A DNA stretch of 64,000 bases from Pseudomonadota bacterium (GTDB taxonomy: Bacteria > Pseudomonadota > Alphaproteobacteria > Rhizobiales > Xanthobacteraceae), in NCBI GenBank assembly GCA_018240595.1, contig JAFEFL010000025.1:310001-374000 (forward strand), in the 5' to 3' direction. The position numbers were made by a program, and so were the translations under genes. This document shows positions 1-64,000 of this stretch, in pieces. Each line of letters opens with the position of its first letter. The stretch's first letter is position 1. Under the pieces are notes generated by a model, which saw only the letters and a program-made list of their open reading frames with translations, had not been told where the DNA came from and ran no database searches.

Positions 1-577
1 TGATGCCCGGGCGGATTTCGAAAACGGCGATGCCGGTTTCGGCCAGCCGCACCGCATAAAGCTTGGTCATCATCGAAATGGCGGTTTTGGACAGGCAGTA
101 ATCGGCGCGCTCCGGCGCGACCAGCGTCGCATTGGCCGACGAGATGCAGATGATCGATCGCGGATGCCCGCCGGCCGGCGCCGCCACCATGCGCCGCGCG
201 ATCGCCTGCGTCAGAAAGAACGGCCCGCGCAGATTGATGCCCATCACGGCATCATAGCTTTCCGGCGTCAGATCGAGCATGTCGCCGCGTACGCGCGACG
301 TGATGCCGGCATTGTTGAACAGGCATTCGATGCCGCCGAAGGCGCTCCAGGCATCTCCGATCAGCTGGGCATGGCCAGCGAGATCGGCCACATCGCCTTC
401 GACGAAGGCGGCGCCGGCGCCGCGCTGGCGCAGACCCGCCAGGGTCTCCTCGGCGGCTTCGTCGCGAACGATGTCGTTGATGACGACGTCATAGCCGGCC
501 TCGGCGAAGGCATAGGCGACGCCGCGGCCGATGCCGCGCCGGCCGCCGGTGATGAAGACGCGTGGGCGCTCGCTCAT
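1..577 (-). CDS. SDR family oxidoreductase, C-terminus cut by the window edge
   Basis: Classical short-chain dehydrogenase/reductase (NAD(P)-dependent), probably a 3-oxoacyl/3-hydroxyacyl-type enzyme. About 192 residues are visible. The Rossmann glycine motif TGGRRGIG is at residues 10-17, NNAG at 88-91, and the catalytic Ser147, Tyr160 and Lys164 (YCLSK) are all present, so the visible part looks functional. The ATG overlaps the stop of the upstream acyl-CoA dehydrogenase by 4 bp (ATGA), indicating translational coupling. That pairing suggests beta-oxidation-like chemistry on an acyl-CoA. The substrate cannot be read from the sequence. Confidence 0.9.
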   Translation of the reverse strand, partial: MSERPRVFITGGRRGIGRGVAYAFAEAGYDVVINDIVRDEAAEETLAGLRQRGAGAAFVEGDVADLAGHAQLIGDAWSAFGGIECLFNNAGITSRVRGDMLDLTPESYDAVMGINLRGPFFLTQAIARRMVAAPAGGHPRSIICISSANATLVAPERADYCLSKTAISMMTKLYAVRLAETGIAVFEIRPGI

Positions 578-1725
578 GCCAGCAACTGCCGGGCGATCAG
601 CATGCGCTGGATCTGGTTGGTGCCTTCGTAGATCTGGGTGATCTTGGCGTCGCGATACAGCCGCTCGACTTCCATGCCGCGGATATAGCCCATGCCGCCA
701 TGGACCTGCACGGCATTGGCGGCGTGCGTCACGGCGGCATCGGCGGCGAAGCATTTGGCCATCGAGCATTCGGTCGTCGCGCGCTCGCCGCTGTCGAGCG
801 CGGCGGCGGCATGCAGGGTCATCAGCCGCGCCGCGTGCAGATCCTTGGCCATGTCGGCCAGCATCCACTGCACCGCCTGGAATTCGCTGATCGCCTGGCC
901 GAACTGCCGCCGCTCCTTGGCGTAGGCGACCGAGGCATCGAGCGCGCCCTGCAGGATGCCGACGGCAAGCGCGGATATGCCGACGCGGCCCTTGTCGAGC
1001 ACGCTCATCATCATGTGGAAGCCGCGGTTGAGCGGGCCGAGCAAGGCGGTCTTCGGCAATTCGATATCGTCGAAATGCAGCGCGCCGACCGGCGAGGCGC
1101 GCTGGCCCATTTTGTGTTCCTGCCGGCCGACGCGATAGCCCTTGCGATCGCGCTCGACGATGAAGATGCTCATGCCGCGCTTGCCGAGCTCCGGCGCGGT
1201 GCGCGCCAGCACCACGGCAAAGTCGGCGACCGGCGCGTTGTGGATCCAAAGCTTGCCGCCGTTCAGGCGCCAGCCGTCCGCGGTTTCAACCGCCGTGGTC
1301 TTGATGCCCGAGACGTCGGAGCCGGCTTCCGCTTCGGTGATGGCATAGGCGCAGCGACGTTCCGCCCGCAGCAAGGGCGTGAGGAACGTGCGCTGCTGCT
1401 CGGGCGTGCCGTAGGTCGACAGCAACGTACCGACCAGTTCGACGAGGCCGCACTGATCGGCGACCGAGGCATAGCCCCGCGACAACTCCTCCATCACATG
1501 CGCATAGGACACGACGTCTGCCCCCGCGCCACCCAGTTCGTCGGACACGGTGATGCCGAACATGCCGAGTTGCGCCATCTTGGCGTAGAGATCGGCCGGG
1601 AACCGTTCGGTTTCGTCCAGTTCGGCGGCAATCGGGCGGATTTCGCGCTCGGCGAACTGGCGCGCGGTGTCGCGCATCATCTGATGACGACTTTCTGCGG
1701 CGCTTTCGATTTCTGCTATACTCAT
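574..1725 (-). CDS. acyl-CoA dehydrogenase
   Basis: FAD-dependent acyl-CoA dehydrogenase of normal length (383 aa), which would introduce a 2,3-double bond into an acyl-CoA and pass electrons to ETF. Family hallmarks are visible: YAITEAEAGSDVSG in the middle domain, GERATTECSMAK and QVHGGMGYIRG in the C-terminal helical domain, and YEGTNQIQRMLIAR at the end. The catalytic base is probably the Glu of YEGTN. It is the first gene of a minus-strand unit with the SDR and diverges from the ABC importer genes across a 246-bp gap containing a palindrome. Its specificity (straight, branched or alicyclic acyl chain) is not determined. Confidence 0.93.
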   Translation of the reverse strand: MSIAEIESAAESRHQMMRDTARQFAEREIRPIAAELDETERFPADLYAKMAQLGMFGITVSDELGGAGADVVSYAHVMEELSRGYASVADQCGLVELVGTLLSTYGTPEQQRTFLTPLLRAERRCAYAITEAEAGSDVSGIKTTAVETADGWRLNGGKLWIHNAPVADFAVVLARTAPELGKRGMSIFIVERDRKGYRVGRQEHKMGQRASPVGALHFDDIELPKTALLGPLNRGFHMMMSVLDKGRVGISALAVGILQGALDASVAYAKERRQFGQAISEFQAVQWMLADMAKDLHAARLMTLHAAAALDSGERATTECSMAKCFAADAAVTHAANAVQVHGGMGYIRGMEVERLYRDAKITQIYEGTNQIQRMLIARQLLA

Positions 1726-1847
1726 GATCGTGCGGCTGATCGGCCCGTCCTGGTGTTCCGTCCCGGCTTCCGCGTCGCGGCATTGCGCGGCGGGGCTGTT
1801 GTCGTTGCGGTTATCCTAGGCGGGATTTGACAAGCCGTCACCAAAAA

Positions 1848-1863
1848 TTTAGAACGATCTAAA
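1848..1863. promoter_or_regulatory. TetR-type operator-like palindrome in a divergent promoter
   Basis: Two arms TTTAGA and TCTAAA are separated by ACGA. The 16-mer TTTAGAACGATCTAAA is symmetric except at two inner positions, giving the form TTTAGANCGNTCTAAA. It lies in the only AT-rich part of the intergenic region between the acyl-CoA dehydrogenase (minus) and the ABC permease (plus), where a shared operator would be expected. The shape resembles operators of TetR-family regulators of acyl-CoA metabolism. No TetR gene is in the window, so the regulator is unknown and the assignment is inference. Confidence 0.4.
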
Positions 1864-1971
1864 AGGCGTAAAACAAGCCTTTTTGATGGGAGGGAGCACT
1901 GACCGTCCGACGACGCGCACAGCACCCGTATCTGGCGTCATCCGCCACTCGGATGGGCGGATAGCATCGCC

Positions 1972-2982
1972 ATGCCGCGCTATATCGTCTCTCGTCTCGG
2001 TCTTGCGGTGGTGATGGCGATCCTCGCCACGCTGGTCATTTTCCTCATCGCCAACACGGTGCCGGGCGATCCGGCGCTGTCCCAGCTCGGCGACCTTGCC
2101 GCGTCCAACCCGGAATTCCTCAAGGCTTTCCGCGCCAAGTGGGCGCTCGATGAGCCGCTGTGGACGCGTTATTTCATTTTTCTCAAGGAGTTGGCGCACG
2201 GCGATCTCGGCATCTCCATTGCCTCGCAACGACCAGTACTGGACGACATCAAGAACTACGCCCCCGCCACCATCGAACTCGCAACGGTCGGCTTCCTTCT
2301 GTCGGCGATCATCGGCGTGCCGCTCGGCGTCATCGCCGCCGTGCGCCGCGATTCTTGGATTGACCATGTCGCCCGTTTCCTGTCGCTCATCGGCGTGTCG
2401 TCGCCGACTTTCTGGCTCGCCTTCATCGTGCTGGCGATCTTCTACGGCGAATTGCAGATCGCGCCCGGCCCCGGCCGGCTCGATCCGATCGCCTTTGCGC
2501 CGACGAACGTCACCGGTCTGTTCCTGATTGACAGCATTCTCGCCGGCGACTGGGACACATTCCGCGACGCACTGGCGCATCTCATTCTGCCGTCGACTGT
2601 GCTTGCCGCGGCAACGCTTGGCCTTATCACGCGCACCACGCGCGCCAGCGTGCTCGAATGCATGCATCAAGACTATGTCCGCGTCGCGCGCGCCAAGGGC
2701 CTCACCGAGGGCAAGATCGTGATGCGGCACATCTTGCCGAACGCGCTGATCCCGGTGGTGACGCTCGGCGGCCTCGCCTACGCTAACCTGCTAGCCGGCG
2801 CGGTTATGACCGAAACGATCTTCTCGTGGCCTGGCCTTGGCCGTTACACCTTCCGCAGCGCCGCCGCGCTCGATTTCCCGGCAATCATGGGCATCACTTT
2901 GGTGGTCGCCGTCACTTACCTCATCATCAATCTCCTGGTCGACATCAGCTACGCGCTGCTCGATCCGCGGGTGATCCGATGA
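1972..2982 (+). CDS. ABC transporter permease, DppB/OppB type
   Basis: Inner-membrane permease of the peptide/nickel/opine importer family (336 aa). The N-terminus MPRYIVSRLGLAVVMAIL is the first membrane span, typical for DppB. The EAA loop (coupling to the ATPase) is in the stretch reading DYVRVARAKGLTEGKI, and the protein ends DPRVIR as most homologues do. It overlaps the next permease by 4 bp (ATGA). No strong Shine-Dalgarno is visible. Unusually, no extracellular solute-binding protein precedes it, although that is the usual order in this family. The transported solute is unknown. Confidence 0.92.
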   Translation: MPRYIVSRLGLAVVMAILATLVIFLIANTVPGDPALSQLGDLAASNPEFLKAFRAKWALDEPLWTRYFIFLKELAHGDLGISIASQRPVLDDIKNYAPATIELATVGFLLSAIIGVPLGVIAAVRRDSWIDHVARFLSLIGVSSPTFWLAFIVLAIFYGELQIAPGPGRLDPIAFAPTNVTGLFLIDSILAGDWDTFRDALAHLILPSTVLAAATLGLITRTTRASVLECMHQDYVRVARAKGLTEGKIVMRHILPNALIPVVTLGGLAYANLLAGAVMTETIFSWPGLGRYTFRSAAALDFPAIMGITLVVAVTYLIINLLVDISYALLDPRVIR

Positions 2983-3854
2983 GCGTGGCCGCGGAAACCG
3001 GCGTCACTGCCGTGGACAAGCCCAAATCGCTGTGGCGGCGCAACTTTCGGCGCTATGGTCTGCCCGGCTTCGGCGCCGCGATTATCGTCGTCTGGATACT
3101 GATTGCCGCGTTCGCGCCGCTGCTCACGCCTTATGCGCCCGACCTCGTCGACGTCACCAAGCGCCTGCAGCCGCCGTCGCAGATGCATTGGCTCGGCACC
3201 GACATGCTCGGCCGCGACGTGCTGACCCGGCTGTTCTACGGCGCGCGCATCTCGCTGTTCACCGGCATCGTCGTCGTCGTGGTCGCGGCCGTGTTCGGCA
3301 CATTGGTCGGCGGCATTGCCGCCTATTCGCGCGGCAGAATCGAGGAGGTGACGATGCGCATCACCGACCTCGTCCTTTGCTTCCCGCCGATCATTCTGGC
3401 GCTGGCGATCGCCGCGGCGCTCGGCATCGGCGCGGTGAATACCATCATCGCCATGCTGGTGGTGTGGTGGCCGAAATTCGCCCGCCTCGCCCGCTCGATG
3501 ATCATCGTGCAGCGCTCGCAGGAATATGTCGAAGCCGCGATGGTCGTCGGCTACAGCCCGGCGCGCATCCTGATCCGCCACATCATCCCGAACTCGGTCG
3601 GACCGCTGATCGTGCTGGTGACGCTCGATGTCGGCAACGCCATCATCACCTTCGCCGGCCTGTCCTTCCTCGGCCTCGGCGTGGTGCCGCCCACGCCGGA
3701 ATGGGGCTCGATGGTGGCCGAAGGCCGCGAACTGATCGAGCAATGGTGGGTGGCCGCCTTCCCCGGCCTCGCCATCCTGTCGATCGTGCTCGGCTTCAAT
3801 TTCATGGGCGACGGCGTGCGCGACTGGCTCGACCCGAAGTCGCGGCGCTGGTGA
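2979..3854 (+). CDS. ABC transporter permease, DppC/OppC type
   Basis: Second inner-membrane permease of the importer (291 aa). The start is set at the ATG overlapping the dppB-like stop (ATGA). A longer reading frame begins at 2826 but would lie inside the upstream gene. The N-terminal OppC-like segment is basic (LWRRNFRRYG) and followed by a span. HWLGTDMLGRDVLTRL is the characteristic periplasmic motif, and the EAA loop is around SQEYVEAAMVVGYSPARIL. The C-terminus FNFMGDGVRDWLDPKSRRW is typical of the family. It forms the channel together with the preceding permease. Confidence 0.92.
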   Translation: MSVAAETGVTAVDKPKSLWRRNFRRYGLPGFGAAIIVVWILIAAFAPLLTPYAPDLVDVTKRLQPPSQMHWLGTDMLGRDVLTRLFYGARISLFTGIVVVVVAAVFGTLVGGIAAYSRGRIEEVTMRITDLVLCFPPIILALAIAAALGIGAVNTIIAMLVVWWPKFARLARSMIIVQRSQEYVEAAMVVGYSPARILIRHIIPNSVGPLIVLVTLDVGNAIITFAGLSFLGLGVVPPTPEWGSMVAEGRELIEQWWVAAFPGLAILSIVLGFNFMGDGVRDWLDPKSRRW

Positions 3855-3857
3855 GGC

Positions 3858-5963
3858 ATGGCGATGCAGGACCTCACGAGGATCAGCTCCGCCGAGACGG
3901 CAACCGCGCAGGACGGCGCGGCCATTCTCGATGTGCGGGACCTGCGCACCTACTTCTATACAGACGAGGGCGTCGTCCGCGCCGTCGACGGCATCAGCTA
4001 TTCGGTGCCGCCAGGCGAGACCCTTGGTATCGTCGGCGAATCCGGCTCGGGCAAGACGGTCGCTGCGCTGTCGCTGATGCGGCTGATCGACGACCCGGCA
4101 CGCATCGTCGGCGGCGAGATCAATTTCGACGGCCGCGACGTCGTAAAACTCTCGGACGAGGAGCTGCGCAAGATCCGCGGCGGCGGCATCGCCATGGTCT
4201 TCCAGGACCCGATGACGTCGCTCAATCCGGTGCTGAACATCGCGCGGCAACTGGTCGAGACCATGGTGGTGCATGGCCGGCTGACCGAAGAGCAGGCTCT
4301 GGAGCGCGCTATCAAGCTGCTCGGCCGCATGGGCATCACGGCGCCGGAGCGCGCGGTGGACAGCTATCCGCACCAGTTCTCCGGCGGCATGCGCCAGCGC
4401 GTCATGCTGGCCATGGGCTTTTCAAACGAGCCGCAGCTCTTGATCGCCGACGAGCCGACCACCGCGCTCGACGTCACCATCCAGGCGCAGATCCTCGAAC
4501 TGATCGTCGAGCTCAATCGCGACTTCAAGACCGCGATCGTCCTGATCAGCCATAATCTCGGTGTCATCGCCAGCGTGTGCTCGCGAGTCGTCGTCATGTA
4601 TGCCGGCGAGATCGTCGAGGAAGGTCCAACCGAGAAGATCCTCGCCGACCCGCGCCATCCTTATACCTGGGCGTTGATTAATGCCGTGCCGCGCATCGAC
4701 CGCCATGTTCCCGGGCAGCGCCGCCTCGTCACCATCGACGGCACGCCGCCCGACCCACTCAACATGCCGGCTGGCTGCCGCTTCGCGGCGCGCTGTCCGT
4801 TCCGCATCGAAAAGTGCGAGCAGCACCCCGAGCTCCTCGAGATTGCGCCGGGCCGCAAATCGCGTTGCTGGGTGACGCAAGCCGGAGGCGACCTGCCGCC
4901 GCCGGAAACGAGTCGCGGCGCACCGGCCGAGGCGAAGGCGCGGCCGGATGTCCATCACGGCAGCGAAACCGTGATCAAGCGCGGCGAACGCATGCTGGAG
5001 CTGCGCAATGTCGTAAAACATTTCCCGCTGCCGAAGACTACTCTTTTTGGCAAGCAGAAGTGGGTGCACGCCATCAACGGCGTCAGCCTCGACATCGCGC
5101 AGGGCGAGACCGTCGGTCTAGTCGGCGAATCCGGCTGCGGGAAATCCACCTTGGCCCGTGTCATCGCGCGCATCCATGAGCCGACCGCCGGCTCGGTTCT
5201 GTTCCACGGCCAGGACATCGCCCATGCCTCGCAGGCGCAAGTCCGGCCCCTGCGCCGGCGGATGCAGATGGTGTTCCAGGATCCTTATGCCTCGCTCAAC
5301 CCGCGCATGACGGTGGGTGACATCCTTGGCGAGCCGCTACGATTCCATGAGGTCACGCATAACGAGAAAGAAACGCGCGAGCGCATCGCCGAGCTGCTCG
5401 ATGTTGTTGGCCTGCCGCAGAAGGCGGCGGCGCGCTATCCGCACGAATTCTCAGGCGGCCAGCGCCAGCGCATTTCCATCGCGCGCGCCCTGTCGGTGCG
5501 GCCGGACTTCATCATCGCCGACGAGCCGATATCGGCGCTCGACGTCAACATCCAGGCGCAGATCATCAACCTGATGATCGACCTGCAGGAGCGTTTCGGC
5601 CTGACCTATCTGTTCATCGCCCACGATCTCGCCGTGGTGCGGCACATATCGGACCGTGTCGTCGTGCTGTATCTCGGCAGCGTCATGGAGATCGCGCCAG
5701 CCGACACCTTGTTCGCCGAGCCGCTGCATCCCTACACGCGATACCTGATTTCGGCGGTGCCGATACCCGACGCGACCGTCGAGGCGGCCCGCCAGCGCCT
5801 GCCGCTGCAGGGCGAACCGCCAAGCACGGTCGATCCGCCATCCGGCTGCCCGTTCCGCACCCGCTGCCCTATCGCTCAGGGCATCTGTGCCGAGGTGATG
5901 CCGCCGGTCGCCGAGGTGCGGCCGAATCATTTCGTGGCCTGTCACTTCCCGGGCCAATTCTGA
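3858..5963 (+). CDS. dual-domain ABC transporter ATP-binding protein (DppD-DppF fusion type)
   Basis: A 701-aa protein with two complete ABC ATPases in tandem, so one polypeptide supplies both motors of the importer. Domain 1 has Walker A GESGSGKT at residues 60-67, signature FSGGMRQRV and Walker B LLIADEPTTALD. Domain 2 has GESGCGKST, FSGGQRQRI and FIIADEPISALD. Each is followed by the oligopeptide-transporter C-terminal extension with clustered Cys (CRFAARCPF and CPFRTRCPI). It lies 3 bp after the permease gene. An alternative ATG 6 bp downstream is equally possible. The architecture is like GsiA, but nothing in the sequence assigns glutathione or any other substrate. Confidence 0.93.
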   Translation: MAMQDLTRISSAETATAQDGAAILDVRDLRTYFYTDEGVVRAVDGISYSVPPGETLGIVGESGSGKTVAALSLMRLIDDPARIVGGEINFDGRDVVKLSDEELRKIRGGGIAMVFQDPMTSLNPVLNIARQLVETMVVHGRLTEEQALERAIKLLGRMGITAPERAVDSYPHQFSGGMRQRVMLAMGFSNEPQLLIADEPTTALDVTIQAQILELIVELNRDFKTAIVLISHNLGVIASVCSRVVVMYAGEIVEEGPTEKILADPRHPYTWALINAVPRIDRHVPGQRRLVTIDGTPPDPLNMPAGCRFAARCPFRIEKCEQHPELLEIAPGRKSRCWVTQAGGDLPPPETSRGAPAEAKARPDVHHGSETVIKRGERMLELRNVVKHFPLPKTTLFGKQKWVHAINGVSLDIAQGETVGLVGESGCGKSTLARVIARIHEPTAGSVLFHGQDIAHASQAQVRPLRRRMQMVFQDPYASLNPRMTVGDILGEPLRFHEVTHNEKETRERIAELLDVVGLPQKAAARYPHEFSGGQRQRISIARALSVRPDFIIADEPISALDVNIQAQIINLMIDLQERFGLTYLFIAHDLAVVRHISDRVVVLYLGSVMEIAPADTLFAEPLHPYTRYLISAVPIPDATVEAARQRLPLQGEPPSTVDPPSGCPFRTRCPIAQGICAEVMPPVAEVRPNHFVACHFPGQF

Positions 5964-5978
5964 TGGAGGAAACTACTC

Positions 5979-7583
5979 GTGCGACGCGTTACGGCTGATG
6001 AGGCGGTCCGGATTGTAAGGTCCGGCGACACGGTCCTGATAGGCGGCAGCGGCGGCGGCCATGCCGTACCGGAGGCCCTGATGGCGGCGCTGGAGAAGCG
6101 CTTCCTCGCCGAAGGCGCGCCGGCCAACATCACCGCCGTGCATCCGGTCGGTCTTGGAAACGGCAAGGGACTCGGCGCCGGGCATCTCGCGCATGAAGGG
6201 CTACTCAAGCGCGTCGTATCCGGCACCTTCGTCAATTCGCCGAAGATCTCCGACTTGGCGCTGGCCGACAAGATCGAAGGCTACACCATGCCTCAAGGGG
6301 CGCTCTCGCAATTGACCCGGGAGATCGCCGCCGGCCGCGCCGGGCTCCTCACCAAGACTGGCCTCCACACCTTCGTCGATCCGCGGCAGAGCGGCGGGCG
6401 GCAAAGCCAGTGTGCGAAGGAGGATCTGGTCGAACTCGTGAATTTCCGCGGCGAGGACTATCTGTTCTTCAAGCCGTTCCATGTCGACGTCTGCTTCCTG
6501 CGCGGGACCACCGCCGACGAGGACGGCAACGTCACGATGGAGGAAGAAGCAGTATTCGGCGAGATGCTGTCCGAAGCGCAGGCGACGCGGCGCTGCGGCG
6601 GCGTGGTCGTCGTGCAGGTGAAGCGCATGGCGCGCGCCGGCACGCTGCCGGCCAAGCAGGTCAAAATCCCCGGCATTCTCGTCGATCTCGTCGTCGTCGA
6701 GCCGCAGCAGAGCCAGACTTACGACACCTATTACAGCCCGTCTTACGCTGGCGAACTGAAGATTCCTCTCTCTGACATTCCGGTACTTCCGCTCGACTCT
6801 CGCAAGATCATCGCGCGCCGCGCGGCCCTGGAACTGTTCCCCGGCGCGATTTGCAATCTCGGCTCCGGCATTTCGACCGGAATCGCAAATGTCGCGGCGG
6901 AAGAGGACGTCCTCGAGCGAATTTGCCTCACCAACGAACAAGGCTTGATCGGCGGCGCGCCGGCCTCCGGCAACGAAGCGGGCGCGGCGCGCAATTTCGC
7001 GGCCATGGTGGACCAGCCTTACCAGTTCGATTTCTACGACGGCGGCGGCCTCGATCTCGCCTTCCTGTCCTTCGCCGAGTTCGACGAAGCCGGCAACGTC
7101 AACGTCAGCCGTTTCGGCGGCCGCATCGTCGGGCCCGGCGGCTTCATCAACATTAGCCAGAACGCCAAGACCGCTGTGTTCAGCGGGACCTTCACCGCCG
7201 GCAAGAGCGAGTTCTCCTGGCCGAACGGCAAGATGAAGATCAATCAGGACGGCAGCGGGCAGAAGGTCGTCAAGCAGGTCGAGCAGATTACTTTCAGCGG
7301 CAGTTATGCCCGCAGCCGCGGGCAGCGCGTGCTCTATATCACCGAACGCGCGGTGTTGCAGCTCGGCGACACCGGTGTCGAACTGATCGAGATCGCGCCC
7401 GGCGTCGATCTCGAGCGAGATATCGTCGCCCGCATGGGCTTTAAGCCGAAGATTTCGCCGCAGCTCGCGACCATGGACGCGCGCCTGTTCCAGCCCGGAT
7501 TGCTGCGCCTGTCCGGTGATCTCGACAAGCGGCAACGGCCGCCCCGCTCCTCGCGCCTCGACATGCCGAAGGCCGCCGAATGA
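5979..7583 (+). CDS. family I CoA-transferase, YdiF/propionate CoA-transferase-like
   Basis: Fused alpha-beta CoA-transferase (534 aa) that moves CoA from an acyl-CoA donor to a free carboxylate via a glutamyl-CoA thioester. The N-terminal half begins with TADEAVRIVRSGDTVLIGG. The catalytic Glu is most likely in LTNEQGLIGG, which aligns with the T-x-E-x-G-x-x-GG region of YdiF-type enzymes. The GTG start is supported by GGAGGAAA a few bases upstream. It overlaps the following dehydrogenase by 4 bp. It is a paralogue of the CoA-transferase at 9886-11412. The likely role is activating the imported acid. The substrate is unknown. Confidence 0.9.
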   Translation: MRRVTADEAVRIVRSGDTVLIGGSGGGHAVPEALMAALEKRFLAEGAPANITAVHPVGLGNGKGLGAGHLAHEGLLKRVVSGTFVNSPKISDLALADKIEGYTMPQGALSQLTREIAAGRAGLLTKTGLHTFVDPRQSGGRQSQCAKEDLVELVNFRGEDYLFFKPFHVDVCFLRGTTADEDGNVTMEEEAVFGEMLSEAQATRRCGGVVVVQVKRMARAGTLPAKQVKIPGILVDLVVVEPQQSQTYDTYYSPSYAGELKIPLSDIPVLPLDSRKIIARRAALELFPGAICNLGSGISTGIANVAAEEDVLERICLTNEQGLIGGAPASGNEAGAARNFAAMVDQPYQFDFYDGGGLDLAFLSFAEFDEAGNVNVSRFGGRIVGPGGFINISQNAKTAVFSGTFTAGKSEFSWPNGKMKINQDGSGQKVVKQVEQITFSGSYARSRGQRVLYITERAVLQLGDTGVELIEIAPGVDLERDIVARMGFKPKISPQLATMDARLFQPGLLRLSGDLDKRQRPPRSSRLDMPKAAE

Positions 7584-8407
7584 CCGATCCACAATCGAAA
7601 ACGCCGTTCGTCAATGGCGCCACCCGCTTGTTTCCGATCCTCGGCGATCCGATCGCGCAGGTAAGATCGCCCGCCGGCATCAGCGGCGAGTTCCATGCGC
7701 TCGGGCACAATGCGTTGTGCGTGCCGATGCACGTGCGGCCCGCGGATTTCGACACCGTGGTGCGCGGGCTGAAGGCCACGGTCAACTGTGACGGCTTCAT
7801 CCTGACGGTGCCGCACAAATTGCGAGCGCTGCCTCATGTCGATAAGCCGTCGCCACGCGCCAGTCGCGTCGGCGCCGTCAATATCGTCCGGCGCGAGAGC
7901 GACAATACATGGGCCGGCGACATGCTCGACGGCGTCGGCTTCGTCGGCGCCGCGCGCAAGGCCGGCTTGGAACCGAAGGGCAAGCGCGCGCTGGTATTCG
8001 GCGCCGGCGGCGCCGGTAGCGCCATCATCGACGCGCTGGCCGAAGCCGGCGCGGCCGCGATCACCATCGTCGATCTCGACAAGGCCAAGGCCAATGACGT
8101 TGCTAGCCGCCTCGGCAAGGCGCACGGCCATTGCCGCTTCACGGTCGGCGAAGCGAGCGCCGAGGGCTACGACCTGATCGCCAATGCCAGCCCGACCGGC
8201 ATGGCGCCCGATACGAGCATGCCGGCCCCGTTCGGCAAGCTCGATCCAAACATTGTGGTCGCCGACGTCGTCACCGCGCCCGAGATCACGCCGCTCTTGG
8301 CGCACGCCAAGGCCTGTGGCTGCCGCATTTCGACCGGCGCGCAGATGTATCAGGCCCAGGCGGCAATGATCGCCGGCTATCTCATTCCGGAGAAGCCCCG
8401 TGTTTGA
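7580..8407 (+). CDS. shikimate/quinate dehydrogenase-like protein (AroE family)
   Basis: AroE-fold NAD(P)-dependent dehydrogenase (275 aa). The catalytic pair is conserved: Lys in TVPHKLRA and Asp in MLDGVGF. The nucleotide-binding GAGGAGS is at about residue 137. The shikimate carboxylate-binding Ser-x-Ser of true AroE (HSxSP) reads QVRSP, so the first Ser is missing. The usual NTDG loop reads MLDG. I infer an altered substrate rather than a biosynthetic shikimate dehydrogenase. It is coupled to the CoA-transferase (ATGA overlap) and the MaoC gene (8-bp overlap), so it acts in the same catabolic route. Confidence 0.85.
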   Translation: MTDPQSKTPFVNGATRLFPILGDPIAQVRSPAGISGEFHALGHNALCVPMHVRPADFDTVVRGLKATVNCDGFILTVPHKLRALPHVDKPSPRASRVGAVNIVRRESDNTWAGDMLDGVGFVGAARKAGLEPKGKRALVFGAGGAGSAIIDALAEAGAAAITIVDLDKAKANDVASRLGKAHGHCRFTVGEASAEGYDLIANASPTGMAPDTSMPAPFGKLDPNIVVADVVTAPEITPLLAHAKACGCRISTGAQMYQAQAAMIAGYLIPEKPRV

Positions 8408-8837
8408 GTGTCACCTCAAGGTCGGCGAGACCGCGGAATTCGCCAAGACCATCACCGAGACCGACCTGGCAATGTTTTCGGCGATCACCGGCGACTTCGA
8501 CCCGATCCACGTCAACGATGAGTACGCACGCAAGTCGCCGTTCGGCAAACGCATCGCCCATGGCGGACTGGTGCTCGGGCTGCTGTCGTCCTGTGCCTCG
8601 ATGATGTCGAAGCGCTCGGCCGAGCGCGGCGCCAAGGCGGTGTCGGTGTCGCTCGGCTACGACAAGATCCGCTTCATCGCCCCGGTGTTCATCGGCGACA
8701 CGCTGACGGCGCGCTACACGGTCGAGGAGATCGATGCGAAGGCCGCGCGCAGCCGCTCCAAGGTCGAGGTCATCAAATCGACCGGCGAGCTCTGCATGGC
8801 GGGCGTTCATGTCATGAAGTGGGTAGTGGACGGTTGA
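8400..8837 (+). CDS. MaoC-like (R)-specific enoyl-CoA hydratase
   Basis: Single hot-dog-fold hydratase (145 aa). The MaoC signature is intact: ITGDFDPIHVNDEYA supplies the catalytic Asp/His pair and GKRIAHGGLVLG follows. It would hydrate a 2-enoyl-CoA to a 3-hydroxyacyl-CoA. The GTG start lies inside the end of the AroE-like gene, with GGAG about 10 bp upstream. It is the last gene of the plus-strand operon. The next gene is convergent. A second MaoC of different subgroup sits in the facing operon. Confidence 0.9.
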   Translation: MFECHLKVGETAEFAKTITETDLAMFSAITGDFDPIHVNDEYARKSPFGKRIAHGGLVLGLLSSCASMMSKRSAERGAKAVSVSLGYDKIRFIAPVFIGDTLTARYTVEEIDAKAARSRSKVEVIKSTGELCMAGVHVMKWVVDG

Positions 8838-8887
8838 GCCCCGCGTCGCGTCCCGCTATGACGTGTTGAGCCGGCCGCACAACGACA

Positions 8888-9874
8888 TCAAATGTGGCCT
8901 GAAATCTCATGCGGGATGTAAGGCACCTCGAGCGCCGCGATCTCCTCGGCTGAAAGAGTGACCTCGAGCGCGGCAATGGCATCCTCCAGCTGCTGCTGCT
9001 TAGTTGCGCCGACGACCGGCGCCGTTACACCCTGCTTGTGAAGAAGCCATGCCAACGCAATCCGGGCGGGTGGCAATGCCCGGCCGTCCGCTATGGCACA
9101 GAGTCGTTCCACGACCATCCGGTCGGAGGCCTGCGTTTTGGCATAGAATCCCTTGCCGACCTCGTCTCCCCTCGCCCGGGCGGTAGTTGGCTCGTCGCAC
9201 CATGGCCGCGTCAATCGTCCCCGGGCCAGAGGCGACCAGGGGATGACACCAATACCCTCCGAAGCACAGAGCGGCAGCATCTCGCGCTCCTCCTCCCGAT
9301 AGAGAAGGTTGAGGTGGTTCTGCATAGCGACAAACGGCGCCCAGCCGTTCATGCGCTGAATCCCGAGTGCCTTCATGAATTGCCAGGCAAACATGGACGA
9401 TGCGCCGATGTATCGCGCCTTGCCCGCCTTCACCACGTCGTGGAGCGCCTCGAGCGTCTCCTCGATCGGCGTCTCATAATCCCAGCGGTGAATCTGATAA
9501 AGGTCGACGTAATCGGTGCCCAGGCGCCGGAGGCTGGCGTCGATCTCGTGCATAATGGCTTTGCGCGAAAGACCCCGGCCGTTGGGATCGGCACGCATCG
9601 GATTGAACACCTTGGTGGCAATAACAACTGCTTCTCGCGTGGTGAAATCCTTGATCGCTCGTCCGAGCACCTCTTCGCTCGCCCCGTCCGAATAGGCATT
9701 GGCGGTATCGAAGAAATTGATGCCGGCTTCGAGTGCGCGGCGGATGAACGGACGCCCCTGCTCTTCGGTCAGCACCCAGTTGTGCACGCCCTTGCCCGGA
9801 TCGGCATAGCTCATGCAGCCGAGAGCAATTCTCGACACCTTCAGTCCGGTACGGCCTAGATTGCGGTATTGCAC
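8888..9874 (-). CDS. aldo/keto reductase
   Basis: NADPH-dependent AKR (about 328 aa), (beta/alpha)8 barrel. The catalytic tetrad is visible: Asp and Tyr in FFDTANAYSDG, Lys in VIATKVFN, and His in YQIHRWD. The start is set at the second of two in-frame GTG codons (MQYRNLGRTGLKVS), since GAGGTAA is about 9 bp upstream of it. The first GTG at 9880 would be too close. It follows the CoA-transferase by 11 bp and ends the minus operon. It may be a carbonyl-reducing step of that pathway or a passenger. The substrate is unknown. Confidence 0.9.
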   Translation of the reverse strand: MQYRNLGRTGLKVSRIALGCMSYADPGKGVHNWVLTEEQGRPFIRRALEAGINFFDTANAYSDGASEEVLGRAIKDFTTREAVVIATKVFNPMRADPNGRGLSRKAIMHEIDASLRRLGTDYVDLYQIHRWDYETPIEETLEALHDVVKAGKARYIGASSMFAWQFMKALGIQRMNGWAPFVAMQNHLNLLYREEEREMLPLCASEGIGVIPWSPLARGRLTRPWCDEPTTARARGDEVGKGFYAKTQASDRMVVERLCAIADGRALPPARIALAWLLHKQGVTAPVVGATKQQQLEDAIAALEVTLSAEEIAALEVPYIPHEISGHI

Positions 9875-9885
9875 GTTCACTTACC

Positions 9886-11412
9886 TCAATTGAACAGCGC
9901 GCTGTCCATGACGCGGGGGGCCGCCGGGATCAGCGGGCGAAAGCCCATGCAGTCCAGAACATCCGCCTGAACATCCACACCCGGCGCCACTTCCGACAAC
10001 ACAATACCCTCTCCGGTCAGACGAAAAACCGCCCGTTCCGTGACGAACAACGCCTCGTTGCCAAGCCTCGTCGCCTGCCTGCCGGAATAGGTTATCTGCT
10101 CGACCTTGGACACAAGCTTCCTGACGGCGCCTTGCTGAAGAATCCTGAGCCGCCCGGCGCCGATTTCGATCTTGGTGTTCTTGGTATCAAACGTGCCGCA
10201 GAACACGACCTTCTTGGCGTTCTGCGCGATATCCATGAACCCGCCGGGACCGACGGTCATGCCGCCGAGTTTCGATACATTGACGTCGCCGTATTGATCC
10301 AATTCGCCGAACCCGAGGAAGGCCGTGTCGAGCCCGCCGCCGGAGTAGAAATCGAATTGCGAGGGGCCGTCAATCATGGCGGACGGGCTTCGCGCAAAGC
10401 CGAACAAGGTCCCGACCAGAAGCGAGCCGCCATAGGTGCCATGCTCGATGGTTTGATAATAGCGTCCCACCTCACCACGCTCCGCGATCATCTTCGCGAC
10501 ACCCTCGCCAATTCCGACGCCGAAATTGATGACGTCGCCTTCCCGCAATTCGGCATACGCCCGTCGCGCGATGAATGAGCGCACGTTGAGCGGCTCCGGG
10601 GGCTCGAGAGCGATCGGGCCGCGCCGCTCCCCAGACAAAAGCGGGTCGTAAGGCAGATCATAGCTCATCTGTTGCGTGGGATCGACGACCACCGCATTGA
10701 CAATCGCCCCCGGCACGCGAACCGACCGCGCCGGAAGCGAATTGACATCGACGGCGGTTCGCACCTGGGCAATAACGATTCCGCCGGAATTATGCGCGGC
10801 CAGCGCCGCAGCATAGATATCGATATTGGCGGCCTCCTGATCGAGGCTTATATTACCGTCGGCGTCGCCGAACGAGCCGCGAATGACGGCGACATTGATG
10901 GGAAACGACTTGTACCAGAGCAATTCCTGGCCGCCGATGGTCACAACCTCGACAAGGCTGTCCTTGGCCGACTTGTTCATCCTGCCGCCCTGATGCCGCG
11001 GATCGACGAACGTGCCCAAACCGACATGGGTGAAAAGCCCGGGCCGCTTCGCCGCGATCTCGCGATAGAGCTGCATGACGCACCCGCTCGGCAGCACATA
11101 GGCCTCGATCTTCTCGTCGCGCGCCATTTCCTGCATTTTTGGCGACCAAACCCAATGCCCGCCGATAACCCGTTTGACGAGGCCCTCATGGGCAAAGTGA
11201 TTCATGCCCTCCTTTTTCCGATCGCCAATGCCAAGCGCATGCACTACCGAGAGATTGCGCGGCGTCCCCGTGGCCAGAAAGTGCCTTGAGACCGCCCTGA
11301 AGATGTGCGTCGGCTCCACCAAGCCACCGCCGCCGCCGATGAGCGCGACAGTATCGTTGTCCTTGATCAGCTTGACGGCCTCGTCGGCCGTCATGAACTT
11401 GTTACGCGTCAT
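9886..11412 (-). CDS. family I CoA-transferase, YdiF-like (second copy)
   Basis: Fused CoA-transferase (508 aa), paralogous to the protein at 5979-7583. The two share the N-terminal layout (TADEAVKLIKDNDTVALIGGGG), the FAHEGLVKRV block and the C-terminal QATRLGNEALFVTERAVF region. The catalytic Glu is probably in QTIEHGTYGG. The ATG overlaps the upstream MaoC stop by 4 bp. Divergence between the two copies and their different import systems suggest they activate different carboxylates. The exact reaction is unknown. Confidence 0.9.
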   Translation of the reverse strand: MTRNKFMTADEAVKLIKDNDTVALIGGGGGLVEPTHIFRAVSRHFLATGTPRNLSVVHALGIGDRKKEGMNHFAHEGLVKRVIGGHWVWSPKMQEMARDEKIEAYVLPSGCVMQLYREIAAKRPGLFTHVGLGTFVDPRHQGGRMNKSAKDSLVEVVTIGGQELLWYKSFPINVAVIRGSFGDADGNISLDQEAANIDIYAAALAAHNSGGIVIAQVRTAVDVNSLPARSVRVPGAIVNAVVVDPTQQMSYDLPYDPLLSGERRGPIALEPPEPLNVRSFIARRAYAELREGDVINFGVGIGEGVAKMIAERGEVGRYYQTIEHGTYGGSLLVGTLFGFARSPSAMIDGPSQFDFYSGGGLDTAFLGFGELDQYGDVNVSKLGGMTVGPGGFMDIAQNAKKVVFCGTFDTKNTKIEIGAGRLRILQQGAVRKLVSKVEQITYSGRQATRLGNEALFVTERAVFRLTGEGIVLSEVAPGVDVQADVLDCMGFRPLIPAAPRVMDSALFN

Positions 11413-11879
11413 TCCGAAACCTCCGGCCCCGCGACACCGGGGCGGCGCGGCACCATCAACTGGTGTTCGCCTTCCTGAACCACCTCATCACGTTGGTTCT
11501 TCAATTGCATTTCGATGATCAAGATGCCCATCGACGGCATGCTGCGTGAAGCACGCGCTTCTTTGACGCGGAACTGAACCTGCAGCGTATCGCCGATCCG
11601 GATCGGCCCCTTGAATTTCCACGACCAGCCAAGCGCAATGCCGTCCCGAAAGAAGGCCGACTGTACTTTGAGGCCGTCCGTCAGCGAGAGCCCCATCAAA
11701 CCGTGAGCAATACGCCCACCAAATTCGGTTGTTCGTGCGTAGACTTCATCGAAATGAACCGGTGAGAAGTCACCGGCCACGCCGGCATAGGCCAGGATAT
11801 GACCCTCGGTCACCGTCACCCGCGGGGTGAGGCGTATATCGCCCACTTTGATATCGTCGAAATAGTTTCCGGGAAGCAT
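11409..11879 (-). CDS. MaoC family dehydratase
   Basis: Hot-dog-fold hydratase of the longer MaoC type (156 aa from the chosen start). The active-site segment is AYAGVAGDFSPVHFDEVYAR followed by GGRIAHGLMGLSL. The start is placed at MLPGNYFDDIKVGD because AAGGAC lies 6-7 bp upstream. A 15-residue longer frame from 11924 lacks a suitably spaced Shine-Dalgarno. It would hydrate an unsaturated CoA ester in the same pathway as the adjacent CoA-transferase. It lies 77 bp after the ABC ATPase gene and is probably co-transcribed. Confidence 0.9.
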   Translation of the reverse strand: MLPGNYFDDIKVGDIRLTPRVTVTEGHILAYAGVAGDFSPVHFDEVYARTTEFGGRIAHGLMGLSLTDGLKVQSAFFRDGIALGWSWKFKGPIRIGDTLQVQFRVKEARASRSMPSMGILIIEMQLKNQRDEVVQEGEHQLMVPRRPGVAGPEVSE

Positions 11880-11956
11880 TGTCAAGTCCTTATCGATTTC
11901 AAGATGCTCGGCCGCCGGCTCCATGCCTCTGGCAGTCCGGCCACTCAGTCCGGCGC

Positions 11957-12751
11957 CTAATGCAAAATCTGGCCGAGGAAGCCGCGGGTCCGCTCGTTCT
12001 GTGGATTGGCGAAGAACGAGTGCGGCTCACCTTGCTCGACGATTTCGCCTTGATCCATGAAGATTACTCGATCTGCGACCTGCCGGGCAAAACCCATCTC
12101 ATGGGTCACGCACAGCATGGTCATGCCGTCGTTGGCGAGGCCGATCATGGTCTCGAGGACTTCCTTCACCATTTCCGGATCGAGCGCCGATGTCGGCTCG
12201 TCGAAGAGCATGATCTTCGGCGACATGCAGAGCGCACGCGCGATCGCAACACGCTGCTGCTGTCCGCCCGAAAGCTGCGCCGGATATTTGTCAGCCTGAT
12301 CGGGAATGCGCACCCTCGTCAGGTACTTCATCGCGGTATCGCGCGCTTCGTTCTTGTTCGCACGCCGCACCTTCATCGGCGCCAGCATGCAGTTTTCAAC
12401 GACCGTCAGATGCGGAAAGAGATTGAATTGCTGGAACACCATTCCGACTTCCGCACGAACCGCATCGATATTCTTGGTTCCGGCGGAGAGATCGATGCCG
12501 TCGACCAGGAGCCTGCCGTCTTGATACTCCTCGAGCCGATTGATGCACCGGATCAGCGTCGATTTTCCCGACCCCGACGGCCCGCAAATTACAATTCGTT
12601 CGCCGGTTTTCACGGTCAAGTTGATATTCTTGAGCGCTTGAAAGCTGCCGAACCACTTCTGAAGATCGACGATTTCGATGATCGGCGTCGCAGAGCCCGC
12701 TTTAGAGGCGGCTTCTGCTTGACCGAACGATTGCGCGGAGTTTGCGGACAT
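11957..12751 (-). CDS. polar amino acid ABC transporter, ATP-binding protein (GlnQ type)
   Basis: ABC ATPase (264 aa) of the polar amino-acid uptake family. Walker A is GPSGSGKST, the signature [15 protein letters not shown], Walker [15 protein letters not shown], and the switch His is in CVTHEMGFA. About 25 N-terminal residues precede the domain. AGGAG is 8 bp upstream of the ATG. It energises the two permeases at 13693-15019 together with the binding protein at 12814-13650. Family membership implies an amino acid or related small polar acid, but the neighbouring CoA enzymes suggest a carboxylate that is then activated. Confidence 0.93.
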
Positions 12752-12780
12752 GGCTCTGCTCCTGAGTTGTAGAAAGTCAG

Positions 12781-12806
12781 GGCGGGCGGTGTGAGTACCG
12801 CCCGCC
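12781..12806 (-). terminator. stem-loop after the binding-protein gene (attenuating or mRNA-stabilising)
   Basis: A perfect 10-bp stem (GGCGGGCGGT / ACCGCCCGCC) with a 6-nt loop fills the gap between the binding-protein gene and the ATPase gene. On the minus strand no clear T-run follows. It is better read as a 3' stabilising or partial-termination hairpin, which would let the binding protein be made in excess over the ATPase, than as a full stop. Confidence 0.55.
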
Positions 12807-12813
12807 TTTCCCC

Positions 12814-13650
12814 TTATTTCACCATCTCAATCGGCAGGGCCGCTTCGCCTTCACCGGTCGTCGGCATTTCGGCCAGCGTGCCGCCAATCCACTTCTTGTA
12901 GAGCGCGGGCAGTTCCCCGCTCGCCAGCTTGCGCTTGACGAAGTCGCTCAGATAATCGGCCCACTCGCGGGAGCCCGGCCGGACAGCAAACGCGTTGAAG
13001 GCCCGCGCCACGACAAATTTTTCCTCGAACTTGCCGGGTCCGGCGACCTGGGCAATATTCGGAACCTGCGTCGCCGCGCCGCCGATCATGTCGACCTGTC
13101 CGGCGATGAGCGCCTGGACCGTACCGGCATCGTCGTCGAAGCGCTGGATGATGGCGCCTTCCGGTGCAGCCTTGGTGATCGCGATGTCCTGCGGCGTGCC
13201 GCGCGGGACCCCGACACGCACGCCTTTCAAGTCCTTCCAGCCTTTGATATTCGCCGACGTCTTGCCGATGTAAATCGTGTCGTTCGTCGTATAGGGGCGG
13301 GAGAACAGCACGACCTTTTGTCGATCGGCGAAGATACCCATCACCGCCGCCAGAACGTCGACCTGGCCGGTCAGCAACGCCGCGACGCGGTTGCTCGAGG
13401 TCACCGGCGTGACTACAGCCTTGACGCCGAGATCCTTGGCGAGCATTTCGCCGAGCTCGATGTCAAAGCCGGTCAGCTTTCCCGACGAGTCGGTGAAACC
13501 CCACGGAACCTGGGCAACCTGCGAGCCGATCTTGAGCACGCCGCCCTTTTTGATCGAATCGACGGTCTGCGCCGATGCGGCCGCGAGCGTTGTGGTCAGT
13601 GCGGCCAGGACGACGGTCGTCGCCAGGGCGAATCTCTTCAGTGAGCTCAT
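12814..13650 (-). CDS. polar amino acid ABC transporter, periplasmic binding protein
   Basis: Family 3 extracellular solute-binding protein (278 aa). A Sec signal peptide at residues 1-27 ([26 protein letters not shown]) is followed by the typical [18 protein letters not shown] and [18 protein letters not shown] strong AGGAGG precedes the ATG. It captures the solute in the periplasm for the permease pair just upstream. The usual ligand-contacting Arg after VTPVTSSNR is present, consistent with binding a carboxylate-bearing ligand. Exact specificity is not readable. Confidence 0.92.
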
Positions 13651-13692
13651 TCCTGTCTCCTCCTTTTATGCGGCTTGGTGCCGCGTTGGTAT

Positions 13693-14343
13693 TCAGCGCG
13701 AAACGCTCAGGCGTCTTTCCGCCATGGCGCTGAGGCGCGACAGCGGGAAGCAAAGGACGAAATAGAAGATCGCGACGAGCCCGTAGGCGAGCAGCGGCTT
13801 GTATGTCGTGCTGGCGACGATCTGCGCCGACCTGGACAATTCGACAAAGCCGATGATGGCCGCCAGCGACGTCCCCTTGATCAACTGCACAAGGAAGCCG
13901 ACGGTTGGGGCTATGGAGAGGCGCACAGCCTGCGGCAGGATCACGCTGACAAGGCGGTCCTTGTAGTGGAGGCCCAGCGCCCGCGCCGCCTCGGTCTGTC
14001 CTAGGGGCACAGCCTGGATCGAGCCGCGCCAGATCTCACCGAGGAACGCGCTGGCGTGCAGCGTTAGCCCGATGGCGACGGCGACCCATTGGTTCACCTG
14101 GACGCCGAAGGCTGGCAACCCGTAGAACACGAGAAACAGCTGCATGAGCAAGGGCGTGCCCTGAAAGAAGTCGATATACGCCGCCGCCAATCTTCGCACC
14201 GCCTTGTTTTCGGCAGTCCGCAACAGCGCAACGACAAATCCGAAAAGGCCTCCGCCGGCGAAAGCGATCAGCGACAGGGCAATCGTCGCCTGGATGCCGG
14301 AGAGAATGAACAGCGCTTCGTTGAGGCCGAATTGACGGATCAT
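13693..14343 (-). CDS. polar amino acid ABC transporter permease (HisM/GlnP type)
   Basis: Inner-membrane permease (216 aa) of the His/Glu/Gln/Arg/opine family with about five spans. The family motifs are IDFFQGTPLLMQLFLVFYG, AFLGEIWRGSIQAVPLGQTEAARALG (EAA-type coupling loop) and IKGTSLAAIIGFVEL. It starts 7 bp after its partner permease ends, so the two are probably made together as a heterodimeric channel. Confidence 0.92.
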   Translation of the reverse strand: MIRQFGLNEALFILSGIQATIALSLIAFAGGGLFGFVVALLRTAENKAVRRLAAAYIDFFQGTPLLMQLFLVFYGLPAFGVQVNQWVAVAIGLTLHASAFLGEIWRGSIQAVPLGQTEAARALGLHYKDRLVSVILPQAVRLSIAPTVGFLVQLIKGTSLAAIIGFVELSRSAQIVASTTYKPLLAYGLVAIFYFVLCFPLSRLSAMAERRLSVSR

Positions 14344-14350
14344 GTTCGCC

Positions 14351-15019
14351 TCACCTCACCGGATACGAGAAGTAGGCGCGATCGATTGCCTTGAAGATCG
14401 TGGCAAAGAGCATCGCGAGCGTGAGGTAGAGGATGGTGGCGACGATATAGATCTCGAAGCTGCGGAACGTCAGCGTGTCGACCGATTGCGCGATCGCGGT
14501 CAGTTCCTCGGCCGAAATCGACGACACGATGCTGGTGGTCAACAGCGCGAGGATGAACTGCCCCGACAGCGCCGGATAAATGATGCGCAGCGCCGGTTTG
14601 AGCACGATGTAGCGAAATATCTGTAGCGGCTTCAGACCGAGCGCCCTGCCCGCCTCGTATTGACCTTTCGGGATGGCGTCGATGCCGCCGCGAATGACTT
14701 CCGCGGCGAAGGCTCCGCAGTTCACGCTCAGCGCCAGCACAGCGGCGCTCCACGGACTGAAGCTCAAGCCGAGCGCCGGCAATCCGAAGTAGATGAAAAA
14801 GACCTGAACCAGGAACGGCGTGTTGCGGATCAGTTCGATATAGGAGACCGCGGCAAGATCGAGCGCCCTGATCTGGCTTCGCCTCGCAAGCGCGACAACG
14901 ATGCCGATCACAAGGCCAATCGTGATCGCCAACGTCGCCAGCAGAACCGTCAGCCAGCAGCCGCGCGCGAATTGCGTCCAATATGGCTCGAGGGCCGCGA
15001 AATTGAATTGGTACGCCAT
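14351..15019 (-). CDS. polar amino acid ABC transporter permease (HisQ/GlnP type)
   Basis: Second permease (222 aa) with the same topology. YIELIRNTPFLVQVFFIYFG and GAFAAEVIRGGIDAIPKGQ mark the channel-forming and coupling segments. GAGGAAGT lies just upstream of the ATG. It is 51 bp downstream of the AroE-like gene and immediately before the partner permease, within one minus-strand operon. Confidence 0.92.
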   Translation of the reverse strand: MAYQFNFAALEPYWTQFARGCWLTVLLATLAITIGLVIGIVVALARRSQIRALDLAAVSYIELIRNTPFLVQVFFIYFGLPALGLSFSPWSAAVLALSVNCGAFAAEVIRGGIDAIPKGQYEAGRALGLKPLQIFRYIVLKPALRIIYPALSGQFILALLTTSIVSSISAEELTAIAQSVDTLTFRSFEIYIVATILYLTLAMLFATIFKAIDRAYFSYPVR

Positions 15020-15070
15020 ACTTCCTCCCGCGGCGCGGCTTTTTCTGGCCGCGTCCGCTTTGGTGGCCGC

Positions 15071-15889
15071 CTAGTGAAGCCTGAAGAACGAGCGATAGAG
15101 CTCGATCTGCTCGGTCAGCATGTGAATTCCGGGATGCGTGCGCAGGCCTCGCCGCTCGGCCTCGCCGAGCAGCCTGGTTCTGGCCGGCTTCATGATGATG
15201 TCGGCAACGACCGTTCGCTCCGAAAGGCTTTCGACCGCGAACGGCAGGGGATCGGTTGGCTTCAGCCCAAGCGGCGTCGCGTTGATGATGAAATCCAGGC
15301 CTGCCGTGGCGGCTTGCGGAACGGCGCTGACTTTTCCGGGCCACCGCGCGTCAAGACGCGATACGAGGTGATCGAGGCGGTCGCCCGCGAGGTCGTTGAT
15401 CAACAGCCGCTCGATGCCGGCGAGCATCATGGCGGTGGCGATCGACACGCCCGCGCCCCCGGCGCCGACAAGGCACGCCGTCGCGCCCTGCAATGTGTGG
15501 CCGGCCTTTCGCAGTCCAGCAACGAAGCCGGCACCGTCGAAATTGTCAGCGGACCATGAGCCGTCAGCCTCCCGGCGCAGCGCGTTGGCCGAGCCGGCGA
15601 TCGTCGCGGTTTCCCCGAGGCGGTCGGCATATGCGCAGACGGCGAATTTATGAGGCACGGTGACCAGCAGGCCGTCGAAATTGCCGATCGCCTTGAGGCC
15701 TTGGATGACGCTGCCGAGCCGGGCCGGCTCGACCTCGATCGGCACCATGATGGCGTCGATCTGTCGGTCGGCGAACAACGGATTCATCAAACTCGGCGCC
15801 ATGACCTGATCGACCGGATGACCGAGCACCGCGTAAAGACGCGTGCTGCCGGTCGGCGACGGTACGGCTGCGGAACCACTCAAAGACAC
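15071..15889 (-). CDS. shikimate dehydrogenase-like protein (AroE family, second copy)
   Basis: AroE-fold dehydrogenase (272 aa), first gene of the minus operon. The start is the GTG at 15889, with AGAGGAAAT directly upstream. A longer frame from 16048 would run through the operator region and is rejected. Catalytic Lys (TVPHKFAV) and Asp (DNFDGAGF) are kept, as is the dinucleotide motif GAGGAG. The substrate-carboxylate Ser-x-Ser of AroE is lost altogether (QVMAPS in place of HSxSP). A canonical shikimate role is therefore unlikely. Its placement with an importer, a MaoC and a CoA-transferase argues for catabolism of an imported hydroxy- or oxo-acid. Confidence 0.85.
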   Translation of the reverse strand: MSLSGSAAVPSPTGSTRLYAVLGHPVDQVMAPSLMNPLFADRQIDAIMVPIEVEPARLGSVIQGLKAIGNFDGLLVTVPHKFAVCAYADRLGETATIAGSANALRREADGSWSADNFDGAGFVAGLRKAGHTLQGATACLVGAGGAGVSIATAMMLAGIERLLINDLAGDRLDHLVSRLDARWPGKVSAVPQAATAGLDFIINATPLGLKPTDPLPFAVESLSERTVVADIIMKPARTRLLGEAERRGLRTHPGIHMLTEQIELYRSFFRLH

Positions 15890-15962
15890 ATTTCCTCTTG
15901 CGCGACTGATGCGGCCTCTGCGGGCGCTTGGACGAACGGCGGTATTGGAATTTCGTTTAGTA

Positions 15963-15976
15963 TGGAATGCATTCCA
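15963..15976. promoter_or_regulatory. IclR-type operator, palindrome 1
   Basis: Perfect 14-bp palindrome TGGAATGCATTCCA in the 146-bp gap between the AroE-like gene (minus) and the first IclR gene (plus). A single half-site TGGAAT lies further toward the AroE-like gene at 15946-15951. Placement suggests control of the minus operon, autoregulation of the IclR genes, or both. Confidence 0.6.
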
Positions 15977-16007
15977 CTTTGTCAATGCCGTGACATTTGG
16001 TTCAGTT

Positions 16008-16022
16008 TGGAATACCATTCCA
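16008..16022. promoter_or_regulatory. IclR-type operator, palindrome 2
   Basis: TGGAAT-ACC-ATTCCA, the same half-site as palindrome 1 but with a 3-bp spacer. It ends 4 bp before the GGAGAGAA ribosome-binding site of the first IclR gene. IclR-family operators are commonly short palindromes of this size. The shared half-site TGGAAT strongly suggests one regulator recognises both. Confidence 0.6.
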
Positions 16023-16035
16023 TTTGGAGAGAACG

Positions 16036-16815
16036 ATGGACCGAGCACTGTCGATCATCGAATTTCTGGCTGGCCGCGCCGGGGGATCCGCCTTGGCCGA
16101 GATTTCCGACAACCTCGGCATCCCGCGCAGCGCCACGCATCGCCTGCTCGGCGATCTGCGCGATGAAGGATTTGTGCGCCAGGACTTCGATGGCGGCGCC
16201 TACCGGTTGACCGCGAAGATCGTCTCGCTTGGCCTGACCTACCTGTCGACGTCCAAAGCGACCGATAAAGTGCTGCCGCTCGTCGAGGAACTGGCCGATG
16301 CGACCGGCGAGCTGGTTGTCTTGACGGTCATCGACGGCGAAAGGCTTCTGCGGATCGCGAAGGCGCAAGGGGCAAAGCGCGGCTTGCTTTACAACCCCGA
16401 TGAGGGCTCCGAAGTGTACTTACCAGCCACTTCGAACGGTCACGCTTGGCTATCCTGTCTGAGCGAAGAAGAGGCATTGCAACTCGTCGCGCGCCAGGGC
16501 TTCAATCGCGACGGATACGGACCAAACGCTCCCAAAACAATTAAGGCACTGATGAGTCTGGTCCGGCAGGCGCGCAAGCTTGGCTATGCCAAGATCGTGG
16601 AGACCTACGAGGCCGGAACGTCGGCGCTTGCCGCGCCTGTCATGCGGCCCGGGACCAAATCACCGATCGGAACGATCAGCATCGCCGGCCCCTCGTTCCG
16701 GATGACAAATGAACAGATGGACCGCCTGGCCCCGCTCCTCATCAAGACAGCGAGCAAGATCGCGGACGCCGGCCACTCACTGGTGATATTTCCGCAGAAC
16801 AAAGTCGAGGCATAG
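16036..16815 (+). CDS. IclR family transcriptional regulator
   Basis: Regulator of 259 aa with an N-terminal winged helix-turn-helix (MDRALSIIEFLAGR... SALAEISDNLGIPRSATHRLL) and a C-terminal IclR effector domain (around VLTVIDGERLLRIAKAQG to SIAGPSFRM). The start is the ATG at 16036 with GGAGAGAA upstream. The upstream TTG at 15997 would place the coding start inside the operator. It diverges from the AroE/ABC/CoA-transferase operon and is the obvious candidate to control it. Effector unknown. Confidence 0.93.
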   Translation: MDRALSIIEFLAGRAGGSALAEISDNLGIPRSATHRLLGDLRDEGFVRQDFDGGAYRLTAKIVSLGLTYLSTSKATDKVLPLVEELADATGELVVLTVIDGERLLRIAKAQGAKRGLLYNPDEGSEVYLPATSNGHAWLSCLSEEEALQLVARQGFNRDGYGPNAPKTIKALMSLVRQARKLGYAKIVETYEAGTSALAAPVMRPGTKSPIGTISIAGPSFRMTNEQMDRLAPLLIKTASKIADAGHSLVIFPQNKVEA

Positions 16816-16818
16816 TTC

Positions 16819-17595
16819 GTGTCAAGCCGGCTTCGCTCTGTTTCGATCATCGAACTACTGACGCGGCACCCTTTTGGATTGCCAGCACCCACCATCGCGG
16901 AAGCGCTGGACATCCCGCTGGCGGCAACCGAGCGCTTGCTTCAGGATCTTGTGCAAACCGACTACATCGCTCCGAGCGACGATCATCGGACATATCGATT
17001 GAGAGCGAAGATCGCGGCATTGGGCCTGGCCTATCTCGGCGCAAGCGGGGTAACCGACCTGGTGCAGCCGATCCTTGATGACCTTGCCAAGCGAACCGGT
17101 GAATTGGTCCGGCTTGCGGTGATCGAGGACGACCGCCTGACCTGGGTCGCCAAGGCGCAGGGCTCGAAGAGCGGGCTCATGTACAGTCCCGATACGAGCG
17201 CCGAAGTCAATCTGCCCAAAACCGCCAACGGTCAGGCGTGGCTCGCCTGCCTGCCAAAGAAAGACATCGAACGTCTGCTGGCGCGACGGGCTGCAGGGAA
17301 CGGCGAGAAGGAGGACCTAAAGCCTGCGGCCTTTCAGGAACTGCTCGCGGAGTTGGAAGCCGCCAAACGGCGTGGCTACGCCTTTGTTTCCGAGAGCTAT
17401 CAAACCGGCACGTCGGCGATCGCGACGGCCATTCGCGAATTGGGCACGGAAACTCCTCTCGGGACCGTCAGCATCGCGGGGCCGACGCTCCGTATGAACA
17501 ACGCGCGGGTCGAGGAAATGGCCACCTGGCTGATCGACACAGCAAGCGAGCTGGCCGCGGCCGCGGCGTCGTCACCTCTCTTCGCTGCCCGCTAA
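16819..17595 (+). CDS. IclR family transcriptional regulator (tandem paralogue)
   Basis: Second IclR regulator (258 aa), starting at a GTG 3 bp after the first one stops. It has a winged HTH (SIIELLTRHPFGLPAPTIAEALDIPLAATERLL) and an effector domain (LVRLAVIEDDRLTWVAKAQG, SIAGPTLRM). The two proteins align over their whole length, so this is a tandem duplication with divergence. They may form heterodimers or read two effectors, one for each of the two nearby catabolic modules. That is inference. Confidence 0.92.
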   Translation: MSSRLRSVSIIELLTRHPFGLPAPTIAEALDIPLAATERLLQDLVQTDYIAPSDDHRTYRLRAKIAALGLAYLGASGVTDLVQPILDDLAKRTGELVRLAVIEDDRLTWVAKAQGSKSGLMYSPDTSAEVNLPKTANGQAWLACLPKKDIERLLARRAAGNGEKEDLKPAAFQELLAELEAAKRRGYAFVSESYQTGTSAIATAIRELGTETPLGTVSIAGPTLRMNNARVEEMATWLIDTASELAAAAASSPLFAAR

Positions 17596-17715
17596 CGCCA
17601 GCAGCGCGTCGAGACCAACTCTGCCGAAGTCAACGATGCCAGTCGCTATCTTGACGATCTCGTCATTCGAGTTCTTGCCTGACGGAAACTGTACATCAAG
17701 GCCTTCGGCCGCGAA
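17575..17715 (-). pseudogene. fragment of an ABC substrate-binding protein (NMT1/SsuA type)
   Basis: On the minus strand about 47 residues, FAAEGLDVQFPSGKNSN... KIATGIVDFGRVGLDALL, match the N-terminal lobe pattern of nitrate/sulfonate/taurine or pyrimidine-precursor binding proteins (AxEGLDVxF...IATGxxDFG). The reading frame stops inside the 3' end of the IclR gene, and the sequence upstream has no signal peptide or start. It is a truncated relic whose 3' end appears to have been replaced by the IclR gene. The fragment boundaries are approximate. Confidence 0.6.
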
Positions 17716-17889
17716 TGATCCGCCGCTTTGGCGATGTAATGGCCGGACAGCCGCCGTCCGGCGCCAGCCGGACTGTATCGTCACCGTGCGGCCGCGAACG
17801 CGGCGATCGATGGCGCTCAGGCGGTCCTGAGTTACGTGCCAATACCAAGAGGCAACGAACCTTACGCCGGCCGAAAAACCGACCCTATG

Positions 17890-18400
17890 GCCACTAATCA
17901 ATGAGTTTAAGACCTCGGCCAAGTTCAGGCATCTGCCGCCGTCGTCCATGCGCGACTATCTTCGGTACATCGCGCTCATCGAGACCGACTTCGGCGACGT
18001 GCCGCTCGCCGTCCTGAGCGATTTGCGCATCAACACGGAGCTCGGCTTGGCGCTCATGCCCACGCTTCGGGCAGGTCAGCGGCAGGGCGACCTTCTCCGG
18101 CTGCCTTGGTCAGCCTACGACGGCACGGCGATCCGGCTGCAGCAATCCAAGGCCAAGCGGTGTGTCGTCGTGCCGGCTGGACCGCCACTTTACACGTTCT
18201 TGGTCCGTACAGCCCGGCGATGCCCCTTGCTCTTGACCAATCTGAGCGGCCGGTCATGGACCTCGGACGGCTTTAGGTCTTCCTGGCGAAGGGCTGCGCC
18301 GCAGCCGGCGTATATGGGTTCACGTTTTGCGACGGGCGCGGGTCAGCAGTCGTCAGATTGGCGCTTGTCGACGCGACTATGCCGCAGATCGCCAAGCACG
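17890..18400 (+). pseudogene. decayed tyrosine-recombinase (phage-type) integrase
   Basis: Integrase remnant. The N-terminal core-binding part is recognisable (LINEFKTSAKFRHLPPSS, RDYLRYIALIETDFGD). It jumps directly to the catalytic domain (GQRQGDLLRLPWSAYDG), so most of the region in between is deleted. The segment LLTNLSGRSWTSDGFRSSW follows, then the frame shifts: the box-II equivalent FTFCDGRGSAVVRLAL is readable only in another frame and its HxxR is damaged. No catalytic Tyr is found. It lies on the 3' side of tRNA-Lys, the classical position of an island or prophage integrase. Boundaries are approximate. Confidence 0.75.
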
Positions 18401-18527
18401 GCCGCGATATCACGCTGCCGGATCTCCGGCCGTTGATTGTCACCGAGGCCGGATGCGAGCGCCTCTGCAAGATGCACGATCCCTGCAGTGCCTATTACGT
18501 CGATCTCACGACGGACGAACCGCGCAA

Positions 18528-18545
18528 AAGTCTCACGTGAGACTT
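18528..18545. repeat. 18-bp perfect palindrome near the integrase remnant
   Basis: AAGTCTCACGTGAGACTT reads the same on both strands with no spacer. An additional partial copy (GTCTCACGTT) follows about 8 bp later. It lies between the integrase relic and tRNA-Lys, where recombinase arm sites or a regulatory site of the lost element could be. No T-run follows, so it does not look like a terminator. Confidence 0.6.
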
Positions 18546-18607
18546 CGGGATTTGTCTCACGTTCCCGATCGATTCCTCGGCATTTCCGGCTAAGCCCTGG
18601 AAAGGCT

Positions 18608-18683
<76 letters not shown>

Positions 18684-18810
18684 GGATTGCCGGCGGCCCG
18701 AGGGCTCCATCGGCAAGGCGGCCCGTGTAGCAAAGCGATCCTGCCATGGCAAGCGCCGAAAGGCCGGAAAAGCCGACTTTGCCCCTGCTCTAACCCCCGA
18801 TTTCCAAAGC

Positions 18811-18840
18811 AAAAACCGCCGGGGGTGGGCCCCGGCGGTT
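18811..18840 (-). terminator. intrinsic terminator downstream of the LTXXQ gene
   Basis: An 11-bp stem (AACCGCCGGGG / CCCCGGCGGTT) with a 5-nt loop is followed, on the minus strand, by TTTTTGC. It lies 78 bp beyond the stop of the exported LTXXQ protein gene. Confidence 0.8.
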
Positions 18841-18917
18841 CTTGGGACGCGGCGGGCTTCCGGGAGAAAGCCAGGCCGCGCCCACTTGGCGGAAAGTCTT
18901 CGCGGAAAACGCCAGGC

Positions 18918-19466
18918 CTACTGCGGCCGCGGCGCATCGCTGTCTGGGCCCATCGGCCCTTGGCCGCCGCGCGGACCGTGGTGGCGCATGTGGCCGCGGC
19001 CCTGTTCGTGACCGCGCCAGCCGTGGCGCTCCGCACCAAGCCGCGCCAACACCATGAAGCGGTGCTTCTGGCCGTCATCGAGGCTCTTGTAGAGCGGGCC
19101 GGCGGCATCGGCGAGCTTCCTCATCGCTTCGCCACGCTGCGTCATCGCTTCGGCGCGCAGGCTCATGCGCTCGATCGGATCCTTCGGCTTGTCGGCCGAC
19201 GCCCGCGCCGCGAAACGCTCGGAGCGTTGCTTCGCCATATCGCGTAGCGCCGTTTCGACCGCTGGCCAGTTCTTTTCCTGGTCAGGCGTCAGCTTCAGGC
19301 CCGCCTTCAGCGCCGCGATGCGCGCATCGCTGAATGCCGCCATGTCCTGCGCGGTCGGCCGCCAGCGCTCCGCGCCCTTCGGCCCCTCCGGTCCCTTCTG
19401 CGCGTAAGCGAGCGTGCCACCGGCAATCGCGAGTGCGGTCGTTCCGGCAAGAATCGTCTTCAACAT
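18918..19466 (-). CDS. exported LTXXQ-motif (Spy/CpxP-like) protein
   Basis: Small periplasmic protein (182 aa) with a cleavable signal peptide (MLKTILAGTTALAIAGGTLAYAQ). The start is chosen at that ATG because GGAGG precedes it by 6 bp. An upstream in-frame ATG would add 14 residues ahead of the signal peptide. LKLTPDQEKNW carries the LTxxQ motif of the Spy/CpxP superfamily. The C-terminus is rich in His, Gly and Arg (RHGWRGHEQGRGHMRHHG), which may bind metal. Family members act as periplasmic chaperones or stress sensors. The specific role here is unknown. Confidence 0.85.
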   Translation of the reverse strand: MLKTILAGTTALAIAGGTLAYAQKGPEGPKGAERWRPTAQDMAAFSDARIAALKAGLKLTPDQEKNWPAVETALRDMAKQRSERFAARASADKPKDPIERMSLRAEAMTQRGEAMRKLADAAGPLYKSLDDGQKHRFMVLARLGAERHGWRGHEQGRGHMRHHGPRGGQGPMGPDSDAPRPQ

Positions 19467-19579
19467 AGCCACCTCCATGGTGAACAGCTTCGAGTGATAG
19501 CCATTCAACGGAGGCCAGTAGAAAAAACCTGCGCTGCCACATCAAGTTAATCATTGGACAGACATTAAATGATCGCAAT

Positions 19580-19603
19580 GTCGATGAACTGCCGTTCATC
19601 GAC
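19580..19603 (-). terminator. hairpin after the TRAP operon
   Basis: Perfect 10-bp inverted repeat GTCGATGAAC / GTTCATCGAC with a 4-nt loop, 38 bp beyond the dctM stop. The minus-strand sequence after it (ATTGCGATCATTTAATG) is only moderately T-rich, so this is a probable but not textbook terminator. Confidence 0.6.
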
Positions 19604-19641
19604 CAGGGCACGGCATTACCGCTGCTGCGACAATTTATCCC

Positions 19642-20967
19642 TTAGAGCATGCCGAGCATGCGCGGCAGCCACAGCGACAGTGCGGGGACGTAAGTCACGA
19701 TCGCAAGGAACGCCAGCATGGTGAGCAGCCACGGCCATGTCGCAATCGTCAACTCGGTAATGCCCATCCTGGCGATACCGGATGCGACATAGAGGTTGAG
19801 GCCGACCGGCGGATGACAGAGACCGACCTCCATGTTCACCGTCATCAGGATGCCGAGGTGCACCGGATGAATACCGAGGCTCGCAGCGATCGGAAACAGG
19901 ATCGGCGCGGTGATGAGCACAATTGACGACGGCTCCATCACATTGCCAGCGACCAGCAGGATGATGTTGACGATCATCAGGAACTCGACCCAGCCGATGC
20001 CGCTGCTCTTGAGCCACGCCGTCATCGCCTGCGGGATTTGCTCGCTGGTCATAAGGAACGAGAACAGCACCGCATTGGTGATGATGTAGAGAATCATCGC
20101 ACTCATGTTGGCAGACGAAAGCAGCACTTTCGGCACGTCCCGCAACTTCATGTCGCGATAGACGAACACGGCGATGACGAAGGCATAGACCGCGCTCACC
20201 GCGGCCGCCTCGGTCGGCGTGAAGATGCCGGCATAGATGCCACCGAGGACGATGATGATGAGCAGCAGGCCCCAGATCGACTCGCGGAACGCCTTGAAGC
20301 GGCTGCCCCAATCGGCGCGCGGCATGCGCGGATAGTCGTTCTTCCAGGCACGATAGAACGTCGTCATGCCAAGCAGGAAGGCCAGCATCAGTCCGGGGAT
20401 GACTCCTGCCATGAACAATTGCCCGACGGACGCCGACAGCACGCGCTTGCCCTCCGGATCGAGCGCGACGCTGCCGCCGGTCGACACCGCGTACAGAACC
20501 ATCACAATCGACGGCGGAATGAGGATGCCGAGCGCGCCCGAGGTGGCGATGACGCCGGCGCCGAAGCGCTTTGGGTAACCGGCTTGCACCATTGCGGGAA
20601 TGAGGATGGATCCAATCGCCACCACAGTCGCCGGCGACGAGCCGGAAATCGCCGCAAACAGGGCGCAGGCGACTACCGCGGCAAGGCCGAGGCCGCCATA
20701 CCAGTGGCCAACCATCGAGGCGGCAAAATTGATCATGCGTCGCGCCACGCCGCCATGCGTGAGGAAATTGCCGGCGAGGATGAAGAACGGGATCGCCATG
20801 ATCTCGAAGCTCTCGATGCCGGTGAACAGCTTGAGCGCTACAGACTCGATCGGCACCGTCGTCATCACGAACAGGAACGACAGCACGGTGAGGCCGAGCG
20901 CGATCGAGATCGGCATGCCCGTGAGCATCAATACGATCAGCAGGCCGAAGATGATGGTGGTGTTCAT
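19642..20967 (-). CDS. dctM: TRAP transporter large permease (DctM)
   Basis: Large membrane subunit (441 aa, about 12 spans) of a tripartite ATP-independent periplasmic transporter. It carries out ion-coupled uptake, usually of C4-dicarboxylates or other organic acids. Typical segments are FFILAGNFLTHGGVARRMINFA, SGSSPATVVAIGSILIPAM and HPVHLGILMTVNMEVGLCHPPVGLNLY. It is the last gene of the dctP-dctQ-dctM unit and lies 2 bp after dctQ. The ligand is not predictable from this subunit. Confidence 0.93.
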   Translation of the reverse strand: MNTTIIFGLLIVLMLTGMPISIALGLTVLSFLFVMTTVPIESVALKLFTGIESFEIMAIPFFILAGNFLTHGGVARRMINFAASMVGHWYGGLGLAAVVACALFAAISGSSPATVVAIGSILIPAMVQAGYPKRFGAGVIATSGALGILIPPSIVMVLYAVSTGGSVALDPEGKRVLSASVGQLFMAGVIPGLMLAFLLGMTTFYRAWKNDYPRMPRADWGSRFKAFRESIWGLLLIIIVLGGIYAGIFTPTEAAAVSAVYAFVIAVFVYRDMKLRDVPKVLLSSANMSAMILYIITNAVLFSFLMTSEQIPQAMTAWLKSSGIGWVEFLMIVNIILLVAGNVMEPSSIVLITAPILFPIAASLGIHPVHLGILMTVNMEVGLCHPPVGLNLYVASGIARMGITELTIATWPWLLTMLAFLAIVTYVPALSLWLPRMLGML

Positions 20968-20969
20968 CG

Positions 20970-21569
20970 TCAGGCCCTCGGCGCATTATCGGCGAGTTCC
21001 TCGGCGCGCAGATCGCGCGCCGCCGCCGGGCTTTCCACCACACCCTCGACGTGGGCCGGATCGTGATGCGGCAGCTCGCCGGTCAACCAGAACTTCCATG
21101 CGACCTGAAGGAAGCGAAAGCACATCAGATAGGAGCCGAGCGGCACCGCAAGAAAGATGATCCAGCGCGGCATTTCCATGTCCGGCGATACCTGGCCGGT
21201 CGGATAGAGTTCGTAGACGAAACGCGCGCCCATGGTGCCGACTACGGCGGTGAACAGCGCCCCGCACATCAGCCCAAACAGGATGATGCGCTTGCGGCCC
21301 GGCGGCTTGAGCATGTTGACCGCGACATCGACGCCGACATGGATGCCGGTTCGCACGCCATAGGCGGCGCCGAATTTCGCCATCCACACGAACATGTAGA
21401 TGCACAGTTCCTGCGCCCAGGTGAGGTTGATGTTGTAGAAGATCGGATAAAGCAGCGGGAAGCCGACAGCGTAGCGCTGCACCACCGCGGCGAAGATGAG
21501 GATGGTCGCGGCGGCGATCAGCGTCGCGATCAGGATCTCTTCGAGCCGGTCAAGGATGCGAAGGAACAT
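20970..21569 (-). CDS. dctQ: TRAP transporter small permease (DctQ)
   Basis: Four-span small subunit (199 aa) that partners DctM. Hydrophobic segments lie at roughly residues 15-40, 50-75, 90-115 and 130-160. EEILIATLIAAATILIFAAVVQRY and WAQELCIYMFVWMAKFGAAYGVRTGIHVGVD are characteristic. The start is placed at ATG (MFLRILDR) with GAGG 5 bp upstream, rather than at the GTG two codons earlier. The C-terminal tail (about 30 residues, acidic and Ala-rich) is longer than usual. Confidence 0.9.
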   Translation of the reverse strand: MFLRILDRLEEILIATLIAAATILIFAAVVQRYAVGFPLLYPIFYNINLTWAQELCIYMFVWMAKFGAAYGVRTGIHVGVDVAVNMLKPPGRKRIILFGLMCGALFTAVVGTMGARFVYELYPTGQVSPDMEMPRWIIFLAVPLGSYLMCFRFLQVAWKFWLTGELPHHDPAHVEGVVESPAAARDLRAEELADNAPRA

Positions 21570-21688
21570 CGGCACCTCGGGCGCTGACGGGGGATCGCCT
21601 CGTCGTCACGACGAGCGCATGGACACCAGATTGAGTTGGAAGGACCGGCGCCGCCCCTCTCGCCGTCCGCTCACTGGCCTGAAAGGAG

Positions 21689-21716
21689 CGGAGCCGCGGG
21701 ATGTGCCGCGGCTCCG
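21689..21716 (-). terminator. stem-loop between dctP and dctQ
   Basis: An 11-bp GC stem (CGGAGCCGCGG / CCGCGGCTCCG) with a 6-nt loop, 9 bp after the dctP stop. On the minus strand only CTCCTTTC follows. It probably protects or partly terminates the transcript so that the binding protein exceeds the membrane subunits. Confidence 0.6.
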
Positions 21717-21724
21717 GTTTCGTC

Positions 21725-22738
21725 TCAGCTCTGGCCGCCGACAGTCTTGACGACTTCGTCGATCAATTCCTTGCCGACGCGCTTGCCCATGTCTTCGTAG
21801 AGCGGCGCCATGGTCTTGCGCAGCTCGGCGAGTTCGGCAGCGGTCGGAGTCAGAATCGTGGTCTTGCCGGTCTTGACGATCTCCGCCTTGGCCTCGTCGT
21901 TTTCCTTGGCGGATTGCGAGTTTGCGAATTGGGTAGATTCCGCCATCGCCTTTTCGAGCTGCGGTCGGACGTCGGCCGGCAGACCGTCCCAGAACTTCTT
22001 GTTCACGACCACCACATAGCCGATATAGCCGTGGTTCGTTTCTATGATGTACTTCTGCACCTCGTGCATCTTCTGGGTATAGATGTTCGACCAAGTGTTC
22101 TCCTGGCCGTCGACCACGCCGGTCTGCAGCGCCTGATAGACTTCTGAGAACGCCATGACCTGAGGGATGGCGCCCAGCGCGCGGAATTGCGCTTCCAGCA
22201 CCTTCGACGACTGGATGCGGAATTTCAGACCCTTGTAATCGGCCGGCGTCTTGAGCGGCTTGTTGGCGCTCATCTGCTTGAAGCCGTTATCCCAATACGC
22301 AAGGCCGACCATGCCCTTGGGCTCCATCAGCTTGAGCATGCGCTTGCCGATCGGACCTTCTGTCACCTTGCGCAAGGCTTCGAGGTTCGGCAGCAGGAAC
22401 GGCAGGTCGAACACCTCGAAGTCCTTGATGCCGATGGGGCCGAACTTCGAGTTCGACGGCGCCAGCATCTGCACCGCGCCAAGCTGCAGGGCTTCGAGCT
22501 CTTCTTTGTCCTTGTACAGCGTCGAGTTCGGATACACTTCGACCTTGACCTTGCCGTCGGTATATTTTTCGGCGAGCTCTTTGAATTTCTCTGCGCCCTT
22601 GCCCTTCGGCGTATCGGGCGCAACTACATGACTAAACTTGATAATAATGGGATCAGCGGCAACGGCGGGAGAAGAAGCAGCAGCAGCAGAAGCAGCAACA
22701 GCAGCAGCCGCAGCAGCGGCGACAAACCACGAGCGCAT
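21725..22738 (-). CDS. dctP: TRAP transporter substrate-binding protein (DctP)
   Basis: Periplasmic binding protein of the DctP family (337 aa). The start at 22738 is chosen because GGAGGGAA lies just upstream and the signal peptide begins there. Family marks are IIIKFSHVVAPDTPKGKGAEKFKE, the conserved Arg of GLKFRIQSS (which contacts the ligand carboxylate), and GVVDGQENTWSNIYTQ. The signal peptide hydrophobic core is an almost pure alanine run encoded by a GCN triplet repeat. It delivers an organic acid to DctQM. Confidence 0.93.
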   Translation of the reverse strand: MRSWFVAAAAAAAVAASAAAASSPAVAADPIIIKFSHVVAPDTPKGKGAEKFKELAEKYTDGKVKVEVYPNSTLYKDKEELEALQLGAVQMLAPSNSKFGPIGIKDFEVFDLPFLLPNLEALRKVTEGPIGKRMLKLMEPKGMVGLAYWDNGFKQMSANKPLKTPADYKGLKFRIQSSKVLEAQFRALGAIPQVMAFSEVYQALQTGVVDGQENTWSNIYTQKMHEVQKYIIETNHGYIGYVVVVNKKFWDGLPADVRPQLEKAMAESTQFANSQSAKENDEAKAEIVKTGKTTILTPTAAELAELRKTMAPLYEDMGKRVGKELIDEVVKTVGGQS

Positions 22739-22877
22739 CGACGTTCCCTCCATTTTTATAAGCCATTGACGGCTTCTTTGATGGAACGTTCGCACCAAAT
22801 TTAGGGCCCGGCAAGGCCCCAGCCGGGACTAAGACCCTGCCCACCCGGGCGCAATCGTCGCATGCGGCCCAGCAAAA

Positions 22878-22904
22878 CGCCGCGCCCAAGTTTTGGACGC
22901 GGCG
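22878..22904 (-). terminator. intrinsic terminator downstream of leuA
   Basis: The hairpin CGCCGCG...CGCGGCG has an inner CCAA/TTGG pairing and is followed on the minus strand by TTTTGC. It lies 31 bp past the leuA stop. Confidence 0.7.
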
Positions 22905-22934
22905 CAGCATAGCGAGCGATGGAACAGGTTCGGC

Positions 22935-24527
<1,593 letters not shown>

Positions 24528-24627
24528 TGGAGTATTCCTTTAGTCGGGTGCGCCTCATGGGCGCTTGATGGGGTGCTCGGTTTGCCTTGTCCCCCCAAGA
24601 GCCCAGGCATCAATGCCCAGCCGGCCC

Positions 24628-24744
24628 TCAGGGGCGGGTAAGGAGAAGGAGCGTGCCCAGAATGAGGGTAGCCGCCGGCTCGGCCTTGCCAATCAGATTG
24701 GCGGCCGCCGGATCGATCGCGCAGATGCTCTGCCGCGTCGGCAT
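24628..24744 (-). CDS. leuL: leu leader peptide (attenuator of leuA)
   Basis: A 38-residue open frame on the minus strand upstream of leuA: MPTRQSICAI at the start and ATLILGTLLLLTRP at the end. Six Leu codons fall within nine positions (residues 27-35) just before the stop, as in a leucine attenuation leader. The stop is 100 bp before the leuA ATG. AGCCGGC in the leader and GCCGGCT just after its stop can pair, giving alternative RNA structures. A hairpin GCGCC-CATGA-GGCGC lies before leuA, but no clear T-run follows, so the switch could act on transcription or translation. The Shine-Dalgarno of the leader is weak. Confidence 0.65.
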   Translation of the reverse strand: MPTRQSICAIDPAAANLIGKAEPAATLILGTLLLLTRP

Positions 24745-24948
24745 TGGCTCAAGTACCCTCAAATGACGACCTGACGGTCGCGGATTCCGGTAAAGCCCGC
24801 GTTAAGCGGCAACCGGATAAGCGGGTTTCTAGCCGATTGGACTTGGCTCATGCAAGCGGCGGATTAGGTCAGCATTACTGACGGTTTGCCGGCCAAACCA
24901 GACACCGTCTGATGCGTTGAAAGCCAGAGCCTGCCCAGGACCAATGCC

Positions 24949-25659
24949 ATGACCCTTGCAACAACCCCTTCCCCGCAAGCCAGCCCCGACCTCCGGCGCC
25001 GCACGCTGAAAAGCACGGCGAAGTTCATCGTGGCGCTCGGCGTCATCATCATGCTGCCGTCGCTCAGCCTGACCTACTGGCAGGGCTGGCTGTACTGGGC
25101 GCTGTTCGCCGCCTTCACGCTCGGCGGCTCGCTGTTTTTCCTGAAATACGATCCGGCGCTGGTGGAGCGGCGGCTCGCCGTCGGCCCGGCGGCGGAGACC
25201 GAAAAGAACCAGAAGATCATCATGAGCGCGGCCTCGGTTTGCGTCGTGCTGCTGTTCGCCCTGCCCGGCTTCGACCACCTGTTCGGCTGGTCGCATGTCC
25301 CCGCATGGCTGGTCATCGCCGCCGACATTGCGGTGCTGCTGTCTTATGTCCTGGTCTGCTACGTGCTGTCGGCGAACAGCTATGCGGCAGCGACGATCAC
25401 GACCGGCGCCGACCAGCCGGTTATCAGCACCGGGCCTTATGCTTACGTGCGGCACCCGATGTATTCCGGTGCGCTGCTGATGTTCGGCCTGACGCCGCTG
25501 GCGCTCGGTTCGTACTGGAGCCTGCTGCTGGTCATTCCGCTCATCGCTGTCTTCGCGTGGCGCCTGCTCGACGAAGAGCGCGTGCTCCGGCGCGAACTGA
25601 AGGGTTACACCGCCTATTGCGACAAGGTGCGCTCCCGGCTGGTGCCGGGGGTATGGTGA
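24949..25659 (+). CDS. isoprenylcysteine carboxyl methyltransferase-like membrane protein
   Basis: Integral membrane methyltransferase-like protein (236 aa, about five spans) of the ICMT/PEMT superfamily. The SAM-binding signature is STGPYAYVRHPMYSG, followed by LLDEERVLRRELKGYTAYCDKVRSRLVPGVW, which is the typical C-terminal block with the conserved Glu pair. In bacteria the methylated substrate is usually unknown. It stands alone between divergent leuL/leuA and a repeat element. Confidence 0.85.
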   Translation: MTLATTPSPQASPDLRRRTLKSTAKFIVALGVIIMLPSLSLTYWQGWLYWALFAAFTLGGSLFFLKYDPALVERRLAVGPAAETEKNQKIIMSAASVCVVLLFALPGFDHLFGWSHVPAWLVIAADIAVLLSYVLVCYVLSANSYAAATITTGADQPVISTGPYAYVRHPMYSGALLMFGLTPLALGSYWSLLLVIPLIAVFAWRLLDEERVLRRELKGYTAYCDKVRSRLVPGVW

Positions 25660-25670
25660 GCAAGGCATCG

Positions 25671-25769
25671 TCATACCCCGCGCAAGCGGGGTATCAGCAC
25701 ACGCTGACGTGTGAGTTCAATTAATAGAGCCGCGATTACTGGATCGCCCGCTTTCGCGGGCGATGACAG
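25671..25769. repeat. palindromic intergenic repeat element (copy 1)
   Basis: Three hairpins: ATACCCCGC-GCAA-GCGGGGTAT (25673-25694), CACACG-CTGA-CGTGTG (25698-25713) and TCGCCCGC-TTTC-GCGGGCGA (25744-25763). The last, flanked as CTGGATCG...CGATGACAG, recurs at 37273-37343 with the same flanks and with the same first-hairpin/last-hairpin layout. It is a REP/BIME-like dispersed element between two convergent genes, where it may also end transcription. Confidence 0.75.
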
Positions 25770-25782
25770 CATTGCGTACCGC

Positions 25783-28017
25783 TCACGCCTTCAACAACGC
25801 CGTATCGATCGGCAGCGAGCGGATGCGCTTGCCCGTGGCAGCGAAGATGGCGTTGCACAAAGCCGGAATCGCCGGCGGCAGCGGCGGCTCGCCAAGACCG
25901 GTCGGTGGATTGTCGGTGGTGACGAAATGCACCTCCACCGGCGCCGCCTGCGTCAGCCGCAGCGGCTGGAATGAGTCGAAATTCGCTTCGACGACCCGGC
26001 CCTTGTCGATGGTGATCTTCTGGTTCAGCGCCTCACCGAGGCCGTCGAGCACGCCGCCTTGCGCCATGTTCTCGGCCGCCGTCGGATTGATGACGTGGCT
26101 GCCGACATCGCCGACCGCCCAGACCTTGTTGATCTTGATCTGTCCGTCATTGCCGACCGCCGCCTCCACCACTTCGGCGAAGTAGCCGAGATGGCTGTAG
26201 TAGAAGGCAACGCCCATGCCGGTGCGCTCGGGCAGCTTGCGCTGGCCCCAGCCCGACACCTCGCGCACCTTTTCCATGACGCCGCGGGCGCGGCCGGTGT
26301 GGAAGCCGGCGCCGCGGCCCGGCAGCATTTCGGGTTTGCCGAGCAGATCGATCTGGAATTGCAGCGGGTCCTTGCCGGCCTTGTGCGCCAGTTCGTCGAT
26401 AAACGACTGGAACACGAAGGCGAGCGCGTTCGAGCCCGGCGCGCGCAGCGGCCCGGTCGGCACGCCGAGCGGCATCAGCGACACGCCCATCGACAAATTG
26501 GGCACGCGGCCGGCCGGGAAGATGGTCGATTCCATGTTCGCCGAACGCGCGTAGTTGCCGTTCTTGCCGAAACTGACGAAGTGCTGCTGCCAGGCGATCA
26601 GCTTGCCGTCCGCATCGAGACCGGCCTTGAAGAAGTGCCAGCCGGCCGGCCGATAGAAGTCGTGCTGCATGTCGTCGGTGCGATTCCAGACGAGCTTGAC
26701 CGGTGCGCCGGCGACCTTGGAGATCCAGGCCGCTTCCGCCATGAAGTCGCTGTCGAGCCGCCGGCCGAAGCCGCCGCCGCAGCGCGTCATGTTGACGATC
26801 ACCTTGCTCTCGTCGAGGCCGAGCGTCTTCGCCACCAGCGTTCGCCCCGGACCGGGATTCTGCGTCGGTGCCCACAAGGTGACTTTGACGCCCTCGACAT
26901 GCGCGGTGCAGTTCATCGGCTCGAGAGGCGCATGGGCGATGAAGGGATAGTGATAGTCGGCTTCGACGACCTGCGCGGCCGACGATAGCGCGGCGGCGAC
27001 ATCGCCGTCGTTGCGCAGGCTGTTCTGCGGCGCCTGCCCGCGAAATGCGGCCGCCTGTTTGGCGAAACCTGCGCTGCTCTGCGCGGCGGTGGCGCCTTCG
27101 TCCCAGGTGACTTCCAGCTTCTCGCGCGCCTTGCTGGCGCGCCACCAGCTGTCGGCGACGATGGCGACGCCCGGCATCAGCCCGTGCAGATCGCTGCCGC
27201 CCTCGACGACGAAAGCGTCGCGCACGCCGGTCATCTTCTTCAGGTCGTTGACGTTGGCGGTGACCACCTTGCCGCCGAACACGGGGCATTTCTGGAACAC
27301 GGCATAGAGCATGCCGGGGACTTCATGATCGATGCCGAACAGCGGCTCGCCCTTGACCACCTTCGGGCTGTCATAGCCCGGGGTGGAACGGCCGATGATG
27401 GTGTAGTTCTTCGGATCCTTGACCGCGACCTTGGCCAGATCCGGCACCGGCAGCGTCGACGCCCTCTCCGCCACGGCTCCGTAGGTCACGGAGCGGCCGG
27501 ACGACTGGTGCAGCACGCGGCCTTCCGACGTCGTGCATTCGCTCGCCGGCACGTTCCATTGCGCGGCCGCGGCCGCGATCAGCATCTGACGCGCGGCGGC
27601 GCCGGCGCGGCGGCACGGCTCCCAATTCAGCGGCGTCGCCTGGCTGCCGCCGGCGAACTGCCGGCCATACTTTGCCGCGTCGAGCGGCGCCTGATCGATG
27701 CGCACCTGGCTCCAGGCTACATCAAGTTCCTCGGCGATCAGCATCGGCAGCATGGTCTTGATGCCCTGCCCGATCTCCGGATTTTTCGACATGATGGTGA
27801 CGCTGTTGTCAGCGGCGATCGTCACATAGGCGTTGAGCGTAGACGCGCCGGCCGATGCGGCGCCGGCCGCGGCCTTGACGAGCAGCGGCACGGTCAGCGT
27901 CAGCAGCAGACCGCCGCCCGCGGCGGCGCCGGCTTTGAGAAAGGCGCGGCGCGACGTCGGCAGCTTGGCGACATTGAAGAGCGCTTGAGGCTGGAATGAC
28001 TGATCCTGGAGCGTCAT
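25783..28017 (-). CDS. molybdopterin-binding hydroxylase large subunit (IorB/xanthine dehydrogenase family)
   Basis: Large catalytic subunit (744 aa) of a molybdenum hydroxylase like isoquinoline 1-oxidoreductase or a periplasmic aldehyde dehydrogenase. A Tat signal (TSRRAFLKAGAAAGGG, near residue 20) indicates export in folded form. Moco-binding segments include RCGGGFGRRLDSDF and the C-terminal GLGEPPLPPAIPALCNAI, whose Glu is the catalytic base equivalent. It lies 3 bp after the iron-sulfur subunit. No FAD subunit is encoded, as in IorAB-type enzymes, which pass electrons to a cytochrome. The substrate is unknown. Confidence 0.9.
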   Translation of the reverse strand: MTLQDQSFQPQALFNVAKLPTSRRAFLKAGAAAGGGLLLTLTVPLLVKAAAGAASAGASTLNAYVTIAADNSVTIMSKNPEIGQGIKTMLPMLIAEELDVAWSQVRIDQAPLDAAKYGRQFAGGSQATPLNWEPCRRAGAAARQMLIAAAAAQWNVPASECTTSEGRVLHQSSGRSVTYGAVAERASTLPVPDLAKVAVKDPKNYTIIGRSTPGYDSPKVVKGEPLFGIDHEVPGMLYAVFQKCPVFGGKVVTANVNDLKKMTGVRDAFVVEGGSDLHGLMPGVAIVADSWWRASKAREKLEVTWDEGATAAQSSAGFAKQAAAFRGQAPQNSLRNDGDVAAALSSAAQVVEADYHYPFIAHAPLEPMNCTAHVEGVKVTLWAPTQNPGPGRTLVAKTLGLDESKVIVNMTRCGGGFGRRLDSDFMAEAAWISKVAGAPVKLVWNRTDDMQHDFYRPAGWHFFKAGLDADGKLIAWQQHFVSFGKNGNYARSANMESTIFPAGRVPNLSMGVSLMPLGVPTGPLRAPGSNALAFVFQSFIDELAHKAGKDPLQFQIDLLGKPEMLPGRGAGFHTGRARGVMEKVREVSGWGQRKLPERTGMGVAFYYSHLGYFAEVVEAAVGNDGQIKINKVWAVGDVGSHVINPTAAENMAQGGVLDGLGEALNQKITIDKGRVVEANFDSFQPLRLTQAAPVEVHFVTTDNPPTGLGEPPLPPAIPALCNAIFAATGKRIRSLPIDTALLKA

Positions 28018-28020
28018 GAC

Positions 28021-28515
28021 TTAGGCTCCCTTGCGCGGCTGGCCATTGGCGCCGAAGTCGGCGCCGGAGGCCGCCTGCTTGATGGCCTGACGGATGCGCG
28101 AATAGGTGGCGCAGCGGCAGATATTGCCGTCCATCGCCGCATCGATGTCGGCATCGCTCGGGCTCTTGTTCTGCGTCAGCAGCGCCGCGGCGGTCATGAT
28201 CTGCCCGGCCTGGCAATAACCGCATTGCACGACATCGACGGCGAGCCACGCCTTCTGCAGCCGCGCGCCGACCGCCGTTTCACCGATGCCCTCGATGGTG
28301 GTGACCGCATGATTGCCGACGTCCGACACCGCGGTCTGACATGCGCGCACCGCCTGGCCGCCGATATGGACCGTGCAGGCACCGCACAGACCCGCGCCGC
28401 AACCGAACTTGGTCCCCTTGAGCTTGACGGCGTCGCGCAACACCCACAGCAGCGGGGTGTCGGCATCGACATCGACATCGTGGGATTTGCCGTTGATCGT
28501 GAGCGCGTAATGCAT
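28021..28515 (-). CDS. (2Fe-2S) subunit of the molybdenum hydroxylase (IorA type)
   Basis: Iron-sulfur subunit (164 aa) with the N-terminal plant-ferredoxin cluster (CGAGLCGACTV) and the helical C-terminal cluster (QCGYCQAGQ and NICRCATYSRIR). It carries electrons from the Moco site. The start at MHYALTINGKS is chosen, with GAGG 6 bp upstream. The 20-residue longer frame is not family-like. It lacks its own signal peptide and would be co-exported with the Tat-tagged large subunit. Confidence 0.93.
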   Translation of the reverse strand: MHYALTINGKSHDVDVDADTPLLWVLRDAVKLKGTKFGCGAGLCGACTVHIGGQAVRACQTAVSDVGNHAVTTIEGIGETAVGARLQKAWLAVDVVQCGYCQAGQIMTAAALLTQNKSPSDADIDAAMDGNICRCATYSRIRQAIKQAASGADFGANGQPRKGA

Positions 28516-28622
28516 GATCTGCCTCACCGATGGGGGTCGCCGCGCGCACACCTGCGCCGCTTGGACCGACTCCATTATAGCCGGCAGATTGTGGCGGCGG
28601 CAAAGCGCCCGCCGCTCAAAAG

Positions 28623-29510
28623 TTATTGATCGCGCTCCTCGGTCAGAAGTTTACGCGCTTTTTCCAGTTCCGCGAGCGCGGCGCCTTCGACCTTGGGGAA
28701 TTCCAGCTTCAGACCCTCCATCGCATCGGCGATGGCCGCGGCGACGACCAGACGCGAGAACCATTTGTGGTCGGCGGGAATGACGTACCACGGCGCCTCC
28801 GGCGTCGAGGTCTCGCGGATCGCGTCCTCGTAGGCGTCCATGTATTTCGGCCACAGCGCTCGCTCGGTTACGTCGCCGATCGAGAACTTCCAGCGCTTGG
28901 CCGGCTCGTCGATGCGATCGAGGAAGCGCTTGCGCTGTTCGTTACGCGAGACGTTGAGAAAGAATTTCAAGATCAGCGTGCCGTTGCGCGCCAGATGTTT
29001 CTCGAAGCCGCGGATGTCGTCGAAGCGCTGATGCCAGATGTCCTTGCCGTTCGGCTTGTCGGGCAGGCGCTGCGCCTTGAGGTATTCCGGATGCACGCGC
29101 ACTGCCAGCACTTCCTCGTAATGCGAGCGGTTGAAGATGCCGATGCGGCCGCGTTCAGGGACGCTCTTGGCGATGCGCCAGAGGAAAGTGTGGTCGAGCT
29201 CCTCCTGACTCGGCTGCTTGAACGAGAAGACCTGCACGCCCTGCGGATTGACGCCGCTCATGACGTGTTCGATCAGGCTGTCCTTGCCGGCGGCATCCAT
29301 CGCCTGCAGCACGATCAGCACGGACCAGCGGTTGTCGGCGTAGAGCTTCTCCTGCAGGTCGGAGAGGCGCTCGATACCTTCCTGAAGCAGATCCTTGGCG
29401 TCACCCTTGTCGATCGACAGGCCGGCAGTGTCGGCGGGATCGTGCGTGGCGAGCTTGAACGTCTCGGGCTTGTCGATGCGGAAACGCTTGGCGATCTGAT
29501 CGAGCTTCAT
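28623..29510 (-). CDS. ppk2: polyphosphate kinase 2 family protein
   Basis: PPK2 (295 aa, single domain), which transfers phosphate between polyphosphate and nucleoside mono- or diphosphates. Walker A is LQAMDAAGKDS, Walker B ERGRIGIFNRSHYEEVL, and the lid region follows with Arg residues near RNEQRKRFLDRID. KFSIGDVTERALWPKYMDAYEDAI is also family-typical. Substrate class (AMP versus ADP/GDP) cannot be settled by eye. It probably acts in energy storage or nucleotide regeneration. Confidence 0.92.
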   Translation of the reverse strand: MKLDQIAKRFRIDKPETFKLATHDPADTAGLSIDKGDAKDLLQEGIERLSDLQEKLYADNRWSVLIVLQAMDAAGKDSLIEHVMSGVNPQGVQVFSFKQPSQEELDHTFLWRIAKSVPERGRIGIFNRSHYEEVLAVRVHPEYLKAQRLPDKPNGKDIWHQRFDDIRGFEKHLARNGTLILKFFLNVSRNEQRKRFLDRIDEPAKRWKFSIGDVTERALWPKYMDAYEDAIRETSTPEAPWYVIPADHKWFSRLVVAAAIADAMEGLKLEFPKVEGAALAELEKARKLLTEERDQ

Positions 29511-29528
29511 GGGGTGCCTCTCGAAGCG

Positions 29529-30233
29529 TCAGGCGGCGAACCGTGCGGCGAGAAAGATGCGGGCGAAGGGCCGCATCTTCGGGTGGAAGTCGGCGGGGCC
29601 GCGGATGATCTTGATGTCGGCGAGCTCCGGCTGGCCCTCGCGGGCGAGATTCTGCAAAAGCTGCGCGCGCAGCGGCGCGGCGTCGAGCTTCGAACGCATG
29701 ACCTTGACCGCGCAGATGACCTCGCCGTCCATCGCCAGGGTCCAGCCGGGCTCGTCGGTCAGATCGGATGAGTCGAGCCCGGTCTCCTCCTTCAGTTCGC
29801 GGCGCACGCTGAAATCGAAGTCGACCGTGTTGCCGACGATGTCGCTGCGATCCGGGGTGCCGCAGGGGAAGTAGATCTGCCCCGCGTTGTAGGTGTGCGC
29901 CGCCATCTCGCCGAGCAGGAACGCGCCGTCCGCCGACATCACCGCGACGGCGCCGAAGCAGTCGTGAATGCCGGCGTCGGGGCGCCCTGAGGCGATCCAG
30001 TAGGTGAAGCTGGCGTAATCGGTTTCGAGAAAGCCGCCGTTGAGGACGCCGTTGTCGATGTCGCAGCGATGCATCACCAGAACGCGGCCGTTGAACAGCG
30101 CCGGCTTCTTTGCCTGCGCCGCCGTGAAAACGGCGTCGATCCGGCGCCGGTTGGCGTCGGCGAATGCCCAGGGCCTGGGCTCGTAAGCAAGTTCGAGCCG
30201 ATCGACGTGGACGACTTTCGGCGTGCCAATCAT
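29529..30233 (-). CDS. Nudix-like hydrolase
   Basis: A 234-aa protein with a Nudix-like core: RRELKEETGLD matches the REUxEExGU part, preceded by a Gly-containing strand (FPCGTPDRSDIVGN). The expected Glu at Gly+6 is Asp, and the spacing to REL is four residues instead of seven, so the Nudix box is atypical. The start overlaps the stop of the PhzF-like gene by 4 bp. The substrate, presumably a nucleoside diphosphate derivative, is unknown and activity is uncertain. Confidence 0.7.
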   Translation of the reverse strand: MIGTPKVVHVDRLELAYEPRPWAFADANRRRIDAVFTAAQAKKPALFNGRVLVMHRCDIDNGVLNGGFLETDYASFTYWIASGRPDAGIHDCFGAVAVMSADGAFLLGEMAAHTYNAGQIYFPCGTPDRSDIVGNTVDFDFSVRRELKEETGLDSSDLTDEPGWTLAMDGEVICAVKVMRSKLDAAPLRAQLLQNLAREGQPELADIKIIRGPADFHPKMRPFARIFLAARFAA

Positions 30234-31126
30234 GCTTCGATGACGCCCTCGGTGACGACGACGGCATCGCCGCCGATCGAGGCCTCGCGCAGCCTGCCGC
30301 CTTCGACATCGAGCGTCAGATGCAGCACGCTCGGCCGGCCCATCTCGTAGCCCTGCTCGATGGCGAGCTTGCGCACGCCGTCGGCGGGGCGCTTGTGCGC
30401 GACGTAAAGGCCGGAAAAGGCCGCCAGCGCGCTGCCGGTTGCCGGATCCTCGGCGACGCTAATGCCGGGCGCGAACATGCGGACGTGGAGCTGGTGCCCC
30501 GCCTCGGCAGCCTCCGCGCACACCACATAGGCCTTGGCCGGCCCGCCGTGCCCGAAAGCCTGCGTGAAAGTCTCGCCGTTCGGCTTCGCCCTGCCCGCAG
30601 CCTCGAGCGAGCGCACCGCGACGATGGCGAACGGCACGCCGGCGGACCAGCGCGACGGCGGGAACGCCTTGACGTCGATATCGGCGGGCTCCAGCCCAAG
30701 CCCGGCGGCGAGAACCGCGGGCTCCGGCAGATCGCCCAACCGCTCCGGCAGTTGCGGCAGCTTGAATTCGGCGAAGCCTGAATCGGCATCATGCATGCGC
30801 ACGTCGCACGGCACGGGTCCGATCTTCTCGCCGACGACGAAGCTCTGCTCGCCTCCGCCCGAAGCGCGCGCCAGACCGACCGCGGCGCCGACCGTCGGGT
30901 GGCCGGCGAAAGGCAGTTCGGACGACGGCGTGAAGATGCGCATGGCGGCGCGGTGGCCGGCGTCCTGCGGCGGCGCGATGAACACGGTCTCCGAATAATT
31001 GAACTCGCGGGCGATGGTCTGCATCGCCTGGGTGTCGAGGCCCTCGGCGTCGAACACCATGCCGAGCGGATTGCCGGTAAAGCGGCGGCGGGTGAAAACG
31101 TCGAGCGTGATGTAGCGGCGACGCAT
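30230..31126 (-). CDS. PhzF family isomerase/epimerase-like protein
   Basis: PhzF/diaminopimelate-epimerase fold (298 aa). It has the N-terminal signature YITLDVFTRRRFTGNPLGMVFDAEGL, the catalytic Glu region REFNYSETVFIAPP, and the second-lobe motif ISVAEDPATGSALAAFSGLY. Only true phenazine operons make PhzF a phenazine enzyme. Here the neighbours are pdxY and a Nudix protein, so the function is unassigned. It overlaps pdxY by one base (TAATG). Confidence 0.9.
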   Translation of the reverse strand: MRRRYITLDVFTRRRFTGNPLGMVFDAEGLDTQAMQTIAREFNYSETVFIAPPQDAGHRAAMRIFTPSSELPFAGHPTVGAAVGLARASGGGEQSFVVGEKIGPVPCDVRMHDADSGFAEFKLPQLPERLGDLPEPAVLAAGLGLEPADIDVKAFPPSRWSAGVPFAIVAVRSLEAAGRAKPNGETFTQAFGHGGPAKAYVVCAEAAEAGHQLHVRMFAPGISVAEDPATGSALAAFSGLYVAHKRPADGVRKLAIEQGYEMGRPSVLHLTLDVEGGRLREASIGGDAVVVTEGVIEA

Positions 31127-32010
31127 TACAATTGCCTTTCGGTTTCCTTGAACGGCGGCGCGACGAGCTCTTCAACTTCGAACGCGCGGCTCGGCTTGAC
31201 GACCTCATCCTGGCCGAGCACGACCTGAATTTCGCTGGCGCCGGCCTCGAGCGTCTTCTGCAGGATGCCGAAGATGCTGCTGCCGGCGCGGGCCAGCGCC
31301 TCCTTCGCGCCGCCCTGCCGCAAATAATGCGCCAGAAACAAAGCCGCGACCGCGTCGCCCGCGCCGTTGGCGATGAGCTGCAGGCGCGGCGTGCGCAACA
31401 AGTAGCAGCCGGTGTCGTCGGAGGCGAGCATGTCGATCGCGTCCTCCGGCGTCTCGTCGGTGTGCAGCGACGTCACCAGCACCGCGTGCGGGCCGAGATC
31501 GTGCAGCGCCTTGACGGCATCGAGCGCCTCGGCCCGCGTCCTGGACGACCGGCCGGTGAGAAAATCGAGCTCGAACTGGTTGGGCGTCACGATGTCGGCA
31601 GTGGGTAACGCCTTCGTTTTGATGAAATCCGGAATGCCCTCGCGCACGAAGACGCCCTTGCCGACGTCGCCTATCACCGGATCGCAGCAATAGCGCGCCG
31701 ACGGATTGGCGCGGCGCACGGTCGTCACCGAGTCGAGAATGGCCTCGGCGATCTCCGCGCTGCCCATATAGCCGGAGAGGACGCCATCGCACTCCGGCAG
31801 TACGCCGCGCTGCTCGAGACCCGCCACCAGACTGCGGATCAGCTTGCCGCCGAACACTTCGCCCTGCCATTCGCCATAGCCGGTGTGGTTGGAAAACTGC
31901 ACGGTGTGGATCGGCCACACCTCGACCCCCATGCGCTGCAGCGGAAACACCGCCGCCGAGTTGCCAACATGGCCGAAGACGACATGGGACTGGATGGAAA
32001 TGAGGTTCAT
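31126..32010 (-). CDS. pdxY: pyridoxal kinase
   Basis: ATP-dependent kinase (294 aa) of the ribokinase superfamily, which phosphorylates pyridoxal in the B6 salvage pathway. It starts with ISIQSHVVFGHVGNSAAVFPLQRMG, typical of PdxY. VQFSNHTGYGEWQG binds the pyridine ring. The catalytic anion-hole motif is NGAGDAVAALFLAHYL with its Asp. First gene of pdxY-phzF-nudix, which overlap one another and so form one transcript. Confidence 0.95.
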   Translation of the reverse strand: MNLISIQSHVVFGHVGNSAAVFPLQRMGVEVWPIHTVQFSNHTGYGEWQGEVFGGKLIRSLVAGLEQRGVLPECDGVLSGYMGSAEIAEAILDSVTTVRRANPSARYCCDPVIGDVGKGVFVREGIPDFIKTKALPTADIVTPNQFELDFLTGRSSRTRAEALDAVKALHDLGPHAVLVTSLHTDETPEDAIDMLASDDTGCYLLRTPRLQLIANGAGDAVAALFLAHYLRQGGAKEALARAGSSIFGILQKTLEAGASEIQVVLGQDEVVKPSRAFEVEELVAPPFKETERQL

Positions 32011-32026
32011 ACGTCAGACAATAACA

Positions 32027-32056
32027 GAAACGGCGGGGAAGTTCCCCCGCCGTTTC
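32027..32056 (-). terminator. intrinsic terminator after the SsuA/TauA-like gene
   Basis: A 12-bp perfect stem (GAAACGGCGGGG / CCCCGCCGTTTC) with a 6-nt loop. On the minus strand TGTTATTGT follows. It separates the ABC importer operon from pdxY. Confidence 0.8.
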
Positions 32057-32084
32057 CGTATTCCTGTCGATGGCCGTGCGAGGC

Positions 32085-33119
32085 TTACTTCATGCCCAGC
32101 TTCTTGTGGGCTTCGTCGACGAACTTGTTGGTGTAGGTCTTCGACACGTCGATGTTGGCCTTGGCGACGTCCGGCGAGCCTTGCGAGAACACCGCGAGCA
32201 CGGCGGCGGCGCCCTTCGGGTCCATGCGGCCGGTCTCCGAATACATCGGGATCGTGTTCTTGAGCGCCGCGATGTAGCCCGCCTTGTCCTTGCCGACGTA
32301 TTCCGGCGGCATCTTGTCGGCGATCTCCTCGGGCGTGTGGCTGTGGATCCACTTCAGCGTGTTGATGATCGCGTTGGTCATCGCCTGCACTTCCTTCTCG
32401 TGGCCGGCGATCCAGTCAGCGCGTGTATAGAGCGCGCCGCCCGGATATTCGCCGCCGAACACCTGAAGCGTGTCGTGCTGGGTGCGGGTGTCGCTCAGGA
32501 TGCGCAGGTCCTTGTTGCGGCCCTGGAGCACGGTGACCGATGGGTCGAGCATCACCGCGGCATCGACCTGGCCCTGCTCCATCGCGGCCACGGCCGTGGC
32601 ACCGAGACCGACGCCGATGACGCCGACCGAGTTGGAATCGACGCCTTCCTTCTTCAGGAGATATTTGAGGAAGAAGTCGGTCGAGGAGCCCGGCGCCGAA
32701 ACGCCGACCTTCTTGTTGGCGAGGTCCTTCACCGACTTGATGGTGGCGGTCTGCTTCGGCGACACGACCAGCGCCAGGCCCGGGAAGCGGTCATAGACCA
32801 CGAAGGCCTGCAGGTGCTGGCCCTTGGCCGCCAGATTGACGCAATGGTCGAAATAGCCGGAGACGACGTCGGCCGAGCCGCCGATCACGGCCTTGAGTGC
32901 GTCCGAGCCGCCCTTGAAATCGACGACATCGACGTTGACGCCGGCCTTCTCGTATTCGCCGAGCTGCTTGGCGAGCATGGTCGGCAGGTAGCAGAGGCAC
33001 GAGCCGCCGCCGACCGCCAGCGTGATCTTGGACTGGGCGAGCGCCGCGCCGGCCATCAGACCGGTCGAAACGACGAGCGCAGCCGCCGCCGTGGCGACGC
33101 GCCGAAACATCCTGGACAT
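32085..33119 (-). CDS. ABC transporter substrate-binding protein (nitrate/sulfonate/taurine type)
   Basis: Periplasmic binding protein (344 aa) with a signal peptide (residues 1-29, ending AGAALAQ) and the SsuA/TauA/NMT1 fold: CYLPTMLAKQLGEYEKAGVNVDVVDFKGG, then GSADVVSGYFDH and VGVSAPGSSTDFFLKYLL. It is the last gene of an ATPase-permease-binding protein unit. Whether it binds an aliphatic sulfonate, taurine, nitrate or a thiamine precursor cannot be told. No desulfonation or nitrate genes are nearby. Confidence 0.9.
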   Translation of the reverse strand: MSRMFRRVATAAAALVVSTGLMAGAALAQSKITLAVGGGSCLCYLPTMLAKQLGEYEKAGVNVDVVDFKGGSDALKAVIGGSADVVSGYFDHCVNLAAKGQHLQAFVVYDRFPGLALVVSPKQTATIKSVKDLANKKVGVSAPGSSTDFFLKYLLKKEGVDSNSVGVIGVGLGATAVAAMEQGQVDAAVMLDPSVTVLQGRNKDLRILSDTRTQHDTLQVFGGEYPGGALYTRADWIAGHEKEVQAMTNAIINTLKWIHSHTPEEIADKMPPEYVGKDKAGYIAALKNTIPMYSETGRMDPKGAAAVLAVFSQGSPDVAKANIDVSKTYTNKFVDEAHKKLGMK

Positions 33120-33206
33120 TGATTTTCCTCCTTATGTGCTTTCGTTGGCGCGCAATCTAGGCGAGCCGCCGGCCATTGCCTAGCCTCTCAAAAAGCGGGC
33201 CGCCCC

Positions 33207-33995
33207 TTACGGTTTGGCATCGCCCACGGCCGGCCGCCAGATCAGCAAGCGCCTTTCCACCACGGTCACGATCATGTCGATGACGATGACGAAGGCCGCG
33301 AGCACGAACATGCCGGCGAACACGCCGGCCACGTCGAATACGCCTTCGGCCTGCTGGATCAGATAGCCGAGGCCGGCGGCGGCGCCGAGGTATTCGCCGA
33401 CTACCGCGCCGACCACAGCAAAGCCGACCGAGGTGTGCAGCGACGAGAACATCCAGGACAGCGCCGACGGCCAGTACACGTGGCGCATGAGCTGGCGCTC
33501 CTTCATGCCGAGCATGCGGGCATTGGCAAGCACGGTGGGCGAGACTTCCTTGACGCCCTGATAGACGTTGAAGAAGACGATGAAAAACACCAGCGTGACG
33601 CCGAGCGCAACCTTCGACCAGATGCCGAGGCCGAGCCAAAGGGTGAAGATCGGCGCCAGCACGACGCGCGGCAGTGCATTGGCCATCTTCACGTAGGGAT
33701 CGAACACCGCGGCGGTGCGCGGCTGGCGCGCGAACCAGAAACCGACGAGCACGCCGCCGATCGAGCCGATGCCGAAGGCAAGCATCGATTCAACCAGGGT
33801 CACCCAGAGGTGCTTCCAGATCACGCCGGACGCGAACCACGAGATGACTTGCTGCACCACGTCGACCGGATTGGAGAAGAAGAACGGCGGCAGCAGGATG
33901 TGGCCGAACACCGGATAGGTGGTGAACACGTACCAGACCGCGACGAACACCACCGCTACGGCGATCTGAAGGCTAAGCAAGCTTACGCGTGACAT
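33207..33995 (-). CDS. ABC transporter permease (SsuC/TauC type)
   Basis: Six-span permease (262 aa). The conserved cytoplasmic coupling loop lies at SPTVLANARMLGMKERQLMRHVYWPSA. Further family marks are FGIGSIGGVLVGFWFARQP and LPRVVLAPIFTLWLGLG. Its start shares one base with the ATPase stop. Works with the ATPase at 33995-34828. Confidence 0.92.
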   Translation of the reverse strand: MSRVSLLSLQIAVAVVFVAVWYVFTTYPVFGHILLPPFFFSNPVDVVQQVISWFASGVIWKHLWVTLVESMLAFGIGSIGGVLVGFWFARQPRTAAVFDPYVKMANALPRVVLAPIFTLWLGLGIWSKVALGVTLVFFIVFFNVYQGVKEVSPTVLANARMLGMKERQLMRHVYWPSALSWMFSSLHTSVGFAVVGAVVGEYLGAAAGLGYLIQQAEGVFDVAGVFAGMFVLAAFVIVIDMIVTVVERRLLIWRPAVGDAKP

Positions 33996-34828
33996 CAGCG
34001 GCCCTCCGCCTGGGCATAGCCCTTGACGACTTCTTCCTTGAGCATGTGCCAGATGTCGCGGTGAAGATCGTGGAACTCCGGGCTCAGCTTGATGTCGGCG
34101 ATGTCGCGCGGGCGCGACAGGGTCACGCGCCAGTCACCGATGATGCGCGAAGCCGGGCCCGCCGACATGATGACGACCCGATCCGACAAGGCGATCGCCT
34201 CCTCGAGGTCGTGGGTGACGAACAGCACCGCCTTGCGGTCGGCGCTCCACAGTTCAAGCAGCAGGTTGCCCATGATCTGCCGGGTCTGCGCGTCGAGCGG
34301 ACCGAACGGCTCGTCCATCAGCAGAATCTTCGGATCGCGGATGAGCACCTGCGCGAGGCCGACGCGCTTGCGCTGGCCGCCCGACAGCATGTGCGGATAG
34401 CGGTCGCCGAAGGCGCCAAGTCCGACCTTGCCGAGCCAGTCCCTGGCGCGGCCCCTCGCCTCGGCCTGCGGCACGCCGACGATCTCCAGCCCGATGGCGA
34501 CGTTCTCCAGCGCCGTCTTCCACGGAAACAGCGCATCAGCCTGAAAGAGATAGCCGGCCTGGCGATTGAGGTCGTCGAGCCTGCTGCCGAAGATATCGAC
34601 CGAGCCCGCCGCCGGCGCCAACAGCCCCGCGGCGATATTGAGCAGCGTGGATTTGCCGCAACCGGTCGGCCCGACGATGGACACGAATTCGCCGTCGGCG
34701 ACGTTCAGCGTCGCATTACTGACAGCGCGAAACACGCCGCCATCGGCGAGCCGGAAGGCCACATCGACGCCATTCAGCGCCACCGCCGCATCGTTGGTTG
34801 CCGCTGTCGCGGTCATCGTCGCCGCCAT
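33995..34828 (-). CDS. ABC transporter ATP-binding protein (SsuB/TauB type)
   Basis: ATPase (277 aa from the chosen ATG). A 35-residue longer frame begins in a low-complexity region and is not family-like. Walker A is GPTGCGKST, signature MLSGGQRKRVGLAQVL, Walker B ILLMDEPFGPLD, and switch His FVTHDLEEAI. The Q-loop segment GYLFQADALFPWKTALENV is typical of the nitrate/sulfonate group. First gene of its operon. Confidence 0.92.
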   Translation of the reverse strand: MAATMTATAATNDAAVALNGVDVAFRLADGGVFRAVSNATLNVADGEFVSIVGPTGCGKSTLLNIAAGLLAPAAGSVDIFGSRLDDLNRQAGYLFQADALFPWKTALENVAIGLEIVGVPQAEARGRARDWLGKVGLGAFGDRYPHMLSGGQRKRVGLAQVLIRDPKILLMDEPFGPLDAQTRQIMGNLLLELWSADRKAVLFVTHDLEEAIALSDRVVIMSAGPASRIIGDWRVTLSRPRDIADIKLSPEFHDLHRDIWHMLKEEVVKGYAQAEGR

Positions 34829-34933
34829 GCTTCTTGTCTTCCCCGGTCGCCCCGCGAGCCCGCGCAAACTAGCCGCTCGCGCCGGCAAAGCAAACCGCGA
34901 AGCGGGCGGGCATGCCTGACCCGTAAAACGCAA

Positions 34934-34958
34934 AAGGGCCCGCTCCCGGCGGGCCCTT
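34934..34958 (-). terminator. intrinsic terminator downstream of ilvC
   Basis: A 10-bp stem AAGGGCCCGC / GCGGGCCCTT with a 5-nt loop is followed on the minus strand by TTGCGTTTTACGG. It ends the ilv gene cluster. Confidence 0.85.
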
Positions 34959-34981
34959 CGCTATCGCAGCAAGCAGAACGC

Positions 34982-36010
<1,029 letters not shown>

Positions 36011-36093
36011 CTACTCGGTGTTGTTGCCTTACCCGGAAATTCGGCCCTGCTTCTAGGACGCTCCGGACGCGCCCACAAGCCCAAAAGGCCCCG

Positions 36094-36690
36094 TCAGAGG
36101 ACCATTGGCACGATGCTGACGACCAGCAGTAAGGCCATGACGATGTTGAAGGTTCTGGCGTGGCGCGGATTGGCCAGGAGGCCGCGCAGCGCCACCCCGA
36201 AGCCTGTCCAGGTGACGACGGTGCCCACCGTGGCCAGGACCTCGACGGCGAGCACGATCAGGACGTCCTTGAGCTGGTGCTCGGGCCGCACATAGAGCGC
36301 GATCACGGTCAGGGCCATGACCACGGCCTTCGGATTGACCCACTGAAAAGCAGCCGCCTGCAGGAACGTCATCGGGCGGCCGAGATCGACCTTGGCGCCG
36401 CTGTCGGGGCGCGAATTGGCGACCTTCCAGGCGAGCCACAGCATATAGAGCGCGCCGGCGATCTTCAGCGCCGTCTGCAAACCCGGCGCCGCGGCAAAGA
36501 TGGCGCCAAGCCCGGCAGCGGCGGCAACCACGAGAACGACAAAGCCCGCGGTGATCCCGGCCATGTGCGGAACCGTCCGCATGAAGCCGAAATTCACGCC
36601 CGAAGCCGTGACCATGATGTTGTTCGGCCCGGGCGTGAACGCCGTCACGAAGACGAACAGCGTCAGCGCCGCAAAGACGTCATACGGCAT
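36094..36690 (-). CDS. LysE/RhtB family amino acid exporter
   Basis: Six-span translocator (198 aa). The N-terminal FVTAFTPGPNNIMVTASGVNFG is the family signature, and AGALYMLWLAWKVANS and FLQAAAFQWVNPKAVVMAL follow. Its ATG begins immediately at the ilvH stop, so it is translated with ilvBH and lies between ilvH and ilvC. That location makes a branched-chain amino acid (or norvaline/homoserine-like side product) the most sensible export substrate. This is inference. Confidence 0.9.
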   Translation of the reverse strand: MPYDVFAALTLFVFVTAFTPGPNNIMVTASGVNFGFMRTVPHMAGITAGFVVLVVAAAAGLGAIFAAAPGLQTALKIAGALYMLWLAWKVANSRPDSGAKVDLGRPMTFLQAAAFQWVNPKAVVMALTVIALYVRPEHQLKDVLIVLAVEVLATVGTVVTWTGFGVALRGLLANPRHARTFNIVMALLLVVSIVPMVL

Positions 36691-37251
36691 TTACATCGTG
36701 TCCGGACCACGCGCGATCGCCACGATGCCGGTGCGGGACACCTCGACCAGACCGAGCGGCAGCATCAGCGCGACGAACTGCTCGATCTTTTCGCTCTTGC
36801 CGGTGATCTCGAAAATGAAGCTCTCGGTGGTGGCGTCGATGACGCGGGCGCGGAAGGCGTCCGCCAGGCGCAGCGCCTCGACGCGCTCGTCGCCCTTGCC
36901 CCTCACCTTCACCATCGCCAGCTCGCGCTCGATCGAACGGCCCGACAGGGTCATGTCGACGACGCGGTGCACCGGCACGAGGCGATCGAGCTGGTTCTTG
37001 ATCTGCTCGATCACCATCGGCGTGCCGGTGGTGACGACGGTGATCAGCGACTGGTGCTTGGCGTGCTCGGTCTCCGACACCGTCAGCGACTCGATATTGT
37101 AGCCGCGGCCGGAGAACAGGCCGATGACGCGGGCCAGTACGCCCGGTTCGTTGTCGACCAGCACCGACAAGGTGTGGGTCTCCGGCTTCTGCACATTGGT
37201 CGCGGTCGGGTAATGCGACGTCGACGACGGGATGTTGGCGTTGGCGTTCAC
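36691..37251 (-). CDS. ilvH: acetolactate synthase small (regulatory) subunit
   Basis: ACT-domain regulatory subunit (186 aa from the chosen start) that activates IlvB and confers valine feedback inhibition. ETHTLSVLVDNEPGVLARVIGLFSGRGYNIESLTV is the ACT domain. The C-terminal half is the ALS small-subunit domain. I chose the GTG at 37251 because AAGGA lies 8 bp upstream. The ATG at 37278 has no Shine-Dalgarno and falls inside the palindromic repeat. Follows ilvB by about 100 bp. Confidence 0.93.
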   Translation of the reverse strand: MNANANIPSSTSHYPTATNVQKPETHTLSVLVDNEPGVLARVIGLFSGRGYNIESLTVSETEHAKHQSLITVVTTGTPMVIEQIKNQLDRLVPVHRVVDMTLSGRSIERELAMVKVRGKGDERVEALRLADAFRARVIDATTESFIFEITGKSEKIEQFVALMLPLGLVEVSRTGIVAIARGPDTM

Positions 37252-37272
37252 GAGTTTGATCCTTGTCAGCGC

Positions 37273-37343
37273 TGTCATCGTCCGCGAAGGCGGACGATCC
37301 AGCAAGTATTCAAGAGCCGGGTCCCCGCCTTCGCGGGGACGAC
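37273..37343. repeat. palindromic intergenic repeat element (copy 2), between ilvB and ilvH
   Basis: Two hairpins: ATCGTCCGC-GAAG-GCGGACGAT (37277-37298) and GTCCCCGC-CTTC-GCGGGGAC (37321-37340). On the minus strand the order and flanks (GGATCG...CGATGACAG) match copy 1 at 25671-25769. It sits inside an operon, directly upstream of the ilvH ribosome-binding site, so it will be present in the mRNA. Confidence 0.75.
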
Positions 37344-37350
37344 GGCGTGA

Positions 37351-39129
37351 TTAAACCAGCATCTTGCCTTCCTCGGTGATGGCGTCGTCGAGCGACACGC
37401 CGGAGTCACCGAGGATCATTTCGTTGTGCGCCTTGCCCGACGGGATCATCGGGAAGCAGTTTTCCTTCTGATCGACGACGCAATCGAACAGCACCGGGCG
37501 GTCGATATCGATCATCTCCTTGATGGCGTGATCGAGATCGCCCGGCTTCTCACAGCGGATGCCGACGGCGTGCATGGCCTCGGCGAGCTTGACGAAGTCC
37601 GGCAGCGCCTCGGAGTAGCTCTCCGAATAGCGGCTGCCGTGCAGCAGTTCCTGCCACTGGCGCACCATGCCCATGTAGCTGTTGTTGAGGATGAAGATCT
37701 TGATCGGCAAGCGGTACTGCACCGCCGTCGACAATTCCTGCATCGTCATCTGCACCGAGGCTTCGCCGGCGATGTCGATGACCAGCGATTTGGGATGCGC
37801 GAGCTGCACGCCGACCGAGGCCGGCAGGCCGTAGCCCATGGTGCCGAGGCCGCCGGAGGTCATCCAGCGGTTCGGCTCGTTGAAGTGATAGAACTGCGCC
37901 GCCCACATCTGGTGCTGACCGACTTCGGTCGTGATGTAGGTGTCGCGATCCTTGGTCAACTCGAACAGCCGCTGAATGGCGTATTGCGGCTTGATCACCT
38001 CGTTCGACGGCCGGTAGGCCAGCGACTTGCGGGCGCGCCACTTGTCGATCTGCTTCCACCAGTCGCCCAGCGCCTTCTTGTCGGCCTGCTTCTTCTCCGC
38101 CTTCCACATGTGCAGCATGTCTTCGAGCACATGCGCGCAGTCGCCAACGATCGGGATATCGACGTGGATGTTCTTGTTGATCGACGACGGGTCGATGTCG
38201 ATGTGGATCTTCTTCGAGCCCGGCGAGAAGGCGTCGATGCGGCCGGTGATGCGGTCGTCGAAGCGCGCGCCGACGCAGACCATGACGTCGCAGTCGTGCA
38301 TCGCCATGTTGGCTTCCAGCGTGCCGTGCATGCCGAGCATGCCCATCCACTGCGGATCGGCCGCCGGGAAGGCGCCGAGACCCATCAGCGTCGAGGTGAT
38401 CGGGAAACCGGTCGTCTTGACCAGTTCGCGCAGCAATTGACTGGCGTGCTTGCCGGAATTGATGACGCCGCCGCCGGTATAAAAGATCGGCTTCTTCGCC
38501 CGTGCCATGAGTTCGACCGCAGCCTTGATCGCGGCGCTGTCGCCCTTGACCTTCGGGTGATAGCCGGTGTGCGGAAACTCCTTCGGCACCGAATAGGTGC
38601 CGGTGGCGAACTGCACGTCCTTCGGGATGTCGATGACCACCGGACCCGGACGCCCGCTGGCGGCGATATGGAAGGCCTCGTGCAGGATGCGCGGCAGGTC
38701 CTCGACCCGCTTCACCAGGTAATTGTGCTTGGTGCAGGGCCGGGTGATGCCGACCGTATCGCACTCCTGGAAGGCGTCGTTGCCGATGAGATGCGTCGGC
38801 ACCTGGCCGGTGATGCAGACCAGCGGGATGGAGTCGCAGAGCGCGTCGGTCAGGCCGGTGACGGCGTTGGTGGCGCCCGGTCCGGACGTCACCAGGACGC
38901 AGCCGACCTTGCCGGTCGAGCGGGCATAGCCCTCGGCGGCGTGGACCGCGCCCTGTTCGTGCCGGACGAGGATGTGCCGGACTTCCTTCTGGGCAAACAG
39001 CGCATCGTAAATCGGAAGCACGGCGCCGCCGGGATAGCCGAACAGGTGCTTCACGCCCTGATCGGCGAGCGCCTGGATGACCATCTCCGCGCCGGTCATT
39101 TCACGGGTCGATGCCGTTTCCTTCGTCAT
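37351..39129 (-). CDS. ilvB: acetolactate synthase large subunit
   Basis: TPP-dependent catalytic subunit (592 aa): condenses pyruvate with pyruvate or 2-oxobutyrate. The catalytic Glu is in RHEQGAVHAAEGYARSTG, the FAD/TPP central domain around FYTGGGVINSGKHASQLL, and the TPP-pyrophosphate/Mg motif in VIDIAGEASVQMTMQELSTA...NNSYMGMVRQWQ. The start is set at MTKETAST, preceded by AAGGAAG. The longer frame from 39213 would run through the attenuator hairpins and is rejected. Preceded by the ilv leader peptide. Confidence 0.97.
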   Translation of the reverse strand: MTKETASTREMTGAEMVIQALADQGVKHLFGYPGGAVLPIYDALFAQKEVRHILVRHEQGAVHAAEGYARSTGKVGCVLVTSGPGATNAVTGLTDALCDSIPLVCITGQVPTHLIGNDAFQECDTVGITRPCTKHNYLVKRVEDLPRILHEAFHIAASGRPGPVVIDIPKDVQFATGTYSVPKEFPHTGYHPKVKGDSAAIKAAVELMARAKKPIFYTGGGVINSGKHASQLLRELVKTTGFPITSTLMGLGAFPAADPQWMGMLGMHGTLEANMAMHDCDVMVCVGARFDDRITGRIDAFSPGSKKIHIDIDPSSINKNIHVDIPIVGDCAHVLEDMLHMWKAEKKQADKKALGDWWKQIDKWRARKSLAYRPSNEVIKPQYAIQRLFELTKDRDTYITTEVGQHQMWAAQFYHFNEPNRWMTSGGLGTMGYGLPASVGVQLAHPKSLVIDIAGEASVQMTMQELSTAVQYRLPIKIFILNNSYMGMVRQWQELLHGSRYSESYSEALPDFVKLAEAMHAVGIRCEKPGDLDHAIKEMIDIDRPVLFDCVVDQKENCFPMIPSGKAHNEMILGDSGVSLDDAITEEGKMLV

Positions 39130-39176
39130 CGTCGGCTTCCTTCTCTGTCGTCGCTGTCTGCTGTCGTTCGGCCAAT

Positions 39177-39198
39177 AAAAAAGGCCCGCGAAGGGCCA
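39177..39198 (-). terminator. ilv attenuator terminator
   Basis: On the minus strand GGCCC-TTCGC-GGGCC is followed by TTTTTT, a textbook intrinsic terminator, between the ilv leader peptide and ilvB. It is the off-state of the attenuator. Confidence 0.85.
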
Positions 39199-39199
39199 T

Positions 39200-39251
39200 G
39201 TTCGGACACTCACTGTGGGTGCCCCGCGGGCTACCCAGCCAGTGTCCGAAC
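39200..39251 (-). promoter_or_regulatory. ilv attenuator leader stem (alternative RNA structure)
   Basis: Two 11-nt arms, GTTCGGACACT and AGTGTCCGAAC, pair perfectly around the leader-peptide stop codon. Between them lies GCCCGCGGGGC, whose GCCCGCG can also pair with the 3' arm of the terminator. The first arm lies within the leader-peptide codons, so ribosome position would decide which structure forms. The exact switch order is inferred. Confidence 0.7.
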
Positions 39252-39281
39252 CTTACCTACGAGGATAATAATGTTGCGCAT
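39231..39281 (-). CDS. ilvL: ilv leader peptide
   Basis: A 16-residue open frame on the minus strand: MRNIIILVGKVRTLAG, then TAG. Five consecutive codons are Ile, Ile, Ile, Leu and Val, the three end-products of the pathway encoded downstream. It is followed by an 11-bp leader stem and a T6 terminator before ilvB, so shortage of any branched-chain aminoacyl-tRNA would stall the ribosome and relieve termination. The Shine-Dalgarno is weak (AAGGAAAG is rather far upstream). Confidence 0.8.
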   Translation of the reverse strand: MRNIIILVGKVRTLAG

Positions 39282-39386
39282 TGCGGATATGGCCCGAACT
39301 TTCCTTGCGCGCCTTATAGGAGCCGGGTTTTGCCCGGTCAAGCGCTAACTGCGAGGGTAATACCGGCGCTGCGGCCCGGCAAGAGC

Positions 39387-39419
39387 AACGCTGCCCCGCC
39401 ATCGGGACAGGGCAGCGTT
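39387..39419 (-). terminator. hairpin terminator after the first chemoreceptor gene
   Basis: A 10-bp stem AACGCTGCCC / GGGCAGCGTT with a 13-nt loop, 21 bp beyond the stop at 39440. Only GCTCTTGCC follows on the minus strand, so T-richness is modest. Confidence 0.6.
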
Positions 39420-39439
39420 CACCTGTGACCCTCCCTCCG

Positions 39440-41059
39440 TCAGGCCGCGCGGGCCCGCAGGATCGGCTTCTCGGCCCCGGGCCGCGCCCTGACTGCCGGG
39501 GCGGCGGCAGCCGCGTGGCCGGCTTCTGCGGTCTGGAAATAGGCCACCTGCTCGCGCATCGCCTGCGCCTGCTGCTCCAGCGTCTTGGCGGTAGCGGCAT
39601 TCTCTTCCACCAGGGCCGAGTTCTGCTGCGTCACACTATCCATTTGCGCGAGGGCCCGGCTGATTTCGTCGAGGCCGGTCGCCTGCTCGTTGGTGGCCGT
39701 CGCGATTTCGGAAACGATCGTGGCAACGGCACTGATCGATTCGACGATCTCGTTGAGTGCGGTGCCCGCCCGGTTGACCAGCTCGACGCCGTCCCGGACC
39801 TGTTCGTTCGAACTGCCGATGAGGCTCTTGATGTCCTTGGCGGCCTGCGACGAACGCTGCGCCAGGCTGCGAACTTCCGATGCCACCACGGCAAAGCCTC
39901 TACCGGCTTCGCCGGCGCGCGCCGCCTCGACGGCGGCGTTGAGCGCCAGGAGATTGGTCTGACGCGCGATCTCGTCGATCACGCCGATGATGTCGGAAAT
40001 CTTGCGCGAGGAATCCTCGATCTTGGCCATGGCGCTGACCGCCTGAGCCACCACCTCGCCGCCGCGGTTCGCCACTTCACGCGTATTGGCCGCGGACTTG
40101 TTGGCGGTTTCGGCGTTCTCGGCGTTCTTGCGCACGGTGGCCGAGATTTGCTCCATCGAGGCCGCGGTCTCTTCAAGGCTCGCCGCCTGCTCTTCCGTGC
40201 GCTGGGACAGGTCGGTCGTGCTGCTGGAGATTTCGGCCGAGGCGCTGGTGACGTCACGCGCCGAGCCCTTGATATTGTCGACTGTCGCCCGTACTCGCCC
40301 GGCCATGTCGCTCACCGCCTTCGCGATCTGACCGACTTCATCGCGGCGCTCGGTGCCGGCGATCGCGACGCGAAAGTCGCCTTGGGCAAGCGCGGAGATC
40401 GGCGCGATCAACGCATTCAGCGGCCGGCAGACCTGGACCAGGACAAACATGCTGGCGGCGAGTGCAATCAACGCGCCGATGACCACGATCACGATGGTCA
40501 TCCACCAGATCTGGTTATAGGTCGCGGCGGCGGCCCTCGCCGACTCGCCAGCGCCCTTCTCGTTGATGGAAACCAGCTTGCCGACGTCATTCATCGACGC
40601 ACGGAAGGTTGCGACCATCGCCTTGAACTTTGCCGCCGCTTCGACCTGCTTGTGCTGCCGCGACAACTGGATCAATTCTTCGGCTTCCTTCTGATGCTCG
40701 GCCCAGTGCTTGAGGAAGCCGTCGAAGGCCGCCTTTTCCTCCGGTGACGAAATAAGCGGCTCATATTTTTTCCGGTACCGGTCGACGGCGTCGAGCTGGA
40801 CCTGAATGTCCTTCTCGGTCTGCGGCATTTCGGCATCGGTCGAGATAACGTGCTTGGCGATCGCCAGCCGCGCGCGCGACGCCGAAAGACCGAGGTTGAG
40901 GGCCGTATCGGCCGACGGCATCCAGTCCGAATGGAAGGCCACGGTCGAGCGGTTGACCGCCGAGACCTGACTGAGCGCATAAATGCCCTGGCCGACGATG
41001 ATGAAGCCCATAAGGGCAAAGGCACTCATCAACGCCGAGCGGATCGACAGGCCGAACAT
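39440..41059 (-). CDS. methyl-accepting chemotaxis protein (4-helix-bundle sensor)
   Basis: Transmembrane chemoreceptor (539 aa). TM1 is at about residues 7-29, followed by a periplasmic four-helix-bundle sensor of about 150 residues, TM2 near 185-210, then HAMP ([20 protein letters not shown]) and the cytoplasmic signalling domain with the invariant hairpin [20 protein letters not shown]. Putative methylation helices flank it ([19 protein letters not shown]). No C-terminal CheR pentapeptide; it ends in RARAA. The start at [12 protein letters not shown] has AGGAAA upstream. Its sensor is shorter than those of the three neighbouring receptors. Confidence 0.93.
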
Positions 41060-41100
41060 CTTGGTTGTTTCCTGGGAATGGTGCTTGGCAGAAACCGATA

Positions 41101-43143
41101 TCAAGCCGCCGCTTTGTGCCGCGCCCTGACGTGAACGTGGGATTCGGACTTGCGAGCAACCGGCGAAGAAGTGCCGGTCTCGGCCAGACCTTCGCCAACC
41201 TGAAAGAACGAGACCTGGTCGTTCATCATGCGGGCCTGGCTCTCCAGGTTCTGCGCGGTCGCGGCGTTTTCCTCGACCAAAGCCGAGTTGCGCTGCGTCG
41301 CGTCGTCCATTTGCGCCAGTCCTTTTGTGATTTCCTCGATGCCGAGGGCTTGGTCCGCGCTCGCTTCCGCGATGCCGGCAAAGGTCCGGGCGCCCTCGCG
41401 GATCGACTCCACGATCTGGTTGAGAGCCGCGCCGGCCTCGTTGACGAGATCGACGCCATTCCTGACCTGGCTGCCACTGGTCATGATCAGCATGGCAATG
41501 TCCTTGGCGGCCTGCGACGAGCGCTGCGCCAGGCTGCGAACTTCCGAAGCGACGACGGCGAACCCGCGGCCGGCTTCGCCGGCGCGCGCCGCCTCGACCG
41601 CGGCGTTGAGCGCCAGGAGGTTGGTCTGGCGCGCGATCTCGTCGATGACACCGATGATGTCGGCGATCTTGCCCGCCGATTCCTCGATCTGGGACATCGC
41701 CTCGACCGCTCGGCTGGCCACCTCGCCGCCGCGGTCGGCGATTTCCTGAGTGGCCGCGGCCGATTCCTGAGCCTTGCGCGCGCTCGCCGCATTCTTGCGA
41801 ACCGTGGCCGCGATCTGGGTCATCGACGAGGTGGTCTCTTCGAGCGACGACGCCTGCTCTTCCGTGCGCTGCGACAGATCCGAGGTCGCCACGGCGATCT
41901 CGCCCGAGGCGCTGGTCACTTCGAGCACCGAAACCTTGACCGCCGCGACCGTGGCGCCGACGCGGCCGATCATGGCGTTCACCGACGAGACAATGTTGCC
42001 GATCTCGTCGCTGCGGCCGGTGTCGGCCATGCTGGTTTTGAAGTCGCCGCCCGACACCCGAACCATGGCGTCACGGATCAGGATGAGCGGATTGATGATG
42101 CGCCGCGAAATCATCAGCATGAGCAGCGCGCTCAGCGAAGCGGCAACCAGCAGGAAGGTCACTTGCACGATCAGAGCGCGGCCGGCGCGCGCGCCCTGTT
42201 CGGCGGTATAGTCACGGGCATATTCCAGCGCCGCTTCGGCGACCGCGAGGAGCGTGGTGTTCTTCTTGACCGAGCTCGGAAGCCACTGCGCGGCCGGCAT
42301 CTCGAGCGGTTCTTTCGCCAGGCCCTTCTTCAGCATCCGCAGACGCAGCGCGATATAATCCGGCGAGAAGAACTCGTTGTCTGCCAGCTTCTTGGCCTCA
42401 AGCAAGGCCGGCGGCAGTTTCAACCCGCTCATCAGCGAGGTGACCGCGTCCCAGGCGACTTGCGCCTTCGCCATTTCCGCGGTGTAGCGCTCCACGGTGT
42501 CGGGCGGCATGGGCACGCCGTTGACCGCGTTGCTGATCATGACGGAACCGTCGCCGCCGCCCGTATTGCGCGCGATCCAGGCGAAGTCCTTGATGAGGAA
42601 GATCTGGTCGATCAGGGCATCGTCGAGCCTGATGGATTTGCTCAGCTTGTCCGAAATGCGGTCGAGCAAGGCCGAGAGGCCGGCAAGCCGTGCGGAGAAG
42701 TCCTTGGCCAAATCGGCCGGACGCTGGGCCTTGGTCTCATTCAAGGCCGCGTCGGTCTGCGCGTGTAAAGCCGGCAACTGGCGGACAGCTTCGCGCAGCG
42801 CCCGGAAATCGTCGGCTGCTTCAGGAATGTCGAGACCATCGAGCAGCGAGACCGCCTGGGTGAGCGCCGAGATTTCGCGGGCCCGGACGTCTCGGATCAG
42901 CGGCGACGTCCCGACCGCCTTTTCCGCCAAGAGATCGCGGAAGGTTGCCGACCGGTCGAGCCGCACCGAATGCTGCGCTACGAAAATCGGCGACGATGCG
43001 GCGGCCACCTTGTAGTCGATCTGAGTGTCCTGATAGCGCTGCCAACTGACCACCGAATCGATGGCTAGAGTGACGATTGCCATCGCGGCCATCAGGCCCA
43101 AAGAAGCCTTGAGGAGCAGGCTCACCGAGATCTTGTTCAGCAT
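41101..43143 (-). CDS. methyl-accepting chemotaxis protein
   Basis: Chemoreceptor of 680 aa. N-terminal TM1 ([28 protein letters not shown]), a large periplasmic helical sensor of about 290 residues, TM2 ([24 protein letters not shown]), HAMP ([22 protein letters not shown]) and the signalling domain ([20 protein letters not shown]). The N-terminus aligns with the next receptor ([20 protein letters not shown]), so these two are close duplicates with diverged sensors. It lies 41 bp upstream of the 4HB receptor gene and they are probably co-transcribed. Confidence 0.93.
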
Positions 43144-43261
43144 GTCATTCCCATTCCAAGTTCAATTCCAAGCGGGCCGCACGATCGGCAAAGCCGCGCA
43201 GGCCCGGCGGGTCCTCCTTGCCCGCTGTGACGTCATGTTGTCGCTCTGAGAAGGCAGTCCC

Positions 43262-45286
43262 TCAGGCGGCTTTCCTGGTTTTGACGAGAGTCTGCTTCGG
43301 CTCCGCAGCAACGGCGGCAGCGACGGGAGCCGCTGCCTCGTCGACCTGGAAGAACGACACCTGGTCGTTCATCATGCGGGCCTGGCTCTCCAGCGTCTGC
43401 GCTGTGGCGGCGTTCTCTTCGACCAGCGCCGAGTTGCGCTGCGTCAGCTCGTCCATCTGATCGAGGGTGCGCTTGATCTCGTCGATGCCGGTCGCCTGCT
43501 CGGTGCTGGCATTGGCGATCTCGGCGACCGCATCGGCGACCGAGCGGATCGACTCGACGATCTCGTTGAGCGCGGTGCCCGCCTGATTGACGAGTTCGAC
43601 GCCTTCCTTGACCTGTCCGGTGGAGTTGGTGATCAGCTCGGCGATGTCCTTGGCGGCCTGCGAGGAACGCTGCGCGAGGCTGCGCACTTCGGAGGCGACA
43701 ACCGCAAAGCCGCGGCCCGCTTCACCGGCGCGCGCGGCCTCGACCGCGGCGTTGAGCGCCAGAAGGTTGGTCTGCCGCGCGATCTCGTCGATGACGCTGA
43801 TGATGTCCGATATCTTGCGCGAGGAGTCTTCAATGCGCGCCATCGCCTTGACGGCGCGGCCCGCGACCTCGCCGCCGCGGTCGGCCACTTCGCGGGTGGC
43901 GCGGGCGGACTTGGTGGCCTCCTGCGCGTTCTCCGCGTTGCGGCGCACGGTGTTGGCGATCTCCTCCATCGACGCCGAGGTTTCCTCGAGGCTTGCGGCC
44001 TGTTCTTCGGTGCGCTGCGACAGGTCGGCGGTGCTGAGCGAGATCTCGGCCGAGGCGTTGGTCACCTCGCGCGACGAGTTCTTGATCTCGGCGATGGTGC
44101 TGCGCACCTGACCGATCATCACGCCGACCGCATTGACGATTTGCGCGACTTCGTCCCTGGCGCTCATGGCCGGCAACGCGACGTTGAAATCGCCTTGCGA
44201 AACCCGGAGCATGCCGCCCTGGATCGCCTGCAGCGGCCGCGTCACGCGGCGCGACAGCAGCATCACGACGCCCGCCGTCAAGGCGCATACCAGGACGAGG
44301 ACGATGAACTGCATCGCCAGCGTCCAGATGGCATCCTGCCGGAGTTCATCGGCCCGCTCGGTGACCGCCGCGAGCGCGGCGTTCGCCGTGCCGAGGATCA
44401 GATTGAGCTTGCCGACCGAGAAGCGGACCCAGTCCTTGGCCGGCACTTTCAAGGGCTGTCCGGCCAGCGCCGCGTCCAGCTGTTCCCTGCGCAGCTTGGC
44501 ATATTCCGGAGCAAAGAACTCCTTCGTCGCGCTTTGCAGCGCTTTGGTGAAGTTCTCCGGCAGCGTCATTCCGACGATGATGCCTTCGATCCCCGACCAT
44601 GACGAGTAGGCCGCCGCCAGGTTGGCTTCGTACTTCAGGACGACATCGGACGACTGCTTCAGCCCGCCCACCGCGTTGGATACGAGCGTGTTGCTATCGC
44701 CAGCCTGATTGCGGGCCGCCCAGGCGAGCTGCTTGATATTGAAGAGCTGGTCGACGAACGGATCGCGCAGTCTCACAAGCTTGGTGAGGTTAGCCGAGAT
44801 CCCGTCGAGCAGATCGAGTAGCTCGCCGCCGGTCTTGTAGTAGGTGTCGGCAAGAGCCGGCGGCCGCTCCGCCTTCGGCTTATCGAAATTGGCGACGGCT
44901 TCGGCCTGCAGCGCTTCCCATTTCTGAATCATCGCCGCCAGCGCGGCCGCCTGTTGCGCGACGCCGGGAGCGTCGATATCGCGAAGCGCGGCGAGCCCCG
45001 CCTTCAAAGCCGGCATTTCGGCCTTCTGCGACTCCGTCACCAGCGAGCGGTCGTCCGGCGCCTTCTCAAGCCCCAGATAGCGAAACACCTGGGCCCGCTC
45101 GACGCGCAGTTCCGGCAAAGCCTTGAACAGGTGCGTCGAAACCACGGCAACCTTCGACAGGAGGCTGGCCGATTGATAATTGCGCCAGGACTGCCAGGCG
45201 CCCGCCGCCACGGCGATGATGATGACGCCTGCCATGAGACCGACAACCGATTTCAACAGGGCGTTGACGGACAAACGATTCAACAT
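43262..45286 (-). CDS. methyl-accepting chemotaxis protein
   Basis: Chemoreceptor of 674 aa with the same layout: TM1, a large periplasmic helical region (about residues 30-320), TM2 ([24 protein letters not shown]), HAMP ([22 protein letters not shown]) and the kinase-control domain. The signalling half is nearly the same as in its neighbours, while the sensor differs, as expected after tandem duplication and ligand diversification. A nested inverted repeat lies about 60-110 bp upstream of its start. Confidence 0.93.
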
Positions 45287-45348
45287 GGTTCGTATCCATA
45301 AAAATTCGACGCGTGATGACGGTCGTCAATGTGATTAAGAAAATTGAA

Positions 45349-45393
45349 CGCATCGATAATAGTAGTTCGGTACCTTCGAACTTTTTCGATGCG
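45349..45393. promoter_or_regulatory. nested inverted repeat upstream of the third chemoreceptor gene
   Basis: Outer arms CGCATCGA / TCGATGCG enclose inner arms AGTTCG / CGAACT (spacer GTACCTT). The element lies in an AT-rich 282-bp gap, 63-107 bp ahead of the chemoreceptor start at 45286. It could be a regulator site or a 5' UTR hairpin. Beyond this and the terminator at 45532-45561, nothing else is recognised in the gap. Confidence 0.5.
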
Positions 45394-45531
45394 GGGGAAT
45401 ATTCATCTACTTTAAGATATGCGGCGCAAACGCGCCGGGCGATACTTGAAGGCACGCGCAATCGCTGCGGCTCTGCCGCGGCAGAACGAACCCGTTAAAG
45501 CAGTCCATTGATGTGAATTGACGAAAGAACA

Positions 45532-45561
45532 AAGCGCAGCGGCCGATCGACCGCTGCGCTT
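45532..45561 (-). terminator. intrinsic terminator after the fourth chemoreceptor gene
   Basis: An 11-bp stem AAGCGCAGCGG / CCGCTGCGCTT with an 8-nt loop is followed on the minus strand by TGTTCTTTCG, 7 bp past the stop. Confidence 0.8.
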
Positions 45562-45568
45562 CGTGGCT

Positions 45569-47623
45569 TCACGCCGCCTTATGAATGGCCGCGCGCGCGG
45601 GCCGCGGCTTGGCGGGCGCCGCGGAGCGCTCCTCGGTCTCCTTCGACGAGGCCGGTTCGCCCTCGACGTCAATGCGGAAGTAACCGACCTGTCCGTCCAT
45701 GGCCCTCGCCGATTCCTCGAGCACCTTGGCGGTCGCGGCGTTCTCCTCGACCAGCGCGGAGTTCTGCTGGGTCGCGGTGTCCATCATCGTCATCGCCTTG
45801 TTGATCTCGTCGACGCCGCTCGACTGCTCGGCACTGGCATTGGCGATGTCATTGATGAGCGAGGTCACTTTCTGGATCGACGCCGTGATCTGGCCCAGCG
45901 CTTCGCCGGCCTGATTGACCAGCTGCACGCCTTCCTGGACCTGACCGCCGGACCGGGTGATCAGCGCGGTGATGTCCTTGGCGGCCTGCGAGGAGCGCTG
46001 CGCCAGGCTGCGCACTTCGGCAGCCACGACGGCAAAGCCGCGGCCAGCCTCGCCGGCGCGCGCCGCTTCGACGGCGGCGTTCAGGGCCAGCAGGTTGGTC
46101 TGGCGCGCGATCTCGTCGATGACGACAATGATTTCCGAGATGCTCTTGGAGGATTCCTCGATGCGGGCCATCGCCTCGACGGCCTTGCCGACAACCTCAC
46201 CGCTCTTGTCGGCGATGTCGCGGGACTCCGCGGCCGAACGGCTCGCCTGACGCGCGTTCTCGGCGTTCTGTTTGACGATCGACGAGATTTCCTCCATCGC
46301 CGCCGAGGTTTCCTCGAGGCTCGCGGCCTGCTCCTCGGTGCGCTGCGACAGATCGGTCGTGCTGGTCGAGATCTCGACCGACGCGTTGGTGACCTCGCGC
46401 GCCGCGACCTTGATATGCAGCAAGGCCTCGCGCACCTTGCCGGCCATACCCTCGACGGCAACGGCGATCTGGCCGATTTCGTCGATGCGATCGACATGCG
46501 GGACGGCGACGGCGAAGTTGCCCTCGGCGATTTCGCCGAGCGGCCTCGTCAGGGCCCGCAGCGGCCGTCCCACGGTCATCACCGAGAAGGCGATGGCGCC
46601 GAAGAAGATGGCGATGCAAGCGGCCAGCAGTGCGACGCTGATGATCAGCGTCTTCAAACCAGAAGAGATGAGGTCCTTGGTATAGGCCTCGCTCGCCGCG
46701 CCCGCACCGTTCATGACGTCGAGCAGCGTCGCCAGCAGGGGCGTCGTCGCATCGACCCACTGGTCGGTTGTCATCGGGTACTTGCCGCCGGCCGCCGAAA
46801 TCTTCTGCATTTCGTCGGACAGCGACCTGAACTTGCCGAAATAGCTCTCGGTGGCCGCCTTGACGCCGGCGGCGACGGTGGCGTGTTCGCCGTCGATCAG
46901 CGAGGCCTGCAACAGGCGCCACAGCAAATCGACCTGGGAGCGGATGATGTGAATCTTCTGCAGATTTCCGGCGGGAATGGCGCTGCCCGATGACAGCGAC
47001 TGCGCCAGCGTCGAACGCTCGCTGCCGCCGATGTCGCGCATGTTCCACGCGTAGATGCGGATATCGGCAAGGCGCGCCAGCTCCGGATCCATGGCGCTGG
47101 TGCTGCTCAGCACGCGATTCCACAATTTCTGCGCCGTGCCAACGAAGTGCGACAGCGCCGGGACGGTGTTCTTGATCGTGTCGGGATCGCGATCGGCCTT
47201 GGCGCGCGTGATCGCCTCGTCGGATTTCTTGCGATATGCCTCGGCTTGCTGGCGCGCTTCATTGAACTCCGCGACCAGTTCCGACTTCCGCGGGAAGTCT
47301 TCCTTGAGCAATGCGTCGAACGCGGCATCGATCTTTCTCTTGGCGCCGGCGCGCTGATTCTGAATGTCCTTGATCAGCTCGCTGCTGGCCGGCGACGCCG
47401 ACTGCAGCGCGCTGGTGACGTAGGCACGCTCGATGAGGATGTCGTAGACGCCCATGATCAATGCGTTGGCCGCCGTGTTCTGGCGGTCCGCCATCTGTGC
47501 TTTGTTATAAAGCTCGACCGAACGATAGGTCTCAGCCGACAGCGCCCAAACGGCGATCGGGACGACCAGAGCAAAAGTAACCGCAATGCGCGTAGAAATG
47601 GTCCTGAAGGCAAAAGCCGTCAT
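45569..47623 (-). CDS. methyl-accepting chemotaxis protein
   Basis: Chemoreceptor of 684 aa: TM1 ([20 protein letters not shown]), a periplasmic helical sensor of about 290 residues, TM2 ([22 protein letters not shown]), HAMP ([19 protein letters not shown]) and the conserved signalling hairpin. The N-terminus is unlike those of the other three receptors. The ATG at 47623 is preferred (GGAG 9 bp upstream) over the GTG two codons earlier. It has its own AT-rich upstream region (47624-47764), so it is likely transcribed separately. Confidence 0.93.
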
Positions 47624-47764
47624 GGTCACTGACTCCAGAAATCGCGTTCATTCTTTATTGATTGCGCGAGTTTCTATCGTCGGCATTAAGGAGAGATAAA
47701 TTACAGGTGCAATTCTGCATATGACGGACTGTTCAACCGAATTGATAAAAAATATTGCGGGTCG

Positions 47765-48685
47765 CTACCGAGGTAAGGAGGCGAGGATTTCATCGAAGGC
47801 CGCGCCCACCGGAACTGACGGCCAGCCCTTCAGTTGCCCGCGAAACCAGGTGTGCTGGCGCTTGGCGTAACGTCGCGTGTCCATAATCGACCCGGCCGCC
47901 GCCTCATCCAACGAGATCTCGCCCCTCAGATGGCGAATCAGCCACGGCACGCCATGCGCCTTCATGGCCGGCAGCAGCGGGTCGAGATTGCGCGCCGCTA
48001 GCGCCCGCACCTCGTCGAGCGCGCCGGCCGCCAGCATGGCGCCGAACCGCGCCTCGATGCGCGACACCAGCTCGGCCCTCTCCAGCGTGACGAAGACCCG
48101 GACGCTGCGTTCGGGCGGCAGCACCGGCTCGGTGCCTTCGCCGTGCCAGTCGCTGATCGACCGCCCGGTCGCGAGCACCACTTCGAGCGCCCGCGCAATG
48201 CGCGAACGGTCGAGCGGCATCAGCCGCGCCGCGGTGAACGGGTCGCGCGCTGTGAGATCGGCATAGAGCGCGGAGACGCCGTCGCGCGCCAGGCGCTCGC
48301 GCACGCTTTCGCGGATTTCCGCCGGAATGGCCGGCACCGCGGCGAGGCCTTCGGTCAGGACCTTGAAGTAGAGCCCGGTTCCGCCGACCACGATCGGCAC
48401 CCGCCCGGCGGCGGTGATGTCGGCGATCGCCGTGCTCAGTTCGCGCAGCCACTGGCCGGTCGAATAGGTCTCGGCGGCATCGACGTGACCGTAGAGGACG
48501 TGCGGCGCTCGCGCCTCCTCGTCCTCTGTCGGCCGGGCGGTAATCACGCGCAGCCCGGCATAGACCTGCATGGAATCGGCATTGACGACGGTGCCGCCGA
48601 GCCGCTCGGCCAGCGCCAGTGCCAAAGCCGACTTGCCGCTGGCGGTCGGACCGGCGATAAGCACCGCCTGTTTCAACTCTGGCAT
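47765..48685 (-). CDS. miaA: tRNA dimethylallyltransferase
   Basis: Transfers a dimethylallyl group to A37 of tRNAs reading UNN codons (306 aa). P-loop [19 protein letters not shown], then [13 protein letters not shown] and [12 protein letters not shown], and the tRNA-contacting C-terminal [15 protein letters not shown]. The start is set at [12 protein letters not shown] with GAGG 8 bp upstream. A frame extending to 49450 would run antisense through serB and is rejected. Only 4 bp separate its ATG from the divergent serB ATG. Confidence 0.95.
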
Positions 48686-48689
48686 CGAA

Positions 48690-49589
48690 ATGACCTCATC
48701 CGCGCCCCTCACCGCCACCATCATCGCCGGACGCGAACCGCTCGACGATGCCGCACTGGAGCGCGCCCGCGCGATCCTGCCCGCCGCCGAGGCGCCGCTG
48801 TGGCTCGACCCCGCTCGCGCTGCCGACATTCCCTTTAGCGCAGGCGCCGACGCCGACCAACGGGCGCTTGCCGATGCCTTGCGCGATGCGCAGCCTGGCG
48901 CCGACGTCGTGGTCCAGCCCTCCGTGGGCCGGCGCAAAAAACTGTTCCTCGCCGACATGGACTCCACCATGATCGGGCAGGAGTGCATTGATGAACTCGC
49001 CGACTTTGCCGGCCTCAAGGCGCACGTCGCCGCCATCACCGAGCGCGCCATGCGCGGCGAGATCGCGTTCGAGCCGGCCCTGCGCGAGCGCGTTGCGCTG
49101 CTCGAGGGCCTGAAGGTTTCGGTGATCGACGAAGTTCTGCGCGACCGCATCACCTTGACGCCCGGCGCGCGGGCGCTGGTCGGCACGATGCGCGCCCACG
49201 GCGCGCACACCGCGCTGGTGTCCGGCGGCTTCACGTTGTTCACCGATCGCGTCGCCGCGATGATCGGCTTCAATGAGAACCGCGCCAACAGCCTGACGGT
49301 GATCGACGGCCACAAGCTCGCCGGTACGGTGGCCGAGCCGATCTTCGGCCGCGATGCCAAGCGCGCCGCGCTCATCGAGCTGCGCCAGGAGTTCGGGCTC
49401 GCGAGGGAAGAAACCATGGCGGTCGGCGACGGCGCCAACGATCTCGACATGATCGCCGAGGCCGGCCTCGGCGTCGCCTATCACGCCAAGCCGAAGGTCG
49501 CCGCCGCGGCGCCCGCGCGCATCGAGCACGGCGATCTGACCGCTCTGCTCTATATTCAGGGCTATCGCCGCGACGAATTCGTCGCCTAA
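48690..49589 (+). CDS. serB: phosphoserine phosphatase
   Basis: HAD-superfamily phosphatase (299 aa), last step of serine synthesis. The catalytic DxDxT is LADMDSTMI at about residue 90, motif II is LVSGGF, and motif III/IV is [12 protein letters not shown]. The about 85 N-terminal residues form an ACT-like regulatory region, as in longer SerB proteins. The chosen ATG is 4 bp from the miaA ATG and has no Shine-Dalgarno. Later in-frame ATGs exist, but this start keeps the full N-terminal domain. Confidence 0.93.
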
Positions 49590-49595
49590 AAACTT

Positions 49596-49715
49596 GTCCC
49601 GGGCGCCATGCAACACAACGTGGTGCATGGCAGACCCGGGACCTTAACAAACTCGGATATCCGAAACGGTCCCGGCGCTGCGGCGCAGCGTTACCCGCTG
49701 CACCGCGTCCGGGAC
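49596..49715. repeat. bipartite palindromic intergenic repeat between serB and degP
   Basis: Hairpin 1 (49596-49642): GTCCCGGG...CCCGGGAC with inner GCCATGCA/TGCATGGC. Hairpin 2 (49669-49715): GTCCCGG...CCGGGAC with inner CGCTGC/GCAGCG. A further 10-bp palindrome CGGATATCCG lies between. It fills the entire gap between two convergent genes and resembles the GTCCCGG-bounded dispersed repeats seen in Bradyrhizobium relatives. Probably also a bidirectional transcription stop. Confidence 0.7.
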
Positions 49716-49722
49716 AAAGCAC

Positions 49723-51219
49723 TTATTGCAATCCGATGGCGACGAAGCTCGGATCGCCTTCCGGCGACACCACCAGCAGGACGACGGCCTTCTTACCGTC
49801 CTTCTTCAACTGGTCAATGCGCTTCTGCAGATCGGCGGCGTTGGTCACCGCCTGCTGCTGCACCTCGGCGATCACCATGCCTGGCTGCAGGCGTTTCTCG
49901 GCGGCCGGCGAATTCGGCTCGACGCCGGTGATGAGCACGCCCTTCACCTTGTCCTGGATCTTGTACTTCTTGCGCGCCGCATCGTTGAGATTGGCGAGAT
50001 CGAGGCCCAGCGCCTTCTTGACCGAGGTCTTGTCTTCTTCGGGCTGATCCTTCTTCGGCGTCAACGAGGCCTGCTTCTCGCCGTCGTCGAGACGGCCGAG
50101 CTTGACCGTCTTGGTCTCTTCCTTGCCCTTGCGGATGATGACGACGCTGACATCCTTGCCGACCGTGGTTTCGGCCACGATCTTCGGCAGGTCGCGCATC
50201 TCCTTGATGTCCTTGCCGTCGAACTTGACGACGACGTCGCCGGGCTCGATGCCGGCCGGCTTGGCCGGGCCCTTGTCGTCGATACCGGCGATCAGCGCGC
50301 CGCGCGCCGGCTTGATGTTGAGGCTGTCGGCGATCTCGTCGGTCACCTGCTGGATGCGCACGCCGAGCCAGCCGCGCCGCACTTCCTTGAACTCGCGGAG
50401 CTGATCGATGACGCCGACCACCGTCTTCGACGGCACGGCAAACCCGATGCCGATCGAACCGCCCGACGGCGAGATGATCGCGGTGTTGACGCCGATGACT
50501 TCGCCGTCGAGGTTGAAAAGCGGGCCGCCCGAGTTGCCGCGGTTGATCGCGGCGTCGGTCTGGATGTAGTTGTCGTAGGGACCCGACTGGATGTCGCGGT
50601 TGCGCGCCGACACGATGCCGGCGGTCACGGTGCCGCCAAGCGAGAACGGGTTGCCGATCGCGATCACCCATTCGCCAAGCCGAAGCTTGTCGGAGTCGCC
50701 GAATTTCACCGCCTTGAGCGGCTTGGGCGAATCCACCTTGAGCAATGCCAGGTCGGTCTTCTTGTCGGTGCCGACCAGTTGCGCCTTGAGCGTGGTGCCG
50801 TCATTGAGGATGACGTTGACCTCGTCGGCGTCGGCGATGACGTGGTTGTTTGTCACCACGTAGCCGGACGGGTCGATGATGAAGCCGGAGCCGAGCGAGT
50901 TCACGCGGCGCGACTGCTGGCCGCCATTCTGACCGCCAGGGCCGCCCGGGGTGCCGCCCTGCCCGCGCCGGTTCTTGAAGAACTCTTCGAAGAACTCCTC
51001 GAAGGGCGATCCGGGCGGCAGTTGCGGCATCTTGTCGTTGCTGAGATCGACCGTCTGCTTGGTCGAGATGTTGACGACGGCGTCGATCACTTGCTCGGCG
51101 ACATCGGCGATGCCTTCCGGTCCGCGGGCCATCGCAGGCCGCGCGAACCACGGCGTGACCAGGCTAGCCGCGAGCACGAGTGCGAAAGTCGTCTTGAAAC
51201 GAAGTGAAGGGGCGCCCAT
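49723..51219 (-). CDS. degP: Do/DegP family periplasmic serine protease
   Basis: HtrA-type protease/chaperone (498 aa) with signal peptide (residues 1-32). The catalytic triad is visible: His in VTNNHVI, Asp in KTDLALL, and Ser in RGNSGGPLF. Two PDZ domains follow (about residues 285-375 and 395-490). The Gly/Gln-rich linker after EEFFKNRRG (GGTPGGPGGQNGGQQ) is the LA-loop region. It degrades misfolded periplasmic proteins. Downstream of hflK-hflC-DUF2065, a conserved envelope quality-control group. Confidence 0.93.
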   Translation of the reverse strand: MGAPSLRFKTTFALVLAASLVTPWFARPAMARGPEGIADVAEQVIDAVVNISTKQTVDLSNDKMPQLPPGSPFEEFFEEFFKNRRGQGGTPGGPGGQNGGQQSRRVNSLGSGFIIDPSGYVVTNNHVIADADEVNVILNDGTTLKAQLVGTDKKTDLALLKVDSPKPLKAVKFGDSDKLRLGEWVIAIGNPFSLGGTVTAGIVSARNRDIQSGPYDNYIQTDAAINRGNSGGPLFNLDGEVIGVNTAIISPSGGSIGIGFAVPSKTVVGVIDQLREFKEVRRGWLGVRIQQVTDEIADSLNIKPARGALIAGIDDKGPAKPAGIEPGDVVVKFDGKDIKEMRDLPKIVAETTVGKDVSVVIIRKGKEETKTVKLGRLDDGEKQASLTPKKDQPEEDKTSVKKALGLDLANLNDAARKKYKIQDKVKGVLITGVEPNSPAAEKRLQPGMVIAEVQQQAVTNAADLQKRIDQLKKDGKKAVVLLVVSPEGDPSFVAIGLQ

Positions 51220-51345
51220 TGGCGTCGATTCTCCAGGGAGGGGGTTGGCTACAAAGTGACCCCGAATTAGCGGCGATTCAAGGGCGGCGGCGGCCGATCC
51301 GCCGCCGGCGAAAAAGCCCAGCCTGGGGCGCGCGCCGGCGCCACC

Positions 51346-51531
51346 CTAAGCGCGTACCAGCCAGACGACGATCAGGCCGACGATCGCGGAACAAATTCCA
51401 ATCAGGCGAAGCGTGCCTTCCGGCGTGTCCAGCACGCTCTGCATGGCTTTCTTGCCGTGACCCGGAAACGCCGCGAAGATCAGGCCTTCGATCACGAAGA
51501 CCAGACCCAGCGCCGCGAGAAAGTCCGACAT
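51346..51531 (-). CDS. DUF2065 family small membrane protein
   Basis: A 61-aa protein with two hydrophobic helices (residues 1-20 and 40-60) separated by FPGHGKKAMQSVLDTPEGTLR, the DUF2065 pattern. The ATG is chosen over a GTG four codons earlier. It lies 16 bp after hflC, a common arrangement that suggests a link to the HflKC/FtsH membrane protease complex. Function unknown. Confidence 0.85.
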   Translation of the reverse strand: MSDFLAALGLVFVIEGLIFAAFPGHGKKAMQSVLDTPEGTLRLIGICSAIVGLIVVWLVRA

Positions 51532-51547
51532 GCCCCCGCGCACGGCG

Positions 51548-52462
51548 TTACGGCTTCGGCGTGTTCGACGCCGTCGGCGGCGCCGCCGGCGTCGCGCCGG
51601 TCGGCTGGTTGAAGAACCGGAAGAAGTTGTTGTCCGGCTTCAGCACCAGGCGGGTATCGCCGGCCTTCATGCTCGCCTCATAGGCCTGCATCGAGCGGTA
51701 AAAGGCGAAGAAGTCCGGATCCTTGTTGAAGGCCTCGGCGAAGATCTGGTTTCGCGTCGCGTCGCCCTCACCGCGGATCTGCTCCGCCCGCGAATTGGCT
51801 TCCGCCACCAGAACCGTCGCTTCGCGATCGGCGCGCGAGCGGATTTCCTGCGCACGCTGGGCACCCTGCGCGCGGAACTCGGCCGCCTCACGCTGACGTT
51901 CGGTCTGCATGCGCTGGTAGACCGCCTGACTGTTCTGTTCCGGCAGGTCGGCGCGGCGGATACGCACGTCCACCACCTGGATGCCGTAGCTGGTGGCTTC
52001 CTTGTCGACGAGCTGCAGGATGCGCTCCATCAGGTCGGCGCGCTGGTCGCGCACGACATGGGTGAAGGTCGCCTCGCCCAGCACCCGGCGCAGCGCCGAG
52101 TTGAGAAGGATGGCGAGCTGCGAGTTGGCGCCCTGCACCGAGCCGAGGGTCTGATAGAACTGCAACGGGTTCTTGATGCGGTAACGCGCGAAGGCGTCGA
52201 CCACCAGACGCTTCTGGTCGGAAGCGATGACTTCCTGCGCCGGCGCCTCGAGATCGAGGATGCGCCGGTCGACGAAGATCACGCTGTCGACGAAGGGCAG
52301 CTTGGCGTGCAGGCCCGGTTCGCTGACGACGCGCTTCGGCTCACCGAGGCGGACGACGAGCGCCTGCTGCGTCTGATAGACGGTGAACAGCGACGAGTAG
52401 CCGACAATGAGCGCCGCCGCGACGAGGACGGCGAGGACGCCGCCGATGAAATTCAATCTCAT
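51548..52462 (-). CDS. hflC: protease modulator HflC
   Basis: SPFH/Band-7 membrane protein (304 aa). One N-terminal span (residues 4-24), then the SPFH domain (FTVYQTQQALVVRLGEPKRVVSEPG), a long helical coiled-coil (QRMQTERQREAAEFRAQGAQRAQEIRSRADREA) and a Pro/Ala-rich tail. With HflK it forms the cage around FtsH. Overlaps hflK by 4 bp. Confidence 0.95.
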   Translation of the reverse strand: MRLNFIGGVLAVLVAAALIVGYSSLFTVYQTQQALVVRLGEPKRVVSEPGLHAKLPFVDSVIFVDRRILDLEAPAQEVIASDQKRLVVDAFARYRIKNPLQFYQTLGSVQGANSQLAILLNSALRRVLGEATFTHVVRDQRADLMERILQLVDKEATSYGIQVVDVRIRRADLPEQNSQAVYQRMQTERQREAAEFRAQGAQRAQEIRSRADREATVLVAEANSRAEQIRGEGDATRNQIFAEAFNKDPDFFAFYRSMQAYEASMKAGDTRLVLKPDNNFFRFFNQPTGATPAAPPTASNTPKP

Positions 52463-53604
52463 GGCTTGGCTCCCGGGCTGCGCGCTTGCGCCGGCCGCGA
52501 CAATTCGTTGAGCGGCAGATAGGGCACGACGCCGCCCGAGCCGCCGGTGCCGGAATCGAGGATCACCTTGTCGGCGCCGCCGAGCACGCGCTCCATCGTT
52601 TCCAGATACATGCGCTCGCGGGTCACGTCGGGCGCCTTCTTGTACTGCTCGTAGATCTTGTCGAAGCGCGCGGACTGGCCGGTCGCCTCGGCAACGGTCT
52701 GCGACTTGTAGCCTTCGGCGGCCTGCGTGATCTGCGCCACCTTGCCGCGCGCTTCCGGCACGACACGGTTGGCGTAGGTCTGCGCTTCGTTGACCGCGCG
52801 CTCGAGGTCGGCGCGCGCCGCCTGGACGTCGCGGAACGCGTCGATGACCTGCTGCGGCGGATCGACCTTCTGCAACTGCACCTGCTGGATCACGATGCCG
52901 GCGCCGTAATTGTCGAGCGTCTTCTGCATCAGCTCGTGCACGGCATTCTCGATCGTCTGCCGCGCGCCGGTGAGGATCGGTTGAATGTCGGAGCGGCCGA
53001 CGACCTCACGCATCGCGCTTTCGGCAACGGCCTTCACCGTGCCTTCGGGATTCTGGATGTTGAACAGGTAGTCGCCGACGCCGGTCGGCTTCACCTTCCA
53101 CAGCACCGAGAAGTCGACGTCGACGATGTTCTCGTCGCCCGTCAGCATCAGGCTTTCTTCCGGCACATCGCGCACGGCCGAGCCGCGGCGCACGTCCTCG
53201 CTGACGCGCATGCCGATGTCGATCTTGTTGACGCGCAGCGCCTTCGGCGTCAGCGCAGTCTCGATCGGATAGGGCAGATGATAATTCAGACCCGGCTGGA
53301 CCTCGCGCACTTCCTTGCCGAAGCGCAGCACGACGCCGAGCTCATCCGGCTCGACGCGGAAGAATCCCGAAAAGCCCCAGAGCGCGACGGCGGCGAGCGC
53401 CGCAAGCGCGATGCCCTTGCCACCCATGTTGCCGGGCAGAACGCCGCGCAGCCGGTCTTGGCCGCGGCGGAGCATCTCTTCGAGATCAGGCGGTCTGCCG
53501 CCGGGCGTTTGCGGATTCGAGCCCCACGGGCTCTTGCCGCCACCACCGCCAGCACCCCAGGGGCCGCCACCGCCGCTCCCACCGCCTTGATTGCTCCATG
53601 GCAT
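52459..53604 (-). CDS. hflK: protease modulator HflK
   Basis: SPFH protein (381 aa) with the characteristic Gly/Pro/Trp-rich N-terminus (GGGSGGGGPWGAGGGGGK) before the membrane span at about residues 62-82, then FFRVEPDELGVVLRFGKEVREVQPGLNYHLPYP and a coiled-coil C-terminal part. Partner of HflC in regulating FtsH. First gene of hflK-hflC-DUF2065(-degP). Confidence 0.95.
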   Translation of the reverse strand: MPWSNQGGGSGGGGPWGAGGGGGKSPWGSNPQTPGGRPPDLEEMLRRGQDRLRGVLPGNMGGKGIALAALAAVALWGFSGFFRVEPDELGVVLRFGKEVREVQPGLNYHLPYPIETALTPKALRVNKIDIGMRVSEDVRRGSAVRDVPEESLMLTGDENIVDVDFSVLWKVKPTGVGDYLFNIQNPEGTVKAVAESAMREVVGRSDIQPILTGARQTIENAVHELMQKTLDNYGAGIVIQQVQLQKVDPPQQVIDAFRDVQAARADLERAVNEAQTYANRVVPEARGKVAQITQAAEGYKSQTVAEATGQSARFDKIYEQYKKAPDVTRERMYLETMERVLGGADKVILDSGTGGSGGVVPYLPLNELSRPAQARSPGAKP

Positions 53605-53820
53605 ACAAATCTCTCCCGACGCCGCGACGAATGGCGGGTCTGCCTTTAGTTGGGAGGGGTTATAGGGGACGCAAGGGCTCGTTACAACGCGCTGACATGC
53701 CGCATTTCAGGCCGAATCTCGGGCTGATGCGCGGCCCGTCAACCGCCCATTCACCACGCGCTCGCTCGGCTGTGGTAAATACCTGCCACAAGCAGAACAG
53801 CGTGCGGGAGGATGACCTTG

Positions 53821-54585
53821 ATGAAGGCGTTTGATTTGAGCGGCCGGGTCGCCCTGGTCACCGGCGGCAATGGCGGCATCGGGCTCGGCATGGCCAAGGG
53901 GATGGCGCAGGCCGGCGCGACGGTGATGATCGCCGGACGCAACAAGGCCAAGGCCGAAGCCGCACTTGCCGCGCTCAAGGCCGCCGGCGGCAAGGCCGAC
54001 TTCATCGAGATCGATGTGCTCAAAGAAGAGTCTTGTCGTGCCGCGGTCGACGCGACCGCCGAAAAGTTCGGCAAGCTCGACATCCTCGTCAACAATGCCG
54101 GCACTTCCGTGCGCAAGCCGCCAGAGCAACTGACGGCCGCGGACTGGCACCTGGTCATGGACACCAATGTCACCAGCGCCTTCCTGTGCTCGCAGGCGGT
54201 CTATCCGCACATGAGACAAGCCGGCGGCGGCAAGATCATCAATATCGGCTCGATGATGTCGATCTTCGCCTCGTCCTATGCGGCGCCCTACGGCGCCAGC
54301 AAGGGCGCAATCGTGCAGATGGCGCGCTCGTTCGCCGTCGCCTGGGCCAAGGACAACATCCAGGTCAACTGCATCCTGCCCGGCTGGATCGACACCGAAC
54401 TGACCAAACAGGCCCGCGAGCAGGTGCCCGGGCTTCACGAGCGCGTGCTGGCGCGCACGCCGGTCGCGCGCTGGGGATTGCCCGACGATTTCTCCGGCAT
54501 CGCCGTGTTTCTCGCCTCGCCGGCATCGGATTTCCTGACCGGCACCGCCATTCCGGTGGACGGCGGCTATTCGGTCGTGGCTTAG
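53821..54585 (+). CDS. SDR family oxidoreductase
   Basis: Classical SDR (254 aa). TGGNGGIG cofactor motif near residue 15, NNAG in the middle, catalytic SerxTyrxxxLys visible as NIGSMMSIFASSYAAPYGASKGA, C-terminal GTAIPVDGGYSVVA. The ATG at 53821 is preferred because GGGAGG lies 9 bp upstream. The ATG at 53812 abuts that same GGGAGG. It is on its own between hflK and folA. Substrate unknown; similar enzymes act on sugar acids or 3-oxoacyl compounds. Confidence 0.93.
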   Translation: MKAFDLSGRVALVTGGNGGIGLGMAKGMAQAGATVMIAGRNKAKAEAALAALKAAGGKADFIEIDVLKEESCRAAVDATAEKFGKLDILVNNAGTSVRKPPEQLTAADWHLVMDTNVTSAFLCSQAVYPHMRQAGGGKIINIGSMMSIFASSYAAPYGASKGAIVQMARSFAVAWAKDNIQVNCILPGWIDTELTKQAREQVPGLHERVLARTPVARWGLPDDFSGIAVFLASPASDFLTGTAIPVDGGYSVVA

Positions 54586-54597
54586 CGCAGAGCCCTC

Positions 54598-55116
54598 TCA
54601 CCGCCGCTCATACGTGACGGTATCGAAGCCGGCGTCGTCATCGGGGCCGGCGTCGTAGTGCTGGCGCGCGGTTTCGCGCCAGACCTTGGGATCGATCGCG
54701 GGAAATACGACGTCGCCCTTCGGGCTCGCATGCACATGCGTGATCTCGAGCCGGTCGGCCATGGCCATCGTGCTCTCGAATACGTCGCCGCCGCCGATGA
54801 TCATCACTTCATAGATGCCGCGGCGGCGGGCGTCGTCGCGGGCCACGGCCAGCGCGGCATCGAGGCTGGTGGCGAGCGTCGCGCCCGCGACCGCAAACTG
54901 GCGGTCGCGCGTCATCACGATGTTGGTGCGGTTCGGCAGCGGCTTGCCGATGGATTCGAAAGTCTTGCGGCCCATCACCACCGGCCGGCCGCTGGTGACG
55001 CGCTTGAAATGCTGCAGGTCCGATTTCAGCCGCCAGGGCAACTGGCCGTCGGTGCCGATGACGCCGTTCGCGCCGATGGCGGCAACGAGAATGATTTCGA
55101 CTTTCCTGTCGCTCAT
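54598..55116 (-). CDS. folA: dihydrofolate reductase
   Basis: NADPH-dependent DHFR (172 aa), regenerates tetrahydrofolate after thymidylate synthesis. ILVAAIGANGVIGTDGQLPW contains the Met20-type loop and the Trp. The catalytic acidic residue is in LKSDLQHFK. VMGRKTFESIG binds NADPH. IMIIGGGDVF is the conserved GG motif. Overlaps the GNAT gene stop by 4 bp and lies in the thyA cluster. Confidence 0.95.
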   Translation of the reverse strand: MSDRKVEIILVAAIGANGVIGTDGQLPWRLKSDLQHFKRVTSGRPVVMGRKTFESIGKPLPNRTNIVMTRDRQFAVAGATLATSLDAALAVARDDARRRGIYEVMIIGGGDVFESTMAMADRLEITHVHASPKGDVVFPAIDPKVWRETARQHYDAGPDDDAGFDTVTYERR

Positions 55117-55601
55117 CGTGGCCCATCACCGCCAAACGCGCTGAGCGCCTCGCCGCTCATGCGGCAGATTTTCCAGTCCGGCAGCACCTCGGCGCCGATC
55201 GACTGGTAGAACGCGATCGACGGCGCGTTCCAGTCGAGCACCGACCATTCGAAGCGGGCATAGCCCTGCTCGACGCAACGCGCGGCCAGCCGCGCCATCA
55301 GCGCCTTGCCGAGGCCCTTGCCGCGATAGCGCGGCCGCACGAACAGATCCTCGAGATAGATGCCGTGGCGACCGCGGAAGGTGGAGAAATTGAGAAACCA
55401 GACGGCAAGCCCCGCCGCCTCGCCATTGTATTCGGCGATGTCGCAGAACAGCCGTGGCGTGGCGCCGAACAGTGCCTCCGCGATCATGTCGGGCGTGGCG
55501 TCCACCGCATGCGACAGCTTCTCGTACTCGGCGAGCTCGCGAATGAGATCGAAGATCAGCGCGGCATCTGCGGGCCGCGCTTCGCGGACGGCGACGGTCA
55601 C
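55113..55601 (-). CDS. GNAT family N-acetyltransferase
   Basis: Acetyltransferase (162 aa) of the diamine/spermidine-acetyltransferase-like GNAT group. LEDLFVRPRYRGKGLGKALMARLA is the acetyl-CoA pyrophosphate loop (motif A), and NAPSIAFYQSIGAEVL is motif B. The start is the GTG at 55601, with GGAGG 7 bp upstream. An upstream frame runs into repeat sequence. Sits between thyA and folA and is coupled to folA. Any link with folate metabolism is unproven. Confidence 0.9.
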   Translation of the reverse strand: MTVAVREARPADAALIFDLIRELAEYEKLSHAVDATPDMIAEALFGATPRLFCDIAEYNGEAAGLAVWFLNFSTFRGRHGIYLEDLFVRPRYRGKGLGKALMARLAARCVEQGYARFEWSVLDWNAPSIAFYQSIGAEVLPDWKICRMSGEALSAFGGDGPR

Positions 55602-55621
55602 GATGCCGCCTCCACACGCGT

Positions 55622-55740
55622 CAGGCCCGGCCTTGTGCCGGGCATCCACGTCTTGAGCCGACAAGCAAGGCATGGATGGCCGGGACATAGGCGTTTTGGA
55701 AAAACGCCGTTCTTCGAACGGCTATGCCGGCCATGACGGA
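55622..55740. repeat. palindromic repeat element inside the thyA-GNAT-folA cluster
   Basis: Hairpins GCCCGGC-CTTGT-GCCGGGC (55625-55643) and GGCGTTTT...AAAACGCC (55690-55708), and long-range arms ATGGCCGG / CCGGCCAT (55676-55683, 55727-55734). The phrase GCCGGGCATCCACGTCTT together with GGATGGCCGGGACA resembles dispersed repeats of Bradyrhizobium-like genomes. It differs from the GGATCG...CGATGACAG family elsewhere in the window. Confidence 0.65.
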
Positions 55741-55767
55741 GAATGGCAACATCCGTCACTACGCCCC

Positions 55768-56562
55768 TCACACCGCCACCTCGGCCTTGATATGCGGATG
55801 CGGGTCGTAATTCTCGAGCGAGAAGTCCTCGTAGCGGAAGCCGAAGATGTCCTTCACGTCCGGATTGATCCGCATCGTCGGCAGCGCGCGCGGCGCCCGC
55901 GACAATTGCAACTCGGCCTGCTCGACGTGATTGAGATAAAGATGCGTGTCGCCGCCGGTCCAGACGAAGTCGCCCGGCTTGTAGCCTGTCACCTGCGCCA
56001 CCATCATCGTCAGCAGCGCATAGGACGCGATGTTGAACGGCACGCCAAGAAACACGTCGGCCGAGCGCTGATAGAGCTGGCACGACAGCCGGCCGTTGGC
56101 GACATAGAACTGGAACAGGCAGTGGCACGGCGGCAGCGCCATCTTGTCGACGTCGGCCGGATTCCACGCCGTGACGATGAGCCGCCGCGAGTCCGGATTG
56201 CGTTTGATCATGTCGACGACGTGGCTGATCTGATCGATGGTCTGGCCATCCTTGGCCGGCCAGGAGCGCCACTGATGGCCATAAACCGGGCCGAGATCGC
56301 CGCGTTCGTCCGCCCACTCATCCCAGATGCGGACGCCGTGGTCCTTCAAGTATTTGATGTTGGTGTCGCCGGCGAGAAACCACAGCAATTCGTGGACGAT
56401 CGACTTCAGGTGCAGCTTCTTGGTGGTCAGCATCGGGAAGCCCTGACCGAGATCGAAGCGCATCTGATAGCCGAACACCGACCGCGTGCCGGTGCCGGTG
56501 CGGTCGCGCTTTTCCACGCCGTCGCGGAGAATATGGTCCAACAGGTCGAGATACTGGCGCAT
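55768..56562 (-). CDS. thyA: thymidylate synthase
   Basis: dUMP to dTMP using methylene-tetrahydrofolate (264 aa, E. coli size). The catalytic Cys is in [14 protein letters not shown], dUMP-binding [43 protein letters not shown] and the C-terminal [23 protein letters not shown]. Cluster order thyA-GNAT-folA couples dTMP synthesis to folate reduction. Confidence 0.97.
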
Positions 56563-56722
56563 CGGCGGGCTCTGGGTTCGGCGACTCGTCAGAACATGGG
56601 GAAGATTACCCGGCCCGGCAACGATCCGGGACGCGTTATCAACGGCCGAAAAAAGCGCGGGAAAACAACGAGTTCCATCCGCGGCGGCGTTAACCGTAAA
56701 AGTTAATCGGCATTTCCTAACC

Positions 56723-56737
56723 TTAACAATGCGTTAA
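56723..56737. promoter_or_regulatory. CtrA-like binding box (TTAA-N7-TTAA)
   Basis: TTAACAATGCGTTAA fits the full CtrA consensus TTAA-N7-TTAA exactly and lies in an AT-rich island (56690-56740) between divergent thyA and mlaE. A second pair of TTAA motifs with a 9-bp spacer is just upstream. CtrA couples gene expression to the cell cycle in Alphaproteobacteria, and an envelope-lipid operon is a plausible target. This is inference from the motif alone. Confidence 0.5.
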
Positions 56738-56777
56738 TTTCCTACCGCGGGGGCACCTGGGTGCGCCCCAACGCTTT

Positions 56778-57953
56778 TTGTCATTTCTCAACCGCGAGCC
56801 CCGCTTGACCGCAGCCACCCTCGACCACGGCCCCTCGCGCGACAACGGCCTCGATCTGAAAGCCGGCGGCCGCTGGACGGCCGTGCACGCCCGCACGCTG
56901 GAGCCGCTGATCGACGCCGCCAGCCACGCTGGCAAGCAGGGCCAGGGCGAAGTGCGCCGCGTCGTCTTCGACGCCAGCCAGGTCGAGCAGCTCGACACCT
57001 ACGGCGCCTGGCTGATCGAGCGCACCTTGCGGATCTGGAAGAGCCGCGGCGCCGAAACCGAGCTCGTCGGCCTGCAGGCGAGCTATCGCAACCTGTTCGA
57101 GAAGGTGCGCTCCGGCCAGCAGAAGCTGACGCCGCTCAAGCACAAGCAGACCGGCCTCGTCGCCACGTTCGAAAGCGTCGGCCGCACCATGGTGGCGGTC
57201 ACCACCGACCTGGCGACGATCTTCCAGATCGCCGGCCAGCTCGTCGTCGCGTTCCTGAGCGTGTGCGCGCATCCGCGGCGCTTCCGCATCACCTCGATGG
57301 TCAATCACCTCGAGCGCGTCTGCTGGCACGCGGTGCCGATCATCCTGCTGATCACCTTCCTCATCGGCGCCATCATCGCGCAGCAGGGCATCTTCCACTT
57401 CCGCACTTTCGGCGCCGACATCTATGTCGTCGATATGGTCGGCGTGCTGGTGCTGCGCGAACTCGGCGTGCTCATCGTCTGCATCATGATCGCCGGCCGT
57501 TCCGGCTCGGCTTACACCGCCGAGCTCGGCTCGATGAAGATGCGCGAGGAAGTCGATGCGTTGCGCACCATGGGCTTCGACCCGGTGGAGGTACTGGTAC
57601 TGCCGCGCATCCTCGCGCTGATGATCGCGGTGCCGATCCTCACCTTCCTCGGCTCGATGGCCGCGCTGTATGGCGGCGGCCTGGTGGCGTGGCTGTACGG
57701 CGGCATCGATCCCAAGATCTTCATGTCGCGCCTGCATGAATCGATCAACGGCCAGACCTTTGCCGTCGGCATGATCAAGGCGCCCTTCATGGCGCTGATC
57801 ATCGGGCTGGTCGCCTGTATGGAGGGCATGCAGGTCAAGGGCTCGGCGGAATCGCTCGGCGCCAAGACCACGGACTCCGTGGTTAAATCGATCTTCCTCG
57901 TCATCGTCATCGACGGCCTGTTCGCCGTGTTCTTCGCCTCGGTCGGGATCTGA
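56778..57953 (+). CDS. mlaE: MlaE family lipid ABC transporter permease with N-terminal STAS domain
   Basis: Membrane permease of a phospholipid-transport ABC system (391 aa from the TTG at 56778). Residues about 25-115 form a STAS-like domain (VRRVVFDASQVEQLDTYGAWLIERTLR), then MlaE with about five spans, including LRELGVLIVCIMIAGRSGSAYTAELGSMKMREEVDALRTMGFDPVEVLVLPR. No ATG is available at the right place, so the start is a TTG here or at 56805. Followed at once by mlaF and mlaD. Confidence 0.9.
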   Translation: MSFLNREPRLTAATLDHGPSRDNGLDLKAGGRWTAVHARTLEPLIDAASHAGKQGQGEVRRVVFDASQVEQLDTYGAWLIERTLRIWKSRGAETELVGLQASYRNLFEKVRSGQQKLTPLKHKQTGLVATFESVGRTMVAVTTDLATIFQIAGQLVVAFLSVCAHPRRFRITSMVNHLERVCWHAVPIILLITFLIGAIIAQQGIFHFRTFGADIYVVDMVGVLVLRELGVLIVCIMIAGRSGSAYTAELGSMKMREEVDALRTMGFDPVEVLVLPRILALMIAVPILTFLGSMAALYGGGLVAWLYGGIDPKIFMSRLHESINGQTFAVGMIKAPFMALIIGLVACMEGMQVKGSAESLGAKTTDSVVKSIFLVIVIDGLFAVFFASVGI

Positions 57954-57955
57954 CC

Positions 57956-58765
57956 ATGCCGATACGGTCCGAGGATGCCGTCATCAAGGTGCGCGATCTG
58001 GTCGTCGATTTCGCCGGCCGCAAGGTGCTGAACGGCGTCAATCTCGACCTCAAGCGCGGCGAAATCCTCGGCTTCGTCGGCGCCTCGGGCGCCGGCAAAT
58101 CGGTGCTGACCCGCACCATCATCGGCCTGTTGCCGATGCAGCAAGGCTCGATCGAAGTGCTCGGCGTCGAGCTCAGCAAGGCGAGCCAGTCGGAACGCCA
58201 GGCGGTGGACCGGCGCTGGGGCGTGCTGTTCCAGCAGGGCGCCCTGTTCTCTTCGCTGACCTCGGGCAAGAATGTCGAGTTTCCGATCCGCGAATACTTG
58301 CGGCTGTCGCCGAAGCTGACGACCGAGATCGCGATTTCGAAACTTGAAATGGTCGGCCTCAAGCCGGACGTCTACCGCAATTACCCGTCGGAACTGTCGG
58401 GCGGCATGATCAAGCGCGTGGCGCTGGCGCGCGCGCTGGCGCTCGATCCGGAAATCCTGTTTCTCGACGAGCCGACCTCCGGCCTCGATCCGATCAGCGC
58501 CGCCGAATTCGATCACCTGCTGCTGACGCTGCAGGAGACGCTCGGCATTTCCGTGTTCATGGTAACGCACGATCTCGACAGCCTGCATCGCACCTGCGAC
58601 CGCATCGCGGTGCTGAGCGAAGGCAAGATCGTCGAGGCCGGGAACATGGATGTCATGCTGGCCTCGCAGCACCCGTGGCTGAAGGAATACTTCCACGGCG
58701 AGCGGGCCCACACCGATTTCCAGGTAGCGATAAAGGGACGGCGCGTCACTGAAAAGCGCGCGTGA
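57956..58765 (+). CDS. mlaF: MlaF-type lipid ABC transporter ATP-binding protein
   Basis: ATPase (269 aa): Walker A GASGAGKSVLTR, signature LSGGMIKRVALARAL, Walker B ILFLDEPTSGLDP, switch His MVTHDLDSL. GRRWGVLFQQGALFSSLT is the MlaF-type Q-loop. Drives lipid movement between the inner membrane and periplasmic MlaD-type partner. The C-terminal GERAHTDFQVAIKGRRVTEKRA extension is short. Starts 2 bp after mlaE. Confidence 0.93.
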   Translation: MPIRSEDAVIKVRDLVVDFAGRKVLNGVNLDLKRGEILGFVGASGAGKSVLTRTIIGLLPMQQGSIEVLGVELSKASQSERQAVDRRWGVLFQQGALFSSLTSGKNVEFPIREYLRLSPKLTTEIAISKLEMVGLKPDVYRNYPSELSGGMIKRVALARALALDPEILFLDEPTSGLDPISAAEFDHLLLTLQETLGISVFMVTHDLDSLHRTCDRIAVLSEGKIVEAGNMDVMLASQHPWLKEYFHGERAHTDFQVAIKGRRVTEKRA

Positions 58766-58776
58766 GGAGTTGAGCG

Positions 58777-59673
58777 ATGGAAGACAGGGCGAAATTCGCA
58801 TTGATCGGTTTGTTCACGTTCGCCGTGATCGCCGCCGCGTTCGGCTTCGTCTACTGGATCCACACGGCCGGCGGCAGCAAGGAGACGAAGTCCTACCTCG
58901 TCGTGTTCGAGGGGTCGGTCTCGGGCCTGCGCGTCGGCGGTCCGGTGCTGTTCAACGGCATCCGCGTCGGTGAGGTCACCGAGATGCGGCTGACGGACAA
59001 GCCGTCGGAAGTCGCCTCCGTCATCGCCGTCACGCCGTCGACGCCGATCCGCTCCGACACCGTCGTGACGCTGGAATATGCGGGCCTCACCGGCATCGCC
59101 TCGGTGTCGCTGAAGGGCGGCACCGCCTCCTCCGCGCCGCTGGCGGCCGCCAAGAAAGGCGATCTGCCGACCTTGCGCGCCGCCTCGACCGCCGGCGACA
59201 TGGGCACCGCGGTGCGCGAGACTTTGGCCAAGGCCGACGCCATCATCGTCGAGAACCAGGAATCGCTGCGCAACACCATCAAGAACCTGGAAACTTTCAC
59301 CGACGCGCTGGCGCGCAACAGCAAGAAAATCGACGAACTGGTCGGCAACGGCGCCCAGGCCATGAGTTCGATCAACGATCTCGCGGTCAGCCTCAAGAAC
59401 GACACCAGCAAGGTCGCCGGCAACCTCGACAAGCTCACGACCAATCTCGACAAGCAGACGACGATGCTGGCGGAGAACCTCGACCGTCGCACCGCGGAGA
59501 TCACCGAAGGCATCACCAAGGTGACGGATACGGCCAACAAGCACATCACCATCGTCGGCAACGACCTGCACCGCTCGATCGGCAACATCGACCGCGCCGT
59601 CACCGACCTGGCGAAGAACCCGCAGCGCATCCTGTTCGGCGGTTCGAGCGACAGCAACGGCAACAAGCGCTAG
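58777..59673 (+). CDS. mlaD: MlaD family (MCE domain) lipid-binding protein
   Basis: Inner-membrane-anchored MCE protein (298 aa). One N-terminal helix (residues 8-27), then the MCE domain (YLVVFEGSVSGLRVGGPVLFNGIRVGEVTEM, residues about 40-120) and a long predicted helical region with repeated Asn/Asp/Leu patterns (NLDKLTTNLDKQTTMLAENLD), which would extend towards the outer membrane. No MlaC or lipoprotein partner is encoded in the window. Confidence 0.92.
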   Translation: MEDRAKFALIGLFTFAVIAAAFGFVYWIHTAGGSKETKSYLVVFEGSVSGLRVGGPVLFNGIRVGEVTEMRLTDKPSEVASVIAVTPSTPIRSDTVVTLEYAGLTGIASVSLKGGTASSAPLAAAKKGDLPTLRAASTAGDMGTAVRETLAKADAIIVENQESLRNTIKNLETFTDALARNSKKIDELVGNGAQAMSSINDLAVSLKNDTSKVAGNLDKLTTNLDKQTTMLAENLDRRTAEITEGITKVTDTANKHITIVGNDLHRSIGNIDRAVTDLAKNPQRILFGGSSDSNGNKR

Positions 59674-59686
59674 CCGGCAAAAAGCA

Positions 59687-59720
59687 AACGCCGGGCCGAT
59701 CAAGGGATCGGCCCGGCGTT
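59687..59720. terminator. bidirectional terminator between mlaD and tctA
   Basis: A perfect 15-bp stem AACGCCGGGCCGATC / GATCGGCCCGGCGTT with loop AAGG between convergent genes. On the minus strand it is followed by TGCTTTTTGCC, so it is strongest for tctA. On the plus strand it ends mlaD with GTCGCAATC only. Confidence 0.85.
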
Positions 59721-59744
59721 GTCGCAATCAAACTTCCGACGATC

Positions 59745-61259
59745 CTAGTTTTCCGACTCGACGAATACTTCCTCGCGCCGCTTGCGGATCATCGGCAGGA
59801 TGGCGATGACCAGCAACGCCACCGAGATCGCGATCAGCACCGCCGAAATCGGCCGCGTCACGAACACCGTCGTGTCGCCGCGCGCGATCAGCATGGCGCG
59901 GCGCAAGTTGTCCTCCATCAGCGGACCGAGCACGAAGGCGAGCACCAGCGGCGCCGGCTCGAAGTCGTGCTTCATCAGCCAGTAGCCGAACAGGCCGAAC
60001 AGCGCGGCGATGATGACGTCGCTCGCCGAGTTGTCGATCGAGTAGATGCCGATGCAGCAGAACACGATGATCGACGGGAACAGGATGCGGTAAGGCACCC
60101 GCAGCAGGCGCACCCAGACGCCGACCAGCGGCAGGTTGATGATCACCAGCATCAGATTGCCGAACCACATCGAGGCGATCATGCCCCAGAACAGGTCGGG
60201 CTGCTTGGTCATCACCTGCGGGCCGGGAATGATGCCGTGAATGGTCATGGCGCCGACCATCAGCGCCATGACGGCATTCGGCGGAATGCCGAGCGTCAGG
60301 AGCGGAATGAACGAGGTCTGCGCCGCGGCATTGTTGGCCGATTCCGGACCGGCCACGCCTTCGATGGCGCCGTGGCCGAACCGCTTGGGATCCTTGGCCA
60401 GCTTCTTCTCGAGCGTATAGGCCGCGAAGGAGGACACCACCGCGCCGCCGCCGGGCAGGATGCCGAGGATCGAGCCGAGCACCGTGCCGCGCGCGATCGG
60501 CCAGGCGGAATCCTTCAGATCCTTGCGCGTCGGCATCAGTCCCTTGATCTTGCTCTGCACGATGTCGCGGTTCACCGCCGAGACTTCGAGATTGCGGATG
60601 ATCTCGGCGAAGCCGAACAGGCCCATCGCCACGTTGGTGAAGCCGATGCCGTCCAGCAGTTCCGGCATGCCGAGCGTCATGCGGCCGACGCCGGTGTCGA
60701 TATCCGAGCCGATCGTCGACAACAGCAGGCCGGTCATCACCATCGCCACCGACTTGAGCACCGAGCCCTTGGCCAGCACGACGGCGAAGATGAGGCCGAG
60801 CAGCATCAGCGCGAAGTATTCGGCCGGGCCGAACTCCAGGGCGACCTTGGTCAGCGGCTCGCCGAGCGCGGCGACCAGCACGGTGGCGACGCAGCCGGCG
60901 AAGAACGAGCCGATCGCCGCGATCGACAAAGCGGCGCCGGCGCGGCCCTGCTTGGCCATCTCGTGGCCGTCGAGGCAGGTAATGACCGAGGTCGCCTCGC
61001 CCGGGATGTTGACGAGGATCGACGTGGTCGAGCCGCCATATTGCGCGCCGTAATAGATGCCGGCGAGCATGATCAGCGCGCCGACCGGATCGAGGCCGAA
61101 GGTGATCGGCAGCAGCATGGCGATCGTCGCCACGGTGCCGATGCCGGGCAACACGCCGACCAGCGTGCCGACCAGCGCGCCGAGCAGACAGAAGCCGAGA
61201 TTGACGGGAGAGCCGGCGACGGAAAAGCCGAGCCACAGGTTGGAAAAGAGATCGTTCAT
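59745..61259 (-). CDS. tctA: tripartite tricarboxylate transporter permease TctA
   Basis: Large membrane subunit (504 aa, about 12 spans). The N-terminal [23 protein letters not shown] and the Gly-rich [27 protein letters not shown] are family hallmarks, with [32 protein letters not shown]. Takes up citrate-like or other organic acids with an ion gradient. Follows tctB by 15 bp. The binding protein TctC, which defines the substrate, is not in the window. Confidence 0.93.
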
Positions 61260-61274
61260 CGCCCGTGTCCCCGC

Positions 61275-61799
61275 TTAGAAACTTGGCCAGAGCGGGAACG
61301 GCAGTTGCAGCAGATAGCGGAACAGCACGACGCAAAACGCCGTCATCGCCGCCGCCGCAATCAGACTTTCCAGCAACCTGATTTTGGTGCCGCCCAGAAC
61401 CGCGATCATGAAGGCGACGAAAGTCGCGATGATCAGACCGAACTCGGGAATGCGAATGCCGCCGACGCGGGCGCCGCGGATCAGCAGGGCGAAGGCGACG
61501 ATGGCGCCGACGACGTAGAGCGGGCCGCGCAGCGCATAGCTCTCCAGCGGCGGGCCGTCATTGAACAAGCCGCTGATGGCGACGGCGGCGCCGATCAGAA
61601 TCAACAGCGAGGCAAATAGTCGCGGCACCGTGCCGGGGCCGAATGAATAGCCGCTGACGCCGGACAGGTCGCGGGCCGCCCACATGGCAAACAGCGCGAG
61701 CGCGATCAGGGCAAGGCCGCCAAAGAAGTCCCGCGGAGCTCTGATCCGCAATGGGAAAACGCCCCCGCCCCCGGGGGAGTTTTTTGTGCTCTCCGCCAT
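61275..61799 (-). CDS. tctB: tripartite tricarboxylate transporter TctB family protein
   Basis: Small membrane subunit (174 aa, four spans) following the polar MAESTKNSPGGGG start. GGLALIALALFAMWAARDLSG and GYSFGPGTVPRLFASLLILIGAAVAI are typical. GGAGAGGGAACG precedes the ATG at 61799. The longer frame from 61865 has no support. Located just upstream of tctA. Confidence 0.9.
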   Translation of the reverse strand: MAESTKNSPGGGGVFPLRIRAPRDFFGGLALIALALFAMWAARDLSGVSGYSFGPGTVPRLFASLLILIGAAVAISGLFNDGPPLESYALRGPLYVVGAIVAFALLIRGARVGGIRIPEFGLIIATFVAFMIAVLGGTKIRLLESLIAAAAMTAFCVVLFRYLLQLPFPLWPSF

Positions 61800-61886
61800 C
61801 GTTCCCTCTCCAGCCCTATTGAACGCAGTACCTCGTTGCCGTCTAGCACAGGGCCGACGGCGCAAAGCTGCGACAATTTGGCAAAT

Positions 61887-62417
61887 TCACAACCAGCCAG
61901 AGAGGCCAAGCAATCCCGCGACTGCGAACAGCCACAGCGGGCTGATTCTCGTGAAGACGGCGACGACAACCGTTGCCACGGTGACCAAGGCCGCCGCGAT
62001 ATTCTTGTCGGCGGCGCGCGCCAGCACGAAAGCGCTCGCGCCGATCAATCCGAGCGAAACCGGGACGAGCGCGGCCTGCAAGGCGATGCGCCAGCGCGCG
62101 GCCTTGAATTTGTTCCAGGTCTGCGCGGCGAAATAAGCGACGACGCAGGTCGGCCCGCACATCGCCGCGGTCGCCACGGCGGCGCCGGCGAGCCCGGCGA
62201 CATGATAGCCGATCAATGCGACGATCATCACATTCGGTCCCGGCGACAATTGCGCGATGGCGAAGCTGTCGGTGAACTGACGGTCGTTCAGCCAGTGCAC
62301 CGTCTCGACCGCATAGCGATGCATGTCCGGGATCGCGGTCACCGCGCCGCCGACGGCGATCAGCGACAGCAGCCCGAAGTAGGTCGCGAGTGCGGTAAGC
62401 GGGCTGTCGTCGTTCAT
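61887..62417 (-). CDS. chromate transporter family protein, second half-size subunit (ChrA)
   Basis: Half-length CHR protein (176 aa, about 6 spans). Conserved FGLLSLIAVGGAVTAIPDM and AIAQLSPGPNVMIVALIGY match one half of ChrA. The start at MNDDSPLTA overlaps its partner's stop by 4 bp. Short-chain CHR proteins work as pairs in opposite membrane orientation. The physiological anion may be chromate or sulfate; not determined. Confidence 0.88.
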   Translation of the reverse strand: MNDDSPLTALATYFGLLSLIAVGGAVTAIPDMHRYAVETVHWLNDRQFTDSFAIAQLSPGPNVMIVALIGYHVAGLAGAAVATAAMCGPTCVVAYFAAQTWNKFKAARWRIALQAALVPVSLGLIGASAFVLARAADKNIAAALVTVATVVVAVFTRISPLWLFAVAGLLGLSGWL

Positions 62418-62995
62418 CGTTTCACCGAACCGGCCGGAAAGAGCCACGCCAGAACGAAGGCGGCCGGCGCCAGCACGGCGAGCACCGGCAGCAGCGGCCA
62501 GCGCACGAGCCCGACGCCGATGAAGGCGAGGATCGCGATCGCCGCCGGCCAGCCGATTTGCGTGAACAGCGGCTTCGCCATCTTGATGGTCATTGCAATG
62601 ATCAGCCCGGCAGCCGCGGCGCCGACGCCGGACAGGATGCGGCTCAGGACTTCAAGATCGCCGTAATGTGCGTAGAGCACGGCGATGATGGTCACGATCA
62701 CCATCGGCGGCCCCATCAGACCGAGAAAGGCGACCGCCGCGCCGGGAGCGCCGGCAATGCGCGCCCCGAACACCACCGAGAAATTCACGACGTTGGGGCC
62801 CGGCAGAAACTGCGACAGCGCAAAGTCCTCGTTGAACTCCTCCGCCGTCATCCAGCGCTTGCGTTCGACGATCATGCGCCGGGCCCAGGGTAAGGCGCCG
62901 CCGAAGCCGGACACCGCGATATGGGCGAAAGCCAGGAAGAGTTCGGTCAGCGAGGGACGAACGAGGGTGCTGTCAGGCTCGGCCAGATCGGTCAT
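62414..62995 (-). CDS. chromate transporter family protein, first half-size subunit (ChrA)
   Basis: Half-length CHR protein (193 aa). AFAHIAVSGFGGALPWARRMIVERKRWMTAEEFNEDFALSQFLPGPNVVNFSV contains the PGPN signature. Start at MTDLAEPDS is chosen; the frame from 63070 lacks homology in its first 25 residues. Coupled to the second half-size gene, together equal to one full ChrA. Confidence 0.9.
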   Translation of the reverse strand: MTDLAEPDSTLVRPSLTELFLAFAHIAVSGFGGALPWARRMIVERKRWMTAEEFNEDFALSQFLPGPNVVNFSVVFGARIAGAPGAAVAFLGLMGPPMVIVTIIAVLYAHYGDLEVLSRILSGVGAAAAGLIIAMTIKMAKPLFTQIGWPAAIAILAFIGVGLVRWPLLPVLAVLAPAAFVLAWLFPAGSVKR

Positions 62996-63159
62996 GCGCC
63001 ACGTCCCGGAACGGGGGGAATCGCCGGCGAAACCGGCTCCAACGCTTAGCCCGGCACCGCCCATCCGCAAAGCATCGTCCGTGTAAACGAACCTTGACCC
63101 GACGCCCCGCGGCGCTCATCAAAGACCGCACTTGTTGTCCTGCCGGGAGCGACCTCCGC

Positions 63160-64000
63160 ATGTTTGATTTCGACCGCATCATCGAGCGCCGCGGCACCCA
63201 CTCGTCGAAATGGGACAATATCGCCAAGCTTTCCGGCATCACCGCCTCCGACGCGATCCCGATGTGGGTGGCCGATATGGACTTCGCGGCCCCTCCCGGC
63301 GTCGCCGAGGCGCTGACCGCCGAGGTCAATCGCGGCGTGCATGGCTACTATGCCGACACCGGAAGCTGGGCCGAGGCGCTCGCGGCATGGCTCAGGAAGC
63401 GGCACGGCCTGACCATCGACACCGCCTGGGTGACGCCGGTGCCCGGCATCGTCGCCGGCCTCGGCATGGTGCTCCAGGCGCTGAGCGAACCGGGCGACGA
63501 GATCGTTCTTTTTCCGCCGGCCTATCACGCCTTCCGCAAGATCATCCTGGCGAACGACCGGCGCATCCTCGATTGCCAGTTGGTCAACCAGCAGGGCCGC
63601 TACGCGATGGACCTCGAGTCGCTCGGCCGGCTGATCACGCCGCGCACCAAGATCGTGTTCCTGTGCAGTCCGCACAATCCCGGCGGCACGGTGTGGTCGC
63701 CCGACGAGCTGAGCGCCCTCGGCCGGTTCTGTGCCGAGCATAATCTCTATCTCGCCTCCGACGAGATCCACTGCGATCTCATCTTCAGCCACGCCAAGCA
63801 CACGCCGACGCTGACCGCGGCGCCGGAGATCGCCGATCGCCTCGTCTCCTGCTTCGCCGCGACCAAGACCTTCAACCTCGCCGGCGCCCATATGGGCGCG
63901 CTGGTGACGTCGAACGCGGCGCTGCGCAAGAAGATCGACGCCCGCGTCGCCGCCGCCAACCTCACGTCACTCGCCTCCTTCGGCATGATCGCCACCGAGG
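63160..64000 (+). CDS. MalY/PatB family PLP-dependent enzyme, C-terminus beyond the window
   Basis: Fold-type I PLP enzyme with 280 residues visible out of an expected 385-400. The N-terminus FDFDRIIERRGTHSSKWDNIAKLSGI...AIPMWVADMDFAAPPGVAEAL is characteristic of cystathionine beta-lyase/C-S lyase MalY-PatB proteins rather than ordinary aminotransferases. HNPGGTVWSPDEL and ASDEIHCDLIF bind the cofactor. The Schiff-base Lys is in ATKTFNLAGAHMG. Probable role: C-S beta-elimination or transamination. Substrate unknown. Confidence 0.9.
   Translation, partial: MFDFDRIIERRGTHSSKWDNIAKLSGITASDAIPMWVADMDFAAPPGVAEALTAEVNRGVHGYYADTGSWAEALAAWLRKRHGLTIDTAWVTPVPGIVAGLGMVLQALSEPGDEIVLFPPAYHAFRKIILANDRRILDCQLVNQQGRYAMDLESLGRLITPRTKIVFLCSPHNPGGTVWSPDELSALGRFCAEHNLYLASDEIHCDLIFSHAKHTPTLTAAPEIADRLVSCFAATKTFNLAGAHMGALVTSNAALRKKIDARVAAANLTSLASFGMIATE

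What the first reader, a model, noticed from the sequence alone, without database searches (positions are those of the whole stretch)
39177..39281. Compact ilv attenuator with a 16-residue Ile-Ile-Ile-Leu-Val peptide
MRNIIILVGKVRTLAG, an 11-bp alternative stem and a GGCCC-loop-GGGCC-T6 terminator lie within 105 bp before ilvB. All elements of multivalent attenuation are visible. The leader start codon lacks a good Shine-Dalgarno, which may be part of the control.
Basis: partly seen in the sequence, partly recalled or inferred. Interest (0 to 1): 0.6.

Follow-up and report, generated by a model that had tools for sequence, protein, structure and literature searches.

The report
Branched-chain amino acid attenuator before ilvB
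A short stretch of RNA ahead of the genes for making isoleucine, leucine and valine encodes a tiny peptide and a transcription stop signal that together very probably sense supply of these amino acids; this is a known kind of switch, but across more than a hundred related bacteria it lacks the competing RNA fold that textbooks say makes such switches work.

Summary
On the minus strand, 39281-39231 encodes MRNIIILVGKVRTLAG. It is followed by an 11-bp hairpin (39251-39241/39210-39200) and a GGCCC/GGGCC-T6 terminator (39197-39177), 48 nt before ilvB. A covariance model built only from 19 congeners finds it as the sole hit in the 4.9-Mb genome (E 2e-15). It belongs to a widespread alphaproteobacterial ilv leader: 107 of 133 ilvB upstream regions have leader ORF plus terminator. 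The Rfam "sRNA" Atu_C8 (RF02502) is the same element in Rhizobiaceae (29 of 30 hits sit directly before ilvB). Control codons are rare ones (GTA 64% of leader Val versus 2% in window genes). So it is a new member of a known kind: ribosome-mediated attenuators.

The 11-bp stem is not an alternative to the terminator; both form together. A test that recovers a stall-dependent competing fold in six of seven E. coli attenuators finds none here or across the 107 relatives. What is conserved is a strong hairpin carrying the leader stop codon, starting about 4 nt after the last Ile/Leu/Val codon. How a stalled ribosome blocks termination is unresolved; a steric model is suggested but weakened by an E. 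coli control.

The parts
39313..39341 (-). Promoter: -35 TTGACC (39341-39336), 17-nt spacer, -10 TATAAG (39318-39313); transcription start inferred near 39306
   Evidence: Sequence; the CTTGAC core of the -35 hexamer is invariant and a TATAA-like -10 is present in nearly all of 20 congeners aligned. The consensus scan missed it because it requires T at the last -10 position.
39231..39281 (-). Leader ORF, 16 codons MRNIIILVGKVRTLAG, stop TAG at 39233-39231; no Shine-Dalgarno at normal spacing
   Evidence: equivalent ORFs with an Ile/Leu/Val run in 107 of 133 ilvB upstream regions.
39258..39272 (-). Control codons ATT ATT ATC CTC GTA (Ile4-Ile5-Ile6-Leu7-Val8)
   Evidence: family leader runs use GTA 64%, ATT 69%, CTT 46% versus 2%, 9%, 5% in window genes.
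39200..39251 (-). P1 hairpin: 11-bp stem 39251-39241/39210-39200, apical pairs including GCCC 39231-39228/GGGC 39224-39221; the leader stop codon lies in its apical part
   Evidence: covariation in the genus (90.9% paired, 0/500 shuffles, slid versions at most 48.7%) and in Rhizobiaceae.
39177..39197 (-). Intrinsic terminator GGCCC-TTCGC-GGGCC followed by T6
   Evidence: terminator and T6 nearly invariant in the genus.
37351..39129 (-). ilvB, acetolactate synthase large subunit (regulated gene)
   Evidence: NCBIfam NF006581 1151 bits over cut-off 974.
36691..37305 (-). ilvN, acetolactate synthase small subunit
   Evidence: NCBIfam NF008864 224 bits over cut-off 119.
34982..36001 (-). ilvC, ketol-acid reductoisomerase, probable end of the operon
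   Evidence: NCBIfam NF004017 562 bits over cut-off 336; co-transcription inferred from orientation and spacing.

Best explanation
This is a ribosome-mediated transcription attenuator of the ilvB-ilvN-(exporter)-ilvC operon that reads the charging of Ile, Leu and Val tRNAs. A transcript starting near 39306 is translated from ATG 39281. When the three amino acids are plentiful the ribosome runs to the stop codon, which lies inside the apical part of hairpin P1, so P1 is held open. RNA polymerase then makes the terminator (39197-39177) and stops, releasing a roughly 130-nt leader RNA. When any of the three is short the ribosome stalls on ATT ATT ATC CTC GTA. P1 then folds directly ahead of it, between ribosome and polymerase, and more polymerases read through into ilvB. 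Shown here: the elements, their conservation, P1 covariation, rare-codon bias, gene context and family-wide geometry. Inferred: translation, termination, the starvation response and the operon. Unresolved: the physical step by which the stalled state prevents termination.
For: Elements at exact coordinates. Leave-one-out covariance model: single genome hit, E 2.2e-15. 107 of 133 ilvB upstream regions carry an Ile/Leu/Val leader ORF plus terminator, with narrow stop-to-terminator spacing. RF02502 matches in 76 of 150 Hyphomicrobiales genomes, 0 of 14 controls; 29 of 30 examined loci lie directly before ilvB. Covariation of P1. A hairpin enclosing the stop codon in 107/107, starting a median 4 nt after the last Ile/Leu/Val codon, mean z -4.5. 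Rare control codons. Attenuation through a leader CDS is reported for the Caulobacter ilv operon with ribosome-profiling data (PMC4117421), and an ilvIH cis-regulatory element is listed for S. meliloti citing Vitreschak 2004 (PMC2573895).
Against: No competing antiterminator is predicted for Ile/Leu/Val stalls, so the usual switch is not demonstrable from sequence. The start codon has no Shine-Dalgarno. No expression data exist for this organism. About 26 of 133 relatives lack a detectable terminator before ilvB.
Confidence: 0.88

Rival explanations
1. Classical four-region attenuator: P1 is the 1:2 protector. A stalled ribosome opens it and frees 39231-39221 (GCCCGCGGGGC) to pair with the terminator arms (39196-39193 and 39190-39184), an 11-bp antiterminator.
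For: The 11 pairs exist in the window and dominate (P 0.99) if the ribosome masks RNA down to 39234, that is with its A site at codon 13. The stop codon lies in the P1 apical loop, as I recall for the 1:2 hairpin of E. coli trp. Six congeners keep 9-10 of the 11 pairs.
Against: For stalls at codons 4-8 P1 stays folded and the terminator has probability about 1. The pairing is not conserved: 1-7 of 11 pairs in more than half of the congeners, including the closest relative L039 with 6. Stall-minus-stop competition is about zero across 107 relatives, versus about +0.5 to +1.0 in six of seven E. coli leaders (his about +0.1).
Confidence: 0.3
2. Steric antitermination: P1 folds ahead of the stalled ribosome, loops out about 50 nt and so brings the ribosome so close to RNA polymerase that the terminator hairpin has no room to form.
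For: With P1 folded and the terminator formed, P-site to polymerase spacing would be a median 31 nt (IQR 29-32) at Ile/Leu/Val stalls versus 43 nt (41-45) with the ribosome at the stop codon. Published limits: collided state at 37 nt or less, minimum 28-29 nt (PMC11711091). A trailing ribosome halves termination at pyrL in vitro (PMC10135430).
Against: The same calculation gives 33-36 nt with the ribosome at the stop codon for E. coli thr, leu, ilvGMEDA and ilvBN, where termination does occur, so the margin is small. The comparison was made after seeing the data and ignores hairpin volume.
Confidence: 0.2
3. The element is mainly a trans-acting small RNA (as Rfam's name for Atu_C8 implies), with termination before ilvB constitutive.
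For: RF02502 is filed as an sRNA. S. meliloti rnTrpL shows that a released attenuator RNA can act in trans (PMC10117765). Copies occur before an MFS transporter and before a second ilvB.
Against: Position before ilvB, Ile/Leu/Val codons, rare-codon bias and stop-codon geometry are all unexplained by a pure sRNA.
Confidence: 0.06
4. Chance: a short ORF and a terminator of unrelated function.
For: Short ORFs with hydrophobic runs are common in principle.
Against: Conservation across the order and a leave-one-out E of 2e-15.
Confidence: 0.005

Closest known systems
Rfam RF02502 Atu_C8, 'Rhizobiales sRNA'
   Same: Same place before ilvB, leader ORF with Ile/Leu/Val run, hairpin with the stop codon in its loop, terminator; an Agrobacterium relative scores 121 bits.
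   Different: The window element scores 22.6 bits, under the gathering score of 50; P1 sequence differs, and the P1-terminator spacer is 2 nt here versus longer in Rhizobiaceae. Rfam types it as an sRNA gene, not a leader.
Caulobacter crescentus ilv operon attenuator (Tarleton et al. 1994, cited in PMC4117421)
   Same: Leader CDS with branched-chain codons and an attenuator before acetolactate synthase genes in an alphaproteobacterium.
   Different: Original paper not held, so its proposed antiterminator could not be compared; Caulobacteraceae relatives L108 and L137 have similar anatomy with other sequences.
S. meliloti ilvIH cis-regulatory element (Vitreschak et al. 2004, cited in PMC2573895)
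   Same: Same gene, same order of bacteria.
   Different: Predicted only; the paper is not held, so the structure could not be compared.
E. coli ilvGMEDA and ilvBN attenuators
   Same: Leader peptide with Ile/Leu/Val codons and an intrinsic terminator.
   Different: E. coli leaders show a stall-dependent fold that competes with the terminator (stall index up to 0.75 and 1.0; about 0-0.1 at stop); the alphaproteobacterial family shows no such difference. E. coli leader peptides have 32 residues, here 16.

Membership tests
Ribosome-mediated (leader-peptide) attenuators | Short ORF rich in codons of the pathway's amino acids, directly before the operon | tested here: met
   IIILV run before ilvB-ilvN-ilvC; conserved in 107 of 133 relatives.
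Ribosome-mediated (leader-peptide) attenuators | Intrinsic terminator between leader ORF and first gene | tested here: met
   39197-39177, nearly invariant in the genus.
Ribosome-mediated (leader-peptide) attenuators | Antiterminator mutually exclusive with the terminator, freed by stalling at control codons (defines the classical E. coli subtype; not required of every leader-peptide attenuator) | tested here: not met
   Masked folding and competition index, with E. coli leaders as positive controls; no conserved competing helix in A2 or A3 beyond weak 5-pair ones. Folding predictions only. The claim kept is that it works as an attenuator, not that it has the textbook switch.
Ribosome-mediated (leader-peptide) attenuators | Measured response to amino acid starvation | not testable with these tools
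   No expression data for this organism.
Rfam RF02502 Atu_C8 | Score at or above the gathering threshold (50 bits) | tested here: not met
   22.6 bits, E 0.034.
Rfam RF02502 Atu_C8 | Continuity with members: same synteny, ORF, hairpin and terminator | tested here: met
   29 of 30 loci before ilvB; intermediate scores across the order.
Alphaproteobacterial ilvI/ilvB leader family (Caulobacter, S. meliloti) | Leader directly before ilvB/ilvI in alphaproteobacteria with branched-chain codons | tested here: met
Alphaproteobacterial ilvI/ilvB leader family (Caulobacter, S. meliloti) | Structure as proposed in the original papers | not tested
   Tarleton 1994 is not held; Vitreschak 2004 did not appear in any library search.

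The most novel reading that the evidence does not exclude
The alphaproteobacterial ilv leaders (including Atu_C8) are attenuators without an antiterminator. The conserved hairpin ahead of the control codons folds when the ribosome stalls and brings the ribosome against RNA polymerase, so that the ribosome itself, not a rival RNA fold, keeps the terminator from forming.
Probability: 0.2. Interest if true: 0.75.

Novelty: new member of a known kind. Interest (0 to 1): 0.35.

Why it matters
The locus itself is ordinary: one more ilv attenuator. Two wider points are worth keeping. Rfam's Atu_C8 'sRNA' is very probably the leader of ilvB and should be annotated as a cis-regulatory attenuator. And a family spanning the Hyphomicrobiales and reaching Caulobacteraceae seems to lack the competing antiterminator that defines textbook attenuation, which makes it a natural test of whether a stalled ribosome can block a terminator directly.

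Tried and rejected
(1) An upstream GGGCCAT near the inferred transcription start (39293-39287) that could pair with ATGGCCC at the terminator: absent in congeners, rejected as chance. (2) GCCCGCG.GGGC antiterminator (39231-39221): real in the window but not conserved in more than half of the congeners; kept only as a rival. (3) Conserved 5-pair GTCCG/CGGGC between P1 3' arm and terminator 3' arm: explained by both arms being conserved for other reasons; weak. (4) Rfam at gathering threshold: no match at the site. (5) Steric spacing model: attractive partition at 37 nt, but E. coli leaders terminate at 33-36 nt by the same measure, so downgraded. (7) Tarleton 1994 not held; a literature search for an earlier link between Atu_C8 and ilv found none, which does not prove there is none. 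(8) A mixed alignment with distant families (A4) aligned P1 poorly and was not used.

Full report
What was checked. The finding lies on the minus strand, 5' to 3' from 39281 to 39177, directly before ilvB (39129-37351). The leader ORF reads MRNIIILVGKVRTLAG with TAG at 39233-39231. The 11-bp stem is GTTCGGACACT (39251-39241) with AGTGTCCGAAC (39210-39200). The terminator is GGCCC-TTCGC-GGGCC followed by T6 ending at 39177. A good promoter lies upstream: TTGACC, 17 nt, TATAAG (39341-39313), conserved in congeners. ilvN and ilvC follow in the same orientation. RNA of this region folds better than all 200 shuffles, z -4.2.

Is it more than chance. The organism belongs to the genus Pseudolabrys or very near it: a Pseudolabrys MAG encodes a 99% identical IlvB (L068). 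In 20 aligned sequences of the genus, the window included, the upstream region aligns from promoter to U-tract, with leader peptides such as MARNIITLVVKVRTQAR and MLRNIITLVVRFRTQPRQP. A covariance model built from the other 19, leaving the window out, finds the window site at 39284-39177 with 95.6 bits and nothing else in the 4.9-Mb genome.

How widespread. Of 133 distinct ilvB upstream regions, 107 have an ORF with an Ile/Leu/Val run followed by a terminator before ilvB. They include Rhizobium, Agrobacterium, Mesorhizobium, Ochrobactrum, Devosia, Methylobacterium, Microvirga, Bosea, Bradyrhizobium and Caulobacteraceae. About 26 lack a detectable terminator, among them Azorhizobium, Ancylobacter and Parvibaculum. 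From start codon to U-tract nearly all measure about 98-118 nt, so the 105 nt of this one are normal.

A known family under another name. Rfam RF02502, 'Atu_C8, Rhizobiales sRNA', matches the window weakly (22.6 bits, E 0.034, gathering score 50). Searched over 150 genomes of the order it matches 76, none of 14 controls. Of the 30 loci fetched, 29 have ilvB directly downstream. In an Agrobacterium relative the 121-bit match starts 2 nt after the leader start codon and ends before ilvB. The Atu_C8 consensus itself reads AUG-AUU-AUU-CUU-GUG-GUG as codons. I conclude that Atu_C8 is the ilv attenuator RNA. No paper in the held library makes this link, but the library is partial.

Structure evidence. 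In the genus, P1 and terminator pair in 90.9% of cells. Covariation exceeds all 500 shuffles, and sliding the partner drops pairing to at most 48.7%. The clearest compensatory change (G-C to A-U, 11 and 8 sequences) may be one or a few events. In 30 sequences of Rhizobiaceae and allied families P1, the apical hairpin with the stop codon in its loop, and the terminator are supported likewise, 34 double-change cells versus 11 expected. In all 107 leaders a hairpin encloses the stop codon. It starts a median 4 nt after the last Ile/Leu/Val codon and ends a median 4 nt before the terminator; mean z is -4.5.

Codons. The leader runs use codons that are rare in the window's genes: Val GTA 64% versus 2%, Ile ATT 69% versus 9%, Leu CTT 46% versus 5%. 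Strong codon bias is typical of attenuator leaders, although rarity alone is not the full explanation (PMC1183508).

The 11-bp stem and the terminator do not overlap; two nucleotides separate them. Folding with the ribosome masked to 12 nt past the A-site codon start gives P1 and terminator together, with terminator probability about 1, for every stall on codons 4-8. Only with the A site at codon 13 does a competing 11-bp pairing (39231-39221 with the terminator arms) take over. As a control I measured how far other pairing can compensate for loss of the terminator in seven E. coli leaders. Stalls at control codons gave maxima of 0.74-1.0 in thr, ilvGMEDA, ilvBN, pheA and trp, 0.39 in leu and 0.30 in his; ribosome-at-stop gave -0.13 to 0.19. 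In the 107 leaders of this family the median difference between stall and stop is -0.04, and in the window it is reversed (0.34 versus 0.76). So a textbook antiterminator is not supported as a general feature of this family. These are folding predictions; kinetic or protein effects could hide one.

How it may work. The conserved layout is: control codons, then at once a strong hairpin with the stop codon in its loop, then at once the terminator. A ribosome that reaches the stop must unfold P1; one stalled on the control codons lets P1 fold in front of it. Counting mRNA with P1 folded, a formed terminator would leave a median 31 nt between P site and polymerase for stalled ribosomes and 43 nt for ribosomes at the stop. 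Published structures put collided complexes at 37 nt or less, with a minimum of 28-29 nt (PMC11711091), and a trailing ribosome reduces termination at pyrL from 21.5% to 9.9% (PMC10135430). This suggests that the stalled ribosome itself might exclude the terminator. Against it, four E. coli leaders terminate with the ribosome at the stop at 33-36 nt by the same measure. I rate this model about 0.2.

Start codon. There is no Shine-Dalgarno at normal spacing here or, by inspection of the alignment, in most congeners. In Caulobacter 75.4% of genes start without one and translate equally well (PMC4117421), so nothing points to a control role.

Verdict. It is a new member of a known kind, ribosome-mediated ilv attenuators of alphaproteobacteria. 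The claim that all elements of the switch are visible is not supported. The broader result, that the family as a whole shows no competing antiterminator, is the part worth testing.

Noticed in passing
Rfam RF02502 hits, e.g. L129 2313-2432: Rfam's Atu_C8 'sRNA' coincides with the ilvB leader ORF, hairpin and terminator in 29 of 30 loci examined; it looks misfiled as an sRNA gene.
   Followed up: yes
L013 1501-1621 (G127 C2:433741-433861), also L167: A strong Atu_C8-like copy (85 bits) with leader MMIAIDMVVVGRRMGTAA lies between a carB-like gene and an MFS transporter, not before ilvB; possibly an attenuator for an exporter.
   Followed up: partly
L166 (G023 C1049:7949-8069): A second copy of the leader in one genome precedes a second, 60% identical ilvB paralogue.
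   Followed up: yes
window 36094-36690, minus strand: A LysE/RhtB-type amino acid exporter ORF lies between ilvN and ilvC, in the probable operon under this attenuator; it might export branched-chain amino acids.
   Followed up: no
window 39310-39294 and congeners: A block GCGCAAYGAAAGT right after the -10 element is conserved in most congeners, near the inferred transcription start and upstream of the leader start codon; function unknown.
   Followed up: no
L059, L060, L062, L065, L066, L072, L074, L075, L077, L079, L080 and others: About 26 of 133 relatives, including Azorhizobium, Ancylobacter and Bosea sp. 117, show no terminator before ilvB, suggesting loss or replacement of the attenuator.
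   Followed up: no
Rhizobiaceae leaders, e.g. L120, L129: A -10-like element lies about 7-8 nt before the leader ATG and the Rfam match starts at the ATG, so the leader mRNA may be leaderless there, as reported for S. meliloti trpL.
   Followed up: partly
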